From Sphingopyxis sp. GW247-27LB (GTDB lineage Bacteria; Pseudomonadota; Alphaproteobacteria; Sphingomonadales; Sphingomonadaceae), in NCBI RefSeq assembly GCF_002277025.1, contig NZ_NIWD01000011.1:54358-118357 (forward strand): 64,000 nt of DNA, written 5' to 3'. This document shows positions 1 through 64,000 of this stretch, piece by piece (the stretch's first letter is position 1; every line of letters begins with the position of its first letter). Below the pieces are notes generated by a model. It was not told the DNA's origin. It made no database searches and saw only the letters and a list, made by a program, of their open reading frames with translations. Both the position numbers and the translations under genes were made by a program.

Positions 1-2
1 CC

Positions 3-110
3 CCCGCCGATCGAGCCACGCCGCAGCCGCAGGCCGCGCCCGCGCTGCCCGCAGACATGCCGCTCGACACCGAACAATCGCCGCAGACCCCCGAAAGGAA
101 TGAACCATGA
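3..110 (+). CDS. C-terminal tail of a conjugal transfer protein, probably TrbF (cut by window edge)
   Basis: An open frame enters from the left edge and stops at TGA 108-110, overlapping the trbG start as ATGA. Only about 35 residues are visible; they are rich in Pro, Ala and Gln and show no domain. In trb-type mating-pair-formation operons trbF, a VirB8-like inner-membrane component, stands directly before trbG. Position is therefore the only argument for the name. Confidence 0.5.
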   Translation, partial: PADRATPQPQAAPALPADMPLDTEQSPQTPERNEP

Positions 111-925
111 TCCGCGCCGTCATGCTGTCGGTGAGCGTCCTTGCGCTTGCCGTTCCCGTCGCCGCCCAGCCGACCGCGAAGGTTTCGGCCGCCAACAAGG
201 CCGCACTCCGCGAGCCGTCGAACGCCGGTTATCTCGGGGCGGTGCAAGTCTATCCCTATAGCGACGGGGCGCTCTATCGTCTCTATACCGCGCCGGAGCG
301 CATCACCGACATTATCTTGCAACCGGGCGAGACGATCACGTCGGTTGCCGCTGGCGATACAGTGCGCTGGACCGTGGGCGATACCACCAGCGGCAGCGGC
401 GCCGACCAGCGCACCCATATTTTCGTGAAGCCCTATTCGGCAGGGCTTCACACGAACCTTGTCATCACGACCTCGCGCCGGGTCTATCATATCGAACTCG
501 AAAGCCGATCGACCGGCGCAATGGCCGCGCTGTCGTGGACTTATCCGCAGGATGAAATGATCGCGCTGCGCCGCCAGCAGGACGCCGCCACCGCCGCCGC
601 GCCGATCGCGTCCGGCCTCGCCATCGAAGGTCTGAATTTCAACTATACGATTTCCGGCGACAAGCCCGCATGGCGTCCTATCCGCGCGTTCGACGATGGG
701 CGGCAGACGTTCATTGAGTTTCTGCCGTCGATCGCCGTGGGCGAAGCGCCACCGCTGTTCGTCATTGGCGAGGACGGCGAGGCCCAGCTTGTGAACTATC
801 GCGTTGCGGGCCGTTACTATGTCGTCGATCGTCTGTTCGGCGCTGCCGAACTGCGCCTTGGCACGAAGAAGCAGAAGGTCGTGCGGATCGAGACGGCGCA
901 GCCGAAGCGGAGGAAGGGCAAATGA
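107..925 (+). CDS. trbG: P-type conjugative transfer protein TrbG (VirB9-like)
   Basis: The 272-residue protein has an N-terminal signal peptide (hydrophobic stretch ending near AAQP, residues 18-22). A VirB9/CagX-type beta domain follows, with typical blocks such as YPYSDGALYRLYTAPERI (about 49-66) and TYPQDEM (about 144-150). VirB9 proteins sit in the periplasm and, with VirB7/VirB10 homologues, form the outer-membrane core of a type IV secretion channel for conjugation. The gene overlaps both its upstream neighbour (ATGA) and trbI (ATGA at 922), so it belongs to one transfer operon. Length is normal for TrbG. The family call is firm. Confidence 0.93.
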   Translation: MIRAVMLSVSVLALAVPVAAQPTAKVSAANKAALREPSNAGYLGAVQVYPYSDGALYRLYTAPERITDIILQPGETITSVAAGDTVRWTVGDTTSGSGADQRTHIFVKPYSAGLHTNLVITTSRRVYHIELESRSTGAMAALSWTYPQDEMIALRRQQDAATAAAPIASGLAIEGLNFNYTISGDKPAWRPIRAFDDGRQTFIEFLPSIAVGEAPPLFVIGEDGEAQLVNYRVAGRYYVVDRLFGAAELRLGTKKQKVVRIETAQPKRRKGK

Positions 926-2145
926 CCGACCCCGCCACTTCGCCCGCGCCCGCAGCACCGCCAAAGGCCGACCCCGAAACGCTCGTTCTTCGCGCCGCGC
1001 CGGGACGCGTCACCCGATTTCGGCGCGGCGCGATCATCGCCATTGCCGCCGCCGGATCGACCGCGATTGTCGGCGTCGCATGGCTGGCCCTGAAACCAGC
1101 GAGCATCGACATCGTCGCACGCGGCGATGACAAACTGCATGGCGCGAAGGCACCCCCCGATGCCCTCGCAGGCGCGCCGACCAGCTATGGCGATGTTCCG
1201 CAGCTAGGCGCGCCGCTGCCCGGTGACTTGGGGCGGCCGATCCTCAATCATCAACGGCGCATGGGCGAGATCATCGAGCCGTCCGATCCGATCGACGACG
1301 CGGCGCAGCAGGCCGCGCAGGCGGCGGAGGCCGAGCGTCAGCGCATCGCGGCCGAGCAGCGCGCGGCGCGCGAGTCCGGCGTGATGCTGCAAGTCGCTGG
1401 GAATGCCGCAGCGGCCCGCTCCGTCGCGGTCGCGGCGGAGCAAACCCCCGCGTTGCCAGCGCCCGCGCAGGCCGCCGACGACCCGAACGGCCAGCAGCGC
1501 AAGAACGCAATGGTCGGCAAGGCGAACGAGGGCGACGACGTGAACCCGCACAGGCTGACGGCGCCCGTCTCGCCCTGGACCGTGCAGGCGGGGAGCGTCA
1601 TCGCGGCCAGCCTGATTACCGGCCTTAATTCCGACCTGCCGGGGCTCGTGACGGCGCAGATCACCGAAAATGTCTATGACAGCGTGACCGGGCGGAGCCT
1701 GCTTATCCCGCAGGGGTCGCGGCTGGTCGGCAGCTATGACAGCGTGGTCGCGTTCGGGCAGAGCCGGGCGTTGGTCGTATGGCAACGGATCATTCTGCCC
1801 GATGGGTCGTCGATCCGTATCGACAATGTGCCGGCGACCGACACGCAGGGCTATGCGGGCCTGTCCGACAAGATCGACCGGCACACATGGCAGCTCATAA
1901 AGGGCGTCGCGCTTTCAACGCTGCTCGGCGTTGGCACGGAATCGAGTTTTGGTAGCAGCGAGAGCGACCTCGTTCGCGCGATCCGCGAGTCCGTGCAGCA
2001 GAACGGCGCGCGCGCAGGCGACCAGCTTGTCACCCGCAACCTGAATATCCAGTCGACTATGCGCGTCCGCCCTGGCTGGCCGCTGCGCGTCGTCGTCCAC
2101 AAAGATATTGTCGTCGGGCGGCCGTGGGGAGGCGGAAATGGCTGA
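922..2145 (+). CDS. trbI: Conjugal transfer protein TrbI (VirB10-like)
   Basis: The 407-residue protein has a short cytoplasmic N-terminus and one transmembrane helix (about residues 33-54, IIAIAAAGSTAIVGVAWLAL). A long Ala/Gln/Arg-rich periplasmic linker leads to a C-terminal VirB10 beta-barrel domain from about residue 210. That domain contains blocks such as SVIAASLITGLNSDLPG and LLIPQGSRLVGSYDS. VirB10 proteins span the envelope and transmit energy to the outer-membrane pore of the type IV secretion system. The start codon overlaps the trbG stop, and the 3' end overlaps the DUF2274 gene. The order trbG-trbI-DUF2274 is usual in alphaproteobacterial conjugative elements. Confidence 0.95.
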   Translation: MTDPATSPAPAAPPKADPETLVLRAAPGRVTRFRRGAIIAIAAAGSTAIVGVAWLALKPASIDIVARGDDKLHGAKAPPDALAGAPTSYGDVPQLGAPLPGDLGRPILNHQRRMGEIIEPSDPIDDAAQQAAQAAEAERQRIAAEQRAARESGVMLQVAGNAAAARSVAVAAEQTPALPAPAQAADDPNGQQRKNAMVGKANEGDDVNPHRLTAPVSPWTVQAGSVIAASLITGLNSDLPGLVTAQITENVYDSVTGRSLLIPQGSRLVGSYDSVVAFGQSRALVVWQRIILPDGSSIRIDNVPATDTQGYAGLSDKIDRHTWQLIKGVALSTLLGVGTESSFGSSESDLVRAIRESVQQNGARAGDQLVTRNLNIQSTMRVRPGWPLRVVVHKDIVVGRPWGGGNG

Positions 2146-2353
2146 CCTCAAATTGCCGAAGCTGCCGGAGCGAACGCCGAAGAGAATCACATTCAACGCC
2201 ATGCCGGGTTTGTTCGAGGCATTAAACGCTTATGCCGACGCCTACGAAGCTGCATACGGTAGGCGTGAATCCGTGCCGGACCTCATTCCTGCAATGCTTA
2301 CGGCTTTCATCGAAACCGATCGCCGCTTCAATCGAGAGAGGCGGAAGCCATGA
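2138..2353 (+). CDS. DUF2274 domain protein of the trb operon
   Basis: This 71-residue protein starts at ATG 2138, eight bases inside the end of trbI. An upstream ATG at 2108 is open too but would give a longer overlap and a non-family N-terminus. The MADLKLPKLPERTPKRI opening and a following helix with DAYEAAYGR match DUF2274, a small family found almost only behind trbI. Its role in transfer is unknown. The stop overlaps the next start (ATGA at 2350), pointing to translational coupling. Confidence 0.85.
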   Translation: MADLKLPKLPERTPKRITFNAMPGLFEALNAYADAYEAAYGRRESVPDLIPAMLTAFIETDRRFNRERRKP

Positions 2354-2571
2354 GCAGGATGCAGAGCAGGCAAGGGCCGCAAGTTGCGTCCGAGGACCGC
2401 CCCCATATCGAACCGATCAGCGTCCGCATATCCGCCGCGGTTAAACTCACTGGCATTGGACGGTCGACGCTCTACGAACTCATCAAGGCCGGAGAGCTAG
2501 AAACTGTAAAAGTCGGTCGATCAACCTTCATCCGATACGCCAGCCTCAAGCGCCTGTTCGAGAAAAGCTAG
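2350..2571 (+). CDS. Excisionase-like helix-turn-helix DNA-binding protein
   Basis: The 73-residue protein has a HTH_17/MerR-like winged helix from about residue 24. The recognition part is LTGIGRSTLYELIKAGEL (33-50), and the wing VKVGRSTFIRYASLKRLF (53-70) carries the usual basic residues. Such proteins act as excisionases or local repressors on mobile elements. It is the last gene of the trb operon (ATGA overlap with the DUF2274 gene). A second, 5'-truncated copy lies at 21589-21740, about 91% identical at DNA level by eye, with the same 3' flank. Whether it controls excision or transfer is inference. Confidence 0.85.
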   Translation: MSRMQSRQGPQVASEDRPHIEPISVRISAAVKLTGIGRSTLYELIKAGELETVKVGRSTFIRYASLKRLFEKS

Positions 2572-2848
2572 GGCGCCGCGAGCGAGCCGCAGGGGATGGC
2601 CGGCAAAATCCCTTGCGCCTGTCTATAGGCAATTTACCCTGCAATTCTCCGTTTTTCGTCAGATGCAGGATAATGGACCGGCAAGCCCGCCACCGAACTT
2701 TTTCGATTCCCATTTTCGCAAAGTTCGACCCTCTATTCGATTCCCATTTTTCGTTATAGTCGCGTGAGGGTATCAGCGAGGGTCTGTCTCGGCCGATCGG
2801 AAATAATATTCAGTATAAACATCATCTTAGGAAGGTGATGCGGCTCCA
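2420..2848 (+). repeat. Left copy of a diverged direct repeat (HTH gene plus 3' flank)
   Basis: From GCGTCCGCATA at 2420 through the rest of the HTH gene and its non-coding flank to GGCTCC at 2848, the sequence recurs in the same orientation at 21589-22013. The coding part is about 91% identical by eye; the flank is clearly alignable but more diverged, with small indels. Offsets stay at 19,165-19,169 bases throughout. The flank (2572-2848) contains repeated ATTCCCATTTT tracts and no open frame. It looks like the end of a conjugative element. Between 2849 and 2982 I see no gene. Confidence 0.8.
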
Positions 2849-2982
2849 TGCTTCGACGAAGGACAGGCACGGCTAGGGGCGAAATGTCGCGGACCGCGGC
2901 CCTTGGATTTTCGTCCTTACAATCCGTGTGTACAAACCCATATAGCATCTATCGCGGCCCTCCTTTTTGTAAGCCGCCGCGG

Positions 2983-3019
2983 CTGAGAGCCTGTGCTCCC
3001 GCTTACGCAGAGGAGCCAC
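2983..3019 (+). promoter_or_regulatory. Leader element with hairpin (weaker member of a five-member set)
   Basis: CTGAGAGCC at 2983-2991 is followed by GTGCTCCCGCTTACGCAGAG and GGAGCCAC. GTGCTCC (2993-2999) can pair with GGAGCCAC (3012-3019) with one bulged base, holding the AGAGGAG ribosome binding site of the next gene. The layout matches leaders at 9165, 14329 (minus), 15501 (minus) and 16751. The conserved spacing suggests a shared post-transcriptional or transcriptional control element; the function is unknown. Confidence 0.45.
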
Positions 3020-3022
3020 GCC

Positions 3023-3310
3023 ATGAATCGCCCCGACACCGCCGAAAGAACCGTCGCATCGTCTCGCCCCGTGCGCCATTTCCACAAATATCGAAGCCCG
3101 CTCTCCCTCGATCATGCCCGGCGTCAGGGTGACATCAGCCAGCTTGCCTATCTGGTGATGGGCGGACGCGACCCTGCCATCGCCTTTCTCAATGGAGAAA
3201 ATGTCGTGCTTGGCGGAAGGCCGCTCGCCATCGCAACCGCCAGCCCGGAGGGCTATGTGCAGGTCGCGGAGATCATCCGCTCTGGTGCTTCCGTGCCGGA
3301 ATCGACGTGA
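3023..3310 (+). CDS. Small protein with MbcA/ParS/Xre antitoxin-like C-terminal domain (DUF2384-like)
   Basis: The 95-residue protein starts at ATG 3023 behind AGAGGAG at 3009-3015. Residues about 36-90 (QLAYLVMGGRDPAIAFLNGE, then LGGRPLAIATASPEGYVQV) resemble the toxin-binding domain of MbcA/ParS/Xre antitoxins, in which a short W/F-L-N motif is followed by a GGR-P block and an E/D-G helix. A paralogue with the same core (LLGGRDPALTFLNGESAELR) is at 17415. Neither gene has a RES-domain toxin beside it; each overlaps a different small gene. The fold assignment rests on motif likeness only. Confidence 0.6.
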   Translation: MNRPDTAERTVASSRPVRHFHKYRSPLSLDHARRQGDISQLAYLVMGGRDPAIAFLNGENVVLGGRPLAIATASPEGYVQVAEIIRSGASVPEST

Positions 3311-3531
3311 GCCGCGCGATCAACCTCGCGTTGCCTGAGGCCGATGTCAGGGAAATCTGCCGTGCGTCGGGAGTGGCTATCAGTGCGATCGAGCGGTTGC
3401 CGTCAGGCGGCACGCGCTTGGTCTGCACGACCAGTAGCGGCGCCGACGAAATCCGCCTCAGACTCGCTGGCCACCTGATCGAAGGCGCGGTCGATCGATT
3501 CCGCTTCTATAGGCCATCCCCGACCGGTTGA
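3307..3531 (+). CDS. Hypothetical protein coupled to the DUF2384-like gene
   Basis: This 74-residue protein begins with GTG at 3307, overlapping the preceding stop as GTGA, so translation is probably coupled. It is a compact alpha/beta sequence with RLVCTTSSGADEIRLRLAGH near the middle and RFRFYRP at the end. There is no signal peptide or membrane helix, and I do not recognise a family. A similar layout, a DUF2384-like gene overlapped by a different small gene, occurs at 17415-17934. Confidence 0.65.
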   Translation: MSRAINLALPEADVREICRASGVAISAIERLPSGGTRLVCTTSSGADEIRLRLAGHLIEGAVDRFRFYRPSPTG

Positions 3532-3646
3532 TGGCATGCAATGGCGCCGGAGGCGGCCTAGCTCGATCAGAAGAAAGCGGGCGCGACGAAACTTAGGGGG
3601 AAGCCGCGGGTTGAGACCTTATCCCCGCTGACCGAAGGATCCGATC

Positions 3647-5794
3647 ATGGCGAAGAAGCCCGTGCCGTCACCCGCCGCAGACCATGCACTTCGTGACCAC
3701 CAACCGGGAGAGGGCCAGCCGGCGCCGATTGACAGCAGAGGCGATGGCGATGAACTGCATCAGCAAGTCGGAGATGGAGTCGCCGATGCGGCGGCTTATC
3801 TCACCGATAATTTCGGTCACCGTATCTCCGACAATCAGAATTCGCTCCGCGCCGGTGAGCGCGGACCGACGCTGCTCGAGGACTTCGTCCTCCGCGAGAA
3901 GATCTTCCATTTCGACCATGAGCGCATCCCCGAGCGAATCGTCCACGCCCGCGGTTCGGGCGCGCACGGCGTGTTCGAGTGCACCAGGGCAATCCCCGGG
4001 CTGACCAAGGCTTCGATCTTCCAGAAGGAAGGCGCGACCTGTCCGGTCTTCGTTCGCTTCTCGACCGTCGCGGGCGGCGCCGGGTCGGTCGACACGCCGC
4101 GCGACGTGCGCGGCTTTGCGGTCAAGCTCTACACCGAAACCGGTAATTGGGATCTGGTCGGCAACAATATCCCGGTCTTCTTCATCCAGGACGCGATGAA
4201 GTTCCCAGATCTCGTCCACAGCGTGAAGATGGAGGCCGACCGCGGTTATCCGCAGGCGGCGAGCGCACACGACACCTTCTGGGACTTCATCGGCCTGATG
4301 CCCGAATCGATGCATATGATCATGTGGGCGATGTCCGACCGCGCGATCCCGCGCAGCTTCCGCATGATCGAAGGCTTCGGCGTTCATACCTTCCGCTTCG
4401 TCAACGATGAGGGTGCGGGCAAATTCGTCAAATTCCACTGGAAGCCCGTGCTCGGCATCCAGTCGACGACATGGGACGAGGCGGTCAAGATCGCCGGTGC
4501 CGATCCCGATTTCCTGCGCCGCGACCTGTTCGAGGCGATCGATGTCGGCGACTTCCCGGCGTGGAATCTCGGCGTGCAGGTCTTCGACGAGGCGTTCGCG
4601 GCAAAGCAGCCCTATGACGTGCTCGACGCCACCAAGCTGATCCCCGAGGAGGATATCCCCGTCGAGATCGTCGGCCGCATGACGCTCAACCGCAACGTCG
4701 ACAATTTCTTCGCCGAAACCGAGCAAGCCGCCTTCCTGCCGTCGAACATCATCCCCGGCATCGATTTCAGCAACGACCCGCTGCTGCAGGGCCGGCTCTT
4801 CTCCTATCTCGACACGCAGAAATCGCGGCTGGGAACGACCAATTTCCACCAGATCCCGATCAACGCGCCGAAATGCCCCTTCCACAATTTCCAGCGCGAC
4901 GGGATGATGCAGACGCTCGTGCCAACGGGGCGTGCCAATTACGAACCCAACAGCCTTGCCGAAGCCGGAGAGCATGGCGGCCCACGCGCGAGCGCCGAAA
5001 CGGGCTTCTCGACCTACATGGCCAATGACGAACGGAACGACCCGGCGCAGAAGCTGCGCATCCGCGCCGAACTGTTCGCCGACCATTTCACCCAGGCGCG
5101 GCTCTTCTACCTGTCGCAGACCGCGAATGAGCAGGCGCATATCGCCTCGGCGCTGGTGTTCGAGCTGTCGAAGGTGACGCTCGATCATGTCCGCGCGCGT
5201 GTCGTCGGCCAGCTCCGCAACATCGACGAGGATCTGGCGAAGCGCGTCGCCGCGGGCCTCGCGATCGACCTGCCGGCGAAGGAAAAGGCCGCGCGCGCCG
5301 CGGTTGACCTAAAACCCTCCGCCGCGCTGTCGATCCAGAAGAATGCCGATGACACGATGGAGGGCCGCAAGGTCGCGATCCTGTTCGCCGAAGGGTCGGA
5401 CAAGGCGGCGATCGACAAGCTGAAAGGCGATATCGAAAGTGCGGGCGGCACCCCCTTTCTCGTCGCGCCGAAGGTCGGCGGGATCAAGGTAAAGGGCGGC
5501 ACGCTCAAGGCCGACGGCCAACTCGCCGGATCGCCTTCGGTGCTGTTCGACGCGGTCGCCTCGATCCTGACAGAAGAACAGGCCAAGGCGCTTTCGGTGC
5601 AGGGTGCGGCGGTGCAATGGTTCATGGACGCCTATGGCCATTGCAAGACCATCGCCCACGACGACGCGACGCAGCTGCTGCTCGACAAGGCGGGCGTCGA
5701 AAAGGACGGCGGTGTCGTCGCGATCGACGCGTTCGCCGACGTCGGCACGCGGCGCCACTGGGCGCGCGAAGCCAAGGTGCGCGATCTTGCCTGA
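3647..5794 (+). CDS. katE: Large-subunit catalase (HPII/KatE type)
   Basis: This 715-residue cytoplasmic heme catalase disproportionates hydrogen peroxide to water and oxygen. The N-terminal arm (about 1-75) is typical of HPII. The catalytic histidine lies in ERIVHARG (H100), the partner asparagine in [11 protein letters not shown], and the proximal heme-ligand tyrosine in the [14 protein letters not shown] block. From about residue 555 a DJ-1/GATase-like C-terminal domain follows ([17 protein letters not shown]), as in E. coli KatE (753 residues). ATG 3647 follows a weak GAAGGA site. It stands alone in the cargo region, where it fits an oxidative-stress role. Confidence 0.95.
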
Positions 5795-5803
5795 TCGCCC
5801 ACG

Positions 5804-7039
5804 TTGATGACGGCCGCGTCCGCGACCCGTCACCGCGATCTTCGCACCGGGCGGTCGATCTGGTCGGCCCGGCGTCGTCCGGCGATCTCGTCAAAGCCGT
5901 TGACGCGCGATATCGTGTGCGATGCGGTCGTCGTCGGTGCCGGCGTATCGGGCGCGCTGATCGCGGAGGCGCTGTCGGAAGCGGGTCTCAGGACCGTCAT
6001 CGTCGATCGCCGCGGCCCCGCCGAAGGATCGACCGCAGCATCGACGGCTATGCTGCAATATGAACTCGACACGCCGCTCTCGCTGATGGCCGCGCGTATC
6101 GGGCGCGAAAAGGCCGAGCGCATCTGGCGCCGCTCGCGCCAGGCGGTCGATGCGCTGCGCGAGCGGACCGAGCGGCTGGGCCTCGCCGTCGACGGCGCGA
6201 CGCGCGGTTCCATCTATCTCGACGGCAATGTCCTCGACGCCGACGGCCTGGCGCGCGAAGCCGACGCCCGCCGGCGCGCGGGTTTCGAGGTCGAGCTTCT
6301 CAAACCCGCCGCGGTGTTGGAGCGCTACGGGATCAAGGGACGCCATGCGCTGATCGGTTTCGGCAATTATTCCGCCGACCCGCGCCGGATGACCCTTGGC
6401 TATCTGAACGCCGCCATCGCGCGCGGCGCCCGGCTCTATTCGCCGGTCGATATCTGCGACATCGACGCGCGCGAAGACGGCGTGACGCTTCACAGCGCGC
6501 GCGGTCCCGAGATCCGTGCGCGCCATGTGGTCATGGCGACGGGCTACGAGATGATGAAGGGCATCCCGCGCAAGGGAAACAGGATCATATCGAGCTGGTC
6601 GATCGCGACCCGCCCTCAGCCCCGCGCCATCTGGCCGACGGCCGCGATGATCTGGGAAGCCGCCGACCCCTATCTCTACATCCGCACCACCCCGCGCGGC
6701 GAGGTCATATGCGGCGGCGAGGATGAGGAAATCGCGGACGCGGGCGAACGCGACGCGAAGCTTCCCGGCAAGATCAGAACCCTGTCGCGCAAGCTCGCCG
6801 CGCTGCTGCCGGGAATCGACGCGACTCCGGTCCATGGCTGGGCCGGCAGCTTCGGCGACAGCCCTGTCGGCACCCCGACGATCGGCCGCATCCCGCGCAT
6901 GCCCAACTGCTATGCAGCCATGGGTTATGGCGGGAATGGCATCACCTTCTCGATGATGGCGGCGCAGATGCTGCGCGGGCTGATCTGCGGCTATGGCGAT
7001 CCCGACGCGGACCTCGTCAGCTTCCATCGAAAATTCTAG
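5804..7039 (+). CDS. FAD-dependent oxidoreductase of the D-amino-acid oxidase family
   Basis: The Rossmann FAD motif VVVGAGVSGALIAEAL starts near residue 45, followed by the second strand TVIVDRRGPAEGS. A DAO-type substrate domain fills the middle, and near the C-terminus GNGITFSMMAAQMLRGL closes the FAD site. The first 35 residues are Arg-rich and may not be translated; TTG 5900 is an alternative start. Relatives oxidise amines or amino acids; the substrate here cannot be told. It lies ten bases after katE on the same strand and may be cotranscribed with it. Confidence 0.85.
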   Translation: MMTAASATRHRDLRTGRSIWSARRRPAISSKPLTRDIVCDAVVVGAGVSGALIAEALSEAGLRTVIVDRRGPAEGSTAASTAMLQYELDTPLSLMAARIGREKAERIWRRSRQAVDALRERTERLGLAVDGATRGSIYLDGNVLDADGLAREADARRRAGFEVELLKPAAVLERYGIKGRHALIGFGNYSADPRRMTLGYLNAAIARGARLYSPVDICDIDAREDGVTLHSARGPEIRARHVVMATGYEMMKGIPRKGNRIISSWSIATRPQPRAIWPTAAMIWEAADPYLYIRTTPRGEVICGGEDEEIADAGERDAKLPGKIRTLSRKLAALLPGIDATPVHGWAGSFGDSPVGTPTIGRIPRMPNCYAAMGYGGNGITFSMMAAQMLRGLICGYGDPDADLVSFHRKF

Positions 7040-7235
7040 GCGGGTCCGCGCAACGCAGTCGCGCCATCGCACCTGTCAGTGTCTTTACCTGCTTCCGATG
7101 AGCAGCATGGTCTTGGCGCCGTCGCTGGTGTAGGGTCGATCCTTCACCGCCACCGATAGCGCGGCCGCTTTACCCATCGGCGCTCCATCATACCGAGTGC
7201 CGCCGGCATGGCGGCTCTTTCCGAAAGGATCGCTA

Positions 7236-9062
7236 TTGCCCCATGACACCAGCCTTCTCGCCATGCTCGTTATGGGACTGGTCCTCGCTTTCATCGGCGG
7301 ATTCATTGCCAGCAGGCTGAAGCTGCCGCCGCTCGTCGGCTATCTGCTCGCAGGCGTGGCGGTCGGCCCCTTCACTCCCGGCTTCGTCGGCGATGCTGCG
7401 CTGGCGAACCAGCTCGCGGAGATCGGCGTGATCCTGCTGATGTTCGGTGTCGGGCTGCATTTCTCGATCAAGGATTTGGTCGCTGTCCGCAGGATCGCCA
7501 TCCCCGGCGCGCTCGTCCAGATCGTGGTTGCGGCCCTGCTCGGGGCGGGCCTGGCGCATCTCTGGGGCTGGACCACCGGGGCGGGCCTGGTTTTCGGTCT
7601 TGCCCTGTCGGTCGCGTCGACCGTCGTGCTGCTGCGCGCGCTCGAGCAGCGCAATACGCTCGATTCGATCAACGGCCGGATCGCCGTGGGTTGGCTGATC
7701 GTCGAGGATCTCGTCATGGTGCTGGCCCTTGTGTTGCTGCCGGCGTTAGGGCGCGCGCTGGGAGGGGAAGGAGCTTCGGGCGGCGCGGGCGATATCGCGC
7801 TCGTCTTGCTTGTCACGCTCGGAAAGGTTGCGCTGTTCCTTGCGCTTGTCCTGATCGTCGGAACGCGCGCCGCGCCCTGGATATTGGAACGTGTCGCCCG
7901 AACGGGCTCGCGCGAATTGTTCACTCTGTCGGTTCTCGCGACCGCGCTCGGTATCGCTTTCGGCTCGGCCGCCCTGTTCGGCGTGTCCTTCGCACTCGGC
8001 GCCTTCTTTGCTGGCGTGATCCTCAGCGAAAGCGATTTCAGTCATCGGGCGGCCGCGGACTCGCTGCCGTTGCAGGATGCTTTTGCCGTCCTGTTCTTCG
8101 TCTCGGTCGGGATGCTGTTCGATCCGGGCATCCTGGTCCGTGAACCGTCCGCCGTTCTGGCAGTGCTGGCGATCATTCTGGCCGGCAAGTCGGTTGCGGC
8201 GTTTGGGATCGTGCTGGCCTTCGGCTATCCGGCGCGGACGGCGCTGACCGTCTCGGCGAGCCTGGCGCAGATCGGCGAGTTCTCCTTCATCCTGATCGGC
8301 CTGGGCGTCACCTTGGGGCTGGTCGAGGCGGAAGCGAGGGACTTGGTCCTCGCCGGCGCGCTGCTGTCGATTACGCTCAATCCGCTCGTCTTCATCGCTT
8401 TCGACGGCTTCGAGAGATGGCTGCGACGACGACCGCGGCTGTTGGCATTGCTGGAGCGGGGAGGCGATGAGAGCCTTTCCCGTCTGCCCGACGCGAAGCA
8501 CAGCAGCTTTCGCCATCACGCGGTCGTTGTCGGCTACGGCCGGGTCGGGCGCGTGGTCGGTAGGATGCTCAAGAGCGAAGGTCTTCCCGTTATCCTCGTC
8601 GACAAGGATCGACGCCGCGTCGAGGCGCTGCGCGAGCGCGGCATTACGGCCATCTATGGCGAAGCATCGACCCCGGGTATTCTCGAGGCGGCGGATATCG
8701 CCCAGGCGCGGCTGCTCGTGATCGCGACGCCGGATGGCTTTCAGACACGGCGCATCATCGAGATCGCGCGCGAGCTCAATCCCGAAATCGACACCGCGAT
8801 CCGGACCCACAGCGAAGCCGAGGTCGCCCATCTCGAAGGTCAGGGCGTCGGCCTCGCGATCATGGGCGCGCGCGAGCTGTCGTTCGGCCTCGCCGGCTAT
8901 GCGCTGCGCAGCCTCGGCATTTCGAAGAAGCGCGTAGCGGCCATCGTTCAGAAGGAGCGCATATCCGGGGAAGGCGGCGCGTTCGAGCGCCGGCCCGACA
9001 TACCGCCTCGCGAAGCGCCAGAACTGCGCCAGCGCCGGGGGGATGACGAGGATGCAGGCTGA
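7236..9062 (+). CDS. ybaL: YbaL/KefB-type monovalent cation:proton antiporter with TrkA-N domain
   Basis: I place the start at TTG 7236, which follows GAAAGGA (7223-7229) and gives an N-terminus colinear with YbaL; the upstream open frame lacks this. About twelve membrane helices (residues 10-380) include the CPA2 blocks PPLVGYLLAGVAVGPFTPG and LLMFGVGLHFSIKDL. A cytoplasmic Rossmann domain (VVVGYGRVGRVVG, about 415-530) binds nucleotide and gates the transporter. Members exchange K+ or Na+ for H+ and help with pH, osmotic or electrophile stress. The 608-residue product is slightly longer than E. coli YbaL. The gene is monocistronic. Confidence 0.9.
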   Translation: MPHDTSLLAMLVMGLVLAFIGGFIASRLKLPPLVGYLLAGVAVGPFTPGFVGDAALANQLAEIGVILLMFGVGLHFSIKDLVAVRRIAIPGALVQIVVAALLGAGLAHLWGWTTGAGLVFGLALSVASTVVLLRALEQRNTLDSINGRIAVGWLIVEDLVMVLALVLLPALGRALGGEGASGGAGDIALVLLVTLGKVALFLALVLIVGTRAAPWILERVARTGSRELFTLSVLATALGIAFGSAALFGVSFALGAFFAGVILSESDFSHRAAADSLPLQDAFAVLFFVSVGMLFDPGILVREPSAVLAVLAIILAGKSVAAFGIVLAFGYPARTALTVSASLAQIGEFSFILIGLGVTLGLVEAEARDLVLAGALLSITLNPLVFIAFDGFERWLRRRPRLLALLERGGDESLSRLPDAKHSSFRHHAVVVGYGRVGRVVGRMLKSEGLPVILVDKDRRRVEALRERGITAIYGEASTPGILEAADIAQARLLVIATPDGFQTRRIIEIARELNPEIDTAIRTHSEAEVAHLEGQGVGLAIMGARELSFGLAGYALRSLGISKKRVAAIVQKERISGEGGAFERRPDIPPREAPELRQRRGDDEDAG

Positions 9063-9164
9063 TCCGGTGCGCAGGCCCATTCTGCGTGGCGAATTGATGC
9101 CCGCATCATGTCCGTCTGTGATAGGATGTGTCATCACCCGATTTCGATCGCAAGCTTCCCGTGA

Positions 9165-9200
9165 CTGAGAGACCTCGAGCTCCCGCTTGCCCAGCGGGAG
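9165..9200 (+). promoter_or_regulatory. Leader element: CTGAGAGACC block plus perfect 8-bp hairpin
   Basis: CTGAGAGACC (9165-9174) precedes a perfect stem CTCCCGCT (9180-9187) / AGCGGGAG (9193-9200) with a five-base loop. The 3' arm contains the GGGAG ribosome binding site of the gene at 9209, eight bases upstream of its ATG, so folding should block initiation. Near-identical elements precede 15460 (minus) and 16790. Confidence 0.6.
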
Positions 9201-9208
9201 TCTATTCG

Positions 9209-9508
9209 ATGATTTCCATCCACGAACCCTCGCGATCTTTCGGCCGGATCATTCGGTTGTGGAACCGGCTTCTCCATCACGGGCTGGAACATGTTCCGCA
9301 AACGATGGGAAACGCGTTTCACCAGTCGCGGCGCCGGCGACACGACCTCGAGCGCGCAATCGAAAGCTGGGAGCGCGAAAACGACGCCTGCTCGGGGGCG
9401 CCGCAAACAGCCCATCCTCAAGTCGTGTCGTCGTCTTCTGTCCAGCATGCCCTTGAGCAATGGGACAATGAGGGCGGAGCACAACCAGCGAAAGGAACGC
9501 GATCATGA
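9209..9508 (+). CDS. Hypothetical protein behind a structured leader
   Basis: The 99-residue protein starts at ATG 9209, placed by GGGAG at 9196-9200. The frame is open further upstream to 9128, but that would run through the leader hairpin. The sequence is basic and probably helical (RIIRLWNRLLHHGLEHV, then RRRRHDLERAIESWEREND), followed by a low-complexity tail. I recognise no family. The stop overlaps the next start (ATGA at 9505), forming a two-gene unit. Confidence 0.6.
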   Translation: MISIHEPSRSFGRIIRLWNRLLHHGLEHVPQTMGNAFHQSRRRRHDLERAIESWERENDACSGAPQTAHPQVVSSSSVQHALEQWDNEGGAQPAKGTRS

Positions 9509-9657
9509 TACTGCACAATCTCTTCGGCCGTCACCTCGTCGATTTCAAGGCGAGCCACTGGGATCGGGGGCGCTTCGTCAGCCATTGCACCGTTTGCGGT
9601 TGCGAGATGGTCAAACTACCCGGCTTGGTATGGCAGGCGAGCGGACGGCGGGGCTGA
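9505..9657 (+). CDS. Tiny zinc-ribbon-like protein (50 residues)
   Basis: ATG 9505 lies behind AAAGGA (9491-9496) and overlaps the upstream stop. The product ends SHCTVCGCEMVKLPGLVWQ plus a short basic tail, giving a CxxCxC cluster (Cys28, Cys31, Cys33) that could bind a metal. It resembles half of a zinc ribbon and could dimerise or partner with another protein. The function is unknown. It is too short for ordinary gene callers, but the overlap, the ribosome binding site and the Cys pattern support it. Confidence 0.6.
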   Translation: MILHNLFGRHLVDFKASHWDRGRFVSHCTVCGCEMVKLPGLVWQASGRRG

Positions 9658-9720
9658 GACGATCGGCTCTGCCGCTCGACCGGACGGAATCGCTCTATTA
9701 GCGACCCGGCATGATAAACA

Positions 9721-9745
9721 GGAACAATGCCCTATCCCGCGCGTC
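9721..9745 (+). promoter_or_regulatory. Possible sigma-EcfG promoter
   Basis: GGAAC (9721-9725), a 16-base spacer, then CGTC (9742-9745) lies about 40 bases before ATG 9784. The general stress sigma factor EcfG of alphaproteobacteria uses GGAAC-N16/17-CGTT; the last base differs here. The predicted leader would be about 30 bases. This is the only such match I found in the cargo region. Confidence 0.35.
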
Positions 9746-9783
9746 TTCTCCATGCCCACTACCGGGCAATTGAAGAGAGGAGA

Positions 9784-9966
9784 ATGGTCATGGTCAACCC
9801 CGACCAGAACCAGACCGGCAGCCAGCCGGGCCGCAAGTCGGAAGGCGAGCGCCAGCCCCAGCCCCAGCAGGAGGACGGCGGCCGCCGTCAGCCCGGCCAG
9901 CCGGACCGCGACAAGCGGCCTCAGCAGGGTGGAGAAGCGGAAAAGCCGGGCAAGCAGAGCAGCTAG
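9784..9966 (+). CDS. Small disordered hydrophilic protein
   Basis: The 60-residue product from ATG 9784 follows GAGAGGA at 9775-9781; ATG 9790 is an alternative. It consists almost wholly of Gln, Pro, Gly, Asp, Lys and Arg (for example GERQPQPQQEDGGRRQPGQP), with no hydrophobic core. Such hydrophilin-like proteins are often stress-induced. That role is inferred from composition and from the GGAAC-type promoter upstream. A terminator follows at 9992. Confidence 0.6.
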   Translation: MVMVNPDQNQTGSQPGRKSEGERQPQPQQEDGGRRQPGQPDRDKRPQQGGEAEKPGKQSS

Positions 9967-9991
9967 TCCGAGCTAACCGATCGTCCCCAGG

Positions 9992-10027
9992 CCGGGCTGC
10001 GTGTCGATACGTGGCCCGGTTTCGTTT
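9992..10027 (+). terminator. Rho-independent terminator after the disordered-protein gene
   Basis: CCGGGC (9992-9997) pairs with GCCCGG (10014-10019), with an inner CGT/ACG pairing, followed by TTTCGTTTT. It sits 25 bases after the stop of the gene ending at 9966. Confidence 0.6.
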
Positions 10028-10086
10028 TGGAAGTGTCCTGCCGCGCTTCAAGTCATTCCCGCTCGCCGACAGTATCCGATTTCCCT

Positions 10087-10269
10087 TCACATGCGGGAAC
10101 GGCATGCCTGTGCAACCGCGTCGGCAAGGCTGGCATAGCGATAGCCGTCCAGGAGATAGGTCGCGGCGGGCACGCGGGTAATGCCGTATCGATCGAGTGT
10201 TTCACGCTCGGCGGCGTCGATACCGCCGCATTTGCATGACCGGTCGTTGCCGGACGGGGTCTTGTCCAT
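10087..10269 (-). CDS. Hypothetical 60-residue protein, last gene of the GT4-GH130 operon
   Basis: It starts at ATG 10269, eleven bases after the GH130 stop. The N-terminus holds SCKCGGIDAAERETLDRYGI with a CxC pair; the C-terminal half (ATYLLDGYRYASLADAVAQA) looks like a small alpha/beta fold. I know no family with certainty. Spacing suggests that it is translated from the same mRNA as the GH130 enzyme. Confidence 0.55.
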   Translation of the reverse strand: MDKTPSGNDRSCKCGGIDAAERETLDRYGITRVPAATYLLDGYRYASLADAVAQACRSRM

Positions 10270-10280
10270 GTCGAAGCCTT

Positions 10281-11582
10281 TCAATCCTTGAGCTGGTCGA
10301 GAAGTGTCGTGATCCTGATCGTGGCGACGGTCGAAAAGGCGTCCGATATGGCATAGGGAAGCAGGATGCGCTCTCCGACCTTGATGGCGCCGCACGAATA
10401 GACGACGTTCGGGACATAGCCATGGCGCTCCGCGGTCGCGGGCTGGACGAGCGGTACGCGCGAGCGCCCGAGCACGCGCGAGGGATCGTCCTTGTCGAGC
10501 AGAACCGCGCCGATCGAATAATGGCGTACGGGGCCGACGCCATGGGTGAAGAGCAGCCAGCCTTCGTCGAGTTCGATGGGCGAGCCGCAATTGCCGATTT
10601 GGACGAACTCCCAAGGATATTTGGGCTTCACGATCACCTCGCCGAGGCCCCATTCGTGGAGGTCGTCCGACAGGATGAGGTGCAGGCTCTCATTGTCGTG
10701 GCGCGCGATCATCGCATAGCGCCCGCCGATCTTTCGCGGAAAAAGCGCCATCCCCTTGTTGTGCGCCGCAGCGCCCTTGAGCGGTGCCAGATGGAATGTC
10801 ACGAAGTCCCGGGTTTCGATCAGCTCCGACCTTATGCCGCTTCCGCTGTAGGCGGTGAAGGTCGCATAATAGATGGTCTGGCCTTCGTCGTGGAAGGCGA
10901 CGAAGCGGGCATCCTCGATCCCGTTCGCCTGCCTCTCGGTGACGGGGAAGATCACCCGCTCCGCGATGTCGCTGGCGGGATCGAAGCCGAGTTCCAGACG
11001 ATCGCCGACACGGGCGGTCACGACGGGCGTCGCGGCGAGCCGCGCGGGCGGGTCGATGGTAACGGTTCCGTCGGCGGCCAATATTCCCGACCGGAACGTC
11101 AGGGAAGAGATGTGGCCTTCGCCGACCGCGCGCAGGCTAAGGATGAAGCGGCGGCATCCTGCGGCGACTCCCGACTGGTCGGGGTGCGGCACGATGCTGG
11201 GATTGAACAGCGCGGCTGCTTCGAAGCTGTACTCATGAAGAAAGTAGGCGCCGACGAGCTGACGCTGCGCCTGCGAGAAGCTCTTGTGAGCTGTGAAGGC
11301 ATCCTCCATTTCCGCGGCGCGCCGTTCGAATATTGCGGGGAGGTTGCGGTGCCGGTCGTCGAAGTTTCGCAGCGTTTCGGCAAGCAGCGCGTCGGTCTCG
11401 TCCGCGGTCATTGCGAGGACGCGGTCGACGATGTGATTGGCGCGGGTCTTGTCGACGGGATGCAGGTCTCGGGGTTCGACCGCCGGCCGGAACGGCCGGA
11501 CGACGACGCGCGACGGGTCGGGCCGCAAGTGAAGCGCCTGCCGGTTGAAGAAGGGCGCGGATGGCGGAGCCCCGTCAGGCAT
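10281..11582 (-). CDS. GH130 family glycosidase/phosphorylase
   Basis: The 433-residue protein has a five-bladed beta-propeller pattern typical of GH130. Markers are ALFNPSIVPHPDQ (about 145-157), GIEDARFVAF, AAHNKGMALFPRKIGGRYAM, GNCGSPIELDEGW and GYVPNVVYSCGA. Family members phosphorolyse or hydrolyse beta-mannosides; which reaction applies here is not clear. There is no signal peptide, so it is cytosolic. The start overlaps the end of the GT4 gene by eight bases, so synthesis and turnover of one glycan may be coupled. That coupling is inference. Confidence 0.88.
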   Translation of the reverse strand: MPDGAPPSAPFFNRQALHLRPDPSRVVVRPFRPAVEPRDLHPVDKTRANHIVDRVLAMTADETDALLAETLRNFDDRHRNLPAIFERRAAEMEDAFTAHKSFSQAQRQLVGAYFLHEYSFEAAALFNPSIVPHPDQSGVAAGCRRFILSLRAVGEGHISSLTFRSGILAADGTVTIDPPARLAATPVVTARVGDRLELGFDPASDIAERVIFPVTERQANGIEDARFVAFHDEGQTIYYATFTAYSGSGIRSELIETRDFVTFHLAPLKGAAAHNKGMALFPRKIGGRYAMIARHDNESLHLILSDDLHEWGLGEVIVKPKYPWEFVQIGNCGSPIELDEGWLLFTHGVGPVRHYSIGAVLLDKDDPSRVLGRSRVPLVQPATAERHGYVPNVVYSCGAIKVGERILLPYAISDAFSTVATIRITTLLDQLKD

Positions 11583-13893
11583 TGATGGCTTCGTGTGTGG
11601 ATGGGCTCGGCTGTGACGGCGCCCGCCGGTCCGCCGCTCTCAGGCGCTGCATATCGGCCAGCGCGAGCAGGAAGGATAGCACCGATTCCGCCCCCCGGTT
11701 CTCGTTCGCGCGGTCCGGGTGGAGGCCGTCGCGGCAACTGCCCGTCGCGAGGTCAGCCAGCTTGATGCCGAGATCGTTCGCGCCAAGAAACCATGCGAAG
11801 GCGCGCTCGGCTTCCGCACGCCACGAAGAGTCTGGATCGACGCCTTTCGCCGCGATACAGGCCGCGATCGTCGCGCAAGCCTCCAGCGGCTGTTGATCGA
11901 ACGGTTCGGGACTATTGCGCGAGGTCATCAGGAAGCCATGCGAGCCGACGGGCCGGAAATGACCTTCGGGCGCCGTCTGCATCGCCACCAACCAGCGCAG
12001 ACTTCGCAATCCCGCTTCGACCATGGTCGCCGAGAGCGCTGCGGCGCCCGTGACGATCAGCGCTTGCGGCAGCCGGGCGTTGTCATAGCTGAGGCCATTT
12101 TCGAACCATGTCCATTCGGGACCTTCCTGTTCGCCCAGCAACCTTTCGAGGCGGCCGGCGAGTTCGGCACGCAGGCGCGCGGCGGCATGATCTTCGGCAT
12201 AAACCGCGCAATAGGATGCGAGGCCGAGCAAGGTGAACGCCCAGGACCGCGGTGAGGTGAAGGCCTCGACGTCGGCCAGCGCCTCGCTGAACAGCTCTTT
12301 TGCCCAGCGCGCATGGCCAAGGGAGCAGGCACGCGCACTATAGGCGCCCAGCGCCCAGAGCGTCCGCCCGTGACTGTCCTCCGAGCCCGCATCTTCCAGC
12401 CATCGCCGGTCGAAGCCCATGAAATTGCGAAAACGCCGATTGCCCGGATTCCAGCCGTGCTGGATGAAGGCCGCGAATGTGGATGACAGCCGGCGCGCCA
12501 GCGGCGCATCGGGGCCGCCGGCGAGACCGCAGCACAGGAGCAGCGCCCGTGCATTGTCGTCGATGCAATATCCATGACTGCGGTCGGCGATTGCGTGAAC
12601 GGCATGCTGGAATATCCCCGTGTCGTCGGACATCGCGGCGAGATGGTCGAGCGAGATCGGTGGGAGGTCGGGTTGGACGTTCGTCCGCAGGCGGACTGGC
12701 CCGGGTTCGGGCATCCCCGCCTGGCCGCCGGACGCGAGCCTGCGCTCACGGCAAGCCTTGCGAAAGCTCGCGGCATAGCGCCGCGCCGAATTGGCCCAGA
12801 TCATGGGGCGGCTCGCCGCATAGGCCTTGCGCCCCATCGCCAGACGTTCGGTGTCGTTGCCCAGCAGATCGGAAATCGCCGGGCCGAAGCCTGCCGGATT
12901 GTCGAACGGGATCAGGACGCCCGACCCGTCGGCGAGCAACTCGGCGGCGTGCCAATAGGGCGTGGAAACGACCGGACGCCCCAGACCATGCGAATAGGCG
13001 AGCGTTCCCGACGTCATTTGCGCCGCCGCCAGATAGGGCGTCGCATAGACATCGCACATCGCGATATGGTCGAGCAGTTCGGGGCGGTCGACGAAACGGT
13101 TGATGAACGCGACATGTTCATCGAGGCCAAGCTCGCGTACCCGCGCCGTCAGCGTGTCGCGATAACGCTCGCCCTCACGGGCCAGCAAGGCGGGGTGGGT
13201 GGCGCCCATCACCACATAGAGGACATCGGGCGTGCGCCGGACAATCTCGGGCATGGCCTCGATCATCGTCTCGATACCTTTGTTCGGGCTCATCAGCCCG
13301 AATGTCAGGATCACCTTGCGATCGGTAAACCCCAACCGCTCCTTGGCGGCTCGCGCCGAGGCGAGCGGAACATCGGGAATGCCGTGGGCGATAACGTCAA
13401 TCTTCCCCGGATCGGCGCCATAGACATTGATCAGCATGTCGCGGGCCTTGTCGGCCATGACGACCACCCGCGCCGATGCGGTAACGATATCCTTCATGAC
13501 GCGGCGCTGCGCCGTGGTCGGCCGATCGAGAACCGTGTGCAAGGTGGTGACGAGCGGCGCATCGAGCCTCGCTACGAGGCCGAGAATCAGCGCGCCTGCC
13601 TCGCCGCCGAAGATGCCGAACTCATGCTGGAGGCAGACGAGATCGAACGCCTCGCGATTGATGAAATCGGCGGCGGCGCGATAGTCGGCCACCTGGCCCT
13701 GCCGGATTGTCTTGCGGACGGCTGGCGGAAATTCGTGGTCGCCGCCCGGCTCGATCATCGCGACAATGGCCGTATCCGCAACCTCGCCGAGCGCGCCGAC
13801 CGCGAGTTCGAGGTCGGTCGTGAAGGTGGCTATGCCGCAGCGGCGCGGGAGGGCATTGCCGACGAACGCGATCCGCAGCGCCGGCGTGTGCAG
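11575..13893 (-). CDS. GT4 glycosyltransferase fused to an alpha-helical C-terminal domain
   Basis: The N-terminal half (to about residue 400) is a GT-B glycosyltransferase of family 4, with RIAFVGNALPRRCGIATF, LVCLQHEFGIFGGEAGAL, ILTFGLMSPNKGIETM and VYATPYLAAAQMTSGTLAYS. The C-terminal half (from about HGYCIDDNARALLLC) is a helical repeat domain resembling glycoside-hydrolase toroids and common in such fusions. The first in-frame ATG is at 13758, but that would remove the first strand and the RRCGIATF loop. Coding evidence reaches back to CTG 13878 or CTG 13893, with a stop at 13900-13902. No ATG, GTG or TTG is available, so the true start is uncertain. The end overlaps GH130. Confidence 0.85.
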   Translation of the reverse strand: MHTPALRIAFVGNALPRRCGIATFTTDLELAVGALGEVADTAIVAMIEPGGDHEFPPAVRKTIRQGQVADYRAAADFINREAFDLVCLQHEFGIFGGEAGALILGLVARLDAPLVTTLHTVLDRPTTAQRRVMKDIVTASARVVVMADKARDMLINVYGADPGKIDVIAHGIPDVPLASARAAKERLGFTDRKVILTFGLMSPNKGIETMIEAMPEIVRRTPDVLYVVMGATHPALLAREGERYRDTLTARVRELGLDEHVAFINRFVDRPELLDHIAMCDVYATPYLAAAQMTSGTLAYSHGLGRPVVSTPYWHAAELLADGSGVLIPFDNPAGFGPAISDLLGNDTERLAMGRKAYAASRPMIWANSARRYAASFRKACRERRLASGGQAGMPEPGPVRLRTNVQPDLPPISLDHLAAMSDDTGIFQHAVHAIADRSHGYCIDDNARALLLCCGLAGGPDAPLARRLSSTFAAFIQHGWNPGNRRFRNFMGFDRRWLEDAGSEDSHGRTLWALGAYSARACSLGHARWAKELFSEALADVEAFTSPRSWAFTLLGLASYCAVYAEDHAAARLRAELAGRLERLLGEQEGPEWTWFENGLSYDNARLPQALIVTGAAALSATMVEAGLRSLRWLVAMQTAPEGHFRPVGSHGFLMTSRNSPEPFDQQPLEACATIAACIAAKGVDPDSSWRAEAERAFAWFLGANDLGIKLADLATGSCRDGLHPDRANENRGAESVLSFLLALADMQRLRAADRRAPSQPSPSTHEAINA

Positions 13894-13899
13894 GCCATC

Positions 13900-14034
13900 T
13901 CAGTGCTTGCCTTTCGGTTTGGCGGTCATTTTCACCGCAGACGCCTCTTGGGCGGCAAGGGCAGTGAGTGCTTTGGGTTTTGCTGCCTTGGGCTTGCGGA
14001 TCTCGCGATTGCTGCGCTTTTGCGATTTTGCCAT
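13900..14034 (-). CDS. Small basic Lys/Ala-rich protein
   Basis: The 44-residue protein from ATG 14034 has AAGGACG upstream. It opens MAKSQKRSNREIRKPKAAKP and continues Lys/Ala-rich to KGKH. Short MAK-x-QxRxNxE-x(2)-KPK proteins are widespread in alpha- and betaproteobacteria and have no known function; they may bind nucleic acid. It begins one base after the upstream stop and ends just before the GT4 frame, inside the same operon. Confidence 0.7.
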   Translation of the reverse strand: MAKSQKRSNREIRKPKAAKPKALTALAAQEASAVKMTAKPKGKH

Positions 14035-14035
14035 G

Positions 14036-14281
14036 TCAGACGTCCTTCCGTTCGATCATCCGATACGAGAATTCGTCCGAACGCCGCGGGCGGGCCGAAG
14101 CGATCGCTCCGCTCCGGACATTCGGAGAAAGATAGGGACGGTGACGGTAGGGGAAGGATTTGAAGCACTGACCGAGGCTTTCGATCTTGCGCCGATATCG
14201 CAGGACCTCCGAGGGTTTGGTCGCGGCGGAATAGCGCATCAGCGCGATCTGTTCGTCTTCGAGTAGCTGATTGAGGCACAT
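14036..14281 (-). CDS. Hypothetical protein, first gene of the GT4-GH130 operon
   Basis: The 81-residue product starts at ATG 14281 with GCAGGAG upstream; an in-frame ATG at 14311 lies inside the leader hairpin and is less likely. The N-terminus MCLNQLLEDEQIALMRYSAA loosely recalls the [13 protein letters not shown] opening of the paralogues at 15460, 16790 and 18685. The remainder is basic (RYRRKIESL, YRHRPYLSP). Function unknown. The following gene starts one base after its stop. Confidence 0.6.
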   Translation of the reverse strand: MCLNQLLEDEQIALMRYSAATKPSEVLRYRRKIESLGQCFKSFPYRHRPYLSPNVRSGAIASARPRRSDEFSYRMIERKDV

Positions 14282-14286
14282 GGTGC

Positions 14287-14329
14287 GTGCTCCTGCATCA
14301 AGCGAGAGCACAATTTTTGTCCCTCTGTC
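14287..14329 (-). promoter_or_regulatory. Leader element with GTGCTC/GAGCAC hairpin
   Basis: Read on the minus strand, GACAGAGGGAC (14329-14319) precedes GTGCTC (14311-14306) and, after a 13-base loop, GAGCAC (14292-14287), which contains part of the GGAG ribosome binding site. It follows the same plan as the leaders at 9165, 15501 and 16751, with TGTGCTCtCGCTT closest to the copy before 3023. Confidence 0.5.
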
Positions 14330-14629
14330 ACATGGAGCTTGTTCAAAATTCAGGTGATGAGGGCCTTATACCACGGATCGCGCAAACCACCCCACGAATT
14401 CGGGGCAATTCGAATGCCTATATGTTTATCATTGCGGCCAACACTTCCCGGGCAGAGCGACACCAACCTGACGGCAATGGCTATGATCTGTTGATTTTGG
14501 AGGATTTGCGCGCGGTTGCGAACGCAGTCGGCCGCACGCCTCGCCGGGGGCAATCGACCGCATTCGTATCGAGCCCGTTCGCTATTGGCTTGTCGTTTCC
14601 GCAGCGTTGCGCCGCGCGCGATCAATTCA
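14330..14629. other. Non-coding gap of about 300 bases
   Basis: It is relatively AT-rich compared with its neighbours. Several open frames cross it but none has a ribosome binding site or family likeness. It should hold the promoter of the minus-strand GT4 operon and the 3' end of the gene that stops at 14630. I see no clear promoter or terminator. Confidence 0.4.
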
Positions 14630-15790
<1,161 letters not shown>

Positions 15791-16221
15791 GTCGATGAAA
15801 GGCTTCGCGCCGTCCCGGCGCGACGCAAATGCCGCACATGATCGAGAAGGCTGCCGCGACGGCGGTTCAACTTATGCCTGCCGAGACGGCCGAGCTTAGC
15901 CAAAGCCGAACAACCGCGGCGCGACGGCATTCCAGATGTCACTGCGTGCGATCCGCGACTCGGTCGTGTGGAACGGAATCAGGATCAGCGCAGCCCGGAG
16001 CGGTACCGGATGAATCGGTTCCACCCAAGCCCCCCAAGATCTGAATCATAGGACCCTCTCCCGGAAAATCGCCGAAAATCGTCTGGCTCGTCGGCTGTGG
16101 TCTTGGCTGTGAAGCGACGGGGTGCCACCGGCCAAACATTTGGTCAGCCGTTCGAAGCGCGCCGGATTTTGGATTCCCGCAAGGCCGGCGATATATTCGG
16201 GAGATAATTGGAGTCGCACCT
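15791..16221. other. Gap without a convincing gene (about 430 bases)
   Basis: Open frames on both strands lack ribosome binding sites, and their translations look like frame shadows. I see no repeat, tRNA or clear promoter here. Confidence 0.4.
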
Positions 16222-16545
16222 ATGGGAACGAAGGCCACTCGCGACCTGCGGGGCCAAGCCCTCGCCATCGAAAATCAGTTTGGCGATCGTGGGCCCGAGG
16301 TTCTCGCACGGCGTATCGACCGGCTGCGCGATGCTGGTGAAATCGAGGACGCGGAATTCTGGTCGCAGGTCGCCGGATGCCTGACCGATCTGCATGCGAT
16401 CCGCCTGCCGGGCGCTTGCGCCGTCAATATGGACGGGCCGCGCGGCCAGCGCCAAAGTGCACACACGCCATGCAATTCGGCCTCGCCGGATACACCCGCG
16501 GAACGCGTGCAATTGAACTCAGTCGATCAGTTTCAGAGTGATTAG
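16222..16545 (+). CDS. Hypothetical protein (107 residues)
   Basis: Starting at ATG 16222, the N-terminal 60 residues read like a compact helical domain: LRGQALAIENQFGDRGPEVL, ARRIDRLRDAGEIEDAEFW and VAGCLTDLHAI. This recalls small sphingomonad proteins of the DUF6961 kind, but I cannot confirm it. The C-terminal 45 residues are polar and low in hydrophobics. GGGAG-like bases stand upstream. No neighbours are close on this strand. Confidence 0.5.
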   Translation: MGTKATRDLRGQALAIENQFGDRGPEVLARRIDRLRDAGEIEDAEFWSQVAGCLTDLHAIRLPGACAVNMDGPRGQRQSAHTPCNSASPDTPAERVQLNSVDQFQSD

Positions 16546-16750
16546 CTCGACCCTTTCTCTTCGACGGGTTCAATATCGGCTATCAAAGCACCCAGGCTGA
16601 ATTTCGGCGCCGCTCGGTTGTCGGCTGCAAGCCGCTGTCGATCCGCAGCATTGCGAGCCGGCAAGCACGGGGCCGAACCCCCTCTCTTGTAAATGAGAAG
16701 CCGCTACCCCATCTCCATGAGATCGTCGGCGTCCTTTCGCTTGCCGGGGA

Positions 16751-16783
16751 CTGAGAGACCATCGCGCTCCCGCTGAACGGGAG
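16751..16783 (+). promoter_or_regulatory. Leader element: CTGAGAGACC block plus CTCCCG/CGGGAG hairpin
   Basis: CTGAGAGACC (16751-16760) precedes CTCCCG (16767-16772), loop CTGAA, and CGGGAG (16778-16783). GGGAG is the ribosome binding site of GTG 16790. The first 14 bases (GGGGACTGAGAGAC from 16747) and the CGCGCTCCCGC stretch are shared with the other leaders. Confidence 0.6.
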
Positions 16784-16789
16784 GTGGAC

Positions 16790-17425
16790 GTGGATCTCAA
16801 TCAACTCCTTTATCATCACCAGATGGCGCTGATCGCAGCGAACCGCGCCCACCGCGATGGGCGGCCTCACGCCAATTTCGATCTTCCGCGCTATTATGCG
16901 AAGCGGATCGGCGAGTATCGCGCGCGGCGCGGCCTCGGCGTCGGTCCGGCCCTCATGGCCGATCGAGACGGCGGCCCGCGCGCGGATCCTCCGACCTCGG
17001 CACAGGGCGACGACTATCCGGTTTTTCTTGGCGACACGCTGGTTGCCGAACTTCTCGTCAACAAGGCGCTGGCCATGACCGAGGCCGAGCGCGCGGCATG
17101 CGCGCTGGGCGGCATAGCCGAGCGCTTGACCGATCTCCACGAAGAGCTGTGGGTCATCGGACACGATATCTACCAGGCCCTCGATCTCGACGAGGAAAAA
17201 CTCGCGAAGCTGGCTGCCGACCTGCCTCCGCCCCCCCCCCACGAACGGCAGGCCGTGCATCTGCGGCCTTTCCGCCCGCAGTCGGACGAGGGCATCGTCC
17301 ATAGCTATGTTGACCAGTTCAGCGTGGGAAGCTTTCGCTATACCAATATCGAGGATGCCCGCGCCGCGCTGCGTCGTCAGCGCGAGAGCGCTGCGAATTC
17401 CGGGAGGCAAGCCAATGATGCCTGA
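16790..17425 (+). CDS. YHHQMA-family protein B (unknown function, 211 residues)
   Basis: I choose GTG 16790 because it gives [20 protein letters not shown], aligned with the starts of its paralogues, and stands six bases behind GGGAG. Conserved blocks follow in the same order as in protein A: FDLPRYYAKRIGEYRARRGL, DTLVAELLVNKALAMTEAER, WVIGHDIYQALDLDEEKL and YTNIEDARAALRRQRES. A short proline run lies near residue 145. It is soluble and probably helical. The stop lies inside the next gene, so the two are translationally coupled. Function unknown. Confidence 0.75.
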   Translation: MDLNQLLYHHQMALIAANRAHRDGRPHANFDLPRYYAKRIGEYRARRGLGVGPALMADRDGGPRADPPTSAQGDDYPVFLGDTLVAELLVNKALAMTEAERAACALGGIAERLTDLHEELWVIGHDIYQALDLDEEKLAKLAADLPPPPPHERQAVHLRPFRPQSDEGIVHSYVDQFSVGSFRYTNIEDARAALRRQRESAANSGRQANDA

Positions 17426-17711
17426 CCGCAAGGAGATGCCGGCGGCGCGCGCGCGGACCAATCCGTTCAGGCGGCGCCGGCCCTTCGCACCGCTTCCGCC
17501 GCAAGAAGCGAAGCGTCAGGGCGCGATCAGCGCGCTCGCTTTCCAGTTGCTCGGCGGGCGCGATCCCGCGCTGACCTTCCTGAATGGCGAAAGCGCCGAA
17601 TTGCGCGGCCGCCCGATCGCAATCGCCACCCTGAGCGATACGGGCTACGCTCTCGTCGAGCGGGAAATCCGCTCGCGCGCGGCCGAGACCGGTGAGCGCC
17701 ATGTCAGGTGA
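17415..17711 (+). CDS. DUF2384-like small protein, paralogue of the one at 3023
   Basis: The 98-residue protein starts at ATG 17415 (17418 also possible) behind GGGAGG (17402-17407), overlapping the end of protein B by eleven bases. After a basic N-terminus the core ISALAFQLLGGRDPALTFLN plus LRGRPIAIATLSDTGYALVE repeats the likely antitoxin-type C-terminal domain of the 3023 protein. No RES-type toxin is adjacent. The final bases overlap the next gene. Confidence 0.6.
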   Translation: MMPDRKEMPAARARTNPFRRRRPFAPLPPQEAKRQGAISALAFQLLGGRDPALTFLNGESAELRGRPIAIATLSDTGYALVEREIRSRAAETGERHVR

Positions 17712-17934
17712 TCGGGAAGCCGCGCGGCATATCACGCGCACATGGTTCGAGTGGGAAATCGACGGGCTGGCACGCAAAGTCATTCTTGTCGTCGAAACCG
17801 ATCTGGCCATGCAGCCCGACGAGCAGGACTATGACGCGCTTACTCTCGACATGCTGCGTACGGAAGCGATCGCCCGGTCGCGGGCGTCGCCCGGCGCGAT
17901 CGATCGCATTCGCATCGTGCCCGTTCGCTACTAG
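17701..17934 (+). CDS. Hypothetical protein coupled to the second DUF2384-like gene
   Basis: This 77-residue acidic protein starts at ATG 17701, overlapping the preceding gene by eleven bases; GTG 17692 is another choice. It contains TWFEWEIDGLARKVILVVET and ends IDRIRIVPVRY, consistent with a small alpha/beta fold. I recognise no family. Its position parallels the gene at 3307. Confidence 0.6.
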   Translation: MSGDREAARHITRTWFEWEIDGLARKVILVVETDLAMQPDEQDYDALTLDMLRTEAIARSRASPGAIDRIRIVPVRY

Positions 17935-17964
17935 TGGCCATGACACAGGGATGGAGCATCCGGC

Positions 17965-18234
17965 ATGGCCGATTATGAAATCACCGGCATCCGGCAAGGC
18001 GGGATGGACGGACGGACGCATCATATCGAGGCGGTAAAAGTCGGCGAAAGCCTGTTCCTCGTCGATCAGATCATCGACTGGACGAAGGACGAGGTTCATC
18101 GCTTCTGGATATGGTTCCAGGAAGAGAGGATCGATATCGTGGCGCTACAGCACGGCTCGTCGCGGCGTTTTTATCTCACCGTCGACGGTGGCGGTTTCCC
18201 GCCGGCTGCTTTGCTGTCGCTCCCGCGCGTTTGA
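17965..18234 (+). CDS. DUF3892 domain protein
   Basis: The 89-residue product (ATG 17965) reads MADYEITGIRQGGMDGRTHH, then VGESLFLVDQIIDWTKDEVH, and ends RFYLTVDGGGFPPAALLSLP. The final YLxTxxDGxxxxxLLxLP pattern and the N-terminal Y-x-I-T strand match DUF3892, small proteins of unknown function. A hairpin terminator follows at 18325. It may form an operon with the three genes before it. Confidence 0.7.
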   Translation: MADYEITGIRQGGMDGRTHHIEAVKVGESLFLVDQIIDWTKDEVHRFWIWFQEERIDIVALQHGSSRRFYLTVDGGGFPPAALLSLPRV

Positions 18235-18324
18235 TAGCGCGCGGGATTTGGACTTTCTGCTGCACCGGAAATCGTGCGGGCCATCGCGAAGAGACTTCGG
18301 ACGATCGGGCAAATCTCCATCGCA

Positions 18325-18356
18325 AAAGGGCCTCGCATCTGCATGCGAAGCCCTTT
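18325..18356. terminator. Bidirectional terminator-like hairpin between convergent genes
   Basis: AAAGGGC..CGCAT (from 18325) is mirrored by ATGCG..GCCCTTT (to 18356) around CTGC. The A-run on the left and T-run on the right give a U-tract in both directions. It lies between the DUF3892 gene (plus) and the gene ending at 18443 (minus). Confidence 0.6.
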
Positions 18357-18442
18357 CATCCTCTGCGCTCGTGACCAAAGGAAGCCCCATTGGCCTTCCC
18401 GGGTCGCGAGGAAAGCCTTTGTCATACGACAATAGGCCGATG

Positions 18443-18685
18443 CTAGGCGATGTCGAGCGCGATCGCGCCCGAGCCGGTCTTTATCACCGCGACGGGCCGC
18501 CGCGCATGCGCGCTGCTATATCCGACAAAATCAGGTTCGAGACCGCGTTTTTCGCGAAACCGGTTGATCCGCCGGGCATAATGGTTCGGGAGATCGAAAC
18601 CGGCGGGTGCTTCGCCGGCGCGGTGTGCCCGGTCGGCAGCGATCACGGCCATTTGATGATGATAGAAGAGCTGGTTCATATCCAT
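18443..18685 (-). CDS. YHHQMA-family protein C (N-terminal domain only, 80 residues)
   Basis: From ATG 18685 the protein begins MDMNQLFYHHQMAVIAADRA and continues FDLPNHYARRINRFREKRGL, matching the first 45 residues of proteins A and B. The later conserved blocks are absent; it ends with a short variable tail. This shows that the N-terminal part is a free-standing domain. The frame is open upstream to 18778 but lacks family likeness there. AGGAC stands upstream of the start. Function unknown. Confidence 0.7.
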   Translation of the reverse strand: MDMNQLFYHHQMAVIAADRAHRAGEAPAGFDLPNHYARRINRFREKRGLEPDFVGYSSAHARRPVAVIKTGSGAIALDIA

Positions 18686-18758
18686 GATGGTGTCCTGGTG
18701 GGGCCTTTCGTCATGCTGACGGCCGCCGTGCCGGTGATTCAGGTTCGCGCTCGCGGAT

Positions 18759-18965
18759 TCAGGCGAGACATTGGGCACGGACCGCTTCGGCGAGCCGATC
18801 CCTGTCAGCGCGGGCCTGTTCGGATTTGAACTGGCGGTTGGCCAGCGCGTGCCACGCGGCGGCCGAACGGAGATTGCGCTCGCGAACTAGTGTCAGGTCC
18901 GCCGCGGCGGCGTCGGCCTCGCATCGCTCGGCCTGTTCGCGATAATTGTCGCTGGTTGCTGCCAC
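18759..18965 (-). CDS. Small helical hypothetical protein
   Basis: The 68-residue product starts at GTG 18965 after AAAGGAAAG. It is almost wholly helical: NYREQAERCEADAAAADLTL followed by VRERNLRSAAAWHALANRQF. Proteins with this EQA-x(2)-C...RERNLRSAAAW pattern are common in sphingomonads and unstudied. It may be cotranscribed with the gene at 18982-19125. Confidence 0.65.
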   Translation of the reverse strand: MAATSDNYREQAERCEADAAAADLTLVRERNLRSAAAWHALANRQFKSEQARADRDRLAEAVRAQCLA

Positions 18966-18981
18966 GGCGCTTTCCTTTCGT

Positions 18982-19125
18982 TCAATCGATCATGTCGGCG
19001 ATCAGCCGCTTCAGTTCGCGGCGCGAGAGCGTTGGCGAACGGCGCGGCGTGCGGCCTATAGTGATCGGATTGCCTGCCAGCGGGAGGCCGGCGAGCGCGG
19101 GTAGAATGGTGTTGGTCTGAAACAT
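18982..19125 (-). CDS. Tiny protein ending in a helical LSRRELKRLIADMID motif (47 residues)
   Basis: ATG 19125 to TGA 18982. It opens MFQTNTILPALAGLPLAGNP and ends with SPTLSRRELKRLIADMID, an amphipathic helix seen at the end of many small sphingomonad proteins. A purine-rich AAGAAG precedes the start. Function unknown; possibly a protein-interaction tail. Too short for standard calling. Confidence 0.6.
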   Translation of the reverse strand: MFQTNTILPALAGLPLAGNPITIGRTPRRSPTLSRRELKRLIADMID

Positions 19126-19149
19126 ATTGGTCTTCTTGATTCTCAGGTG

Positions 19150-19407
19150 TCAGCGGCGCTTGCGCGCGCCGCCGGCTGGACCGCCGGGGCCGCGATCGCG
19201 GTAGACGATGCGGCCCTTGGTCAGGTCATAGGGCGTCATTTCGACGCGGACGGCGTCGCCGACCACCGAACGGATACGAAAGCGTCGCATCCGTCCGGCG
19301 GTATAGGCGATCAGCCGATGGCCATTTTCAAGGATGACGCGGAACCGCCCGTCGGGCAGGATTTCCTCGATCGAGCCCTCGAAGCTGAGGACATCTTCCT
19401 TGGCCAT
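19150..19407 (-). CDS. infA: Translation initiation factor IF-1 (probable extra copy)
   Basis: The 85-residue S1-fold protein has [40 protein letters not shown] and [19 protein letters not shown], all IF-1 signatures. A basic C-terminal tail (GGARKRR) extends beyond the usual 72 residues. IF-1 binds the 30S A site during initiation. It lies 15 bases after the cold-shock gene and is probably cotranscribed with it. Its place in accessory DNA suggests a second copy used under stress; the housekeeping infA would be elsewhere. Confidence 0.9.
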
Positions 19408-19422
19408 TGCCGAAGGGCCGGG

Positions 19423-19629
19423 TCAGGCCGCTTCGAGATTGACCGCGGAGATCTTGCCGTCGCGGCCGGTTTCCAGTTCGTACGAGACGCGCTGGTCCTT
19501 GCCCAGCGACGCCATTCCGGCGCGCTCGACGGCAGTCACATGGACGAAGCTGTCGCCCGAGCCGTCTTCATTCGAGATGAAGCCATAGCCCTTGTCGCTG
19601 TTGAAGAATTTGACTTTGCCGATCGGCAT
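19423..19629 (-). CDS. cspA: Cold-shock protein (CspA family)
   Basis: The 68-residue OB-fold protein has RNP1-like KGYGFISNEDG and RNP2-like DSFVHVTAV, preceded by MPIGKVKFFNSD. Such proteins bind single-stranded RNA and melt secondary structure. ATG 19629 follows AAAGGAAAC. A leader of unknown length with a CCCCG/CGGGG hairpin lies upstream (about 19712-19726). It leads into infA, a logical pair for translation in the cold. Confidence 0.92.
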   Translation of the reverse strand: MPIGKVKFFNSDKGYGFISNEDGSGDSFVHVTAVERAGMASLGKDQRVSYELETGRDGKISAVNLEAA

Positions 19630-20147
19630 GAGTGTTTCCTTTCACGAAAACAGGATATCCGCCGGCAAAAGCACCGACAGAGCTGGAAGCGTGAGAAGGG
19701 AAGAATCGCCCCGGAGCGGGGTATCAAAATTCCGTCGCAGGCGACGTTAGCAACTGTGATATGGGCCATCCTTTTCGAAAAGTCAAGTTTCTGCCTGGAT
19801 TTTCATTAAATGGCGAGGGCGGTGTTTCCTGTTTTTCTCTTTGAGGACTGGAATTATTCAATCGCAGCTTCTTACGGTCGCGGCCTCTCGTCGCCTTCTC
19901 GACCTGCTGGCGGATCTGCGCGATGCGCGTCGATGTCAGCTCTGGTGCCGATATAAGCGTCGTGTGCTCTGCATGAGCTATTGATTGGGACGTCGCCAAC
20001 GCGGCGGGATTGGCTGGATGTATCTATGTCCGTGCCGGGCGGAATAACCACCTTCCAGAGCCGCACAATGCATAGCTTCCTATGTCTTCTGCAATAAGCG
20101 CCGTTCCAAGAGGCTTGCGAAACCACGGCGGCCATCTGCGATAATAG
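19630..20147. other. Gap upstream of cspA without a supported gene
   Basis: The first 130 bases are the likely cspA leader and promoter. Beyond that I see no supported gene. A TTG-started minus frame at 19724-19999 has a basic helical stretch but no ribosome binding site. Base composition drops towards 20.1 kb, where the reverse-transcriptase remnant begins. Confidence 0.4.
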
Positions 20148-20597
20148 CGACGGTTAAGGGGGCAACGGAACTTCAGCCTGCGGTTCGGTTTAATTCAATC
20201 GCCATTGTTAGCGTCTGTCGTGCTTGACCATTCGGCTCTCGGCGCGGCGATCGCTTGCGTCAACAACGCAGTCTGGCCAGTGTCGATATATGTAGACGAC
20301 ATCATCGTGTCCTCGCACGATGTTGCGACGGTTGATCATGCTTTGAGCGAAATACGCGCTGCCGCCGATGCATCCGGCTTCGTTATAAATGATGCCAAGT
20401 CCGATGGGCCCGCAGCAGAGATCACCGCTTTCAACATCCATATCGGTAGCAGGCGTATGGAAATTGCTGCTGATCGGATGGTCGAATTTCTCGAAAATAT
20501 TCAAGGCGGTTCGGACGAACAAGTCGCCGGAATCCTGAATTATGTCGGTAGCGTAAATGAAGGTCAGAGGGAGCTACTTGTAGCTGGGAGGGACTAA
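20148..20597 (+). pseudogene. Reverse transcriptase remnant (palm motifs 4-7)
   Basis: After a TAG at 20145 the frame reads GQRNFSLRFGLIQSPLLASV (RT motif 4, x-Q-S-P-x-L-A). It continues with VSIYVDDIIVSSHD (the catalytic YxDD box), SGFVINDAKSDGPAAEITAF (motif 6/7 region) and a thumb-like tail ending in NYVGSVNEGQRELL. The fingers and the first catalytic Asp (motif 3) are absent, and there is no ATG; TTG 20205 would start after motif 4. The style is that of retron- or defence-type bacterial RTs, not group II introns. Composition is less GC-rich than the neighbours. Inactive as it stands. Confidence 0.75.
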
Positions 20598-21118
20598 CCC
20601 GAATCTATCGGCTTTCAAATACCGGATACGGGATGGCTATAAGCGCCCTTCGGTCGATCACGGTATCCGCAAAAGGTAGGATGCTCCGGCGGCCAGCCGC
20701 TCTGTCGGAACGCTATTCGCCCAAAACGCTGAAAGTGTTGAGGAACCTTCGAAAGTCGCGGCCTCGTCGATCAATTTCCTATTCCGCGCTCCGCGGCGCG
20801 GTCTCCTAGCACTAACTGTGCTCGGCCAAATGCCCAAGCATGTCGAGTAATACCGTACGGCGTGCGGCATCGTGCTCGACCGGCCGCTGGCGGAGAGCGA
20901 AAAGGACGGCGGTGCCCGCATTTCGGCTCGGGCTCATCAGAGGTGGAACGGCCGACATCAGGCGCGATGCAGTCACGCCGATACCTATAGCGAAATCTGA
21001 TAGCCCTTCGCACTGCGTCGCGGCGCGTCATCACGCGCCATAACCGTCATATGAGATTTCACCGACCCGGCTGATTTTTGGGACGCCGACGCGATCCCTG
21101 CGTCGCCGGGAAAATGTC
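20598..21118. other. Degenerate stretch between RT remnant and traG scar
   Basis: About 520 bases with only short, unconvincing frames on both strands. It may hold decayed remains of the mobile element. The last 60 bases correspond to the former upstream region of traG. Confidence 0.35.
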
Positions 21119-21588
21119 TTAACGCCTACCAAACTCCTTGTCGGACAGATTTTCGTCGTTTTCGCGATGGTAATCGCAGGCGTCTGGATCGCCACGCAAT
21201 GGTGTGCGGCACAGCTAGGTTATCAGCCGCAGCTTGGACCGGCATGGTTTGTCCTGTTCGACACGCCGGTCTATCGGCCGTGGGCGATATTTCCGTGGTG
21301 GTATCACTACGAAGCTTACGCGCCCGAGGTTTTCGACAAGGCCGGGATGATCGCCGGAGCGAGCGGCTTTCTCGGCTGCGCGTCCGCCATCGCCGGGTCG
21401 CTATGGCGCGCGCGCCAGTCGCGGCATGTCACCACATACGGCTCCGCGCGCTGGGCTACAAACGGCGAGATCGACCGCGCCGGCCTGCTCAGCGACAGCA
21501 GCGTCTTTCTCGGCCGCAAGCGGTGGCGCTATCTTCGCCACGACGGGCCGGAGCATGTCATGGCCTTCGCCCCGACGCGCTCGGGTAT
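21119..21588 (+). pseudogene. traG: Truncated traG (VirD4-type coupling protein), start lost and cut in Walker A
   Basis: From LTPTKLLVGQIFVVFAMVIA through VYRPWAIFPWWYHYEAYAP to GPEHVMAFAPTRSG this is the N-terminus of a TraG coupling protein: two membrane helices and the approach to the NTPase. The expected ATG is replaced by TTA at 21119; ATG 21167 is internal. The frame ends after the first Gly residues of Walker A (TRSG), where GKG should follow. Instead the DNA joins the middle of the HTH gene. About 500 residues and the whole trb operon are missing. It cannot work. Confidence 0.85.
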
Positions 21589-21740
21589 GCGTCCGCATAG
21601 CCGCCGCGGTGAAACTCACCGGCATAGGTCGATCGACGCTCTACGAACTCATCAAGGCCGGCGAGCTTGAAACGGTAAAGGTCGGTCGATCAACCTTCGT
21701 CCGATACGCCAGTCTCAAGCGCCTGTTCGAGAAAAGTTAG
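21589..21740 (+). pseudogene. 5'-truncated copy of the trb-operon HTH gene
   Basis: Starting at GCGTCCGCATA (21589) and ending TAG 21740, it encodes VRIAAAVKLTGIGRSTLYEL to RLFEKS. Over this span it differs from the intact copy at 2350-2571 by S28A and I61V. Its frame differs from that of the traG fragment, so no fusion protein arises. It lacks its own start. About a dozen silent differences show divergence, not a recent duplication. Confidence 0.85.
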
Positions 21741-22013
21741 GTGCCATGAGCGAGCCGCAGGAACGACAGGCAAGATCGCTCGCGCCTGTCCATAGGCAAT
21801 TTATCCTGCAATTTCGCGTTTTCGCCAAATGCAGGATGAAGGACAAGTAAGCCCCACCACCGGCGTGTTCGATTCCCTTTTTTCGCGTTTCATCCCTCTT
21901 TTCGATTCCCATTTTTTCTTTGTGGTCGCGTGAGGGTATGAGTGAGGGTATGTCCTGTCCGATCGGAGAGAATATTCAATATTAACATGCCATTAGGTGG
22001 ATGGTGTGGCTCC
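21589..22013 (+). repeat. Right copy of the diverged direct repeat
   Basis: It matches 2420-2848 in the same orientation, including the ATTCCC tracts and the segment around CGATCGGA-ATATTCA. The last shared hexamer GGCTCC is at 22008-22013. Beyond it the sequence enters the chromosome-like region. The stretch 21741-22091 carries no gene other than this flank. Confidence 0.8.
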
Positions 22014-22091
22014 CGCTACCTCCACTTTTCCGCCCGATGCGGTCCGGATGGGTCCTTTGTAAACCAGCGGTCACGGCGAACCATGGCGGGC

Positions 22092-23426
22092 TCAGCTCGC
22101 GTGCGAAGACGGGCCGGCCGGGAGCCGCATCGAGAGCCTTGTGCCTCCCGCTATCCGCTCGGCGAAAATGCTTCCGTCATGGGCCAGCGCGATCTGGCGC
22201 GCGAGGGCCAGTCCAATGCCGGCCCCGCCTTTTTTCGTCGTGAAGAAAGGAAGGAAGATATCCTCCGCTCCGGCCGGAAGGCCGCGGCCATTGTCCTCGA
22301 CGGTGAAGACCAGACTATCGCCTTCCATGGCATGGCCGAGCCTGACGGTGGGCTGGTCCCCCTCCTGCGCGGCTTCGACGGCGTTCTTGAGCAGGTTGAG
22401 CAAGGCCTGCTCGATGAGTTCGCGATCGATCGCGACGGGGCGCTCCGGTGAAGAGCCATACAGCCGGAGATCGACGCGCGGATCGAAACGGCGCGCGAGC
22501 GCGGCGACATCTTCGACGAATCCGGCAAGATCGACCGGCACCGGCTCCGGGTGCGGGATCGTCAGGCACTGGCGATAGCGTTCGACGAACCCCATCAGAT
22601 GCTGCGCGCGCCGGGCGATCGTCGCGGCAGCGGCGGCGGTTTCGCGGCGATCCGGGTCGGCGGCGGGGTCCGCGGCCAGCGCGACCAGGCTTTCGGCGAG
22701 CGAGACGACCGGGCTCAGCGAGTTCATCATCTCGTGCGCGAGCACGCGACTCAGGCGGTGCCACGCGTCGGTCTCGACCGCGCCGAGGCCTTCGGCGACG
22801 AGTTGCACCGCGATCAGCCGCCGCCGCGATCCGTCGGCGAGGTCGAAGCCGCTGACCGACGCGTGCGCCGCCCGCCCATCGACGAGACGCAGCATGCGGC
22901 CGGCCTCGGGGCGGCCCGCGAGCAGCATCGCCGCATCGCCGGGGGCGAAGGCCGGATGATCGGCGAAGCGCGCGGGCGATGTCGGCGCCAGCGCCCGCGC
23001 CGCGCGATTGCTGCGCACCAGCCTGCCGCCCGCGTCGGTGACGAACAGAGCGGCGGGCACCGTGTCGAGCAGCGCCGCGTCGCGTTGCGATTGCGCACCA
23101 TATCCCGTTTCTCGTTGCCGCATCGCGTCGATGGCGCCGGCGATCGCCGCGTCGAGATCGGCGAAAGCGGCGGGGAGTGGGGCCGGGCGGTCGTCGGCGC
23201 CGGCCGCGAGCTGGTCGACGAGTTCGCGCATCGCCTGCTCGGCGCGGCGCGCGGCGCGGACGAGCGCGACGAGGGTGAGAAGGGCGAGGCACCAGGCGAT
23301 CGCGCCCAGAACGGGACGGCCCGAGAGAGCCAGAGCCGTGCCGCCCGCCGCGAGACATCCGGCGACCAATCCGCGCGCGGCGAGCCCCGCCGCGAAAGGC
23401 CAGTGGCGCGGCGCGCTAAAGCCCAT
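22092..23426 (-). CDS. Sensor histidine kinase (NtrY/RegB-like organisation)
   Basis: The 444-residue protein has two N-terminal membrane helices (about 10-58), a short coiled linker, a PAS-like domain (about 110-215, LLDTVPAALFVTDAGGRLVR), a HisKA box with VLAHEMMNSLSPVVSLAESL, and a HATPase_c domain with N-box LLNLLKNAVEAA, FTVEDNGRGLP and GGAGIGLALARQI. It should autophosphorylate on the His of AHEMMN and pass phosphate to the overlapping response regulator upstream. The signal is unknown. The divergent efflux operon is the likely target. Confidence 0.9.
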   Translation of the reverse strand: MGFSAPRHWPFAAGLAARGLVAGCLAAGGTALALSGRPVLGAIAWCLALLTLVALVRAARRAEQAMRELVDQLAAGADDRPAPLPAAFADLDAAIAGAIDAMRQRETGYGAQSQRDAALLDTVPAALFVTDAGGRLVRSNRAARALAPTSPARFADHPAFAPGDAAMLLAGRPEAGRMLRLVDGRAAHASVSGFDLADGSRRRLIAVQLVAEGLGAVETDAWHRLSRVLAHEMMNSLSPVVSLAESLVALAADPAADPDRRETAAAAATIARRAQHLMGFVERYRQCLTIPHPEPVPVDLAGFVEDVAALARRFDPRVDLRLYGSSPERPVAIDRELIEQALLNLLKNAVEAAQEGDQPTVRLGHAMEGDSLVFTVEDNGRGLPAGAEDIFLPFFTTKKGGAGIGLALARQIALAHDGSIFAERIAGGTRLSMRLPAGPSSHAS

Positions 23427-23952
23427 GCTTCTCGATCCGCCGGTAAAGGGCGGGCCGCGTCAGCCCGAGCGCCGCCGCGGCGTGGCTGATATTGCCGTCG
23501 GCACGCGCGAGCGCGCGTTCGATCGCGTGGCGCTCGATCGCGTCGAGGCTCATCGCCTCGCCCGCGCGCTGGCGGGCGGTGAGGTCGATCGCGGCGCGGA
23601 TCGCCTCGACGAGCCGATCGTTGCGCCATGGCTTCAGCAGGAAATCCGACGCGCCGCGCTTGAGCGCCTCGACCGCGACGGCGACGCCGCCGAACACCGT
23701 CAGCATGACGATCGCGAGCGCCGGGTCGGCGGCGCGCAGCCGGTCGATCGCGTCGAGCCCGGCGCTGCCGTCGCGCTGGTCGGGGCGGAAATTCATGTCG
23801 AGAAGCGCGGCGTCATAGCCGCGCGGCCACGCCGGGAGCGCGTCGGGATCGGCGAAGCCGTCGACCTCGGCGACGCCGCGCAGCGCGAGGCGGATCGCCT
23901 GGGCGACCGCGGGGTCGTCCTCGATCAGCAGGATGCGGCGCGGGGTTTCCAT
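23416..23952 (-). CDS. Response regulator with Fis-type helix-turn-helix
   Basis: Receiver domain: RRILLIEDD, phosphoacceptor D52 in ALLDMNF, T in VMLTVFGG and K in LLKPWRN. A short linker leads to a Fis-like HTH (HAIERALARADGNISHAAAA then GLTRPALYRRIEKHGL). There is no AAA+ sigma-54 domain, so it resembles PrrA/RegA-type regulators rather than NtrC. The 3' end overlaps the kinase gene by eleven bases. An inverted repeat at 24043-24056 in the divergent promoter region is a candidate binding site. Confidence 0.9.
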   Translation of the reverse strand: METPRRILLIEDDPAVAQAIRLALRGVAEVDGFADPDALPAWPRGYDAALLDMNFRPDQRDGSAGLDAIDRLRAADPALAIVMLTVFGGVAVAVEALKRGASDFLLKPWRNDRLVEAIRAAIDLTARQRAGEAMSLDAIERHAIERALARADGNISHAAAALGLTRPALYRRIEKHGL

Positions 23953-24042
23953 GCCGCGATGCTACCGGATGCGGGGGGCGTGGGGAAGCGATGCAAAAGC
24001 AAGGGCTTGCCGCCGGCCGCCGGCGAATCGTGCCGCGCGACC

Positions 24043-24056
24043 GTCCGATCCCGGAC
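24043..24056. promoter_or_regulatory. Inverted repeat in the regulator/efflux intergenic region
   Basis: GTCCG-ATCC-CGGAC forms a perfect 5-bp inverted repeat between the divergent response regulator (start 23952) and adaptor gene (start 24167). It could be an operator for the Fis-type regulator. No sigma-54 promoter is evident. Confidence 0.35.
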
Positions 24057-24166
24057 ACTTCGCGCGCGCGCGACGAACGGAATATGGTCCAACCAGTTGA
24101 ATTAAGGCCATTTCCGATTTTCCCCGGCACGGGCGATACTGAACGCCATGAGGAGCAAAGGAAGCG

Positions 24167-25420
24167 ATGGATGAACCCCTGCGGCAAAGCTGGCTGCGCC
24201 GTCACCGGCGAATCGCGCTGCCGGCGCTGGGGCTGGCGGCGGTGCTGCTCGCGCTGGTCGCCGGCATACGCTCCTTCGCGACGCCTTCGCTCGCGGTGCG
24301 TTCCGAAGAGCTGGTCGTCGCGCGCGCCATGCGCGGCGCGTTCCACGACACGACGAGCCTGCAGGGCCGCGTCGAGCCGCGCGACACCATCTATCTCGAC
24401 GCCGCCGAGGGCGGGCGCGTGCGGCGCGTGTTCGTGACGTCGGGCGATCATGTCGCGGCGGGACAGCCGCTCGTCGAGTTCACCAACACGACGCTCGAGC
24501 TCGATATCCTGTCGCAGGAGGCGCGATTGATCGAATCGATCACCCAGCTTCAGGGCTATCAGCAGCAACTCGAGCAGGATCGCAGCGAAAATGCGCAGGC
24601 GCTCGCGGCGACGCGCTATGATCGTACCCGCGTCGACCGCGACCTCGCGCGCAGCCTGCCGCTCGCCGATCGCGGCTTCGTGCCGAAAAAGACGATCGAC
24701 GGCCTGATGGACGAGCGGCGCGCGGTTGCCGACCGGCAAGCGATCCAGGAAGCGCGCCGCCGGCGCCAGGCGCGGCTGAGCGCGCTCCAGCAGCCGCAGA
24801 TCGACACCCAGCTCGCGACGCTGACCAGAAGCCTTTCGATCACCCGCGCGAAGCTCGACGACCTGACCGTTCGCGCGCCGGCTGCGGGACGCCTCGCCGC
24901 TTTCGATGTCGAGCGCGGCGAGAACCGCAATCGCGGCGACCGGCTCGGCGAGCTTGCGCTCGACACCGGCTTTCGCGTCGCGGCGCGCATCGACGAATAT
25001 TATCTCGGCCGCGTGCGCGTCGGGCAGCGCGCCGAGGCCGAGGGGCATGGGCGCGTGATGCCGCTGGTCGTGACGCGCATCTATCCCGAGGTGAAGGACG
25101 GCAGCTTCGGCATCGACCTCGATTTCGTCGGCACGGAGCCCGCCGCGCTCGTCGCGGGCGAGGCGGTGCGCGGGCGGCTGTCGCTCGGCGCCGACCGTCC
25201 GGCGTTGCTGCTGCCCGCGGGCGCCTTTCTCGAAGCGTCGGGCGGACGATGGGCGTTCGTGCTCGCGCCCGGCGGCGGCCGCGCCGAGCGCCGGCGCATC
25301 CGTATCGGCCGGCGCAACGCCGACCAGGTCGAAATCCTCGCCGGGCTCACCCCCGGCGATCGCGTGATCACGTCCAGCTACGACGGCTGGGACGCGTACC
25401 GGCGCATCGATATTCGTTAG
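24167..25420 (+). CDS. Efflux periplasmic adaptor subunit (MacA/HlyD family)
   Basis: The 417-residue protein has one N-terminal membrane helix (about 13-34) and a biotinyl-lipoyl-like half (LQGRVEPRDTIYLDAAEGGR). A long coiled-coil hairpin (about 100-220) starts with DILSQEARLIESITQLQGYQ. The second lipoyl half has LTVRAPAAGRLAAFDVERGE, followed by beta-barrel and membrane-proximal domains. It links an inner-membrane ABC exporter to an outer-membrane channel; no TolC-like gene is nearby. It starts the three-gene operon with the ATPase ten bases downstream. Confidence 0.88.
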   Translation: MDEPLRQSWLRRHRRIALPALGLAAVLLALVAGIRSFATPSLAVRSEELVVARAMRGAFHDTTSLQGRVEPRDTIYLDAAEGGRVRRVFVTSGDHVAAGQPLVEFTNTTLELDILSQEARLIESITQLQGYQQQLEQDRSENAQALAATRYDRTRVDRDLARSLPLADRGFVPKKTIDGLMDERRAVADRQAIQEARRRRQARLSALQQPQIDTQLATLTRSLSITRAKLDDLTVRAPAAGRLAAFDVERGENRNRGDRLGELALDTGFRVAARIDEYYLGRVRVGQRAEAEGHGRVMPLVVTRIYPEVKDGSFGIDLDFVGTEPAALVAGEAVRGRLSLGADRPALLLPAGAFLEASGGRWAFVLAPGGGRAERRRIRIGRRNADQVEILAGLTPGDRVITSSYDGWDAYRRIDIR

Positions 25421-25430
25421 GAGTTTCATC

Positions 25431-26111
25431 ATGCTGCGCGTGGAAAATATTTCGAAAAGCTATGCGACGAGCGAAGTGCGGACCCACGCGCTGAGCGACG
25501 TGTCGCTGGCGATCGGCGAGGGCGAGTTCGTCGCGATCATGGGCCCGTCGGGCTGCGGGAAATCGACGCTTCTCAACATATTGGGGCTGCTCGACCGCGC
25601 CGACAGCGGGCGGTTCGAAATGCTCGGCGAGGATGTGAGCGCGGCGCGCGAGCGCGACCTCACCCGGCTGCGCCGCGCCGCGATCGGCTTCGTCTTTCAG
25701 AGCTTCAATCTGGTCGATGAGCTGACGGTGACCCAGAATGTCGAACTCGGGCTCCTCTATCGCGGCGTCGGCGCGCTCGAACGGCGCGAACGGGTCGAGG
25801 CGGCGCTCGACCGGGTCGGAATGCGCCATCGCGCGCGCCATTTGCCCAGGCAATTGTCCGGCGGCCAGCAGCAGCGCGTCGCGGTGGCCCGCGCGATCGT
25901 GTCCGACCCGAAACTGATCCTCGCCGACGAGCCGACCGGCAATCTCGACACCGCCAACGGCGAAGCGGTGATGGAATTGCTGGGGCAGGCGGTCGGGCGC
26001 GGGACGAGCGTGGTGATGGTCACCCATTCGCTCGCGCAGGCCGACCGTGCCGACCGCAGGATCCAGTTGCTCGACGGACGGATCGTCAGCCAGACGCAGC
26101 TCGGCGCCTGA
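25431..26111 (+). CDS. ABC transporter ATP-binding protein (MacB/LolD type)
   Basis: This 226-residue ATPase has Walker A GPSGCGKST (about 40-48), Q-loop FVFQSFNLVDELTV, signature LSGGQQQRVAVARAI, Walker B LILADEPTGNLD and H-loop VMVTHS. The close relation to MacB/LolD ATPases implies mechanotransmission type VII ABC systems, which move substrates across the periplasm or extract lipoproteins. It lies between the adaptor and permease genes and is cotranscribed with them. Confidence 0.95.
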   Translation: MLRVENISKSYATSEVRTHALSDVSLAIGEGEFVAIMGPSGCGKSTLLNILGLLDRADSGRFEMLGEDVSAARERDLTRLRRAAIGFVFQSFNLVDELTVTQNVELGLLYRGVGALERRERVEAALDRVGMRHRARHLPRQLSGGQQQRVAVARAIVSDPKLILADEPTGNLDTANGEAVMELLGQAVGRGTSVVMVTHSLAQADRADRRIQLLDGRIVSQTQLGA

Positions 26112-26114
26112 CCC

Positions 26115-28535
26115 ATGTTGCGCAGCCTTTTCGCTTCGACCTTCGGCTCGCTCACCCTCGGACGCCTTTATGTCGGCGTGACCCTGATCGGGCTCGCCCT
26201 CGCGCTCGCCGCGGCGATCCTGACCGGGCTCTTCGTGCGCCAGCAATATGGTTACGAAACGTTCATTCCCGGGCACGAACGCATCTTCCGCATGACCGGG
26301 ACCATCGCGCAGCCGGGCCAGCCCGAGCGCGTATCGGCGCTGACTCCCTCGATGCTCGCGGCGGCGCTCGCGGCGCGCAGCGACCGGATCGAAGCGGTCG
26401 CGCGTCTTTACCAGGGCGACCCTCTGGTCCGCGCGACCCCGGGGGCAGAGCCTATTCGCGCCGAGGGTTTCGTCTGGGCCGACCCCGCAATCTTTCGCGT
26501 CCTGCCGTTGGCGCGGGTCGCCGGGAATCTCGATACCGCGCTCGCCGAGCCGGGTACCGTCGTGCTCGCGCAAAGCGCCGCGCGGCGGCTGTTCGGGCGC
26601 GATGCGCCGCTCGGAGCGACGCTCGAGATCGCCGGCGCGGGCGGCGAAGCCCAGCGCCTGCGCGTCACCGCGATCATCGCCGACCTGCCGCCCGAGACCC
26701 ATCTCGACCTGCAGTTCGTCGCCTCCGGCATCGGCGCCGCTTCGCCGCTCGCGCAAGCCGATGCGAGCCCGGTGCCGACGATCAACCTCCCGATCCTGAC
26801 CTATGTTCGCGGCAAGCCGGTCACGACCGCCGCCGACCTCCAGCCGGCGCTCGACGCGGTCATCCGTCCCTTTCAGGCGATGGCGGCGGCGAGCGGCACC
26901 AAAGTCGGCGGCTATGCGATGCCGGTCGCCGCCATCCATTTCGGCCCGCCCGACGACAGCCCGCACGGCAAGCCGCGGGTCGATCCGGCAGTGGTCGTCG
27001 CGATCGGCGCGGTCGGCCTGCTGATCCTCGCGATGGCCGCCACGAGCTATATCGCGCTGATGACCGCGCGCGCCGGGCGGCGCGGCGCGGAGGTCGCGGT
27101 GCGCAAGGCGTGCGGAGCGGGGCGCGGCCGTCTGCTCGGGCAGTTTCTGGGCGAGAGCCTTCTCGTCACGCTCGTCGCGCTCGTCCTCGGCATGGGGATC
27201 GTCGAACTGGTGCTCCCCGCGGTCAACGGGCTGCTCGGGCTGTCGCTCGCCTTCGACCTGACGCGCGAGCCGGGGCTGCTGTTGCCGCTATCCGCGCTGT
27301 GGCTGGTCGTCGGCGTGGCATCGGGGCTCTATCCGGCGGTCATCCTGTCCTCCTTCCGCCCGGCGGCAGCGCTCGGCGGCGGGACGGTCGGGCTGGCGGC
27401 GCCGGCATGGATCGGGCGGATCATGGTGATCGTTCAGTTCGCGATCCTCGCGGGCCTGCTCGTCGCCGCGATCACCGTCTATCGCCAGACCGATTTCGCG
27501 TTGGATCGCGCGCTGGGCGCGGGCGAGCGAACCCTGCTCACCGTCGCCGCGCGCTGCCGCTCGGGCCTGCCGCAGGCGGCGCGCGAATTGCCCGGCGTGC
27601 GCGGCGCGAGCTGCTCGGCGCCGGGGGCATTCAACCTGGCGCCGCAAGGCGCGGTCACCGCGATCAATCGCGCGGGCCAGCGCTTCACTCCCGGCTTCGT
27701 CGAGGTCGACCCCTATTTCTTCGCGGTGACCGGGCTCCAGCCGCTGGCCGGGCGCGCCTTTTCACCCGCGCGCGATGCGGCCGGCGCGCGCGCCGAAGTC
27801 ATCCTCAACCAGACCGCCGCGCGCCATTTCGGCTTCGCCTCGCCGCGCGCGGCGATCGGCCAGCCGCTCGCCATCTCGCTGCAGGTCGGTCCCAATCCGC
27901 CGACCACGCCGTACATCGTCATCGGCGTCGTTCCCGATGCCGCCGCGTCCGTGTTCGAACCGGCCGGCGAACTGATCTACAATGCGGGCGTGCCCGAATG
28001 GGGCACGCTCGCGGTGGAGACGACGCCAGCGGCGCTGCCCGCCGTCCGTAGCGAACTCGCAAGGCTGTGGAAGGCGATGGGGGAGGGGGGAGCGCTCGAT
28101 GCGCGCCTTCTCTCGCAGATCGAGGCCGATCGCTATCGCGCGACGATCGTCCAGGGCTGGGTGATCGCCGCGTGCGCGCTCGTCGCGCTGGTCATCGCCG
28201 CGATGGGACTGTTCGCGCTGTCGGCCTATTCGGCGGACCGGCGGCGCAAGGAAATCGGGATCCGCCGCGCGATGGGCGCGTCGCCGGAGGCAATCGTCCG
28301 GTTGCTGCTCTGGCAATTCCTGCTCCCCGTGCTCGCGGCATGCGCGGTCGGCCTCGGCCTCGGCTACGGCGTCATGCGGCGCTGGCTCGACCAGTTCGTA
28401 TCGCGCACGGACCTGCCCTGGTGGCTGTTCGCGGCGGTGGCGGGGGCGGTGGTCCTCGTCGCGATGGCGGTGATGTCGGCACAGGTTCTGCGGGTCGCGC
28501 AAAGCCGCGTCGTGGATGCCCTTCGCTATGAGTGA
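26115..28535 (+). CDS. FtsX/MacB-type ABC permease with duplicated core
   Basis: This 806-residue protein has eight predicted membrane helices in two sets of four. Each set has a large periplasmic MacB_PCD-like domain (about 50-290 and 480-680) and an FtsX domain. The coupling blocks EVAVRKACGAGRGRLLGQFL and RRKEIGIRRAMGASPEAIVR are both present. Together with the preceding ATPase and adaptor it would form a drug, peptide or lipid exporter. The duplicated organisation (about 800 residues) is typical of SalY/YknZ-like permeases. It starts four bases after the ATPase stop. Confidence 0.92.
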   Translation: MLRSLFASTFGSLTLGRLYVGVTLIGLALALAAAILTGLFVRQQYGYETFIPGHERIFRMTGTIAQPGQPERVSALTPSMLAAALAARSDRIEAVARLYQGDPLVRATPGAEPIRAEGFVWADPAIFRVLPLARVAGNLDTALAEPGTVVLAQSAARRLFGRDAPLGATLEIAGAGGEAQRLRVTAIIADLPPETHLDLQFVASGIGAASPLAQADASPVPTINLPILTYVRGKPVTTAADLQPALDAVIRPFQAMAAASGTKVGGYAMPVAAIHFGPPDDSPHGKPRVDPAVVVAIGAVGLLILAMAATSYIALMTARAGRRGAEVAVRKACGAGRGRLLGQFLGESLLVTLVALVLGMGIVELVLPAVNGLLGLSLAFDLTREPGLLLPLSALWLVVGVASGLYPAVILSSFRPAAALGGGTVGLAAPAWIGRIMVIVQFAILAGLLVAAITVYRQTDFALDRALGAGERTLLTVAARCRSGLPQAARELPGVRGASCSAPGAFNLAPQGAVTAINRAGQRFTPGFVEVDPYFFAVTGLQPLAGRAFSPARDAAGARAEVILNQTAARHFGFASPRAAIGQPLAISLQVGPNPPTTPYIVIGVVPDAAASVFEPAGELIYNAGVPEWGTLAVETTPAALPAVRSELARLWKAMGEGGALDARLLSQIEADRYRATIVQGWVIAACALVALVIAAMGLFALSAYSADRRRKEIGIRRAMGASPEAIVRLLLWQFLLPVLAACAVGLGLGYGVMRRWLDQFVSRTDLPWWLFAAVAGAVVLVAMAVMSAQVLRVAQSRVVDALRYE

Positions 28536-28621
28536 AGGCGCGCGATCGACGGGCGTTGCCGTGCGATGGCGATCCGATGGCGCGCGCGTCCGGAAAAGCC
28601 GCCGGTTCGCCGAAGGGAGAG

Positions 28622-29095
28622 CTAGAGCGTCAGATGCTCGGTCGTTCGCGCCCATTCGGCGAGAGGGCCCTGCCGCTTGATCGATTTGAGGCACACCACC
28701 GACGCCAGACGGTGAACGCCCGGCAGTTTCGAAAGATCGTGCCGCAGAAGTTCGTCGAGATGGTGGACCGACCGCGCGAAAATCTTGAGCATATAGTCGC
28801 TGTCGCCCGCAGTGGTGTGGCATTCGACGACCGCGGGATGGGCGATGACCGCCGCCTCGAACTCGAGATGCGCGTCGAGATTGATCCGCACTTCGACGAA
28901 GCTCTGCACCTCGAGACCGAGCGCCGAGGGATCGAGGCACGCCGCATAGCCGTCGATGATCCCCTGCTTTTCGAGGCTGCGAACCCGCGACCAGCAGGGT
29001 GATTTGGAAAGGCCAACCCTTTCCCCGAGATCCGCGAAGGACTGGCGCCCATTCTCTTCGAGCGCGGCAATGATTTTCCAGTCGAGCCTGTCCAT
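28622..29095 (-). CDS. Lrp/AsnC family transcriptional regulator
   Basis: From ATG 29095 the 157-residue protein has an N-terminal HTH (DRLDWKIIAALEENGRQSFA, LGERVGLSKSPCWSRVRSLE) and a C-terminal RAM ligand-binding domain (VEVRINLDAHLEF, CHTTAGDSDYMLKIFA). The frame is open further upstream, but with no family likeness. In several proteobacteria an Lrp-type protein called KynR activates kynurenine genes in response to kynurenine; its place next to maiA and the kyn operon suggests that role. Candidate sites are at 29942 and 30014. Confidence 0.9.
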   Translation of the reverse strand: MDRLDWKIIAALEENGRQSFADLGERVGLSKSPCWSRVRSLEKQGIIDGYAACLDPSALGLEVQSFVEVRINLDAHLEFEAAVIAHPAVVECHTTAGDSDYMLKIFARSVHHLDELLRHDLSKLPGVHRLASVVCLKSIKRQGPLAEWARTTEHLTL

Positions 29096-29144
29096 ATGCC
29101 CTGCCTTGGTTGGAATGGTCCGGCCCGCCCCGCGGACGGGGCCG

Positions 29145-29786
29145 TCATTGAAAGTCGGGTTGCTTCTCGGGATGCGCGGCGGCGACAGCCGGAAGCGCGC
29201 GCGCCGCCTCCGCGGCGGCATGCGCGCGGGGGAAATTCGCCAGATCGACGCCATATCGCTCGGCATTGTAGATTTGGGGAACGAGATAGCAGTCGGCGAG
29301 GGTGATCGCGTCGCCAAAGGCGAACCGTCCGCCGTGACGCGCGATCAATTGCTCCAGTGCGAACAACCCCTCGCCGATCCAGTGGGTGATCCAGTCCTTC
29401 ACCTGCGCGTTGCTCGCATCGAACTGGCTGCGCAGCCGGGTCAGGACGCGCAGATTGTTGAGCGGGTGGACGTCGCAGGCGATGAGCGCCGCCATCGCGC
29501 GCACCATCGCCGCATCCCCCGCCGCGGCGGGAAGAAGCGGGGGCTCGGGCCAGGTGGCGTCGATCCATTCGATGATGGCCGGGCTTTCGAGATAGGTTGC
29601 GCCGCCATGCTCGAGCGTCGGGACCAGCCCGTGCGGCGCGATCGCGAGATAGGCCGGCGCGCGCTGATCGCCGGCGGGCAGGTCGTGCGTGACCTGCGCG
29701 AAGTCGACCTGCTTGACGTTGAGCGCGATGCGCACCCGGTAGGAGGCGCTCGATCGCCAATAACCATGGAGAATGGTGTCGCTCAT
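29145..29786 (-). CDS. maiA: Maleylacetoacetate/maleylpyruvate isomerase (zeta-class GST)
   Basis: This 213-residue GST-fold protein has the zeta signature YWRSSASYRVRIALNVK (residues 9-25), where the Ser-Ser-Cys/Ala motif binds glutathione, then PTLEHGGATYLESPAIIEWI, and the C-terminal FAFGDAITLADCYLVPQIYN. It isomerises the cis double bond of maleylacetoacetate (tyrosine pathway, downstream of phhA) or of maleylpyruvate (gentisate pathway). ATG 29786 follows GAGGGAG. It diverges from the phhA-kyn operon and shares its promoter region. Confidence 0.9.
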   Translation of the reverse strand: MSDTILHGYWRSSASYRVRIALNVKQVDFAQVTHDLPAGDQRAPAYLAIAPHGLVPTLEHGGATYLESPAIIEWIDATWPEPPLLPAAAGDAAMVRAMAALIACDVHPLNNLRVLTRLRSQFDASNAQVKDWITHWIGEGLFALEQLIARHGGRFAFGDAITLADCYLVPQIYNAERYGVDLANFPRAHAAAEAARALPAVAAAHPEKQPDFQ

Positions 29787-29941
29787 CTTGCTCCCTCGCG
29801 CACCGGGGCAAGGATGATCGCCGTTCCGGCCGCGACCTTGCTTATGCACCCATCGCCGACGCGCATCAACTGCGGTTCGTCGAATCGTTCCGCGATGATC
29901 GGGCAAGGCTCCAAATTCGTATTCGCTTTCGCAGTTGCGAA

Positions 29942-30024
29942 GAACATTGTTCCCAATCGAGGGCGATTTGAAAGACATGTGCGGGCTCTTCCGATCGGGA
30001 GGGGCGGAATTGCGAACAATGTTT
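29942..30024. promoter_or_regulatory. Two GAACA-N-TGTTC operator-like sites between maiA and phhA
   Basis: GAACATTGTTC (29942-29952) is a perfect palindrome. GAACAATGTTT (30014-30024) repeats it with one mismatch exactly 72 bases away, about seven helical turns. Both are preceded by TTGCGAA-like bases. They flank the divergent promoters of maiA and the phhA-kyn operon and suit a multimeric Lrp-type regulator such as the one at 28622. Binding is not shown. Confidence 0.5.
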
Positions 30025-30070
30025 CCCCCTCGGCGCCCTATTCTCTCCGGCAATCCATGGGGAGAGATGG

Positions 30071-30958
30071 GTGGCCGCGACGCACATATATGATGCCCCG
30101 CCCGAAGGGGCGGCGCCGGATTGGACGATAGACCAGCGTTGGCACGCCTTCACCGCGGAGCAGCACGCGACCTGGCGAACCTTGTTCGACCAGCAAACGG
30201 CGGCGCTTGCAGGCTATGCCTGCGATGATTTCCTGCGGGGTCTCGATCTGCTCCGGCAGATATCGCCGGGGGTTCCCGATTTCGCCGAACTCAACCGCCA
30301 TCTCCGGCCTGCAACCGGGTGGGAGGTCGTCGCCGTCCCCGGCTGGATTCCGAACCGGCCCTTCTTCGAGCATCTGACGAACCGCCGCTTTCCCGCCGCC
30401 AATTTCCTGCGGCCGCCCGAGCAGATCGGCTACAGCGAAGAACCCGACATGTTCCACGACATCTTCGGACATGTCCCGATGCTCATCAATCCGGCTTTTT
30501 CCGAGTTTCTGGTCGCTTATGGCGATGCCGGGCTGCGCGCGGAAAAGCTGGGCGCCTCCGATTTCCTCGGCCGGCTCTGGCTCTATACGACCGAGTTCGG
30601 CCTCGTCGTCGAACGCGGCGAACTGCGTGCGTTCGGCGGCGGGCTGCTGTCGAGCTATGCCGAAACCCTCGCGGCGCTCACCTCGCCCGAACCGCGCCGC
30701 ATCTGGCTCGATATCGAACGGGTGATGCGGACCAAATATCATTTCGACGAGTTCCAGCGCACCTATTTCGTGGTCGCGGGTTTCGAGGATCTGCTGCGCG
30801 CGACCGAGGAGACCGATTTTGCGAGCATTTACAGGAGGATTTCGGGCGAAGCCGCGCTCGATCCCGAGGATGCTTTCCCCGGCGACCGCGCCTATGATGG
30901 TCTCCTGCAACCGGTCCGGCCGGGACCGGCCTTCATGAACGGGGAGGCGCGGCGATGA
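30071..30958 (+). CDS. phhA: Phenylalanine 4-monooxygenase
   Basis: The 295-residue, pterin-dependent non-heme iron hydroxylase converts phenylalanine to tyrosine. The facial triad is visible as H129 and H134 in EPDMFHDIFGHVP and E175 in LYTTEFGL. PGVPDFAELNRHLRPATGWE and FFEHLTNRRFPAANFLRPPE are further family blocks. The start is GTG 30071 behind GGGGAGA. The stop overlaps kynA, so this gene leads the operon. No pterin carbinolamine dehydratase (phhB) is adjacent. Confidence 0.95.
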   Translation: MAATHIYDAPPEGAAPDWTIDQRWHAFTAEQHATWRTLFDQQTAALAGYACDDFLRGLDLLRQISPGVPDFAELNRHLRPATGWEVVAVPGWIPNRPFFEHLTNRRFPAANFLRPPEQIGYSEEPDMFHDIFGHVPMLINPAFSEFLVAYGDAGLRAEKLGASDFLGRLWLYTTEFGLVVERGELRAFGGGLLSSYAETLAALTSPEPRRIWLDIERVMRTKYHFDEFQRTYFVVAGFEDLLRATEETDFASIYRRISGEAALDPEDAFPGDRAYDGLLQPVRPGPAFMNGEARR

Positions 30959-31860
30959 TCAGGCAGACGAAGGACGGGGGCACCGACATCTTCGAGACCG
31001 AGATCGACGGCGAGACGATCCAGTGGGACAATGGCCTGACCTACGCGCGCCATATCCAGACGCAGCAGTTGCTATCGGCGCAGGTGCCGGTGTCGGACAA
31101 GCCCGACGAGATGCTGTTCATCATCATGCACCAGACGATGGAGCTGTGGATCAAGCTGGTGCTCCACGAGGCGCGGCTGGTGGTCGGGGCGATCCGCGCC
31201 GACCGGCTAGACCTCGCGGGCAAGGGGCTCGACCGGATCGCGACGATCCAGCGCCACATGATCCATAGCTGGGAAGTGCTTGCGACGCTGACCCCGCATG
31301 ATTTTCTGACCTTTCGCGGCTTCCTGCGCCGCGCGTCGGGGTTCCAGTCGCAGCAGTATCGCGAGCTAGAATATCTGCTCGGCAACAAGCGCGGCGACAT
31401 GATGGTCGTGCACAAGGAGGATGCGGCGGCGATGGCGCGGCTGCGCGCGGCCTTCGAGTCGCCGTCGCTCTACGACGAGCTTCTCCAACTGCTCGCGCGG
31501 CGCGGGTTCGACATTCCGGCCGATCATCTGAGCCGCGACTGGACCCAGCCTTACGAGCCGTCCGAGGCGGTCGAGAAGGCGTGGCTCGCCGTCTACACCG
31601 ACGTCGAGCGCCACTGGGACCTCTACACGCTCGCCGAGAAGGTTACCGCGCTCGAATATTATTTCCAGGAATGGCGCTTCAAGCACATGAAGACCGTCGC
31701 GCGCGTCATCGGCCACAAGCCGGGAACCGGGGGCTCGTCGGGGGTCAATTATCTCGTCAAGGCGCTGAACCTCAGCTTCTTCCCCGAGCTCTGGTCGATG
31801 CGCACCGAGATGGTCGCGCCGCGCGAGGGTGGGGATTATGCTCAAGGGGCGGGCGCATGA
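30955..31860 (+). CDS. kynA: Tryptophan 2,3-dioxygenase
   Basis: The 301-residue heme dioxygenase opens the indole ring of tryptophan to N-formylkynurenine. LTYARHIQTQQLLSAQ and FIIMHQTMELWIKLV hold the distal His and substrate contacts. WRFKHMKTVARVIGHKPGTG carries the heme-ligand His and the GTGGSSG loop that closes over substrate. The start overlaps phhA (ATGA) and the end overlaps kynB (ATGA). Length and motifs are complete. Confidence 0.97.
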   Translation: MIRQTKDGGTDIFETEIDGETIQWDNGLTYARHIQTQQLLSAQVPVSDKPDEMLFIIMHQTMELWIKLVLHEARLVVGAIRADRLDLAGKGLDRIATIQRHMIHSWEVLATLTPHDFLTFRGFLRRASGFQSQQYRELEYLLGNKRGDMMVVHKEDAAAMARLRAAFESPSLYDELLQLLARRGFDIPADHLSRDWTQPYEPSEAVEKAWLAVYTDVERHWDLYTLAEKVTALEYYFQEWRFKHMKTVARVIGHKPGTGGSSGVNYLVKALNLSFFPELWSMRTEMVAPREGGDYAQGAGA

Positions 31861-32486
31861 GCCGGATGTGGGACATTTCGCAGCCGCTCCACGCCGCGGT
31901 GCCCGTGTGGCCGGGCGAGCCGCCCTTCGCGCTCCACAGCCATGCGGTGATCGGCGACGGCTGCCCGGTCAATGTCGGGGCGATGTTCACGCCGCTCCAC
32001 GCGGGCACGCATGGCGACGCGCCGCTGCACTATGCCAATGACGGCGTGTCGTCGGCCGACAGCGACCTCGATCCCTATATCGGCCCCTGCGTGCTGCTCG
32101 ACGTCCGCCATGCGCGTGGCCGGGTGGAGGTGGGCGATATCGACTGGGACGCCGTCGCGGGCGCGACACGCGTCCTGCTGCGCACCTACGAGCATTTCCC
32201 CCATGACCAATGGGATTCGGATTTCACCGCGATCGCGCGCGAGGTGATCGCGCGGCTCGGCGCGATGGGGGTCCGCCTGATCGGTACCGACGCCGCCTCG
32301 CTCGATCCCGAACAGTCGAAGACGCTCGACGCGCATCACGCGGTCAAGGCCGCCGACATGCGCATCCTGGAGGGGCTCGTCCTCGATGAGGTGCCGCCGG
32401 GGCGGTACGAGCTCGTCGCGCTGCCGCTGCGCATCGTCGGCGCCGACGCGAGCCCGGTGCGGGCGATCTTGAGGGATTTGCCATGA
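31857..32486 (+). CDS. kynB: Arylformamidase (kynurenine formamidase)
   Basis: The 209-residue, metal-dependent cyclase-fold hydrolase has the zinc motif HAGTHGDAPLHY (about 52-63) and MWDISQPLHAAVPVWPGEPP at the start. GTDAASLDPEQSKTLDAHHA follows further down. It removes formate from N-formylkynurenine to give kynurenine. It overlaps kynA and kynU by four bases each, so the three genes are translationally coupled. Confidence 0.95.
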   Translation: MSRMWDISQPLHAAVPVWPGEPPFALHSHAVIGDGCPVNVGAMFTPLHAGTHGDAPLHYANDGVSSADSDLDPYIGPCVLLDVRHARGRVEVGDIDWDAVAGATRVLLRTYEHFPHDQWDSDFTAIAREVIARLGAMGVRLIGTDAASLDPEQSKTLDAHHAVKAADMRILEGLVLDEVPPGRYELVALPLRIVGADASPVRAILRDLP

Positions 32487-33724
32487 CCGGGACGCTCCTC
32501 GCCGCCGATGCCGCGGAACGCGACGCGGCCGATCCGCTCGCGGGTTTCCGCGATCGCTTCCAGCTCCGCGACGGCCTCATCTATCTCGACGGCAATTCGC
32601 TCGGCGCGCTGCCCAAGGCGACCGCCGATCGGCTGGCGCACGTGATCGCTCAGGAGTGGGGCGAAGGGTTGATCACCTCGTGGCTCGGCGCCGAATGGTC
32701 GACCGCGCCGCGCCGGATCGGCGACAAGATCGCGCGGCTGCTCGGCGCGGGGCCCGGCGAAATCATCGCGACCGATTCCACCTCGGTGAACATCTTCAAG
32801 GCGCTGACCGCCGCGCTATCGCTGCGGCCGGGGCGGGCGAAGCTGCTCTCCGAGGCGACGAACTTCCCGACCGACGTCTATATGATGCAGGGGATCGAGG
32901 CCTTTTCGGGCGGGCGGGTGAAGGCGGTGACTGCCGACCCCGATGCGGTTCTGGACGCGCTCGACGATGACGTTGCGGTGCTGCTCCTCACCCAGGTCCA
33001 CTATAAGTCGGGCCGCGTCCGCGACATGGCACAGGTCACGCGCAAGGCGCATGACGTCGGTGCTCTCGTCGTCTGGGATCTGAGCCACAGCGCCGGAGCG
33101 ATCCCCGTCGACCTGAACGGCGCCAACGCCGATTTCGCGATCGGCTGCGGCTATAAATTCCTCAACGGCGGCCCCGGTGCGCCCGCTTATCTGTTCGCCG
33201 CGGCGCGGCATCAGGCGGCGACGCCCGTGCTCTCGGGCTGGTTTGGCCACGCGCGGCCCTTTTCGTTCGAGGAAGATTATGATCCGGCGCCGGGGATCGA
33301 GCGTTTCCTCTGCGGAACGCCGCCGGTGCTCGGGCTCGCGGCGCTCGAGGCGGGCGTCGACCTGCTGCTCGAGGCCGACATGGACGAATTGCGCCGCAAG
33401 TCGCTGGCGCTCGGCGACCTGTTCATGGAGCGGATGGAGTCCCTTTGCGCCCGCTACGGCTTCACGCTGGTCAGCGAGCGCGACCCGGCGCGCCGGGGCA
33501 GCCAGGTCGCCTATGCCCATCCCCGGGGGTATGAGATCGTCCAGGCGCTCAAGGAACTGGACGTCATCGCCGACTTCCGCACCCCCGACGTGCTGCGCTT
33601 CGGGCTGACGCCGCTCTACCTGCGCTACCGCGACATCGTCGAGACGGTCGAGCGGCTCGATCGGGTCTGCGCGACCGAGGCGTGGGCGAAGCCCGAATAT
33701 CAAGAGCGGGCGGCGGTGACATGA
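32483..33724 (+). CDS. kynU: Kynureninase
   Basis: This 413-residue fold-type I PLP enzyme has IYLDGNSLGALPKAT near the start. WDLSHSAGAIPVDLNGANAD contains the aspartate that contacts PLP. K225 in GCGYKFLNGGPGAPAYLF forms the Schiff base. It cleaves kynurenine to anthranilate and alanine. Because no kynurenine 3-monooxygenase gene is present in this operon, anthranilate rather than 3-hydroxyanthranilate is the expected product. The stop overlaps the nitrilase-family gene (ATGA). Confidence 0.96.
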   Translation: MTGTLLAADAAERDAADPLAGFRDRFQLRDGLIYLDGNSLGALPKATADRLAHVIAQEWGEGLITSWLGAEWSTAPRRIGDKIARLLGAGPGEIIATDSTSVNIFKALTAALSLRPGRAKLLSEATNFPTDVYMMQGIEAFSGGRVKAVTADPDAVLDALDDDVAVLLLTQVHYKSGRVRDMAQVTRKAHDVGALVVWDLSHSAGAIPVDLNGANADFAIGCGYKFLNGGPGAPAYLFAAARHQAATPVLSGWFGHARPFSFEEDYDPAPGIERFLCGTPPVLGLAALEAGVDLLLEADMDELRRKSLALGDLFMERMESLCARYGFTLVSERDPARRGSQVAYAHPRGYEIVQALKELDVIADFRTPDVLRFGLTPLYLRYRDIVETVERLDRVCATEAWAKPEYQERAAVT

Positions 33725-34740
33725 GCGAGGTATCGATGCCCTTCCTGCCCAGGTCGAAGGTGGCGGCGGTGCAGGCCGCGCCGGTCTTTCTCGATCCCGC
33801 CGCGACGGTCGACAAGGCCTGCGCGCTGATCGCCGAAGCGGCCGGAAACGGTGCGAAGCTCGTCGCCTTTCCCGAGGTGTTCGTCGCCGCCTATCCCTAT
33901 TGGAACTGGTTGATGACGCCGATCGAGGGGGCCGAATGGCACGAACGCCTCTATCGCGCCTCGATCCTCGCCGAGGGGCCCGAGGTCGCGGCGCTGTGCG
34001 CCGCCGCGCGCGATCATGGCTGCACGGTGGTGATCGGGATCAACGAGCGCGACCCGGTCAGCGTCGGCACGATCTACAATTGCAACCTGATCATCGGCGC
34101 CGACGGCAGCCTCCTCGGGCGCCACCGCAAGCTCGTCCCGACCTGGGCCGAGAAGCTCACATGGGCGGGCGGTGACGGCGCCTCGATCCGTGTTTATGAC
34201 ACGCCCGTGGGGCCGCTCGGGACGCTGGCGTGCGGCGAGAATACCAACACGCTCGCGCGCTTCGCGCTGCTGTCGCAGGGCGAACTCGTCCATGTCGCCA
34301 ATTATATCGCGCTGCCGGTTGCGCCCGCCTCCTACAACATGGCCGAAGCGATCAAGATCCGCGCCACCGCGCACAGCTTCGAGGGCAAGGTCTTCACCAT
34401 CGTCGCCTGCTCGACGGTGAGCGAGGAGATCATCGCGGCGATGAGTGCCGACCGACCGGCGAACCGCGAATTGCTGTCGCGCCCGAACAGCGCCTTTTCG
34501 GGCGTCATCGACCCGCACGGCAACCTGATCGGCGACGCGCTGATCGACGACGAGGGCATCGTCTATGCCGAGATCGACCTTGGCGACTGCGTGCGGCCCA
34601 AGCTGATGCACGACATCGTCGGCGGCTATAACCGCTTCGACATCTTCAACCTGACGGTCGACCGGACTCCCCGCGCGTCGGCCCTGTTCGTGGACGAGGT
34701 CCCGCCCGCGGACGATCCCAGCGAGGAGGAGGCGTCATGA
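33721..34740 (+). CDS. Nitrilase-superfamily C-N hydrolase
   Basis: The 339-residue protein from ATG 33721 (overlapping kynU) has the catalytic triad E52 in AFPEVFVAAYPYWNW, K137 in GRHRKLVPTWAEKLTW and C171 in GTLACGENTNTLARFAL. The HRKLxPT block and length are those of branch-1 nitrilases, but members also include amidases. In this operon, after kynureninase and before a ring-cleaving cupin, a plausible job is releasing ammonia from an amide such as maleamate or maleamylpyruvate. That is inference; a true nitrile substrate remains possible. Confidence 0.88.
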   Translation: MSEVSMPFLPRSKVAAVQAAPVFLDPAATVDKACALIAEAAGNGAKLVAFPEVFVAAYPYWNWLMTPIEGAEWHERLYRASILAEGPEVAALCAAARDHGCTVVIGINERDPVSVGTIYNCNLIIGADGSLLGRHRKLVPTWAEKLTWAGGDGASIRVYDTPVGPLGTLACGENTNTLARFALLSQGELVHVANYIALPVAPASYNMAEAIKIRATAHSFEGKVFTIVACSTVSEEIIAAMSADRPANRELLSRPNSAFSGVIDPHGNLIGDALIDDEGIVYAEIDLGDCVRPKLMHDIVGGYNRFDIFNLTVDRTPRASALFVDEVPPADDPSEEEAS

Positions 34741-35870
34741 CCGACAGTCCCGCCGCCATCGACCCGCGCGACGCCGTTCTCGGCCGGTCGCGCGTCACCG
34801 ACACGCCCGAACTCGAGGCGTTTTACGACGACCTCGCGCGGCGCAACGCCGGCGCCTTCTGGAAGCGCGCCAACGCGATCGAGCCGTGGGAGCCCGAGAC
34901 GCGCTATCGCCCGACGCTCTGGCGCTATGCCGATATGCGCGCGATGTGCCTGCGCGCGATCGACCTCGTGAAGCCCGAGGAAGCGGGGCGCCGCGTCGTC
35001 ACCCTGCTCAACGACAGCGACGCGGGGCGCGCGAATGTCGCCGTCTGCGGCTGGCTGTTCAGCGGCATGCAGGCGATGCGCCCCGGCGAGATCACCCCCG
35101 CGCACAAGCACACGGCCTCCGCGCACCGCTTCATCATGGAGGGTAAGGGCGCCTATACCGTCGTCGACGGGCATCATATCACGCTGGGCGCCAATGATTA
35201 TGTGCTGACCCCGAACGGCTGCTGGCACGACCATGGCGTCACGGCCGATGGCGAGGTGTCGATCTGGCAGGACGGGCTCGACATCCCGCTGATGAACTGC
35301 CTCGAAACCAATTTCTACGCGGTGTACGAGCAGCCCGCGCAGACCGCCGCCTTCCCCTCGAACGACCTGCCGCTCAGCTATGGCGGCGCGGGTTTGCGGC
35401 CCGAGGGCGTCGGGGCGTGGGACAAGCCCTATTCGCCGGTGATGGTCTATCGCTGGGATGCGGTGCGCGACGCGCTCTGGAACCTCGCCAAGGTTTCAGG
35501 CGGGACGCCCTTCGACGGGCATATGATGCGCTATGCGAACCCGCTGACCGGCGGCTGGGCGCTGCAGACGATGGGCGCGCACATGCAGATGCTGCCCGGC
35601 GACTTTCGCGGGCAGGCGCACCGGCACACCGGCAATGTCGTCTATAATGTCGCGGCCGGCCGCGGCTATTCGATCATCGGCGGCGAGCGCTTCGACTGGC
35701 AGACGCACGACATCTTCTGCGTGCCGGCGTGGACGTGGCACGAGCATGTCAATCTCGACCCCTCCGAAGAAGCCTTCCTCTTCTCGTTCAACGATTTCCC
35801 CGTGATGGAGGCGCTCGGCGTCCGGATCGAGGAACCCTATTCCGACCACGGCGGCCACCAGCCCGCCTGA
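34737..35870 (+). CDS. Gentisate/salicylate 1,2-dioxygenase-like bicupin
   Basis: This 377-residue bicupin has iron ligands in the first cupin: H123 and H125 in PAHKHTASAHRF and H164 in NGCWHDHG. The 39-residue spacing from the second to the third His equals that of salicylate 1,2-dioxygenase (119, 121, 160), and R131 holds the position of its Arg127. The second cupin (GQAHRHTGNVVYNVAAGRGY) is also preserved. Enzymes of this family cleave the ring between the carboxylated and the hydroxylated or aminated carbon. The operon context argues for an anthranilate-derived substrate such as 5-hydroxyanthranilate. It overlaps both neighbours' frames tightly. Confidence 0.88.
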   Translation: MTDSPAAIDPRDAVLGRSRVTDTPELEAFYDDLARRNAGAFWKRANAIEPWEPETRYRPTLWRYADMRAMCLRAIDLVKPEEAGRRVVTLLNDSDAGRANVAVCGWLFSGMQAMRPGEITPAHKHTASAHRFIMEGKGAYTVVDGHHITLGANDYVLTPNGCWHDHGVTADGEVSIWQDGLDIPLMNCLETNFYAVYEQPAQTAAFPSNDLPLSYGGAGLRPEGVGAWDKPYSPVMVYRWDAVRDALWNLAKVSGGTPFDGHMMRYANPLTGGWALQTMGAHMQMLPGDFRGQAHRHTGNVVYNVAAGRGYSIIGGERFDWQTHDIFCVPAWTWHEHVNLDPSEEAFLFSFNDFPVMEALGVRIEEPYSDHGGHQPA

Positions 35871-35894
35871 CTGCAAACAGACAGGATTAAATCC

Positions 35895-36803
35895 ATGCGT
35901 TTCGTGACTTATCGCACGGTCGAGACCGAATCGCGGCTCGGCCTTCTCCACGACGGGCTCGTGGTCGACGTCGAATATTTCGGCGCCGCGATCGGGCAGA
36001 ATCTGCCCTCGACGATGCTCGATTTCATCGACCTCGGGCCGATCGCGCTGCGTTTCCTGCAAGAGGCGGTGACCAACGCCTCGACCGCCGATTTCGTCGG
36101 CACGTCGCTTCCGCAAGCCAATGTCGCGCTGCTCGCGCCGATCCCGCGGCCGCGCAAGAATATCTTCGGAATCGGCCTCAACTATACCGAGCATGTCGCG
36201 GAATCGGCACGCAGCCTCGACACGTCGAAGGACCTGCCGCAGCAGCCGGTGATCTTCTCCAAGCCGCCGACCGCGGTCGCCGCGTGGGACGACCCGATCC
36301 GCCACAATGGGGCGGTGACGCAGCAGCTCGACTGGGAAACCGAGCTCGCCGTCGTCATCGGCCGCACCGCGCGCCGCGTCGCCGAGGCCGACGCGCTGGG
36401 TCATGTCTTCGGCTATACGGTGATCAACGACGTCTCGGCGCGCGACTGCCGCCGCGCCGGCCAGTGGATCGTGTCGAAGGGACAGGACAGTTTCGCGCCG
36501 ATGGGACCGTGCATCGTCACGTCCGATGAAATTGGTGACCCGCAGGACCTGACCCTCAAGACGCGCGTCAACGGGGTGGAGAAGCAGAACGGCAACACGC
36601 GCTTCATGCTGTTCAACGTGGCGCAGCTCGTCGCCGACATATCGAGCGTGATGACGCTCGAGCCCGGCGACATCATCGCGACCGGCACGCCGGCGGGCGT
36701 CGGTGCCGGGCGCGATCCGCAGGAGTTCCTGTGGCCGGGCGACGTCGTCGAATGCGAGATCGAGAAGGTCGGCATGCTGCGCAACCCGGTCGTCGCGGTC
36801 TGA
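35895..36803 (+). CDS. Fumarylacetoacetate hydrolase family protein
   Basis: The 302-residue protein has a variable N-terminal domain and the FAH catalytic domain from about residue 85: IFGIGLNYTEHVAESAR, DWETELAVVIGRTARRV (metal-binding Glu residues), NDVSARDCRR and GDIIATGTPAGVGAG. Such enzymes hydrolyse C-C bonds of beta-diketo acids, for example fumarylpyruvate. Behind the cupin dioxygenase it should cut the ring-fission product to pyruvate and a C4 acid or its amide. It starts 24 bases after the cupin stop, with an AGGATT-like site. Confidence 0.9.
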   Translation: MRFVTYRTVETESRLGLLHDGLVVDVEYFGAAIGQNLPSTMLDFIDLGPIALRFLQEAVTNASTADFVGTSLPQANVALLAPIPRPRKNIFGIGLNYTEHVAESARSLDTSKDLPQQPVIFSKPPTAVAAWDDPIRHNGAVTQQLDWETELAVVIGRTARRVAEADALGHVFGYTVINDVSARDCRRAGQWIVSKGQDSFAPMGPCIVTSDEIGDPQDLTLKTRVNGVEKQNGNTRFMLFNVAQLVADISSVMTLEPGDIIATGTPAGVGAGRDPQEFLWPGDVVECEIEKVGMLRNPVVAV

Positions 36804-36811
36804 GGCGCGCC

Positions 36812-37567
36812 ATGACGGCACGACCTATCCGCATCGGGCAGATCGTGCCCAGCTCCAACGTCACGATGGAGACCGAGATTCCGGCGCTGCTCCGCGCCCG
36901 CGAGGCCATCGCGCCCGAGCGCTTCACTTTCCACTCGTCGCGGATGCGGATGAGGAAGGTGACGAAGGAGGAGCTCGCGGCGATGGACGCCGATTCCGAC
37001 CGCTGCGCGCTCGAACTGTCCGACGCCGCGGTCGACGTCCTCGGCTACGCCTGCCTCGTCGCGATCATGAGCATGGGGCAGGGTTATCACCGCGTCTCCG
37101 AGGCGCGGCTCCACCAATGCACGGTGGAGAACGGCCACCCTGCGCCCGTCGTGACGAGCGCGGGGGCGCTGATCGAGGGGCTGAAGGCGCTCGACGCGAA
37201 GCGCATCGCGCTCGTCGCGCCCTATATGAAGCCGCTCACGCAGATGGTCGTCTCCTATATCGAGGAGGAGGGCGTGGCGGTCGCCGACTGGCTCGCGCTC
37301 GAAATCCCCGACAATCTGGAAGTCGCGGCGCAGGATCCGGTCCATCTGCTCGATCATTACAAGCGCCTCGACCTCACCGGCATCGACGCGCTCGTCCTGT
37401 CGGCTTGCGTCCAGATGCCCTCGCTGCCGTCGGTGCAAAGGATCGAGGATGCGATCGGCCTGCCGGTCGTATCGGCCGCGATCTGCACCGCGCACCAGAT
37501 GCTGACGCGCCTGGGGCTGCCGACGAAGGTTCCCGGCGCGGGGGCCTTGCTGTCGGGCCGCTATTGA
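36812..37567 (+). CDS. Maleate cis-trans isomerase (Asp/Glu racemase superfamily)
   Basis: The 251-residue product from ATG 36812 closely follows the NicE/maleate isomerase pattern: IRIGQIVPSSNVTMETEIPA, ERFTFHSSRMRMRKVTKEEL, the first catalytic cysteine C81 in LGYACLVAIMSMGQG and the second C199 in VLSACVQMPSLPSV. It interconverts maleate and fumarate. As last gene of the operon it implies that maleate is an end product of the preceding steps, as in nicotinate degradation. The gap to the FAH gene is eight bases. Confidence 0.92.
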   Translation: MTARPIRIGQIVPSSNVTMETEIPALLRAREAIAPERFTFHSSRMRMRKVTKEELAAMDADSDRCALELSDAAVDVLGYACLVAIMSMGQGYHRVSEARLHQCTVENGHPAPVVTSAGALIEGLKALDAKRIALVAPYMKPLTQMVVSYIEEEGVAVADWLALEIPDNLEVAAQDPVHLLDHYKRLDLTGIDALVLSACVQMPSLPSVQRIEDAIGLPVVSAAICTAHQMLTRLGLPTKVPGAGALLSGRY

Positions 37568-37740
37568 TCTCACGGCGCCGTCTCCGCTTGCGCCCGCATG
37601 AACGGCGCGCGGTTTTTGCGACATTTTGCGACAATTTTCCCTCGGCTCGGCAAGGGACTGGGACAAATCGCCCCTAGAACGCCGTCATCGGGACCCGGCT
37701 CTCCCCCTTTCGCGAGGGTCCCATGACAGGAGTTCGTGAC

Positions 37741-38373
37741 GTGAAGAAGATGACTCTTTTGACTTTGGGCGCGGCGCTGATCGCGGTGCCCGCGCTCGCC
37801 GCTCCGGGCGGCCACCGGGACATGGGCGATGCCGACGGCAATGGCGTGCTGACCCGTGCTGAGGCGCAGGCTTCGGCCGGGCAGATGTTCGCCAAGATGG
37901 ACGCCAACAAGGACGGCAAGCTCGACGCCGCCGACCGCGCCGCGCGCCACGCCGCCATGCAGGCGAAGCGCTTCGCCGCGCTCGACGCCAATTCGGACGG
38001 CAGCATCAGCAAGGCTGAGTGGGACCAGCATGGCGCCGACCGCCAGGCGAAGCGCGCCGAATGGAAGGAAAAGCGCGCCGCCGCGGCCGGTGAAGCCGGC
38101 GAAGGCAAGCGCGGGATGCGCGGCCATCACGGCAAGCGCGGCGGCCACCACGGCATGCGCGGCGATCACGGCATGATGATGAAGACCGACACCGACGGCG
38201 ACAAGGCGATCAGCCAGGCCGAGTTCGAAACCGCCGCCCTCGCGCGCTTCGACCGCCTCGACGCCAACAAGGACGGCCAGGTGACCGCCGAGGAACGCCA
38301 GGCGCAGCGCGCGGCGTGGAAGGCGAAGCGCGGCCAGCGCGGCGCGGCCCCGGCGGCGCCCGCGACCGAATAA
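37741..38373 (+). CDS. Secreted EF-hand protein
   Basis: Start chosen at GTG 37741 behind AGGAG (37730-37734). It gives a signal peptide (KKMTLLTLGAALIAVPALAA). Four EF-hand-like loops follow: MGDADGNGVLTRAE, MDANKDGKLDAADR, LDANSDGSISKAEW and, after a His/Gly-rich linker (GHHGKRGGHHGMRGDHG), TDTDGDKAISQAEF and LDANKDGQVTAEER. It is likely a periplasmic Ca2+ binder; the His-rich part may bind other metals. The two-component pair just downstream on the same strand may sense the same condition. Confidence 0.8.
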   Translation: MKKMTLLTLGAALIAVPALAAPGGHRDMGDADGNGVLTRAEAQASAGQMFAKMDANKDGKLDAADRAARHAAMQAKRFAALDANSDGSISKAEWDQHGADRQAKRAEWKEKRAAAAGEAGEGKRGMRGHHGKRGGHHGMRGDHGMMMKTDTDGDKAISQAEFETAALARFDRLDANKDGQVTAEERQAQRAAWKAKRGQRGAAPAAPATE

Positions 38374-38511
38374 GCCTTTGGCAGGGATCGGCGGCACGGG
38401 CAGGCTCTTCCCCCCTCCCTGGCATTGCCTTTGCCGCCGGTCCCTGTCAGCACGGTATCGCCCATCGGCCCCTGGTCGGTGGGCGAACCATTTGTTTTAG
38501 ACGGACGCGAG

Positions 38512-39246
38512 ATGACCGATAGCGACACGCCCCGCATTCTGCTGATCGACGACGAACCGTCGATCCGCGAGCCGCTCGGCGAATATCTCGCGGCGCAGGG
38601 CTTTGCCGTGAGCGACGCGGCGAGCGCCGCCGAGGCGCGCTCGATCCTGCGCGCCAAGAGCATCGACCTCGTCGTCAGCGACATCATGATGCCCGGCGAG
38701 GACGGGCTGTCGCTGACCCGCCATCTGCGCGAGACGAGCAGCATCCCCGTCATCCTGCTCACCGCGCGCGCCGAGGATACCGAGCGGATCATCGGGCTCG
38801 AGATCGGCGCCGACGATTATGTCGTCAAACCCTTCAACCCGCGCGAGCTGGTCGCACGCATCCGCACCGTGCTGCGCCGCACCCAGCAGGGCGGCCGCGC
38901 GCTCGACAAGGGCGGCACCAGCTATGCCTTCGGGCCGTGGGTGCTGCGCGAGGTCGAGCGCGTGCTCGTCGACGAGGCGGGCGAGGAGGTCGCGCTGTCG
39001 TCGGGCGAATATCATCTGCTTCACGCGCTCGTCCGCCACCCGCGCCAGGTGATGAGCCGCGACCGCCTGCTCGACATGGTGCGCGGGCGCGAGGCCGACA
39101 TCTTCGACCGCGCGATCGACAATCTGGTGAGCCGCCTGCGCAAGAAGATCGAGGAGGATCCCGCGCGGCCGCAGATCGTGAAGACGGTATGGGGCGGCGG
39201 CTATACGCTGGCGTGCGAGGTCAAGCGGCTGGGACCGGCATCGTGA
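38512..39246 (+). CDS. OmpR/PhoB-type response regulator
   Basis: The 244-residue protein from ATG 38512 has a receiver domain (RILLIDDEPSIREPL, phosphoacceptor D57 in DLVVSDIMMPGEDG, T in VILLTARAED, K in DDYVVKPFNPRE) and a winged-helix DNA-binding domain (LVRHPRQVMSRDRLLDMV, IDNLVSRLRKKIEEDP). Its stop overlaps the kinase start as GTGA. Targets are unknown. Confidence 0.95.
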   Translation: MTDSDTPRILLIDDEPSIREPLGEYLAAQGFAVSDAASAAEARSILRAKSIDLVVSDIMMPGEDGLSLTRHLRETSSIPVILLTARAEDTERIIGLEIGADDYVVKPFNPRELVARIRTVLRRTQQGGRALDKGGTSYAFGPWVLREVERVLVDEAGEEVALSSGEYHLLHALVRHPRQVMSRDRLLDMVRGREADIFDRAIDNLVSRLRKKIEEDPARPQIVKTVWGGGYTLACEVKRLGPAS

Positions 39247-40580
39247 AACTGCGCCTGTGGCCGAGGAGCCTGATCGGACAGCTCGTCTTCGCCGTGGCGG
39301 TGACGCTGTTCGTCGCGCAGGCGATCAACTTCGCGCTGCTCGTGCGCGGACAGGAGCAGCAGGTTCTCGCCCACGGCGGCGGCATGGCGGTGGCGCGGAT
39401 CATCGACGCGGTCGAGCGCGACCGGCGCGGCGAACGCGAGGGAAGCGAGGGCGACGGGCGGCCGCACGAGCGCGTCCAGAAGCTGCGCATATCGGATGCA
39501 CCGCCACGCCTGCCGCGCCGCGCGGTGTCGCGGCCCGACCTCGCCAACTATGTCGCGGGGCTGATGACCGAGGCCGAGGTGCGCGCCGATTCGGTCCAGG
39601 CCTGGGCCCTTCCGCCGCGGACACCGCGCCGGCATCCCGACTTTCCCGGCCAGACGGTTGTCGTGGTCGCCAAGGTCGGCGACCAATATTACGCCGTTCG
39701 CAGCCGCATTCCGGCGAGCGGCAACCGCCTGCAGGGCTTCCTGCTCTGGCAGACGCTGTCGCTCTATCTGCTGCTCCTGATCCCCATCCTGCTGATCGCG
39801 TGGCGCGCGGCGGTGCCGCTGCGCGATCTGACGCGGGCGGCGCGGACCAGTCCGGCGCTGCGCGATGCCGAGCCGCTCGCCGAGGCGGGGCCGTCCGACG
39901 TGCGCGACCTGATCGGCGCGTTCAACGCCTATCGCGCGCGGATCGCGGCGATGCTGTCCGACAAGGACCGGATGCTCGGCGCGGTCGGGCACGATCTGCG
40001 CACCCCGCTCGCCAGCCTGCGCGTGCGCGTCGAGCAGGTCGAGGACGCGGCGCTGCGTGACAAGATGATCGCCTCGATCGAGGAAATGACCGCGATGCTC
40101 GCCGACATATTGGCGCTCGCGCGCTCGGGGTCGGGCAATGAGGCGCGCGAGCCCGTCGCGCTCGGCACGCTCGTCGGCGACCTTGCGGCCGATTATCGCG
40201 AGCGGGGCCGCGATGTCGCGGTGGCCGACGTCGCCGACGCCAGCGTGATGGCGCGGCCGCTGCTGCTGCGCCGGGCGCTGCGCAATCTGGTCGACAATGC
40301 CGTCGCCTATGGCGTTCGCGCGCGCCTGTCGGTCGCGGCCGCCGACGGCTGGACGCGCATCACCGTGTCCGACGACGGCCCCGGCCTGACCGACGAGCAG
40401 ATCCGCACCCTCGTCGAACCCTTCGCGCGCGGCGAGGAATCGCGCAACCGGGCGACCGGAGGCGCCGGTCTGGGCCTCTCCATCGCGCGCGAGATCGCCG
40501 AGGGCGAGGGCGGTGCGCTGATGCTCGCCAACCGCGCGGGCGGCGGGCTCGACGCGGTGATTGCTTTGCCAATCGTTTAA
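39243..40580 (+). CDS. Sensor histidine kinase (EnvZ-like)
   Basis: The 445-residue protein starts at GTG 39243. Membrane helices near 12-32 and 172-195 bracket a periplasmic sensor region. A HAMP domain (VPLRDLTRAARTSPALRDA), HisKA with GAVGHDLRTPLASLRVRVEQ and HATPase_c with LRNLVDNAVAYG, DDGPGLTDEQI and GAGLGLSIAREIAE follow. It is coupled to the OmpR-type regulator. The periplasmic region is rich in Arg/Glu/Pro, and the signal is unknown. Confidence 0.94.
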   Translation: MKLRLWPRSLIGQLVFAVAVTLFVAQAINFALLVRGQEQQVLAHGGGMAVARIIDAVERDRRGEREGSEGDGRPHERVQKLRISDAPPRLPRRAVSRPDLANYVAGLMTEAEVRADSVQAWALPPRTPRRHPDFPGQTVVVVAKVGDQYYAVRSRIPASGNRLQGFLLWQTLSLYLLLLIPILLIAWRAAVPLRDLTRAARTSPALRDAEPLAEAGPSDVRDLIGAFNAYRARIAAMLSDKDRMLGAVGHDLRTPLASLRVRVEQVEDAALRDKMIASIEEMTAMLADILALARSGSGNEAREPVALGTLVGDLAADYRERGRDVAVADVADASVMARPLLLRRALRNLVDNAVAYGVRARLSVAAADGWTRITVSDDGPGLTDEQIRTLVEPFARGEESRNRATGGAGLGLSIAREIAEGEGGALMLANRAGGGLDAVIALPIV

Positions 40581-40585
40581 AGTTC

Positions 40586-40663
40586 GTCGCCCCCGCGAAG
40601 GCGGGGGCCACTGGCAATCTTGCACTGCACCGACAACGGCCCCCGCCTTCGCGGGGGCGACGG
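40586..40663. repeat. REP-like palindrome (CCCCCGCGAAGGCGGGGG class)
   Basis: Two perfect 25-base arms, 40586-40610 and 40639-40663, face each other around a 28-base centre. This GC-rich unit lies between convergent genes and could also stop transcription from both sides. Confidence 0.75.
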
Positions 40664-40666
40664 CTG

Positions 40667-41473
40667 TTACGCGTAGATCGCGATCGCCTGGCTGCCGCTG
40701 AGCACCGGTTCGCCGGCGCGGTTCCACAGCATCATGTCCTGCACCGACAGGCCCGCGCGCGCATAGCCCGTCTTCGCCGACAGGAGCCACCAGCCGTCGT
40801 CGGTGCGCGGTGCCGCGGTCAGCATGTTGACCGTCCAGTTCATCGAGCTGATCGGCCCGAATTCGGTGAACAGCGCCATCGCCGCCGGCGGCAGCGCGTC
40901 GCCCATCGCGAGCAGGGCGACCGCGGGGTGGCAGGCCGGCTCCTCGACGAAGCGTACCCAGGTCAGATATTCGCCCACCTCGCTTTTCCAGGCAAAGCGC
41001 GGCCCGCTGGTCGGGCGCATGTCGAAATGGCGCGTGAAGCTCGGCCGCGCCTTGTGCTCGGGAACCGGCGACAGCGTGTCGGGATCGGGGGCGTCGGGCA
41101 TCGTCAGCCGATTATGGTCGAGATGACTCGGCCGGTCGGGCGAGAAGGCGAAGACCGCGGCGGTGCCGAACCCGGCATCGCTGCTGACCCCGGCGTCGAT
41201 GAACAGGCTCGATTTGGACCGGCGCAGCACGCGCGTTTCGACGGTGCAGTCGCCGCCGACCGGCCCGACGAAACTGATCTGGGCATAGCGCAGCGGCGCC
41301 TCGGTCGGGTGAAGCGCCATCGCCCCCGCGAGCGCGACCGCCGAGCTGATCCCGCCATAGGCGGTGCGGCCCTGCATCCAGCCTTCGTCGATATGCGCGG
41401 TCGCGCCGTCACCATCGACGCGCAGGGTGGAGAGCAGCGCGTCGAGCGCGGAGGGGGAGGGGGTTTCGGTCAT
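40667..41473 (-). CDS. Thioesterase family protein (double hotdog)
   Basis: The 268-residue protein from ATG 41473 has the double-hotdog acyl-CoA thioesterase pattern. WMQGRTAYGGISSAVALAGA carries the G-G-x(3)-A helix, and YAQISFVGPVGGDCTVETRV is a typical hotdog strand pair. The C-terminal half ends with KTGYARAGLSVQDMMLWN. It probably hydrolyses an acyl-CoA in the cytosol. The open frame upstream of 41473 translates a REP repeat and is not part of the gene. Confidence 0.82.
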   Translation of the reverse strand: MTETPSPSALDALLSTLRVDGDGATAHIDEGWMQGRTAYGGISSAVALAGAMALHPTEAPLRYAQISFVGPVGGDCTVETRVLRRSKSSLFIDAGVSSDAGFGTAAVFAFSPDRPSHLDHNRLTMPDAPDPDTLSPVPEHKARPSFTRHFDMRPTSGPRFAWKSEVGEYLTWVRFVEEPACHPAVALLAMGDALPPAAMALFTEFGPISSMNWTVNMLTAAPRTDDGWWLLSAKTGYARAGLSVQDMMLWNRAGEPVLSGSQAIAIYA

Positions 41474-41504
41474 CGGCTTCTGTCTTTCGCACAAGCATTC
41501 AAAA

Positions 41505-41593
41505 CCGTTCGCCCTGAGCTTGTCGAAGGGCCGTTCTTTCCTTGAGCGTTGTCGAAGAGAAGAACGGTGCTTCGACAAGCTCAGCACGAACGG
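41505..41593. repeat. REP-like palindrome (CCGTTCGCCCTGAGCTTGTC class)
   Basis: Arms 41505-41528 and 41570-41593 are imperfect inverted copies ending in CTTGTCGAAG/CTTCGACAAG, with a further GTCGAAG unit inside. Read through, it encodes VLSLSK/DKLRANG peptides that often pollute predicted proteins. It lies between two minus-strand genes. Confidence 0.75.
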
Positions 41594-41601
41594 ATGAAAG
41601 A

Positions 41602-42774
41602 CTATTCTTCGATCTGGAACGTGAGTCCCGCATGCTCGGTCAGCCGGTCGATCAGCGCCTGCCCCAGCAGCGCGCCCGGCGTCCACACGCCGCCTGCGCC
41701 CTTGTCGTCGAGCAGCGCCATGCCGGTTTCGGCGAGCATCTTCGACGTCGAGCCATAGCCGGGATCGCGGTCGCCCTGGACGCTGGCGCGGATCTCGCGC
41801 CCGTCGGGATATTCGCCGATGAAGAGGATGTCGTAGAAGCCCTTTTCGCGCTGCTCCTTGCTCGGGCCCTCGCCGGGCTGGAGCTTCGCGTCGCCGAACG
41901 GATTGGCCTTCGCCATCGCTTCGGCCATCGCCTTGCCGGCGTCGCCGATCGTCGTCATCACCATCTCGTCATAGACGAGATCCTCGCCCCACGCGTGGCC
42001 GAGCAGGAAATTGGTGCGGTGGACATTCTTGGTGTTGATCGGCGCCATCACGAAGGGCGCGGTCCAGGTGCCGGCCGCGGAATCATATTCGGGGATCAGC
42101 CCGCTCGGCTGGTGCGGCCCTTCGAACCCGGGGGTCAGCGCGAAGCTGGATTTGAGCAGCAGCGCGAGCGACGGCTTCTTCGCGACGGCCTTCAGCGTTT
42201 CGGTCAGGCTCGCGATGGTGCCGCCCGATGCGCCGCCCTGCATCTTGCGTACCCGGCCCTTGACGCGCGGCGCGGGGCTGCCGTGGCGCTTCACCGCCTC
42301 GGCCTGCAGGAACAGCACGCCAAGGTCGAAGGGGATCGAATCGAAGCCGCAGCTGAAGGTGATCCGCGCACCCGATGCCTGGGCCGCGTCCTGATGCGCG
42401 TCGATCATCTCGCGCATCCAGCCGGGTTCGCCGCACAGGTCCGCATAGGCGGTGCCGGCGCGGACGCAGGCGGCGACGAGGTCGCTGCCGTAAAGCTGAT
42501 AGGGGCCGACGGTGGTGAGGACGACGCGGGTGCGTGCCGCCATCGCGTCGAGGCTCGCGGGATCGCTCGCATCGGCGACGACGAGCGGCGTGTCGGCGGG
42601 CGCGCCGATGAGGTCGCGGACCTCGGCGAGCTTGTCGGCGCTGCGCCCCGCCATCGCCCATCTGGGCGCGTCCTTCCGCCCGGCGTAATGCTCGGCCAGA
42701 TACTCCCCGACGAGGCGCCCGGTGAACCCCGTGGCGCCATAGACGATGATGTCGAACTCGCGCGTATCGGCCAC
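41602..42774 (-). CDS. Saccharopine dehydrogenase-like NAD(P) oxidoreductase (trans-acting enoyl reductase family)
   Basis: The 390-residue protein has an N-terminal Rossmann motif DIIVYGATGFTGRLVGEYLA. VVLTTVGPYQLYGSDLVAAC and ARITFSCGFDSIPFDLGVLF are typical of the saccharopine dehydrogenase-like family that includes mycobacterial enoyl reductases. The role in bacteria outside actinomycetes is unclear, perhaps lipid modification. A TTTACGTAAACGTTAA site stands 12 bases upstream of ATG 42774. Confidence 0.85.
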   Translation of the reverse strand: MADTREFDIIVYGATGFTGRLVGEYLAEHYAGRKDAPRWAMAGRSADKLAEVRDLIGAPADTPLVVADASDPASLDAMAARTRVVLTTVGPYQLYGSDLVAACVRAGTAYADLCGEPGWMREMIDAHQDAAQASGARITFSCGFDSIPFDLGVLFLQAEAVKRHGSPAPRVKGRVRKMQGGASGGTIASLTETLKAVAKKPSLALLLKSSFALTPGFEGPHQPSGLIPEYDSAAGTWTAPFVMAPINTKNVHRTNFLLGHAWGEDLVYDEMVMTTIGDAGKAMAEAMAKANPFGDAKLQPGEGPSKEQREKGFYDILFIGEYPDGREIRASVQGDRDPGYGSTSKMLAETGMALLDDKGAGGVWTPGALLGQALIDRLTEHAGLTFQIEE

Positions 42775-42785
42775 GCCAACCTCCC

Positions 42786-42801
42786 TTTACGTAAACGTTA
42801 A
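42786..42801. promoter_or_regulatory. Operator-like TTTACGTAAACGTTAA
   Basis: It contains the perfect palindrome TTTACGTAAA (42786-42795) followed by CGTTAA. The pattern TTTACGTnnACGTAAA is known for MerR-type LiuR regulators of acyl-CoA and branched-chain catabolism. It overlaps the promoter region of the gene starting at 42774. Confidence 0.4.
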
Positions 42802-42886
42802 GTGGAGGCTAGCGCAGGCGGAGAGCGATGCCAAGCGCGAAGCGGTGATGGCGCAGTTGAAGAGCGGCGCATGGTCTTGCCCGCTT

Positions 42887-42915
42887 CGTCACCCCGGATC
42901 AAGTCCGGGGTGACG
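42887..42915. repeat. Short palindrome CGTCACCCCGGA-N5-TCCGGGGTGACG
   Basis: Perfect 12-base arms 42887-42898 and 42904-42915. It is a common sphingomonad intergenic repeat, lying between the divergent ends near the DoxX gene. It may act as a terminator for the DoxX transcript. Confidence 0.7.
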
Positions 42916-42948
42916 AGACGAGGAGGGTCAAACTACCGCGCCGTCAAC

Positions 42949-43464
42949 TCAGCGGCGCCAGAAGGGACGCTTCTCGACAACGACGGGCGGCTCGCCCGCG
43001 ACTTCGGCGCGGCCCTCGGCGCGCGCGGCGCGCAATTCGGCTTCGCTCGCGCGGCGTTCGGCGTCGTGCTTCGCAAGTTCGTCGCGGCGGCGCTGGCGCA
43101 GCGCGTCATAGCTCCAGCGGGTGTTGCCATAGCCGAACAGGCACAGAAGGCCGCCGGCGATTGCCAGATTCTTCATCGCCATCATCGCCTGCATCGGATC
43201 GGTGAATTCGCGGTGGAAGAAGAGGATGGTGAGCAGCACGAAAATCGCGAGCAGGATCGACCACAGCCGCGTCGCGACCCCGAGGACGAGGCACGCGCCC
43301 GCGAGCAGCTCGAAAAGGCCGGTCGGGATGGCGAGCCAGCCGGGAAGCCCGGCGGCGGCGATCATCGCATTGGTGTCGGAAACATGGATCAGCTTGTTGA
43401 TCCCCGACACCAAAAAGATGACGGCGATGAACAGGCGGCCGATGAAGACGGCGATCATGGACAT
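42949..43464 (-). CDS. DoxX family membrane protein
   Basis: The 171-residue product from ATG 43464 has four membrane helices: IAVFIGRLFIAVIFLVSGIN, LAIPTGLFELLAGACLVLGV, WSILLAIFVLLTILFF and MMAMKNLAIAGGLLCLFGYG. These match the DoxX fold. A charged coiled tail (RRRDELAKHDAERRASEAEL) extends into the cytoplasm and is longer than usual. DoxX proteins are linked to redox processes at the membrane, with no defined reaction. Confidence 0.85.
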   Translation of the reverse strand: MSMIAVFIGRLFIAVIFLVSGINKLIHVSDTNAMIAAAGLPGWLAIPTGLFELLAGACLVLGVATRLWSILLAIFVLLTILFFHREFTDPMQAMMAMKNLAIAGGLLCLFGYGNTRWSYDALRQRRRDELAKHDAERRASEAELRAARAEGRAEVAGEPPVVVEKRPFWRR

Positions 43465-43538
43465 GGGGCATCCTCCGTTTTTCGCGCCCCGTCCGCTTGT
43501 GCAGTCAGGACGCTCGGGACGCGGGGAGGTTCCGCCGG

Positions 43539-45263
43539 TCAGTTCGGCGCGAGGGTCAGGCTGTCGACCGCGCAGTCGCCGCAATCGACCGCGCGCAGGA
43601 CCAGCGGCACCGCTCCGGCGGCGAGCGCCACCTCGGATAGCGTCAGGTCCCGCCAGTCGGCCGAGGCGGGAACGACGATTTCGCGGTCGCCGAGCGCGAT
43701 CGTTCCACCCTTGGCCGAACGTGCGCGAATGGTCATGGCCCAACGGCCGGCCTTCGCCACATCGACGCCGTAGCGCATCCACTCGCCGGTGACGAAATCG
43801 GCGACAACGGGGCGGCCATCGGCTTCGCGCGCGATGTCGACGCCGTCGTTGCGGTAGGTCGAGCCATTGTTCCACGCCGCGCGTTCGCCGCCGGTCGCGA
43901 CATGGTAATTGGCGTCGACCGTGTCGGCATAGGCGATGCCGGCGGGGCCGAGATCGTAATCGACCGCGCGGATGGTGAGCGGGCCCGCCGCGAGCCGGTG
44001 GGGGACGAAGGGCCGCGCGCTCGCGTCGTGCGGCTGGCGCAGCATCGCATCGATCACGTCGGGATGGGGGATATTCCGCTCGAACCGGCTGTTTTCGGCG
44101 AGCTGCATCATCGCGGCATAGGCCGCATCGGGGTCGGGCTTTGGTCCCTTGCCGGTCATCCAGGCGACCACCGCCGCCCAGCCGGGGCCGGGGTCGATTT
44201 CGAGCGGCTGGTTGAAGCCGATCTTCTTGAGCGGCCAGAAGGCCCAGCCGATGCCTTCGCCCTCGACCAGCGCGATCGCGTCGCGGAACCAGACATTGCT
44301 GTTCTCCCCCGACTCGCCGAGCCAGATCGGGCGGCCATAATTCTCCCGCAGCTTGACGATGTCGGCGATGCTCGCGGCGTCGTTGCGGTTCCAGTATTTG
44401 TGGAAGCTCAGCACCATATTGGCGTCCCACGCGGGCGGCAGGCCCTGGTAGTTGTTGCCCCAGCAATTGCCCTCGACGATCACGATATGCCGCCTGTCGA
44501 CCGCGCGGATCGCCGCGGTGATGCGCTGCTGCAGCGCCCAGACCGCCCTGTTTTCGGTCTCGTCGCAGCCATGGCCCTTGCCCGGCGTCGCGAAGCTCCA
44601 GTTGGGCTCGTTGATCAGGTCGTAGCCGCCGATCCACGGCTCGTCCTTGTAGCGCGCCGCGAGCTTCGTCCACAGCGCGACGGTCTTGCGCTGATTCTCC
44701 GCGCTCTCCCACAGCGAGGGTTTCGCCGGATCGCGGTCGGAGATGGCGAGGTCGTTGCCTTGCCCGCCCGGCGCGGCGTGGAGGTCGAGGATCAAATAGA
44801 CACGGTGCGCCTTGCTCCACGCGAGCAACCGGTCGATGCGCTGGAAGCCCTCTTCGAGCCACGTATCTTCGCCGGGCGTCGGCTCGCGGTCGGCGGGGAG
44901 GGTGAGTTGGTCGAAATGGATCGGCAGACGCACCGAGTTGAAGCCCCATGTCGCCATCGCCGCGATGTCGGCCTCGGTCGTGTGATTGTCGAGCCACGCG
45001 CGGTGGAAATCCGTGGTTCGCGCCTCTCCGACCAGTTCGATCAGCCTGGCGCGGATCTTGTGCTGCTGGCCGATCTCGCCGAGCTGCAGCATATAGCCTT
45101 CCTGCAGCATCCAGCCGCCGAGACCCATGCCGCGCAAGATGACGGGCTTGTCGCGGTCGTCGACGATACGGGTGCCATCGACCTTGAGGAAACCTTCGGC
45201 GTGGGCGGGGGTGGCGCTGGAAAGCAGCGCTGCCAACAGGAGCGCGATCGCGCGGAATGTCAT
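43539..45263 (-). CDS. Secreted GH5-type glycoside hydrolase with C-terminal carbohydrate-binding domain
   Basis: The 574-residue precursor from ATG 45263 carries a signal peptide (FRAIALLLAALLSSATPAHA). The (beta/alpha)8 domain has ILRGMGLGGWMLQEGYMLQ and FNSVRLPIHF. The acid/base Glu is in GYDLINEPNW and the nucleophile Glu in WLGESGENSNVWF. From about residue 440 a CBM6-like beta domain follows (VDYDLGPAGIAYADT...WMRYGVDVAKAGRWAMTIRA). It probably cleaves a beta-glucan or related polysaccharide in the periplasm or outside. The upstream open extension is a REP shadow. Confidence 0.9.
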   Translation of the reverse strand: MTFRAIALLLAALLSSATPAHAEGFLKVDGTRIVDDRDKPVILRGMGLGGWMLQEGYMLQLGEIGQQHKIRARLIELVGEARTTDFHRAWLDNHTTEADIAAMATWGFNSVRLPIHFDQLTLPADREPTPGEDTWLEEGFQRIDRLLAWSKAHRVYLILDLHAAPGGQGNDLAISDRDPAKPSLWESAENQRKTVALWTKLAARYKDEPWIGGYDLINEPNWSFATPGKGHGCDETENRAVWALQQRITAAIRAVDRRHIVIVEGNCWGNNYQGLPPAWDANMVLSFHKYWNRNDAASIADIVKLRENYGRPIWLGESGENSNVWFRDAIALVEGEGIGWAFWPLKKIGFNQPLEIDPGPGWAAVVAWMTGKGPKPDPDAAYAAMMQLAENSRFERNIPHPDVIDAMLRQPHDASARPFVPHRLAAGPLTIRAVDYDLGPAGIAYADTVDANYHVATGGERAAWNNGSTYRNDGVDIAREADGRPVVADFVTGEWMRYGVDVAKAGRWAMTIRARSAKGGTIALGDREIVVPASADWRDLTLSEVALAAGAVPLVLRAVDCGDCAVDSLTLAPN

Positions 45264-45326
45264 GGCCTCGTCCCCGATCTTATTTATGAGAACGTTATCA
45301 TTCTCGATGCTGAGCGCAACAATGTT

Positions 45327-45424
45327 CGTCATTGCGAGGAGCCGAAGGCGACGCGGCAATCTCCAGCCATCGACCTGGTTTTATGTCGATAGCTGGAGAT
45401 TGCTTCGCTGCGCTCGCAATGACG
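45327..45424. repeat. REP-like palindrome (CGTCATTGCGAG class)
   Basis: Outer arms CGTCATTGCGAGGAGC and GCTCGCAATGACG enclose an inner inverted repeat GCAATCTCCAGC / GCTGGAGATTGC. The same class is present at 49403, 53624 and around 58847-59276. Confidence 0.8.
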
Positions 45425-45433
45425 AATTTGAAA

Positions 45434-45988
45434 TCAGAGTTTGGGCAGCGTCACGCCCTTCTGCCCCATATATTTGCCCGCGCGATCGGCGTAGCTCGTC
45501 TCGCACGGCTCATTGCCCTGCAGGAACAGGAACTGGCACGCGCCCTCATTGGCATAGATCTTCGCGGGCAGGGGAGTGGTGTTCGAGAATTCGAGCGTCA
45601 CATGGCCTTCCCAGCCGGGCTCGAGCGGGGTGACATTGACGATGATGCCGCAGCGCGCATAGGTCGATTTGCCGAGGCAGATGACGAGCACGTCCCTCGG
45701 GATGCGGAAATATTCGACCGTGCGGGCGAGCGCGAAGCTGTTCGGCGGGATGATGCACACGTCGGTTTCGCGGTCGACGAAGCTGTTCGACGCGAAATCC
45801 TTGGGGTCGACGACCGCGCTGTCGACATTGGTGAAGATCTTGAATTCGGGCGCGACGCGCGCGTCATAGCCGTAGGAGGAGAGGCCGTAGCTGATACAGC
45901 CGTCGCGGCGCTGCGCCTCGACGAACGGCTCGATCATGCCCTGCGTCCGGGCGGCTTCGCGAATCCATTTGTCGGAAAGAATGGCCAT
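45434..45988 (-). CDS. dcd: dCTP deaminase
   Basis: The 184-residue trimeric dUTPase-fold enzyme deaminates dCTP to dUTP, feeding dTTP synthesis. Signatures are [71 protein letters not shown] and the catalytic Glu in [21 protein letters not shown]. Length is normal. It is followed upstream by cdd on the same strand, a pyrimidine-salvage grouping. Confidence 0.97.
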
Positions 45989-46026
45989 GGCTTCTCTTGT
46001 CGGCGCGGCGCGCGTTGCGCAAGCGA

Positions 46027-46485
46027 TCAGTCGGGGATGAGGCCGAGATCCTTGGGCCCGAACGCGGCGGGCAGCAGCTCGCTCAGCCGATAGCTCCTGA
46101 TCGCGGCGCCGTCGCCCGAGGCGCAGTGGACGGCGATGTCGGTCTTCGACCGCTCGGCCGCCTCGTTCAGTATCTGGCGGCAGCGGCCGCAGGGATGGAC
46201 GGGCTCGCTGCCGATCAGCGCTTCGCCGTCGGGGCGCCCGCCGATGATCGCGACCGCGGCGAGCCGGTCGATCCAGCCCTCGTTGGCGATCTTGGCGATC
46301 GCCGCGGTTTCGGCGCACAGCGTCAGGCCATAGCTGGCATTCTCGACATTGGCGCCGGTGACGACGTCGCCATTGTCGAGGAGCAGCGCCGCGCCGACGT
46401 GAAAGCCCGAATAGGGGGCATAGGCGCGCGCCGCGGCGTCGCGCGCGGCGGCGATCAGGGCGTCGCGGTCTTCATGGTCACTCAT
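46027..46485 (-). CDS. cdd: Cytidine deaminase
   Basis: The 152-residue zinc enzyme has the catalytic CAE ([12 protein letters not shown]) and the PCGRCRQ zinc motif ([11 protein letters not shown]). [20 protein letters not shown] and [11 protein letters not shown] are further conserved blocks. It converts cytidine and deoxycytidine to uridine and deoxyuridine. The start overlaps the end of the GH25-like gene by eight bases; dcd follows 38 bases downstream. Confidence 0.96.
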
Positions 46486-47242
46486 CGCTCATTCCTTCGG
46501 GACGGACGACGTTCCAGCCGACGGTGCCGTCGGCGCCCGACAGTCGCACATAATCATTGGCCTGCCACATCGCCCAGGGGTGGGCGCCATAGTCGGGGGC
46601 GAAGAAGTCGCGGCGCAGCCAGGTCGTGCGCGCGATGCCGCTCGTCACCTTATAATCGGCCTCGAAATTCGGCCCCGGCGCGATCAGGCTCCGCTTGCCC
46701 ATATGCGCCTCGATCTGCGCGAGGAAGGTGGCGAGCTCGCTCAGGAGCAGCGCGCGCGTCGGCCGGTCGGGGCAGCGATCGTCATAGTCGAGCCAGACGA
46801 CCGCGGGCAGCGCGTCGGCCCGGCGCGGCACGTGGCGGATAAAATTCGCGGCCTGATCGGTCGCGAGCTTGCAAAGGTCGTAGCGATGTATCGGCCCCGT
46901 GCGCACCCCCGCCTCGCGCGCCGCCGCCATGTTGCGCGCGTACATCGGGTCGACCCGGCGGTCGCCGTCGGTTGCGAAGATATAGGCGAAGTCGGCGCCC
47001 GCGGCCTTGATCGAGCCCCAGTGGACCGGGCCGTTGCCCGCGTCGATCGTCACGCCCTGCAACGGATATTGCTCGCGCGGCGGGGTCCAGCGCGCGGCCC
47101 ACCACAGCGCGAGCCCGACCGCCAGCAGGATCAGCGCCGCGAGCGCGAGGGCGCGGCGCAGCCAGTGCAGGATCGCCCCGCGCCAGTTGCGCACCGGCTT
47201 CGCCGGTGTCTTGCGCTTCGCGAATGTCGCCCCGATCGCCAT
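46478..47242 (-). CDS. GH25 lysozyme-like protein with altered active site
   Basis: This 254-residue protein has an N-terminal membrane anchor (about 28-48, ALALAALILLAVGLALWWAA) and a GH25 domain: QGVTIDAGNGPVHWGSIKAA, YARNMAAAREAGVRTGPIHR and PAVVWLDYDDRC. In active GH25 muramidases the last block usually reads L-D-x-E; here it is L-D-Y-D, so the catalytic Glu appears replaced by Asp. It may still bind peptidoglycan. It is coupled to cdd and stands three bases after the UPF0262 stop. Confidence 0.8.
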   Translation of the reverse strand: MAIGATFAKRKTPAKPVRNWRGAILHWLRRALALAALILLAVGLALWWAARWTPPREQYPLQGVTIDAGNGPVHWGSIKAAGADFAYIFATDGDRRVDPMYARNMAAAREAGVRTGPIHRYDLCKLATDQAANFIRHVPRRADALPAVVWLDYDDRCPDRPTRALLLSELATFLAQIEAHMGKRSLIAPGPNFEADYKVTSGIARTTWLRRDFFAPDYGAHPWAMWQANDYVRLSGADGTVGWNVVRPEGMSDE

Positions 47243-47244
47243 CG

Positions 47245-47742
47245 TCAGCCCTTGATATGCAGGACGCAGATCAACGTGAACAATCGCCTTGCGGTGTCGA
47301 AATCGACCGCGATCTTTCCGTCGAGCCGGTCCATCAGCATTTCGGCCGCCTCGTTGTGCAGCGCGCGGCGCGCCATGTCGACGGTTTCGATCTGCTGCGC
47401 GGTCGCGGTCTTGATCGCCTGATAATAGCTGTCGCAGATCGCGAAATAGTCGCGGATGGGACGGCGGAACCGGCCGAGGCCGAGGATGATCGCCTCGAGC
47501 GGCGAGCCGTCCTCGCGGCCGATCTCGAAGATCAGCCGGCCGTCCTCGACCCGCAGCAGCAGCCGGTAAGGGCCGGCATAGCCGTCGTCGTGGCCGCGCT
47601 GGGGGACGAACTTATTGTCTTCGATCAGGTCGAAGATCGCGACCCGGCGCTCCTGCTCGACATCGGGGTTGCGCCAGACGATCGAGCCTTCGTCGAGGTC
47701 GACCGAGATGATGCGCTGTTTCGAGGGATCAAGATCGGTCAT
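47245..47742 (-). CDS. UPF0262 family protein
   Basis: The 165-residue soluble protein has the family blocks QRIISVDLDEGSIVWRNPDV, RVAIFDLIEDNKFVP, GPYRLLLRVEDGRLIFEI and YFAICDSYYQAIKTATAQQI. UPF0262 is conserved across alphaproteobacteria with no assigned function. It heads the UPF0262-GH25-cdd-dcd run and diverges from dnaB. Confidence 0.9.
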   Translation of the reverse strand: MTDLDPSKQRIISVDLDEGSIVWRNPDVEQERRVAIFDLIEDNKFVPQRGHDDGYAGPYRLLLRVEDGRLIFEIGREDGSPLEAIILGLGRFRRPIRDYFAICDSYYQAIKTATAQQIETVDMARRALHNEAAEMLMDRLDGKIAVDFDTARRLFTLICVLHIKG

Positions 47743-47858
47743 GCCGGTTGTGCTTCTACTTGGCGCGCGCCGAAGGGCAAGGGCGACTTATTCACAGCAT
47801 TCCACAGATATGATAGGTTGATCGATATCGCCGGTTGCGCCGCAGCAGCCTGCGAAGC

Positions 47859-49382
47859 ATGAAGATCGCTATGCCCGAGCTTGCCCTCATTCCCGCCCCG
47901 GCCTCCTCCGGGGACGACCGCCAATTGCCGCGCAATGTCGAGGCCGAAGCCGCTTTTCTGGGCGCGATCCTGATCGACAATCGAGTCGTAGAGGATCTGC
48001 CCGTCCAGCTCACGCCCGCGCATTTCTTCGAGCCGCTTCACGGTCGCATCTTCGCACAGGCGATGGCGCTGATCGAGCGCAACAGCATCGCGACCCCCGT
48101 CACGCTCAAACCCTTTTTCGAGAATGACGAGGCGATGAAGGCGGTCGGCGGGGTCGGCTATCTCGCGCAGCTCACCGGCAGCGGGGCCGGGCTGATCGGC
48201 GCGCGCGATTTCGCGCGCCAGATCTACGACCTCGCGCTGCTGCGCGAACTCGTCGACGTGGGCCGCACTCTCGTCGACAGCGCACTCGACACCAGCGAGA
48301 GCGTCGACCCGCAGGCGCAGATCGAGGAGGCCGAGACCGCGCTCTACCGCGTCGCGGGCGGCGAGGCCGAGATGGGCTCGGTCAAGAGCTTCAACGCCGC
48401 CAGCCTCGTCGCGCTGCAGGCGGCCGAGCGCGCGTTGAATTCGGGCGGCCACCTGTCGGGGATCACCACCGGCATTTCGAGCATGAACGCCAAGATCGGC
48501 GGCATGCACAATTCGGACTTGATGATCCTTGCCGGCCGTCCGGGCATGGGCAAGACCTCGCTTGCGACCAACATCGCCTATAACGCCGCCGAACGCTTCC
48601 GCCGCGACGAGGAGGACGGCATTCCGCCCGAGAAGAATATGGGTGCGAAGGTCGCCTTCTTCAGCCTCGAAATGTCGGCCGACCAGCTCGCGACGCGCGT
48701 GCTCGCCGAGCAGTCGGGGGTATCGGGCGAGGCGCTACGCATGGGCAAGATCAGCAAGGACCAGTTCCAGCAGTTGAGCCGCGCGGCGCAGGCGCTTCAG
48801 ACGCTGCCCTTGTTCATCGACGACACGCCCGGTCTGACGATCGCCGGGCTGCGCACCCGCGCGCGCCGCCTGCAGCGGCGGCACGGCATCGGTTTCATCA
48901 TCGTCGACTATCTCCAGCTCTTGCAGGGCTCGTCGCGCAGCGGCGACAACCGGGTGCAGGAAATTTCCGAAATTTCGCGTGGTCTCAAGACTTTGGCGAA
49001 GGAACTGAACGTACCCGTGATGGCGCTGTCGCAGCTCAGCCGTCAGGTCGAAAGCCGTGAGGACAAGCGTCCGCAGCTCTCCGACCTTCGCGAATCGGGC
49101 TCGATCGAGCAGGATGCCGACATGGTGCTCTTCGTGTTCCGCGAGGATTACTACGTCGCGGCGCGCGAGCCCAAACGCCCGGTCGAGGGCGACGATGTGA
49201 AAATCCATGCGCAGCATGAGGAATGGGCGGCGGAAATGGAGCGCGTCTTCGGCCTCGCCGAAGTGATCGTCGCCAAATCGCGCCACGGCTCGACCGGCAA
49301 GATCCGCCTGCACTTCGAGGCGAAGACGACCAAGTTCAGCGACCTGGCGGATGAAAGCCAGGCCTATGCGGATTATGAGTAA
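47859..49382 (+). CDS. dnaB: Replicative DNA helicase DnaB
   Basis: The hexameric 5'-3' helicase of the replication fork. The N-terminal domain (PRNVEAEAAFLGAILIDNRV) that binds primase is followed by a RecA-like motor with Walker A AGRPGMGKTSLATNIAYNAA, Walker B FIIVDYLQLLQ and motif H4 LRESGSIEQDADMVLFVFRE. About 507 residues, full length. ATG 47859 is used here; ATG 47871 (MPELALIP) is an equally good start. There is no intein. Confidence 0.96.
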   Translation: MKIAMPELALIPAPASSGDDRQLPRNVEAEAAFLGAILIDNRVVEDLPVQLTPAHFFEPLHGRIFAQAMALIERNSIATPVTLKPFFENDEAMKAVGGVGYLAQLTGSGAGLIGARDFARQIYDLALLRELVDVGRTLVDSALDTSESVDPQAQIEEAETALYRVAGGEAEMGSVKSFNAASLVALQAAERALNSGGHLSGITTGISSMNAKIGGMHNSDLMILAGRPGMGKTSLATNIAYNAAERFRRDEEDGIPPEKNMGAKVAFFSLEMSADQLATRVLAEQSGVSGEALRMGKISKDQFQQLSRAAQALQTLPLFIDDTPGLTIAGLRTRARRLQRRHGIGFIIVDYLQLLQGSSRSGDNRVQEISEISRGLKTLAKELNVPVMALSQLSRQVESREDKRPQLSDLRESGSIEQDADMVLFVFREDYYVAAREPKRPVEGDDVKIHAQHEEWAAEMERVFGLAEVIVAKSRHGSTGKIRLHFEAKTTKFSDLADESQAYADYE

Positions 49383-49402
49383 GCCCGGCGTTCAATAGCT
49401 TC

Positions 49403-49500
49403 GTCATTGCGAGCGGAGCGAAGCAATCTCCAGCTATCGGCCTCGCGCAGGGCCGATAGCTGGAGATTGCCGCGTCGCCTTCGGCTCCTCGCAATGACGA
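49403..49500. repeat. REP-like palindrome (CGTCATTGCGAG class)
   Basis: Outer arms CGTCATTGCGAGCGGAGC and GGCTCCTCGCAATGACG; inner arms GCAATCTCCAGCTATCGGCC and GGCCGATAGCTGGAGATTGC. It lies between the convergent dnaB and cysH genes. Confidence 0.8.
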
Positions 49501-49519
49501 AATCGGGTCTGACGGCCGC

Positions 49520-50398
49520 TCAAAACGCCGGGTCGTTCGCGGGGTCGTCGTCGAGCGGTGTCACCGCCTCGTGGATACCGCATTCGGTCTTGTCCCAGCC
49601 GCGCCAGCGGCCCGAGCGCGGGTCTTCGCCTGGCTGGACCTTCGACGTGCAGGGCGAACAGCCGATCGAGGGGTAGCCTTGCGCTTCGAGCGGATGGCGC
49701 GGCAGGTCATGTTCCTCGAAATAGGCGTCGAGCATCTCGCGCGTCCAGTTTGCGAGCGGATTGAACTTCAGCCGGCCGGTGCTGCCGTCGAGTTCGAAGC
49801 GCGGCAGGCCCTGGCGCGTCGACGACTGGAATCCCTTGCGGCCGGTGATCGACGCGTCGAAACCCGCGAGCGCCTTTTCGAGCGGCTTGACCTTGCGGAT
49901 CTCGCAGCAGCCGTCGGGGTCGTAGGACCAGCGCAGTCCGGTCTCGTCCTTCTTCGCCAGTTCCCCGGCATCGGGGGTCAGGTTGACGAGATTGAGCCCG
50001 AGCCGCGCCGTCAGTTCGTCGCGATAGGCGAGCGTTTCGGGGAAATGCTTGCCGGTATCGAGGAACAGCACCGGGATGTCGGGCGCGGCCTGCGTCACCA
50101 GATGGAGCAGCACCGCGCTTTCTGCGCCGAAGCTCGAAACGATCGCCGTATCGCCGATCAGCCCAGCGCCGAGCACGCTTGTCACGGCTTCCGCCGCGTC
50201 CTGGCCGCGGAAGAGGTTGTTGAGGCGGATGACGTCGGCCTGCGTGAAGCGCGGCGCCACGTCGATCCTGTCGCGGCGTCTTTCTTCCCCCTCGTCGCCG
50301 TTCGCGTCGCGCAGCGTCGGGACGCCCATCGGCCGTGCATGGCCGTGGGGCATCTCGACTTCGCTCGATGCGAACGGGATTTTCGAGGTGTCAGCCAT
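49520..50398 (-). CDS. cysH: Phosphoadenylyl/adenylyl-sulfate reductase
   Basis: The 292-residue protein starts at ATG 50398, inside the end of the DUF934 gene. PAPS-reductase motifs: IVSSFGAESAVLLHLV (P-loop), VLFLDTGKHFPETLAY and SITGRKGFQSSTR. The cysteine pairs CCEIRK and GCSPC plus the catalytic ECGIH indicate the [4Fe-4S] APS-reductase type. It reduces activated sulfate to sulfite for CysI. About 60 extra N-terminal residues are polar. Confidence 0.94.
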   Translation of the reverse strand: MADTSKIPFASSEVEMPHGHARPMGVPTLRDANGDEGEERRRDRIDVAPRFTQADVIRLNNLFRGQDAAEAVTSVLGAGLIGDTAIVSSFGAESAVLLHLVTQAAPDIPVLFLDTGKHFPETLAYRDELTARLGLNLVNLTPDAGELAKKDETGLRWSYDPDGCCEIRKVKPLEKALAGFDASITGRKGFQSSTRQGLPRFELDGSTGRLKFNPLANWTREMLDAYFEEHDLPRHPLEAQGYPSIGCSPCTSKVQPGEDPRSGRWRGWDKTECGIHEAVTPLDDDPANDPAF

Positions 50399-50816
50399 GC
50401 CGCAGCTTCCAGATCGGCACCGCGCCGTCGGCGGCGTGCTGATAGACATTCGCATAGCGGCTGAGCGCGGCGTCGACGTCGGCGCGGTTCAGCCCCGCTT
50501 GCGGGGCGAAGCTGTCGAAGCCGCAGCGGCGCATGAAAGCGACGAGGTCGACGAGCACGTCGCCCTCGGCGCGGATCTCGCCCTCATAACCCGCCTCCCG
50601 CAGGATGCGCGCGGAGGTGAAGCAGCGGCCGTCGCGAAAGCGGGGGATGCCGATCTCGACCAGTTTCACCCGGGCAAGATGCGGGATCAGACGGCGCGGG
50701 TCGTCGCCCGCCTCGATCCGCACCGCGCTGGCGCCGTCCTGGTCGAGGAAGGCGTCGAGCGAGACCGCGGGTTCCTCGATCGGGTCGTCGTTCCGGAAAC
50801 GCAGCGCATCAGCCAT
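50391..50816 (-). CDS. DUF934 protein of the sulfite-reduction operon
   Basis: The 141-residue protein has the family pattern LARVKLVEIGIPRFRDGRCF, SARILREAGYEGEIRAEGDV and MRRCGFDSFAPQAG. DUF934 genes almost always sit between cysI and cysH; a role in electron delivery or assembly has been suggested but not shown. It overlaps cysI (eight bases) and cysH (eight bases). Confidence 0.93.
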   Translation of the reverse strand: MADALRFRNDDPIEEPAVSLDAFLDQDGASAVRIEAGDDPRRLIPHLARVKLVEIGIPRFRDGRCFTSARILREAGYEGEIRAEGDVLVDLVAFMRRCGFDSFAPQAGLNRADVDAALSRYANVYQHAADGAVPIWKLRHG

Positions 50817-52443
50817 AAATAGCCTCCTTGAAGGCGTCGAAGCCGACGCGGCGATAGGTGTCGAGGAAGCGCTCGCCGGGGTCGCGCAGTTCGCGATAGC
50901 GCTCGACCGCGCGCTCGACCGCGTCGACGACGCCATCCTCGTCGAAGCCGGGCCCGGTGATCTTCGCCTGCGTCGTATCCTCCGCGCCCGAACCGCCGAG
51001 CAGGAGCTGGTAATTCTCGGTGCCCTTGCGGTCGACGCCGAGGATGCCGATGTGGCCGGCATGATGGTGGCCGCAGGCGTTGATGCAGCCCGAGATCTTG
51101 ATCTTGAGCTCGCCCAGGTCGAGCTGCCGATCCATGTCGGCGAAGCGCTGCTGGATCTTCTGCGCGACCGGGATCGAGCGCGCGTTGGCGAGCGTGCAAT
51201 AGTCGAGACCGGGGCAGGCGATGACGTCGGTGACGAGGTCGAGGTTCGCATCGGCGAGCCCCGCTTCGTCGAGCGCCTGCCATACCGCATAGAGATCGGC
51301 CTTGCGGACGTGCGGCAGAACCAGGTTCTGCGCATGCGTCACGCGGACATCGTCGAAGCTGTAGCGCTCGGCGAGGTCGGCGACGACCTCCATCTGCTCG
51401 GCGGTGACGTCGCCGCCGATGCCGCCGATCGGCTTCAGGCTGATGTTGGCGATCGCATAGCCCGGCGCCTTGTGCGCGATGACCTGCTGGTCGACCCACA
51501 AGGCGAAAGCGGAGTCCGACCGGTCGATGTCCTCGGACAGGCCCGTTTCGAACGGCGGCGGCGTGAAATAGGCCGCGATCCGGTCATATTCCGCCTGCGG
51601 AAAGTCGGTGCCGAGGGTCAGGAAATTCTGGAACTCTTCCTCGACCTGGCGCCGGAACTCCTCTTCGCCGAGGTCGTGGACCAGGATCTTCATCCGCTGC
51701 TTGTGGATATTGTCGCGCCGCGCGTGGAGGTTCCACACGCGCAGGATCGCCTGGATATAGGAGAAGATATGCGACGCCGGGCAGAAGTCGCGGATCTTGT
51801 AAGCGATGAAGGGGGTGCGCCCCATGCCGCCGCCGGCATAGACCTCGAAGCCTTCCTCGCCCGCCTCGTTGCGCACGATGCGCAGCGCGCAGTCGTGCCA
51901 GCGCAGCGCCGCGCGGTCCTCCTTCGAAGAGATGACCGCGATCTTGAACTTGCGCGGCAGATAGCTGAATTCGGGATGGAAGGTCGTCGCCTGCCGCAAG
52001 AGCTCCGCCCAGGGGCGCGGATCGCAGATCTCGTCGGCGGCCGCGCCCGCATATTGGTCGGCCGAAATGTTGCGGATGCTCTCGCCGCTGGTCTGGATCG
52101 CGTGCATCTCGACCGTCGCCAGCTCGGCGAGGATGTCGGGCGCTTCCTCCAGCTTGATCCAGTGATACTGAAGGTTCTGGCGTGTGGTGAAATGGCCGTA
52201 ACCCCGGTCGTATTTGCGCGCGATCTCGGCGAGCTTGCGCAACTGCCGCGAATTGAGCGTGCCATAGGGAATGGCGACGCGCAGCATATAGGCGTGAAGC
52301 TGGAGATAGAGGCCGTTCTTGAGCCGCAGCGGCTTGAACTGGTCGTCGTTCATCTCGCCGGCGATGCGGCGGCGGGTCTGGTCGCGGAATTCCTCGACGC
52401 GGGCGTCGACCATCGCCTGGTCGTACTGGTCATATTTATACAT
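50809..52443 (-). CDS. cysI: Sulfite reductase hemoprotein (nitrite/sulfite reductase family)
   Basis: The 544-residue siroheme enzyme reduces sulfite to sulfide. RGYGHFTTRQNLQYHW is the ferredoxin-like substrate domain. The cluster ligands lie in VIACPGLDYCTLANARS and ISGCINACGHHHAGHIG. The length fits ferredoxin- or NADPH-linked CysI. It lies between DUF2849 and DUF934 genes with near-zero spacing. Siroheme would come from cobA/cysG in the same operon. Confidence 0.95.
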   Translation of the reverse strand: MYKYDQYDQAMVDARVEEFRDQTRRRIAGEMNDDQFKPLRLKNGLYLQLHAYMLRVAIPYGTLNSRQLRKLAEIARKYDRGYGHFTTRQNLQYHWIKLEEAPDILAELATVEMHAIQTSGESIRNISADQYAGAAADEICDPRPWAELLRQATTFHPEFSYLPRKFKIAVISSKEDRAALRWHDCALRIVRNEAGEEGFEVYAGGGMGRTPFIAYKIRDFCPASHIFSYIQAILRVWNLHARRDNIHKQRMKILVHDLGEEEFRRQVEEEFQNFLTLGTDFPQAEYDRIAAYFTPPPFETGLSEDIDRSDSAFALWVDQQVIAHKAPGYAIANISLKPIGGIGGDVTAEQMEVVADLAERYSFDDVRVTHAQNLVLPHVRKADLYAVWQALDEAGLADANLDLVTDVIACPGLDYCTLANARSIPVAQKIQQRFADMDRQLDLGELKIKISGCINACGHHHAGHIGILGVDRKGTENYQLLLGGSGAEDTTQAKITGPGFDEDGVVDAVERAVERYRELRDPGERFLDTYRRVGFDAFKEAIYG

Positions 52444-52444
52444 G

Positions 52445-52741
52445 TCAGATCACCCAGTCGCCGGCCGCGGGGTCGGCGGGTTTCAGTGTCAGGTCGGGAC
52501 GCACCGTCGGGCCGAGCGCGCGGATGCGGTCCTTGATATGCGAAGGCCGCGGGCCGCTCGCGCTGTCCTCGGCGGTGATGATGTAGCCGCCGTTGACCCG
52601 GCGCGCGCCGTCCTCGGCGGCGAGGATCGCCTCGCCCTGGTCGCCGACGTCGGCGGCGTCCTCGACATGGAGCGACCAGCCGCGGCCGGTCCACCAGATG
52701 ACGGCGCCCGTTTTCAGGTCGTTGCCGGTCAGTAACTGCAT
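52445..52741 (-). CDS. DUF2849 protein
   Basis: This 98-residue protein (ATG 52741) has the DUF2849 blocks MQLLTGNDLKTGAVIWW, WSLHVEDAADVGDQGEAILA and VNGGYIITAEDSASGPRPSH. The family is found between the uroporphyrinogen methyltransferase and sulfite reductase genes in alphaproteobacteria. Its function is unknown. It overlaps cobA by 13 bases. Confidence 0.92.
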   Translation of the reverse strand: MQLLTGNDLKTGAVIWWTGRGWSLHVEDAADVGDQGEAILAAEDGARRVNGGYIITAEDSASGPRPSHIKDRIRALGPTVRPDLTLKPADPAAGDWVI

Positions 52742-53535
52742 GAAAAATCCCTTGTTGAAGTCGCGATGCCGGGGGCGCCGAGGCAGTCGAGCGCATCGGC
52801 GCGCGCCGCCACCTTGCCGACGATGATGAGCGCGGGACTCTGGACCGCTTCGCGCGCGACGAGGTCGCCGAGATCGGTCAGCAGCGTACGGAGCACGCGC
52901 GCCTCGGCGGTGGTGCCGCGTTCGACGACCGCCACGGGCAGGCCGGGCGAGACGCCGTCGGCGATCAGCTTGTCGGCGATGGCGGACGCGGTCGCGAGCC
53001 CCATGTAGATGACGAGCGTGCGGCCGTGCCCGGCGAGCCCCGACCAGTCCTGGTCGGTCAAATCCTTGCACTGGCCCGCGACGAAGCTGACCGCGCTCGC
53101 GTCGGCGCGGTGGGTGAGGGGAAGGCCCGCCTGCGCGGCGCAGCCCGCCGCGGCGGTGATGCCGGGGACGACCTCGCAATCGACGCCCGCTTCGCGCGCC
53201 GCCTCGAGTTCCTCGCCGCCGCGGCCGAAGATGAAGGGATCGCCGCCCTTGAGGCGGACCACCCGCTTGCCCGCGAGCGTTTCGCGGACGAGCAGTTCGT
53301 TGATCCGTTCCTGCTTCATCGTGTGACGGCTGCGCTGCTTGGCGACGCTGATCCGTTCGGCATGCGGCGGGATCAGCGCGAGTACGCCGTCGCCGACCAG
53401 CCCATCGTGGACGACGAGGTCGGCGCTTTCCAGCAGCCGCGCGGCGCGCAAGGTCAGCAGGTCGGGGTCGCCGGGGCCGGCGCCGACGAGCCACAGCTTG
53501 CCCGCGCGCGGGAGAGGGGCAGGGGCTTTATCCAT
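52729..53535 (-). CDS. cobA: Uroporphyrinogen-III C-methyltransferase
   Basis: This 268-residue SAM-dependent enzyme makes precorrin-2, the precursor of siroheme. Motifs: LVGAGPGDPDLLTLRAAR, VHDGLVGDGVL, RLKGGDPFIFGRGGEE, VVPGITAAAGCAAQAGLPLT and TLVIYMGLATA. It lacks the dehydrogenase/ferrochelatase half of full CysG. It is the first gene of the operon cobA-DUF2849-cysI-DUF934-cysH. Confidence 0.95.
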   Translation of the reverse strand: MDKAPAPLPRAGKLWLVGAGPGDPDLLTLRAARLLESADLVVHDGLVGDGVLALIPPHAERISVAKQRSRHTMKQERINELLVRETLAGKRVVRLKGGDPFIFGRGGEELEAAREAGVDCEVVPGITAAAGCAAQAGLPLTHRADASAVSFVAGQCKDLTDQDWSGLAGHGRTLVIYMGLATASAIADKLIADGVSPGLPVAVVERGTTAEARVLRTLLTDLGDLVAREAVQSPALIIVGKVAARADALDCLGAPGIATSTRDFSCSY

Positions 53536-53623
53536 GGCGGCAAGATGGTTCGCGAGGCGAAGAATGGCAAAGCAGGGTTTTTTGATGGTGATGAAGGTAA
53601 AGTTGCCGGTCGTTTTCTTTACC

Positions 53624-53705
53624 CGTCATTGCGAGCGGAGCGAAGCAATCCAGGCGGCCTACGCACACTCTGGATTGCCGCGCGGCTTCGCCGCTCGCAA
53701 TGACG
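53624..53705. repeat. REP-like palindrome (CGTCATTGCGAG class)
   Basis: Arms CGTCATTGCGAGCGGAGC...CAATCCAG and CTGGATTG...GCTCGCAATGACG. It lies between astD and the cobA operon. Confidence 0.8.
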
Positions 53706-53710
53706 GAAGA

Positions 53711-55156
53711 TCACAGATATTTCTTCGTTACCAGTTGCGAGCCTTCGGGATCGCGCAATCCCACGCCGATCGAAGCGCGCATCGCGTCGCTTTCGCTGCT
53801 CGCGACCGGATAGGCGCAATAATCGGCGGCGTAGAAGGCGCTCGGCCGATGGTTCCCCGACAGGCCGATGCCGCCGAAGGGAGCGGCGGAGGAGGCGCCG
53901 TTGGTCGGGCGGTTCCAGTTGATCACGCCCGCGCGCGCATTCGCCCAGAACTGGTCGTAAAGCTGGGGGCTGCCGCCGATCAGCGCCGCCGACAGGCCGA
54001 AGGCGGTGTTGTTCGCCTCGGCGATCGCGGCCTCGAAGCTGTCGACGCGGATCACCTGCAGCAGCGGGCCGAACAGCTCGATGTCGGGGCGCTCGGGCAT
54101 CGCGGTGACGTCGATGATGCCGGGGGTCAGGAAGGGGCGGTCGGCGACCGGCCGCGTCATGTGGCGGATCACCTGGCCGCCGTTTGACATCAGGATCAGA
54201 AAGCTCTCGGTCAGCCCGTCGGCCGCTTCATTGTCGATCACCGGGCCCATATAGGGCGCCGGTTCGGCGTGCGGATGGTCGACGATCAGCCGGTTCGCGA
54301 GCGTCTTGACCTCCTCGATCAGCCGCTCGGCCATCGCCTCCTTGACGATCAGCCGCCGCGCGTTGGTGCAGCGCTGCCCGGCGCTCAGAAACGCCGACTG
54401 GACGACGAGGATCGCCGCGGTGCGGATGTCGGCGGTATCCCAGACGACGACGGGGTTGTTGCCCCCCATCTCGAGCGCGAGCATCTTGCCCGGCTGGCCC
54501 GCAAACTGGCGGCTGAGCGCGAGTCCGGTGCGCGCCGATCCGGTGAAGAGCAGCCCGTCGATGCCCTCGTGCGAGGCGAGCGCCTTGCCCGTTTCGGGGC
54601 CGCCGATCACCAGGCGCAACACCTCTTGCGGCACGCCCGCGCCATGGAAGAGTTCGACCAGCTTCGCGCCGGTCGCCGGGGTCTTTTCGGACGGCTTGAA
54701 CAGCACCGAATTGCCCGCGAGCAGCGCGGGGACGATATGCCCGTTGGGCAGGTGCGCGGGAAAATTATAGGGACCGAGCACCGCGAGCGCGCCGTGCGGC
54801 TTGTGGCGCACGGCGTTGCGCAGCCCCATCGCGCCCTCGATCCGGCGGTTGGGGGTGCGCTCGGCATAGGCCTTGACCGAAATATCGACCTTGTTCGCGA
54901 CCGATTCGACCTCGGTGCGGGCTTCCCATAGCGGCTTGCCGGTCTCGCGCGCGATCAGGTCGGCCAGCGTTTCGGCCTCGGCCTTCACCCGGTCGGCGAA
55001 GCGTCGGAGGGTCTCGGCGCGGAAGGTGACGGCCTGCGCCGCCCAGGCGGGCCAGGCGCCGCGAGCGATCTCGACCTCGTCGTCGACGCGGCTGACGGGC
55101 CCGCGCCACAGCTCTTCACCGGTCGCGGGTTCGAAGGAAAGCAGGTCTTCGCTCAT
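53711..55156 (-). CDS. astD: Succinylglutamate-semialdehyde dehydrogenase
   Basis: The 481-residue aldehyde dehydrogenase from ATG 55156 matches AstD: FPAHLPNGHIVPALLAGNSV, GLLFTGSARTGLALSRQFA, the general-base Glu in MLALEMGGNNPVVVWD and the catalytic Cys in SAGQRCTNARRLIV. It carries out the fourth step of the arginine succinyltransferase pathway. No other ast gene is adjacent, so it may be separated from its pathway partners. Confidence 0.9.
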   Translation of the reverse strand: MSEDLLSFEPATGEELWRGPVSRVDDEVEIARGAWPAWAAQAVTFRAETLRRFADRVKAEAETLADLIARETGKPLWEARTEVESVANKVDISVKAYAERTPNRRIEGAMGLRNAVRHKPHGALAVLGPYNFPAHLPNGHIVPALLAGNSVLFKPSEKTPATGAKLVELFHGAGVPQEVLRLVIGGPETGKALASHEGIDGLLFTGSARTGLALSRQFAGQPGKMLALEMGGNNPVVVWDTADIRTAAILVVQSAFLSAGQRCTNARRLIVKEAMAERLIEEVKTLANRLIVDHPHAEPAPYMGPVIDNEAADGLTESFLILMSNGGQVIRHMTRPVADRPFLTPGIIDVTAMPERPDIELFGPLLQVIRVDSFEAAIAEANNTAFGLSAALIGGSPQLYDQFWANARAGVINWNRPTNGASSAAPFGGIGLSGNHRPSAFYAADYCAYPVASSESDAMRASIGVGLRDPEGSQLVTKKYL

Positions 55157-55278
55157 GGTCGCTCGCCTCTTATCGGTGAAAGCGGGTGGCGGCAACCGGC
55201 GGGCGGCGACGGACGGCTTGCGCGCCGCCGCCGGGTTGGCGATAGACGGCGTGTGGAAACGCAGGAAGGGGACGGGTC

Positions 55279-56181
55279 ATTACGGTCAAGCAGGACATCC
55301 GGGCCGACGGGCGCGACTGGTCGGACCATTACTGGTGGTCCGCCGACGGCGTGCGGCTGCACGCGCGTGTCTATGCGGGGCCGGAAGCCGCCGCGGAGGC
55401 GCCGCCGGTGCTCTGCATGCCCGGTCTCGCCCGCAACGTTCGCGATTTCGAGGCGCTCGCGCCGCATGTCGCGCGGTCGCGCAGGACCATCGTCGTCGAG
55501 TTCCGCGGCCGCGGCGAGAGCGCCTATGCCAAGGACCCGATGACCTATGTTCCGCTGACTTATGTGCAGGACGTCGTGGCGTTGCTCGACGAGTTGGAGA
55601 TCGCGCGCTTCGCGACGATCGGCACTTCGCTCGGCGGGCTCGTGTCGATGCTGATGGCGGCGAGCATGACGGGACGCCTCGTCGGCGCGGTGCTCAACGA
55701 TGTCGGCCCCGAACTGGAGGCGAAAGGGCTCGAACGCATCCGCGACTATATCGGCGCTGGCGGCGGCCAGCCGACATGGATTCACGCGGCGCGCGCCTTC
55801 GCCGAGCTCAACGCCGCCGTCTATCCGGGCTATGGCATCCACGACTGGCTGCGCCTCACCAAGCGCACCCACCGCCTGACCCCCGAGGGGCGGATCGTCA
55901 CCGATTACGACAAGCAGATCGCGGCGCCGCTGCGCCTGCCGGCGCCCGAGGCGGGGATCGACCTGTGGCCCGCCTATCGGGCGCTCGGCGACATTCCGGT
56001 GCTGGTGCTGCGCGGCGCGCTGTCGGACATATTGGCGAAGGGTGCGGCGCAAAAGATGGAGCAGGCGCTGCCGGGCGCGCGGCTGGTCGAGGTGCCCGGC
56101 GTCGGGCACGCGCCGACGATGGACGAGCCCGCGGCGGTCGCGGCGATCGACGCCTGGCTCGCGGATCTGCCCGCGACGTGA
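55279..56181 (+). CDS. Alpha/beta hydrolase with possible ATT start
   Basis: The alpha/beta hydrolase fold is clear: VLCMPGLARNVRDFEAL, nucleophile Ser in ATIGTSLGGLVSMLM, acid region VLVLRGALSDILAKGA and the His in PGVGHAPTMDEP. Coding likeness extends upstream of GTG 55351 (TVKQDIRADGRDWSDHYWW). AGGAAGGGG (55263-55270) stands eight bases before ATT 55279, and no ATG, GTG or TTG lies between. The true start may be ATT 55279; if not, GTG 55351 gives a shorter N-terminus. The stop overlaps the glycosyltransferase start (GTGA). Confidence 0.85.
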   Translation: MTVKQDIRADGRDWSDHYWWSADGVRLHARVYAGPEAAAEAPPVLCMPGLARNVRDFEALAPHVARSRRTIVVEFRGRGESAYAKDPMTYVPLTYVQDVVALLDELEIARFATIGTSLGGLVSMLMAASMTGRLVGAVLNDVGPELEAKGLERIRDYIGAGGGQPTWIHAARAFAELNAAVYPGYGIHDWLRLTKRTHRLTPEGRIVTDYDKQIAAPLRLPAPEAGIDLWPAYRALGDIPVLVLRGALSDILAKGAAQKMEQALPGARLVEVPGVGHAPTMDEPAAVAAIDAWLADLPAT

Positions 56182-57344
56182 CCGGGCGCGAGCATACGGT
56201 CCGCATCCTGCACCTCCATTCGAGCTTCTCGCTCGGCGGCAAGGAAGCGCGCGCGGTGCGGCTGATGAACCTGATGGAGGATCGGGCGCAGCACGCGATC
56301 CTGTCGGCGATGCCCGACGCGCTCGGCGCACGCGACGCGATCGCGCCGGGCATAAAGGTGGATTTCCCGAAGGATGCCCCGCCGCTCCACGGCCGCCCGT
56401 CGCTGTCGCGCTATCGCGATCTCGCGCGCTACATGCTCGGCTTCGACCTGGTGCTCAGCTATAATTGGGGCGCTATGGACGGGGTGATGGCGCATCGCCT
56501 CCATTGGAACCGCTGGTGGTATCATATGCCGCCGTGCCTGATCCATCACGAGGACGGGTTCAACGAGGATGAGAGCGTCCGGCGCAACTGGAAACGCAAC
56601 CTGTTCCGCCGCCACGCGCTGCGCCACACCGCGGCCGTCGTGGTGCCGTCGACCCTGCTCCAGCGGATCGCCGGAGCCGAATGGAAGGCCGGCGACCGCA
56701 CGCACCTGATCCGCAACGGCATCGACGTCGCCGCCTATGCGCGCGGGCCGAGCGTGCCGATCCCCGGCTTCGAGCGCCGCGCCGGCGAGATAGTGATCGG
56801 CACCGTCGCCGGGCTGCGCAAGGTCAAGGATCTGCCGCGGCTCGTCCGCGCGGTGGCGACGCTGCCGAACGTGCGGCTGGTGATCGTCGGGGAGGGCCCC
56901 GAGCGTGCCGCAATCGCGGCCGCGGCGGCGGCGTGCGGCATGGCCGACCGGCTCGTCATGCCCGGCTTCATGGCCGAACCCGCGCGCTGGATCGGCCATT
57001 TCGACCTTCTCGCGCTGTCGTCGCTCAGCGAACAGGCGCCGATCGCGGTGATCGAGGCGATGGCGGCGGGGTTGCCCGTCGTCAGCCCCGATGTCGGCGA
57101 TGTTGCCGCAATGGTGGCCGGCGACAACCGGCCCTTCGTGGCGGGCGACGAGGCGGCTTTCCGCGCCGCGCTGGCGCGGATGGCCGACGATCCGGCACTC
57201 CGCGCCGCGGTCGGCGCGGCGAACCGGCGCGTTGCCGCCGAACGCTTCGACGAATCAACGATGGTCGATGCCTATGAAAGGCTCTATGCTCGGGCCCTTG
57301 ACGGATATGGCCTGTTCAGCGGTCGCTGGATCGGGATCGATTGA
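56178..57344 (+). CDS. GT4-family glycosyltransferase
   Basis: The 388-residue GT-B enzyme starts at GTG 56178. The acceptor half has RILHLHSSFSLGGKEARAVR and VLSYNWGAMDGVMAHRLHWN. The donor half has VIGTVAGLRKVKDLPRLVRA, LVIVGEGPERAAI and SSLSEQAPIAVIEAMAAGLP, whose E-x(7)-E-like region binds the nucleotide sugar. It probably builds a surface polysaccharide or glycolipid. It is coupled to the hydrolase gene upstream. Confidence 0.9.
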   Translation: MTGREHTVRILHLHSSFSLGGKEARAVRLMNLMEDRAQHAILSAMPDALGARDAIAPGIKVDFPKDAPPLHGRPSLSRYRDLARYMLGFDLVLSYNWGAMDGVMAHRLHWNRWWYHMPPCLIHHEDGFNEDESVRRNWKRNLFRRHALRHTAAVVVPSTLLQRIAGAEWKAGDRTHLIRNGIDVAAYARGPSVPIPGFERRAGEIVIGTVAGLRKVKDLPRLVRAVATLPNVRLVIVGEGPERAAIAAAAAACGMADRLVMPGFMAEPARWIGHFDLLALSSLSEQAPIAVIEAMAAGLPVVSPDVGDVAAMVAGDNRPFVAGDEAAFRAALARMADDPALRAAVGAANRRVAAERFDESTMVDAYERLYARALDGYGLFSGRWIGID

Positions 57345-57428
57345 CAAAGGGGGCCGTCTTCCGCTTACGGAAACGGTATGAGGGCCGGTGCGCGATCGCG
57401 CGACCGGTGGAGAGAAAGAGGTTCTGAC

Positions 57429-58832
57429 GTGTTCAAAGGTTTGAAGCCCATCCTTTACGGCGGACGCGAGGTCTGGCCGCTGGTCGAGGGTGGCAAGGGC
57501 GTGTCGGCGACCAACCATATGTCGAGCGGCGCCTGGGCCGCGGCGGGCGGCATCGGCACCGTGTCGGCGGTCAACGCCGACAGTTACGACGCCGAGGGCA
57601 AGATCATCCCGCAAATCTATCGCGCGCTGACGCGGCGCGAGCGTCACGACGAGCTGGTCAACTATGCGATCGACGGCGCGGTCGAACAGGTCAAGCGCGC
57701 CTATGACGTCGCGAGCGGCAAGGGCGCGATCAACATCAACGTGCTCTGGGAAATGGGCGGCGCCCAGCGCGTGCTCGAAGGCGTGCTCGAAAAGACCAGG
57801 GGGCTGGTCACCGGCGTCACCTGCGGCGCGGGCATGCCGTACAAGCTCAGCGAGATCGCGGCGCGGCACAATGTCCATTATCTGCCGATCATCTCCTCGG
57901 CGCGCGCCTTCCGCGCGCTGTGGAAGCGCGCCTATCACAAGGTCGCCGACCTGATGGCGGCGGTGGTTTACGAGGATCCCTGGCTCGCCGGTGGCCACAA
58001 CGGCCTGTCGAACGCCGAGGATCCGCTGGTCCCCGAAGACCCCTATCCGCGCGTCAAGGCGCTGCGCGACACGATGCGCGCCGAGGGGATTTCGGACACG
58101 GTGCCGATCGTGATGGCGGGCGGCGTCTGGTATCTGCGCGACTGGGAGCATTGGATCGACAATCCCGAACTCGGGCAGATCGTCTTTCAATATGGCACGC
58201 GCCCGCTGCTGACGGTCGAAAGCCCGATTCCGCAGGAATGGAAGGACCGGCTGCGCACGCTCGATGACGGCGACGTGCTGCTCCACCGCTTCTCGCCCAC
58301 CGGCTTTTATTCGAGCGCGGTGCGCAACCCCTTCCTGCGCGACCTCGAGGCGCGATCGGAACGCCAGATTCCCTATTCGAAGCAGGAGGCGGGCGACCAT
58401 ATCGTCCAGCTCGACGTCGGGGTGAAGGGCAAGAATTTCTGGGTCACGCCGCACGACCGCGCGCGCGCGCGCGACTGGGTGGCGGAAGGCTATAGCGAGG
58501 CGCTCAAGACCCCCGACAACACGGTGGTTTTCGTGACCGAGGACGACAAGGCGGTGATCCGCAAGGATCAGGCCGACTGCATGGGCTGCCTGTCGCACTG
58601 CGGCTTTTCGTCGTGGAAGGACCATGACGATTATTCGACCGGCTACCTCGCCGATCCGCGCAGCTTCTGCATCCAGAAAACGCTGCAGGACATCGCGCAC
58701 GGCGGCGACACCGAACGGAATCTGATGTTCGCGGGCCATGCCGCGTTCAACTTCAAGACCGACCCCTTCTACTCGAACAACTTCACCCCCACGGTGAAGC
58801 AGCTGGTGGACCGGATATTGACGGGGGATTGA
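57429..58832 (+). CDS. Nitronate monooxygenase-like flavin oxidoreductase
   Basis: The 467-residue product from GTG 57429 begins MFKGLKPILYGGREVWPLVE. It carries the TIM-barrel FMN pattern of the NPD/NMO family (GAWAAAGGIGTVSAV, INVLWEMGGAQRV, IVMAGGVWYLRDWEHW, QIVFQYGTRPLLT). It is over 100 residues longer than a standard nitronate monooxygenase. The extra C-terminal part contains DCMGCLSHCGFSSW, a CxxCxxxC cluster that could bind a metal or FeS centre. The substrate is unknown. Confidence 0.82.
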   Translation: MFKGLKPILYGGREVWPLVEGGKGVSATNHMSSGAWAAAGGIGTVSAVNADSYDAEGKIIPQIYRALTRRERHDELVNYAIDGAVEQVKRAYDVASGKGAININVLWEMGGAQRVLEGVLEKTRGLVTGVTCGAGMPYKLSEIAARHNVHYLPIISSARAFRALWKRAYHKVADLMAAVVYEDPWLAGGHNGLSNAEDPLVPEDPYPRVKALRDTMRAEGISDTVPIVMAGGVWYLRDWEHWIDNPELGQIVFQYGTRPLLTVESPIPQEWKDRLRTLDDGDVLLHRFSPTGFYSSAVRNPFLRDLEARSERQIPYSKQEAGDHIVQLDVGVKGKNFWVTPHDRARARDWVAEGYSEALKTPDNTVVFVTEDDKAVIRKDQADCMGCLSHCGFSSWKDHDDYSTGYLADPRSFCIQKTLQDIAHGGDTERNLMFAGHAAFNFKTDPFYSNNFTPTVKQLVDRILTGD

Positions 58833-58846
58833 GCGTCCAAACACTT

Positions 58847-59276
58847 CGTCATTGCGAGCGGAGCGAAGCAATCCAGGGGCGACCATGCGCGAACGCCTGC
58901 CAGCGGTCTACATCATGGCGAGCAAGCGCAACGGGACGCTCTATACGGGCGTGACGTCCGGGCTATTGCAGCGCGTGTGGCAGCATCGGGAGGGCCTTGG
59001 CGGCTTCTCGACCCGCTACGACTGCAAGATGCTCGTCTGGTTCGAGATGCATTCGAGCATGGAAACCGCCATCGCTCGGGAGAAGCAGATCAAGGCCGGG
59101 AACCGAGCGAAGAAACTAGCGCTGATTGAGGCGGAAAATCCGCTTTGGCGGGACCTATGGCCCGATATTCTCGACGGCAGCTAATGACGCTCTGGATTGC
59201 TTCGCTTCGCTCGCAATGACGGTGCGTTATAGATCTTCGTCATTGCGAGGAGCGCAGCAACGAAGCAATCCAAAGC
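58847..59276. mobile_element. GIY-YIG gene bracketed by inverted REP arms
   Basis: The left arm CGTCATTGCGAGCGGAGCGA (from 58847) continuing to CAATCCAG and the right arm CTGGATTGCTTCGC (59192) ending CAATGACG (59221) are inverted copies of the REP unit seen intact at 53624. Between them is only the GIY-YIG gene. A further single arm follows at 59238-59272. The layout is that of a REP whose centre was replaced by, or acquired, a nuclease gene. Mobility is inferred. Confidence 0.55.
58885..59184 (+). CDS. GIY-YIG domain nuclease (UvrC N-terminal-like, COG2827 type)
   Basis: The 99-residue protein from ATG 58885 (ATG 58852 would include REP sequence) has the variant GIY-YIG pair in AVYIMASKRNGTLYTGVTSG. 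The helix with conserved Arg (LLQRVWQHREG), the catalytic Glu region (FEMHSSMETAIAREKQIKAG) and the WxxLWPD end also fit. Stand-alone domains of this type cut or nick DNA in vitro in some homologues. Its flanks are REP arms, which hints at a role in REP spread; that is untested. Confidence 0.85.
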   Translation: MRERLPAVYIMASKRNGTLYTGVTSGLLQRVWQHREGLGGFSTRYDCKMLVWFEMHSSMETAIAREKQIKAGNRAKKLALIEAENPLWRDLWPDILDGS

Positions 59277-59294
59277 GGTCTCACGCGTCCTCCG

Positions 59295-60293
59295 CTAAAC
59301 CCACCCCTCCAGCACCTGGTCCGGCGGGCGGTGGCCGTCGCTCCAGGCGCGGATGTTGGCGATGACCTTCTCGCCCGACGCCTCGCGCCCCTCGATGGTC
59401 GCAGAGGCGAGGTGGGGGAGGAGCACGGCGTTGTCGAGCGCGAGCAACTCGGGATCGACCACCGGCTCCTGCGCATAGACGTCGAGCCCGGCGCCCGCGA
59501 TGCGGCGGCTCTTGAGTGCCGCGATCAGCGCCTTTTCGTCGACGATCTCGCCGCGCGCGGTGTTGATCAGATAGGCGGTCGGCTTCATCGCCGCGATGCG
59601 CGCGGCGTTCACCATCTCGTGCGTTTCGCTGGTGTGCGGGCAGTGGATCGTCACCACGTCGCTGATGCGGAGCAGCGTGTCGATGCTCGCATGATAGCTG
59701 GCGCCCAGTTCCTCCTCGACCTCGGCGGGCAGGCGCTTGCGGTTGTGATAATGGATCGACAGGCCGAAGGCGCGGGCGCGGCGCGCGACCGCAAGGCCGA
59801 TGCGCCCCATGCCGATGATGCCGAGCAATTTGCCGCCGACGCGGTGGCCCAGCATCGTGCTCGGCGCCCAGCCTTCCCATTTGCCCGACCGCATCAATTT
59901 CTCGCCCTCGGCGAGCCGGCGCGGGACGCTGAGAATCAGCGCCATCGTCATGTCGGCGGTATCCTCGGTGAAGACTCCCGGCGTGTTCGCGACCATGATG
60001 CCCTTGGCGCGCGCCGCGGCGAGGTCGATATGGTCGACCCCGGCGCCGAAATTGGCGATCAGCTTCAACCGCTCGCCCGCGGCGTCGAGGATCGCGGCGT
60101 CGATGCTGTCGGTCACCGTCGGAACCAGCACATCGCAGTCCGCGACCGCGGCTTTCAGTTCGTCGACCGAAAAGGCGCGGTCGCGCGCCGACAGCACGAC
60201 CTCGAACAACTCGGACATGCGCGCCTCGACATGCGGCATCAACTGGCGGGTGACGATGACGCGCGGGCGTTTGGGGCGAGGGGAATCGGGCAT
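59295..60293 (-). CDS. D-isomer-specific 2-hydroxyacid dehydrogenase
   Basis: The 332-residue protein from ATG 60293 has the NAD-binding Rossmann motif KLLGIIGMGRIGLAVARRAR. Catalytic residues are Arg in INTARGEIVDEKALIAAL, Glu in GLDVYAQEPVVDPELL and His in LPHLASATIEGREAS. Sequence is nearest to glyoxylate/hydroxypyruvate reductases (GyaR). It reduces a 2-keto acid such as glyoxylate with NAD(P)H. The gene is monocistronic. Confidence 0.92.
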   Translation of the reverse strand: MPDSPRPKRPRVIVTRQLMPHVEARMSELFEVVLSARDRAFSVDELKAAVADCDVLVPTVTDSIDAAILDAAGERLKLIANFGAGVDHIDLAAARAKGIMVANTPGVFTEDTADMTMALILSVPRRLAEGEKLMRSGKWEGWAPSTMLGHRVGGKLLGIIGMGRIGLAVARRARAFGLSIHYHNRKRLPAEVEEELGASYHASIDTLLRISDVVTIHCPHTSETHEMVNAARIAAMKPTAYLINTARGEIVDEKALIAALKSRRIAGAGLDVYAQEPVVDPELLALDNAVLLPHLASATIEGREASGEKVIANIRAWSDGHRPPDQVLEGWV

Positions 60294-60418
60294 GGCCGCC
60301 GATAGAGCGCGACGGCGGCTGGGGGTCAAGGGGCGGCGGCGCGCAGGACTGTGGACGACGGGCCGTTTGTGCGCTGCGGCCGGTTGATAATGGGCGCCGA
60401 TTTTGACAAGGGTTGGCG

Positions 60419-60880
60419 ATGACCAGCCGAAGATTTGCCCTGATTTTGTTGAGCCTTGCCGCCATCGGCCCCGCCGCCGCCCAATCGTCGGACCCCGAAC
60501 TGCCCTATTGGGCGTCGATCAGCGTCGACGAGGCGCGGATGCGCAAGGGGCCGTCGCCCGATGTCCCGGTCATCTGGGAATATCGGCGCCGCGACCTGCC
60601 GGTGAAGGTGGTCGCGCGGCACGAGACCTGGCGCAAGGTCGAGGACCCCGACGGCACGCAGGGCTGGATGGCGGCGCGCCTGCTCAGCCGCACGCGCACC
60701 GCGATCGTCACCGGCGGCGTGCGCCCGATGCGTCAATCGCCCGATCCGGCCGCGGCGGTCGCCTATCGCGCCGAGGCGGGGGTGGTGGGACGGATCACCG
60801 ACTGCAAGAAGGGCTGGTGCCTGCTCGACGTCAAGGGCAGGCGCGGCTGGATCGAAGTGGACCATATCTGGGGCGACTGA
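60419..60880 (+). CDS. Periplasmic SH3-like domain protein
   Basis: The 153-residue precursor from ATG 60419 has a signal peptide (RFALILLSLAAIGPAAA). Two bacterial SH3 repeats follow: DEARMRKGPSPDVPVIWEYR with WRKVEDPDGTQGWMAARLL, and RQSPDPAAAVAYRAEAGVVG with KKGWCLLDVKGRRGWIEVDH. Such proteins often bind cell-wall peptides. A hairpin terminator lies 15 bases downstream. Confidence 0.85.
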   Translation: MTSRRFALILLSLAAIGPAAAQSSDPELPYWASISVDEARMRKGPSPDVPVIWEYRRRDLPVKVVARHETWRKVEDPDGTQGWMAARLLSRTRTAIVTGGVRPMRQSPDPAAAVAYRAEAGVVGRITDCKKGWCLLDVKGRRGWIEVDHIWGD

Positions 60881-60895
60881 CGCCCGCACGAAAAA

Positions 60896-60921
60896 GGGCC
60901 GGACGGTCGCCCGTCCGGCCC
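60896..60921. terminator. Strong hairpin terminator between convergent genes
   Basis: GGGCCGGACGG (60896-60906), loop TCGC, CCGTCCGGCCC (60911-60921): a perfect 11-bp stem. AAAAA before it gives a U-tract for the minus-strand gene ending at 60939. Confidence 0.8.
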
Positions 60922-60938
60922 CTTGCCGGGTTTATCGC

Positions 60939-61406
60939 TCAGCGCCAGCGGAAGTGGTTGCGATAGACCTTGATCACCTTGCCGCTGCGCACGTTGACCA
61001 GCAGCAGGTCGTTGTAGTGGCGGACATAGGCGAGGTTGCGTCCCGCCCGCGGCACGCCCCAGCGGCTGTCGTAGCTCAGGCGATAGCTGGGCGCGTAATA
61101 GCTGGACCGCAGCGTCGATCCGATACGGAACTGCTGATATTTGAACGGCGCGCGCCAGTTCTGGTAGCGGTTGTCGCGGCGCCAGTCGCGCTTGTCCTCG
61201 CGATATTCCTGCCGCGCGTCGCGCAGGTCGCGGCGCTGCTCGCGCACGTCGCCGCGGTCGCCGTGGCGAACCGCCTGGCGCACGTCGCGCTTCTGTTCGC
61301 GAACCTCCTGCCGGTCGCGGCGGAGCTCTCCGGTCTGCGCCTGCGCCACCGCGGGCACCATCATCGCGGCGATCAGGCCGGCGGTGAGAAATTTCATCTT
61401 CTTCAT
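60939..61406 (-). CDS. RcnB-like periplasmic protein
   Basis: The 155-residue precursor from ATG 61406 (MKKMKFLTAGLIAAMMVPAV) is followed by a highly charged Arg/Asp/Glu repeat region (RRDRQEVREQKRDVRQAVRH and onward). The C-terminal fold has WGVPRAGRNLAYVRHYNDLL and VIKVYRNHFRW, as in RcnB proteins. RcnB in E. coli affects nickel and cobalt homeostasis; the charged region may bind metals or other proteins. Confidence 0.8.
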   Translation of the reverse strand: MKKMKFLTAGLIAAMMVPAVAQAQTGELRRDRQEVREQKRDVRQAVRHGDRGDVREQRRDLRDARQEYREDKRDWRRDNRYQNWRAPFKYQQFRIGSTLRSSYYAPSYRLSYDSRWGVPRAGRNLAYVRHYNDLLLVNVRSGKVIKVYRNHFRWR

Positions 61407-61579
61407 TTTGCCATTCCTTTGCATCCGTCAGGGGGAGGGGGATCTGCCCGATGACGGGGAAAGGATTAGGCGAGTCGATTTGAACGATGCCGGAATGCCG
61501 CGTTTATTTTCCGGTCATTTGTGTGGCAAAATGTCGCGATTCGCCGCAGCGTCGCGAACCGATCCGATCGCGATCGCGC

Positions 61580-62392
61580 TTATTTGACGACGCGCACCCG
61601 TGCTTTGCCGCGGACTGTCTCCGCGACCCAGATCCGATCGTTCGATGGCGTGATAACGTAGAGCGGCTTGCCGGCCGCGAAGACAGAGAAGAAATGGATT
61701 TCGGTCGGTGTCGGGTCGAGAAGATGCGACACGACGAGCGCTTTCGCCTTGTCCTCGAACGGCAGGTCGAGGCAGGTCTTCGTAAAAGCGCGCTCCGTGA
61801 CGACCTCACCGTCCTTCACCTCGACGCGGTAGTGGCCGCCGAGCGGAATGCTGCCGGCCTGCGTCTGCGGGGTCAGCAGATAGACGAGATCGGCGCCATC
61901 GGTGCCAGCGTGGGGCAATATGACACGGTTGAAGCGCCGGTCTGTGCAGCGCGGCCTCCCCTCCTCGGCAACCGCGTCCGAAGCTGCCACGAGCCTCGCC
62001 TCCTCCGCCGAGAGCTGGCTGTCCGCTCCGGTGCGGGGCTTGCCGTCGCGAACTCCGGTGCCGCCGGTCCACACCGCCGAATAGACCGCGCGGTGCGGCG
62101 CGCCGCGATCCCCCGCATAATAGGTGACCCGGTAATCGTCGCCTTCGGGTGTCACCACCCAGCCGCGGATCGTCTGGAGCGTGGCCTCGGGCACCTCGGC
62201 GGTCAGCGCGTCGGTTGTGTGCCACGCCGCCTGGTCATAGGCATAAAGGCTTTGCCCACGGTCGAGGGCGAGCTGGACGGCGTCCTGCTCGTCGATCGAC
62301 ATGGGCGCGGGCGGAGCCTCGTCCGGTTCCGCCCGCAAGGGCGTGGCCGTCGCCGCGATGGCGGCGAGCGCCAGGACGAGTGCGCGCGTCAA
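61580..62392 (-). CDS. Secreted protein of unknown function
   Basis: The 270-residue protein probably starts at TTG 62392, overlapping the thiolase stop as TTGA. This gives a signal peptide directly (TRALVLALAAIAATATPLRA). Mature blocks are YYAGDRGAPHRAVYSAVWTG, RFNRVILPHAGTDGADLVYL and LLDPTPTEIHFFSVFAAGKP. I do not recognise the family, though similar proteins are frequent in sphingomonads. The upstream Arg-rich extension to 62437 is antisense to the thiolase end. Confidence 0.7.
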   Translation of the reverse strand: MTRALVLALAAIAATATPLRAEPDEAPPAPMSIDEQDAVQLALDRGQSLYAYDQAAWHTTDALTAEVPEATLQTIRGWVVTPEGDDYRVTYYAGDRGAPHRAVYSAVWTGGTGVRDGKPRTGADSQLSAEEARLVAASDAVAEEGRPRCTDRRFNRVILPHAGTDGADLVYLLTPQTQAGSIPLGGHYRVEVKDGEVVTERAFTKTCLDLPFEDKAKALVVSHLLDPTPTEIHFFSVFAAGKPLYVITPSNDRIWVAETVRGKARVRVVK

Positions 62393-63576
62393 ACCAGCTC
62401 GACGGCGACCGCGGTCGCCTCGCCGCCGCCGATGCACAGGCTCGCGATGCCGCGCGTCTTGCCGTGGCGTTGCAGCGCCGCGATCAGCGTCGTGATGATG
62501 CGGGTGCCGCTCGCGCCGATCGGATGGCCGAGCGCGGTCGCGCCGCCGTGGACGTTGATCTTCCCGTGCGGGATGCCGAGGTCGTGCATCGCGAACATCG
62601 CGACGCAGGCGAAGGCTTCGTTGACTTCGAACAGGTCGACGTCGCCGATCGACCAGCCGGCCTTGGCCAGCACCTTGTTGATCGCGCCGATGGGGGCGAC
62701 GGTGAAATCCTTGGGCTCCTGTGCGTGCGCGGCGTGCGCGACGAGCTTCGCGACCGGCTTCGCGCCCTTCGCGTCGGCGACCGACTGGCGCGTCAGCACG
62801 ACCGCGGCAGCGCCGTCGGAGATCGACGAACTGGTCGCGGCGGTGATCGTGCCGTCCTTGGCGAAGGCGGGCTTCAGCGTCGGAATCTTGTCGGGATTGC
62901 CCTTGCCGGGGGCCTCGTCGGTGTCGACGACGACCTCACCCTTGCGGGTCGCGATGGTGACCGGCGCGATCTCGCCCGCGAAGGCGCCGTCGGCGATCGC
63001 CGCCTGCGCGCGCTTCAGCGACTCGATCGAATAATCGTCCTGCGCCTGACGGCTGAGCTGATAGGCGTCGGCGGTGTCCTGCGCGAAGGTGCCCATCGCG
63101 CGGCCCGCCTCATAGGCGTCCTCGAGCCCGTCGAGGAACATATGGTCATAGGCGGTGTCGTGGCCGATGCGCGCGCCCGAACGATGCTTCTTGAGGAGGT
63201 AGGGCGCGTTGGTCATCGATTCCATGCCGCCCGCGACGACAAGGTCGATGCTGCCCGCGGCGAGCGCCTCGGCGCCCATGATCACGGTCTGCATGCCCGA
63301 ACCGCACACCTTGTTGACGGTGGTCGCCTGCACCGACTTGGGCAGGCCCGCCTTGATCGCGGCCTGGCGCGCCGGCGCCTGGCCCAGCCCGGCGGGCAGC
63401 ACGCAGCCCATATAGATGCGCTCGATATCGTCGCTCTTGACCCCCGCGCGCTCGACCGCCGCCTTGACCGCGGTGGCGCCGAGGTCGGTCGCGCTCGCGT
63501 CCGACAGCGCGCCCTGCATGCTCCCCATCGGGGTGCGGGCATAGGAGAGGAAGACGACGGGATCGGTGGCGGTCAT
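62389..63576 (-). CDS. Acetyl-CoA C-acetyltransferase (thiolase)
   Basis: The 395-residue thiolase has the acyl-acceptor C91 in VNKVCGSGMQTVIMG, the His of NEAFA (LFEVNEAFACVAMF), GGATALGHPIGASGTRI and the C-terminal Cys in SLCIGGGEATAVAV. It condenses or cleaves acetoacetyl-CoA (PhbA/AtoB type). Its stop overlaps the start of the secreted-protein gene. Confidence 0.95.
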   Translation of the reverse strand: MTATDPVVFLSYARTPMGSMQGALSDASATDLGATAVKAAVERAGVKSDDIERIYMGCVLPAGLGQAPARQAAIKAGLPKSVQATTVNKVCGSGMQTVIMGAEALAAGSIDLVVAGGMESMTNAPYLLKKHRSGARIGHDTAYDHMFLDGLEDAYEAGRAMGTFAQDTADAYQLSRQAQDDYSIESLKRAQAAIADGAFAGEIAPVTIATRKGEVVVDTDEAPGKGNPDKIPTLKPAFAKDGTITAATSSSISDGAAAVVLTRQSVADAKGAKPVAKLVAHAAHAQEPKDFTVAPIGAINKVLAKAGWSIGDVDLFEVNEAFACVAMFAMHDLGIPHGKINVHGGATALGHPIGASGTRIITTLIAALQRHGKTRGIASLCIGGGEATAVAVELV

Positions 63577-63752
63577 GGGACGAGACTCCGTAGGGGAAAG
63601 TTGGTTGGCGGATGGATTAGCCGAAATGCTGCACCTGCGAAAGAGGGGAGGGCCAGCATCGCGGTGGCAAAGCTTTCTGGCGGGGACGAAAGGAACGCTT
63701 GTTTGGCCGGACTCGACGCGGGGCGCACAATGCGGGCGCTAGGAGGTACCAA

Positions 63753-64000
63753 ATGACCATACAACTCGGCCAGATCGCGCCCGATTTCGAACAGGACAGC
63801 ACACAGGGGCCCATCCGTTTCCACGAATGGCTCGGTTCGTCCTGGGGACTGTTTTTCAGCCACCCGAAGGATTTTACCCCGGTCTGCACGACCGAACTGG
63901 GCGAGGTCGCCCGGCTGCGCCCCGAATGGGACAAGCGCGGGGTCAAGACGATCGGCCTGTCGGTCGATCCGGTCGACTCGCATCGCGATTGGGAACAGGA
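63753..64000 (+). CDS. 1-Cys peroxiredoxin (Prx6 type), cut by window edge
   Basis: From ATG 63753 behind AGGAGG (63741-63746). TIQLGQIAPDFEQDSTQG, then FFSHPKDFTPVCTTELGEVA with the peroxidatic C45, then VKTIGLSVDPVDSHRDW. The PVCTTE motif marks the Prx6/1-Cys group, which reduces peroxides. About 82 residues are visible; roughly 130 more are expected to the right. Confidence 0.93.
   Translation, partial: MTIQLGQIAPDFEQDSTQGPIRFHEWLGSSWGLFFSHPKDFTPVCTTELGEVARLRPEWDKRGVKTIGLSVDPVDSHRDWEQ

Follow-up and report, generated by a model that had tools for sequence, protein, structure and literature searches.

The window analyzed here is a 64,000-nucleotide stretch from Sphingopyxis sp. GW247-27LB (contig NZ_NIWD01000011.1). 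An eight-gene operon was found on its plus strand at positions 30071–37567. Five consecutive 4-bp overlaps join the genes for an aromatic amino acid hydroxylase (AAAH), tryptophan 2,3-dioxygenase (TDO), KynB, KynU, a C-N hydrolase, and a cupin; the cupin gene is separated from the following FAH gene by a 24-bp gap. The start of the C-N hydrolase gene was chosen as the ATG overlapping the kynU stop. All the genes named in the initial annotation were recovered within this single overlapping operon, and the family scans concur. The first gene of the interval (30071–30958), encoding the AAAH, is unnamed in the reasoning of that annotation. The last four genes are herein referred to as the lower module. 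The features of the locus are as follows.

28622..29095, minus strand: Lrp/AsnC-family regulator, possible regulator of the operon (PF01037)
29145..29786, minus strand: zeta-class GST, maleylacetoacetate isomerase-like (MaiA), divergent neighbour (TIGR01262, 251.8 bits)
30071..30958, plus strand: pterin-dependent AAAH of the operon-type clade, proposed tryptophan (or kynurenine) 5-hydroxylase (PF00351, TIGR01267)
30344..30346, plus strand: AAAH W92 codon (CvPAH L101; XcPAH L98 by alignment), from codon reading
30581..30583, plus strand: AAAH L171 codon (CvPAH W180; XcPAH W179, the Phe/Trp selectivity site), from codon reading
30743..30745, plus strand: AAAH F225 codon (CvPAH I234; XcPAH I233 by alignment), from residue alignment
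30955..31860, plus strand: TDO, divergent clade (PF03301; TIGR03036, 353.3 bits, under the NCBI equivalog cut-off of 390.7)
31051..31053, plus strand: TDO H33 codon (XcTDO Y27, in the pocket-forming segment of the neighbouring subunit), from codon reading
31857..32486, plus strand: arylformamidase (KynB, cyclase family; TIGR03035, 240.9 bits, cut-off 223.05)
32483..33724, plus strand: kynureninase (KynU; TIGR01814, 290.3 bits, cut-off 246.4)
33721..34740, plus strand: carbon-nitrogen hydrolase (nitrilase superfamily), proposed maleamate amidohydrolase (PF00795; E52, K137, C171)
34737..35870, plus strand: bicupin ring-cleaving dioxygenase, proposed 5-hydroxyanthranilate 1,2-dioxygenase (3bu7, 520 bits; TIGR02272 and NF049978 below cut-off)
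35895..36803, plus strand: FAH-family C-C hydrolase, proposed maleamylpyruvate hydrolase (PF01557)
36812..37567, plus strand: maleate cis-trans isomerase (4fq7, 344 bits; both aligned cysteines)

The initial annotation had described the route as lacking a 5-hydroxylase. This is probably wrong: the first gene of the operon encodes an AAAH of a distinct clade with altered pocket residues, and its sequence suggests that it is probably the enzyme in question. An AAAH in this role would hydroxylate tryptophan (or kynurenine), not anthranilate. The protein contains a Biopterin_H domain with a 2-His-1-Glu site (HxxxxH from residue 129, and E175); the role of these iron residues was taken from PMC11885754 and transferred by alignment. 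It matches bacterial PAH more closely (271 bits) than animal TPH of solved structure (109 bits) and passes the NCBI cut-offs for phenylalanine 4-monooxygenase (TIGR01267, 287.1 vs. 264.75; a second model, 247.9 vs. 247). A separate AAAH of the ordinary type, with Trp at the selectivity site, was found in the same genome; the operon AAAH is 55% identical to it.

For the comparison of pocket residues, 75 AAAH sequences were merged to 52 distinct ones and CvPAH was then added. The alignment excluded L096 (a broken copy) as well as L002 and L057 (copies of the gene in the window), and residues were read as such for 33 of the 38 genus genomes that have the C-N hydrolase and cupin (all but G289, G297, G326, G327, and G338). 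Further class controls were 29 copies from the best-scoring loci, a match being found in 60 of 289 genomes. At the selectivity site (XcPAH W179), Leu was found in all 42 distinct operon-type sequences and Trp in all 44 other distinct sequences. The site of W92 contains W, V, or F in the 42 operon-type copies and L in 10 others and CvPAH. The site of F225 contains F in 42/42 operon-type sequences and I in 11/11 others and in the 29/29 further class copies. In total, fixed differences separate the operon-type AAAHs from the others at 16 alignment columns. Three of them (XcPAH L98, W179, and I233) are among the six substrate-surrounding sites mutated in PMC11885754 (p = 0.0036, a value flattered because the authors of that study picked sites partly for lower conservation). 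In a midpoint-rooted tree, all operon-type AAAHs group into a single clade (support 0.77), so these changes represent one history and not independent repeats. The Leu at the selectivity site is neither the Trp expected of a phenylalanine 4-hydroxylase nor the Phe of animal TPH and XcPAH W179F. In XcPAH, W179F and W179Y made 5-hydroxytryptophan, while W179L, W179I, and W179M did not (PMC11885754, Table 3). The W179L result is direct negative evidence against a lone W-to-L change giving tryptophan 5-hydroxylation.

The TDOs of these operons also form a distinct clade (support 0.90). Altogether, 69 operon TDOs were merged to 46 distinct sequences. The controls were 29 class TDOs from the best-scoring loci (match in 50 of 289 genomes), with two solved TDOs added; six of the 29 frames contain a stop and were left out, all six having Tyr at the XcTDO Y27 site. 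At this site, His was found in 46/46 operon TDOs and in 0/25 others, of which 23 have Tyr. Fifteen TDO columns are fixed, and the Y27 site is the only one known to us as a pocket residue. Known TDOs are poor on 5-hydroxytryptophan, which counts against the route proposed here. The His weakly hints at an altered TDO substrate.

Alternatively, TDO and KynB could act first, with the AAAH hydroxylating kynurenine (or formylkynurenine) para to the amino group to give 5-hydroxykynurenine before KynU, the rest of the route being as proposed here. We consider this unlikely, since we know of no AAAH that takes kynurenine; the TDO clade with its invariant His also counts against it, with limited weight. 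In its favour, the gene set and co-inheritance are identical, TDO need not accept 5-hydroxytryptophan, and Leu rather than Phe at the selectivity site fits, because XcPAH W179L made no 5-hydroxytryptophan (PMC11885754).

The genes of the proposed tryptophan-hydroxylating route are co-inherited across the genus. The C-N hydrolase (E<=1e-60) was found in 38 of 80 genomes, and the cupin (E<=1e-60) in the identical 38, herein referred to as module genomes. An AAAH with at least 59% identity is present in all 38; among the 42 others, an intact copy was found only in G299 (Fisher p = 4e-22 for co-occurrence, the genomes being related). G299 contains the genes AAAH-Lrp-TDO-KynB-KynU without the C-N hydrolase or the cupin at the thresholds used, and this gene set counts against the proposed route. 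The absence of 3-hydroxyanthranilate dioxygenase (3-HAO, PF06052), claimed in the initial annotation for this locus, holds for the whole genome of the strain (G000); no kynurenine 3-monooxygenase was found within the operon, and inspection by eye of the neighbourhoods of two PF06052 hits also showed none. PF06052 was found in 18 of the 80 genomes, including 9/38 with the module and 9/42 without it. Thus, another route coexists in nine module genomes, and the 3-hydroxyanthranilate and module routes are not mutually exclusive.

In total, 80 loci were fetched with the C-N hydrolase, which is therefore present in all of them by construction. A cupin relative was found in 79 of these loci and a FAH relative in 78. 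TDO was found in 31 loci, a flavoprotein of the 2-aminobenzoyl/salicylyl-CoA 5-hydroxylase type in 27, and both in none. Of the TDO-type loci, 26 have an Lrp/AsnC relative with at least 60% identity and 27 have the AAAH in the fetched stretch; for a 28th (L121), an operon-type AAAH was found elsewhere in the genome. For three gammaproteobacterial TDO-KynU-C-N hydrolase-cupin-FAH operons, an AAAH elsewhere in the genome had been predicted; this prediction failed in 3/3 assemblies (none at E<=1e-15), the completeness of which is unstated; the lack of an AAAH there counts against the proposed route. No further operon gene was found within about 20 kb around the C-N hydrolases of G027 (52%) and G283 (48%), and no relative in the viral contigs searched. 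Isatin hydrolase-like or IorAB-like genes were found in some other C-N hydrolase loci.

In flavoprotein-type loci, which belong to Bacteroidota, Betaproteobacteria, and a few Sphingomonadales, the lower genes are often accompanied by CoA ligase and thioesterase genes. The lower route from 5-hydroxyanthranilate put forward in the initial annotation thereby gains a second genomic context beside a CoA-type 5-hydroxylase, and that interpretation is partly supported overall. Both the TDO-type and the flavoprotein-type contexts suggest 5-hydroxyanthranilate. The best named model for the flavoprotein is salicylyl-CoA 5-hydroxylase (985 bits, under the cut-off of 1078); with this identity the product would be gentisate, which counts against the proposed route. 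A CoA-type anthranilate 5-hydroxylase elsewhere in the genome of the strain was considered and rejected: no full-length match to the monooxygenase/oxidoreductase fusion was found in G000, which matches only the oxidoreductase half of NF006101.

The C-N hydrolase contains the catalytic residues E52, K137, and C171 described earlier, which are invariant in a five-sequence alignment. Among solved structures, nitrilases are closest to it (209 bits), and its best NCBIfam model is that of Nit6803 nitrilase (TIGR04048), far under the cut-off (223.8 vs. 502.6). These matches would suit a true nitrilase (acting, e.g., on indole-3-acetonitrile) in a module that handles nitrile- or indole-derived compounds through other ring chemistry, as would the isatin hydrolase-like or IorAB-like genes at other loci. 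This seems very improbable: the gene shares 4 bp with each of its neighbours, kynU and the cupin gene; TDO-type loci combine the enzyme with the cupin, the FAH enzyme, and maleate isomerase; and in the established pathway no nitrile arises between tryptophan and anthranilate.

The bicupin, likewise confirmed, contains two Cupin_2 stretches. H123, H125, H164, H295, H335, and H337 are among the columns invariant in six sequences, and these histidines presumably include the metal (iron) ligands. Among solved structures, 3bu7, which bears the name gentisate 1,2-dioxygenase, matches best (520 bits). 2phd, 4fag, and others, output under the same name, score about 158 bits; we take this group to be salicylate 1,2-dioxygenase. 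The protein falls under the cut-offs for gentisate 1,2-dioxygenase (TIGR02272, 290.4 vs. 442.1 bits) and 5-aminosalicylate 1,2-dioxygenase (NF049978, 248 vs. 650 bits). A related monocupin, 5-nitrosalicylate dioxygenase, is given as inactive on 5-hydroxyanthranilate in a passage of PMC10306065, which counts against the proposed route. The maleate isomerase was also as described, the match to solved maleate cis-trans isomerase 4fq7 including aligned C81 and C199.

The AAAH could also be an ordinary phenylalanine hydroxylase, present in the operon by chance, with the lower genes degrading gentisate or a substituted salicylate or cleaving anthranilate directly. The NCBIfam call for the AAAH, the nearest named relatives of the cupin and the flavoprotein, and the MaiA-like gene adjoining the operon agree with this, as does G369 (the genome of L129), where no AAAH besides the operon-type one was found. 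We nevertheless regard it as improbable, because Trp is replaced at the selectivity site in every operon-type sequence and the strain has a further AAAH with the ordinary Trp as well as another gentisate-type locus (L255) with a cupin, FAH, and MaiA-like GST; the operon copies are thus extra paralogues. Moreover, a C-N hydrolase would be superfluous in a gentisate route, but this enzyme and the cupin share the same 38 of 80 genus genomes. A reading of the genes as a gentisate operon is weakened by both L255 and this genus-wide co-occurrence.

We regard it as fairly likely that the operon encodes a complete aerobic pathway of tryptophan catabolism in which the ring is first hydroxylated at C5. 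With reduced pterin, the AAAH would convert tryptophan to 5-hydroxytryptophan; TDO would open the pyrrole ring to form N-formyl-5-hydroxykynurenine, KynB would yield 5-hydroxykynurenine, and KynU would split this into alanine and 5-hydroxyanthranilate. The bicupin would cleave the latter between C1 and C2, turning the NH2-bearing carbon into an amide, to form maleamylpyruvate. The FAH enzyme would release pyruvate and maleamate, the C-N hydrolase would convert maleamate to ammonia and maleate, and the isomerase would form fumarate. The sequences themselves show the gene content, the overlaps, the co-inheritance, the altered residues at the sites named above, and a similar lower module next to a CoA-type 5-hydroxylase in other genomes; from these we infer every substrate and every reaction, including tryptophan over kynurenine as the AAAH substrate.

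To a wider interpretation we give an even chance. The AAAH would be a natural, dedicated bacterial tryptophan 5-hydroxylase opening a whole "5-hydroxy kynurenine pathway", in which the TDO has adapted to 5-hydroxytryptophan (pocket Tyr to His) and the bicupin is the first 5-hydroxyanthranilate 1,2-dioxygenase. The four-gene lower module would be a general hub, shared across phyla, for anthranilate from tryptophan, indole, or isatin. It would also be the genetic basis of a "gentisate-type" route for anthranilate, and maleamate would be the compound that gives up the nitrogen.

If the proposed route is correct, it would represent a new branch of bacterial tryptophan catabolism and provide a naturally occurring catabolic 5-hydroxylase, acting on tryptophan (or kynurenine), that might serve in 5-hydroxytryptophan production. 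It would also correct the annotation of a clade that an NCBI model calls phenylalanine 4-monooxygenase. Finally, it would supply candidate genes for the anthranilate route via 5-hydroxyanthranilate; in the relevant passage of a 2018 review, the gene for the gentisate pathway is called unrevealed (PMC6221969).

Several known systems are similar in part. TDO, arylformamidase, and kynureninase also occur together in the anthranilate branch of the bacterial kynurenine pathway (kynABU), but the operon starts with an AAAH and continues, after kynU, into a ring-cleavage module that includes a C-N hydrolase. Animal tryptophan 5-hydroxylase (serotonin-making) and engineered bacterial PAH (W179F/W192F) belong to the same family and are changed at the same selectivity site; the operon AAAH has Leu instead of Phe, is natural, and lies within a catabolic operon. 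The lower pathway of nicotinate/nicotine shares maleamate hydrolysis (proposed here) followed by maleate isomerase, the isomerase being related to 4fq7. In that pathway, maleamate derives from 2,5-dihydroxypyridine, whereas here it would come from a C-C hydrolase and be hydrolyzed by a nitrilase-superfamily amidase. The anthranilate route of Nocardia opaca (Cain, 1968, as recounted in part of PMC4539516) proceeds through 5-hydroxyanthranilate, as proposed here, and then through gentisate and maleylpyruvate. In the operon, no deaminase was found by family scan, and the presence of the C-N hydrolase points to loss of the nitrogen as ammonia at the maleamate stage. In the 2-aminobenzoyl-CoA pathway (Azoarcus evansii and Arthrobacter Rue61a), activated anthranilate is 5-hydroxylated, and the ring is then reduced before beta-oxidation according to the same account (PMC4539516); a passage of PMC3534580 reports no growth of Rue61a on 5-hydroxyanthranilate. 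In the 27 flavoprotein-type loci, flavoproteins of a related type adjoin the lower module, and the neighbouring genes there point instead to release of the thioester and oxidative cleavage of the ring.

The operon is filled by eight genes on the + strand (30071-37567, one transcription direction). Based on family scans and solved relatives, the first four genes encode a pterin-dependent aromatic amino acid hydroxylase (AAAH), tryptophan 2,3-dioxygenase (TDO), arylformamidase (KynB), and kynureninase (KynU), and the last four a C-N hydrolase, a gentisate-type bicupin, a FAH-family hydrolase, and a maleate isomerase. Overlaps of 4 bp were found for AAAH/TDO, TDO/KynB, KynB/KynU, KynU/C-N hydrolase, and C-N hydrolase/cupin; 24 bp separate the cupin gene from the FAH gene, and 8 bp separate the latter from the isomerase gene. 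The initial annotation described seven of these genes and left the first, the AAAH, unnamed. The 5-hydroxylation step that it listed as missing is, judging from sequence comparisons, most likely encoded in the operon itself, by this AAAH.

The divergently placed neighbours of the operon encode a GST resembling MaiA and a regulator of the Lrp family. The MaiA-like protein (zeta GST, window 29145-29786) has a relative (46-47%) encoded after the isomerase in loci L087 and L088; it might mediate maleamylpyruvate isomerisation, which would offer another option than the maleate isomerase. A separate gentisate-type locus of the same genome (C16:36000-52000) contains cupin, FAH-type, and MaiA-like genes together with Rieske-type subunits (identified by eye).

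Two AAAHs, 55% identical, were found in the 4.79 Mb host genome, the operon copy and one at C15, as well as a pterin carbinolamine dehydratase family protein. Across 80 genomes of the genus, the C-N hydrolase was found in 38, and the cupin (E<=1e-60) in the same 38. The operon-type AAAH was found in all 38 of these genomes (35 at 77-100% identity, 3 at 59%) and in one of the 42 genomes without the C-N hydrolase (G299, 60%). Genome G336, also without it, has a broken AAAH in two pieces (59% and 45%) with the ordinary Trp at the selectivity site; AAAH copies in the remaining genomes do not exceed 56%, and none was found in G356. The Fisher p-value for AAAH/C-N hydrolase co-occurrence, 4e-22, overstates the association, since these genomes share ancestry. 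In G307, G319, and G355, the AAAH gene lies on the strand opposite to the rest of the operon, with an Lrp gene in between; thus, the association survives rearrangement. In a Novosphingobium assembly (G369; loci L129 and L214), no AAAH other than one of the operon (Leu) type was found; either phenylalanine is not hydroxylated there, or the assembly is incomplete, or one enzyme serves both roles.

The Phe/Trp selectivity site lies four residues before the iron-ligand Glu and corresponds to W179 in the Xanthomonas enzyme XcPAH and W192 in CtAAAH (excerpts of PMC11885754 and PMC5856393). This site is Leu in 42 of 42 distinct operon-type AAAHs versus Trp in 44 of 44 others aligned, the latter including all 29 copies from the best-scoring loci of the class sample. 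The operon-type AAAHs show fixed differences from CvPAH and 10 other AAAHs in 16 alignment columns. Of these, three (XcPAH L98, W179, and I233, with numbering transferred by our own alignment) fall within the six substrate-surrounding sites mutated in PMC11885754; the hypergeometric p-value of 0.0036 is flattered, since those sites were picked partly for low conservation. According to excerpts of the same paper, W179F and W179Y made 5-hydroxytryptophan and W179L, W179I, and W179M did not, and its authors conclude that position 179 requires an aromatic ring. This failure is the strongest contrary datum to reading the AAAH as a tryptophan 5-hydroxylase. In the operon-type AAAHs, the Leu is accompanied by Phe at the position of I233 and by Trp, Val, or Phe at that of L98; the single mutant is therefore no fair copy of them, although its failure still counts against this reading. 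They form one clade (support 0.77) and so represent one evolutionary change.

The TDOs of these operons also form their own clade (support 0.90), and the TDO of the window scores under the NCBI equivalog cut-off. At the position of XcTDO Y27, which we assigned from the common Y-x-x-Y-L spacing, His was found in 46 of 46 distinct operon-clade TDOs; of 25 others, 23 have Tyr, one has Phe, and one has Gly. Since fifteen TDO columns in all are fixed, this His is only suggestive of a changed TDO substrate. Overall, a route in which tryptophan is hydroxylated first, so that the TDO would receive 5-hydroxytryptophan, appears somewhat favoured; hydroxylation of kynurenine instead is rather unlikely.

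Some loci do not fit this scheme. In G299 (L090:7391-11710), the order AAAH-Lrp-TDO-KynB-KynU represents the upper half alone, and with the search thresholds applied neither the C-N hydrolase nor the cupin was found in this genome. No AAAH was found in three gammaproteobacterial assemblies with TDO-KynU-C-N hydrolase-cupin-FAH operons:

L132:4432-13212, operon without AAAH
L142:4664-13139, operon without AAAH
L176:928-6289, operon without AAAH

Sulfatase-like and esterase-like genes adjoin TDO in L132 (family scan) and similarly in L142 (by eye); a transporter of NSS type, named by eye, is encoded downstream. Uptake of a 5-hydroxylated substrate, another hydroxylase, or incompleteness may account for these three loci.

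A search with a five-sequence C-N hydrolase alignment confirmed at least 567 stretches, of which the best 80 were analyzed. They belong to Sphingomonadales, Flavobacterium, Sphingobacterium, Burkholderia, Cupriavidus, Bradyrhizobium, and others. The highest-ranking named hits for the C-N hydrolase of the window are Sphingopyxis. By tblastn score, TDO was found in 31 of these 80 loci, a relative (>300 bits) of the fused FAD-monooxygenase/Oxidored_FMN flavoprotein of locus L133 (Flavobacterium beibuense) in 27, neither in 22, and both in none. All 27 flavoprotein-type loci, among them L151, L153, and L175 from Sphingomonadales, have the cupin, FAH, and maleate isomerase; an L133-like thioesterase is present in 21, an L133-like ligase in 16, and an isatin hydrolase-like gene in 7, for which NCBIfam offers just a weak arylformamidase match. 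In family scans, which covered the L133 proteins, the flavoprotein was nearest to the NCBI salicylyl-CoA 5-hydroxylase model and the ligase to benzoate-CoA ligases, with neither score reaching the cut-off. A gentisyl-CoA product of the flavoprotein would leave the C-N hydrolase without an evident task. With release of the thioester, this context would instead lead to 5-hydroxyanthranilate, where both upstream halves would meet. The presence of the C-N hydrolase in the 80 loci is no evidence, because they were fetched with it; its genus-wide match with the cupin is. Together with the flavoprotein context, this match supports the lower pathway proposed in the initial annotation.

Among the best 80 of 567 loci, two kinds of cupin were found: the first (67-98% identity to that of the window) in 28 of the 31 TDO-type loci, and the second (51-60%) in the remaining loci except L131 (67%). 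The second kind in TDO-type loci L121, L125, and L127 (55-57%) suggests that both kinds share one job. In the genus, the C-N hydrolase accompanying another four cupin genes (55-58%) is of 61% identity in one locus, distant (35-36%) in two, and absent from one. Locus L252:1950-10413 (G337, a genus member) combines a cupin of the second kind and a distantly related C-N hydrolase (35%) with genes for FAH, a thioesterase, an aminobenzoyl/salicylyl-CoA-type flavoprotein, and an isatin hydrolase-like protein. In Sphingobacterium (L172:3010-8951), isatin hydrolase-like and styrene monooxygenase StyA-like genes adjoin the module; this region may be an island for indole degradation. Bradyrhizobium-type loci (L147, L148, L162, L166-L168, L174, L177, L180) contain C-N hydrolase, cupin, FAH, and IorAB-like subunits, plus genes for a thioesterase and an acyl-CoA ligase-like protein; L147 additionally has a Rieske-type oxygenase (by eye). 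One of them, L168, with similar scores, comes from a record titled Frankia sp. RB7, possibly a mislabelled assembly.

Among the papers listed in literature searches, none on bacterial tryptophan catabolism via 5-hydroxytryptophan was found, nor did the term maleamylpyruvate occur in the mostly open-licence literature searched; neither is proof of absence. A 2018 review gives the enzyme as unreported (PMC6221969). A bacterial 5-hydroxyanthranilate intermediate, leading to gentisate, was described by Cain in 1968, according to PMC4539516.
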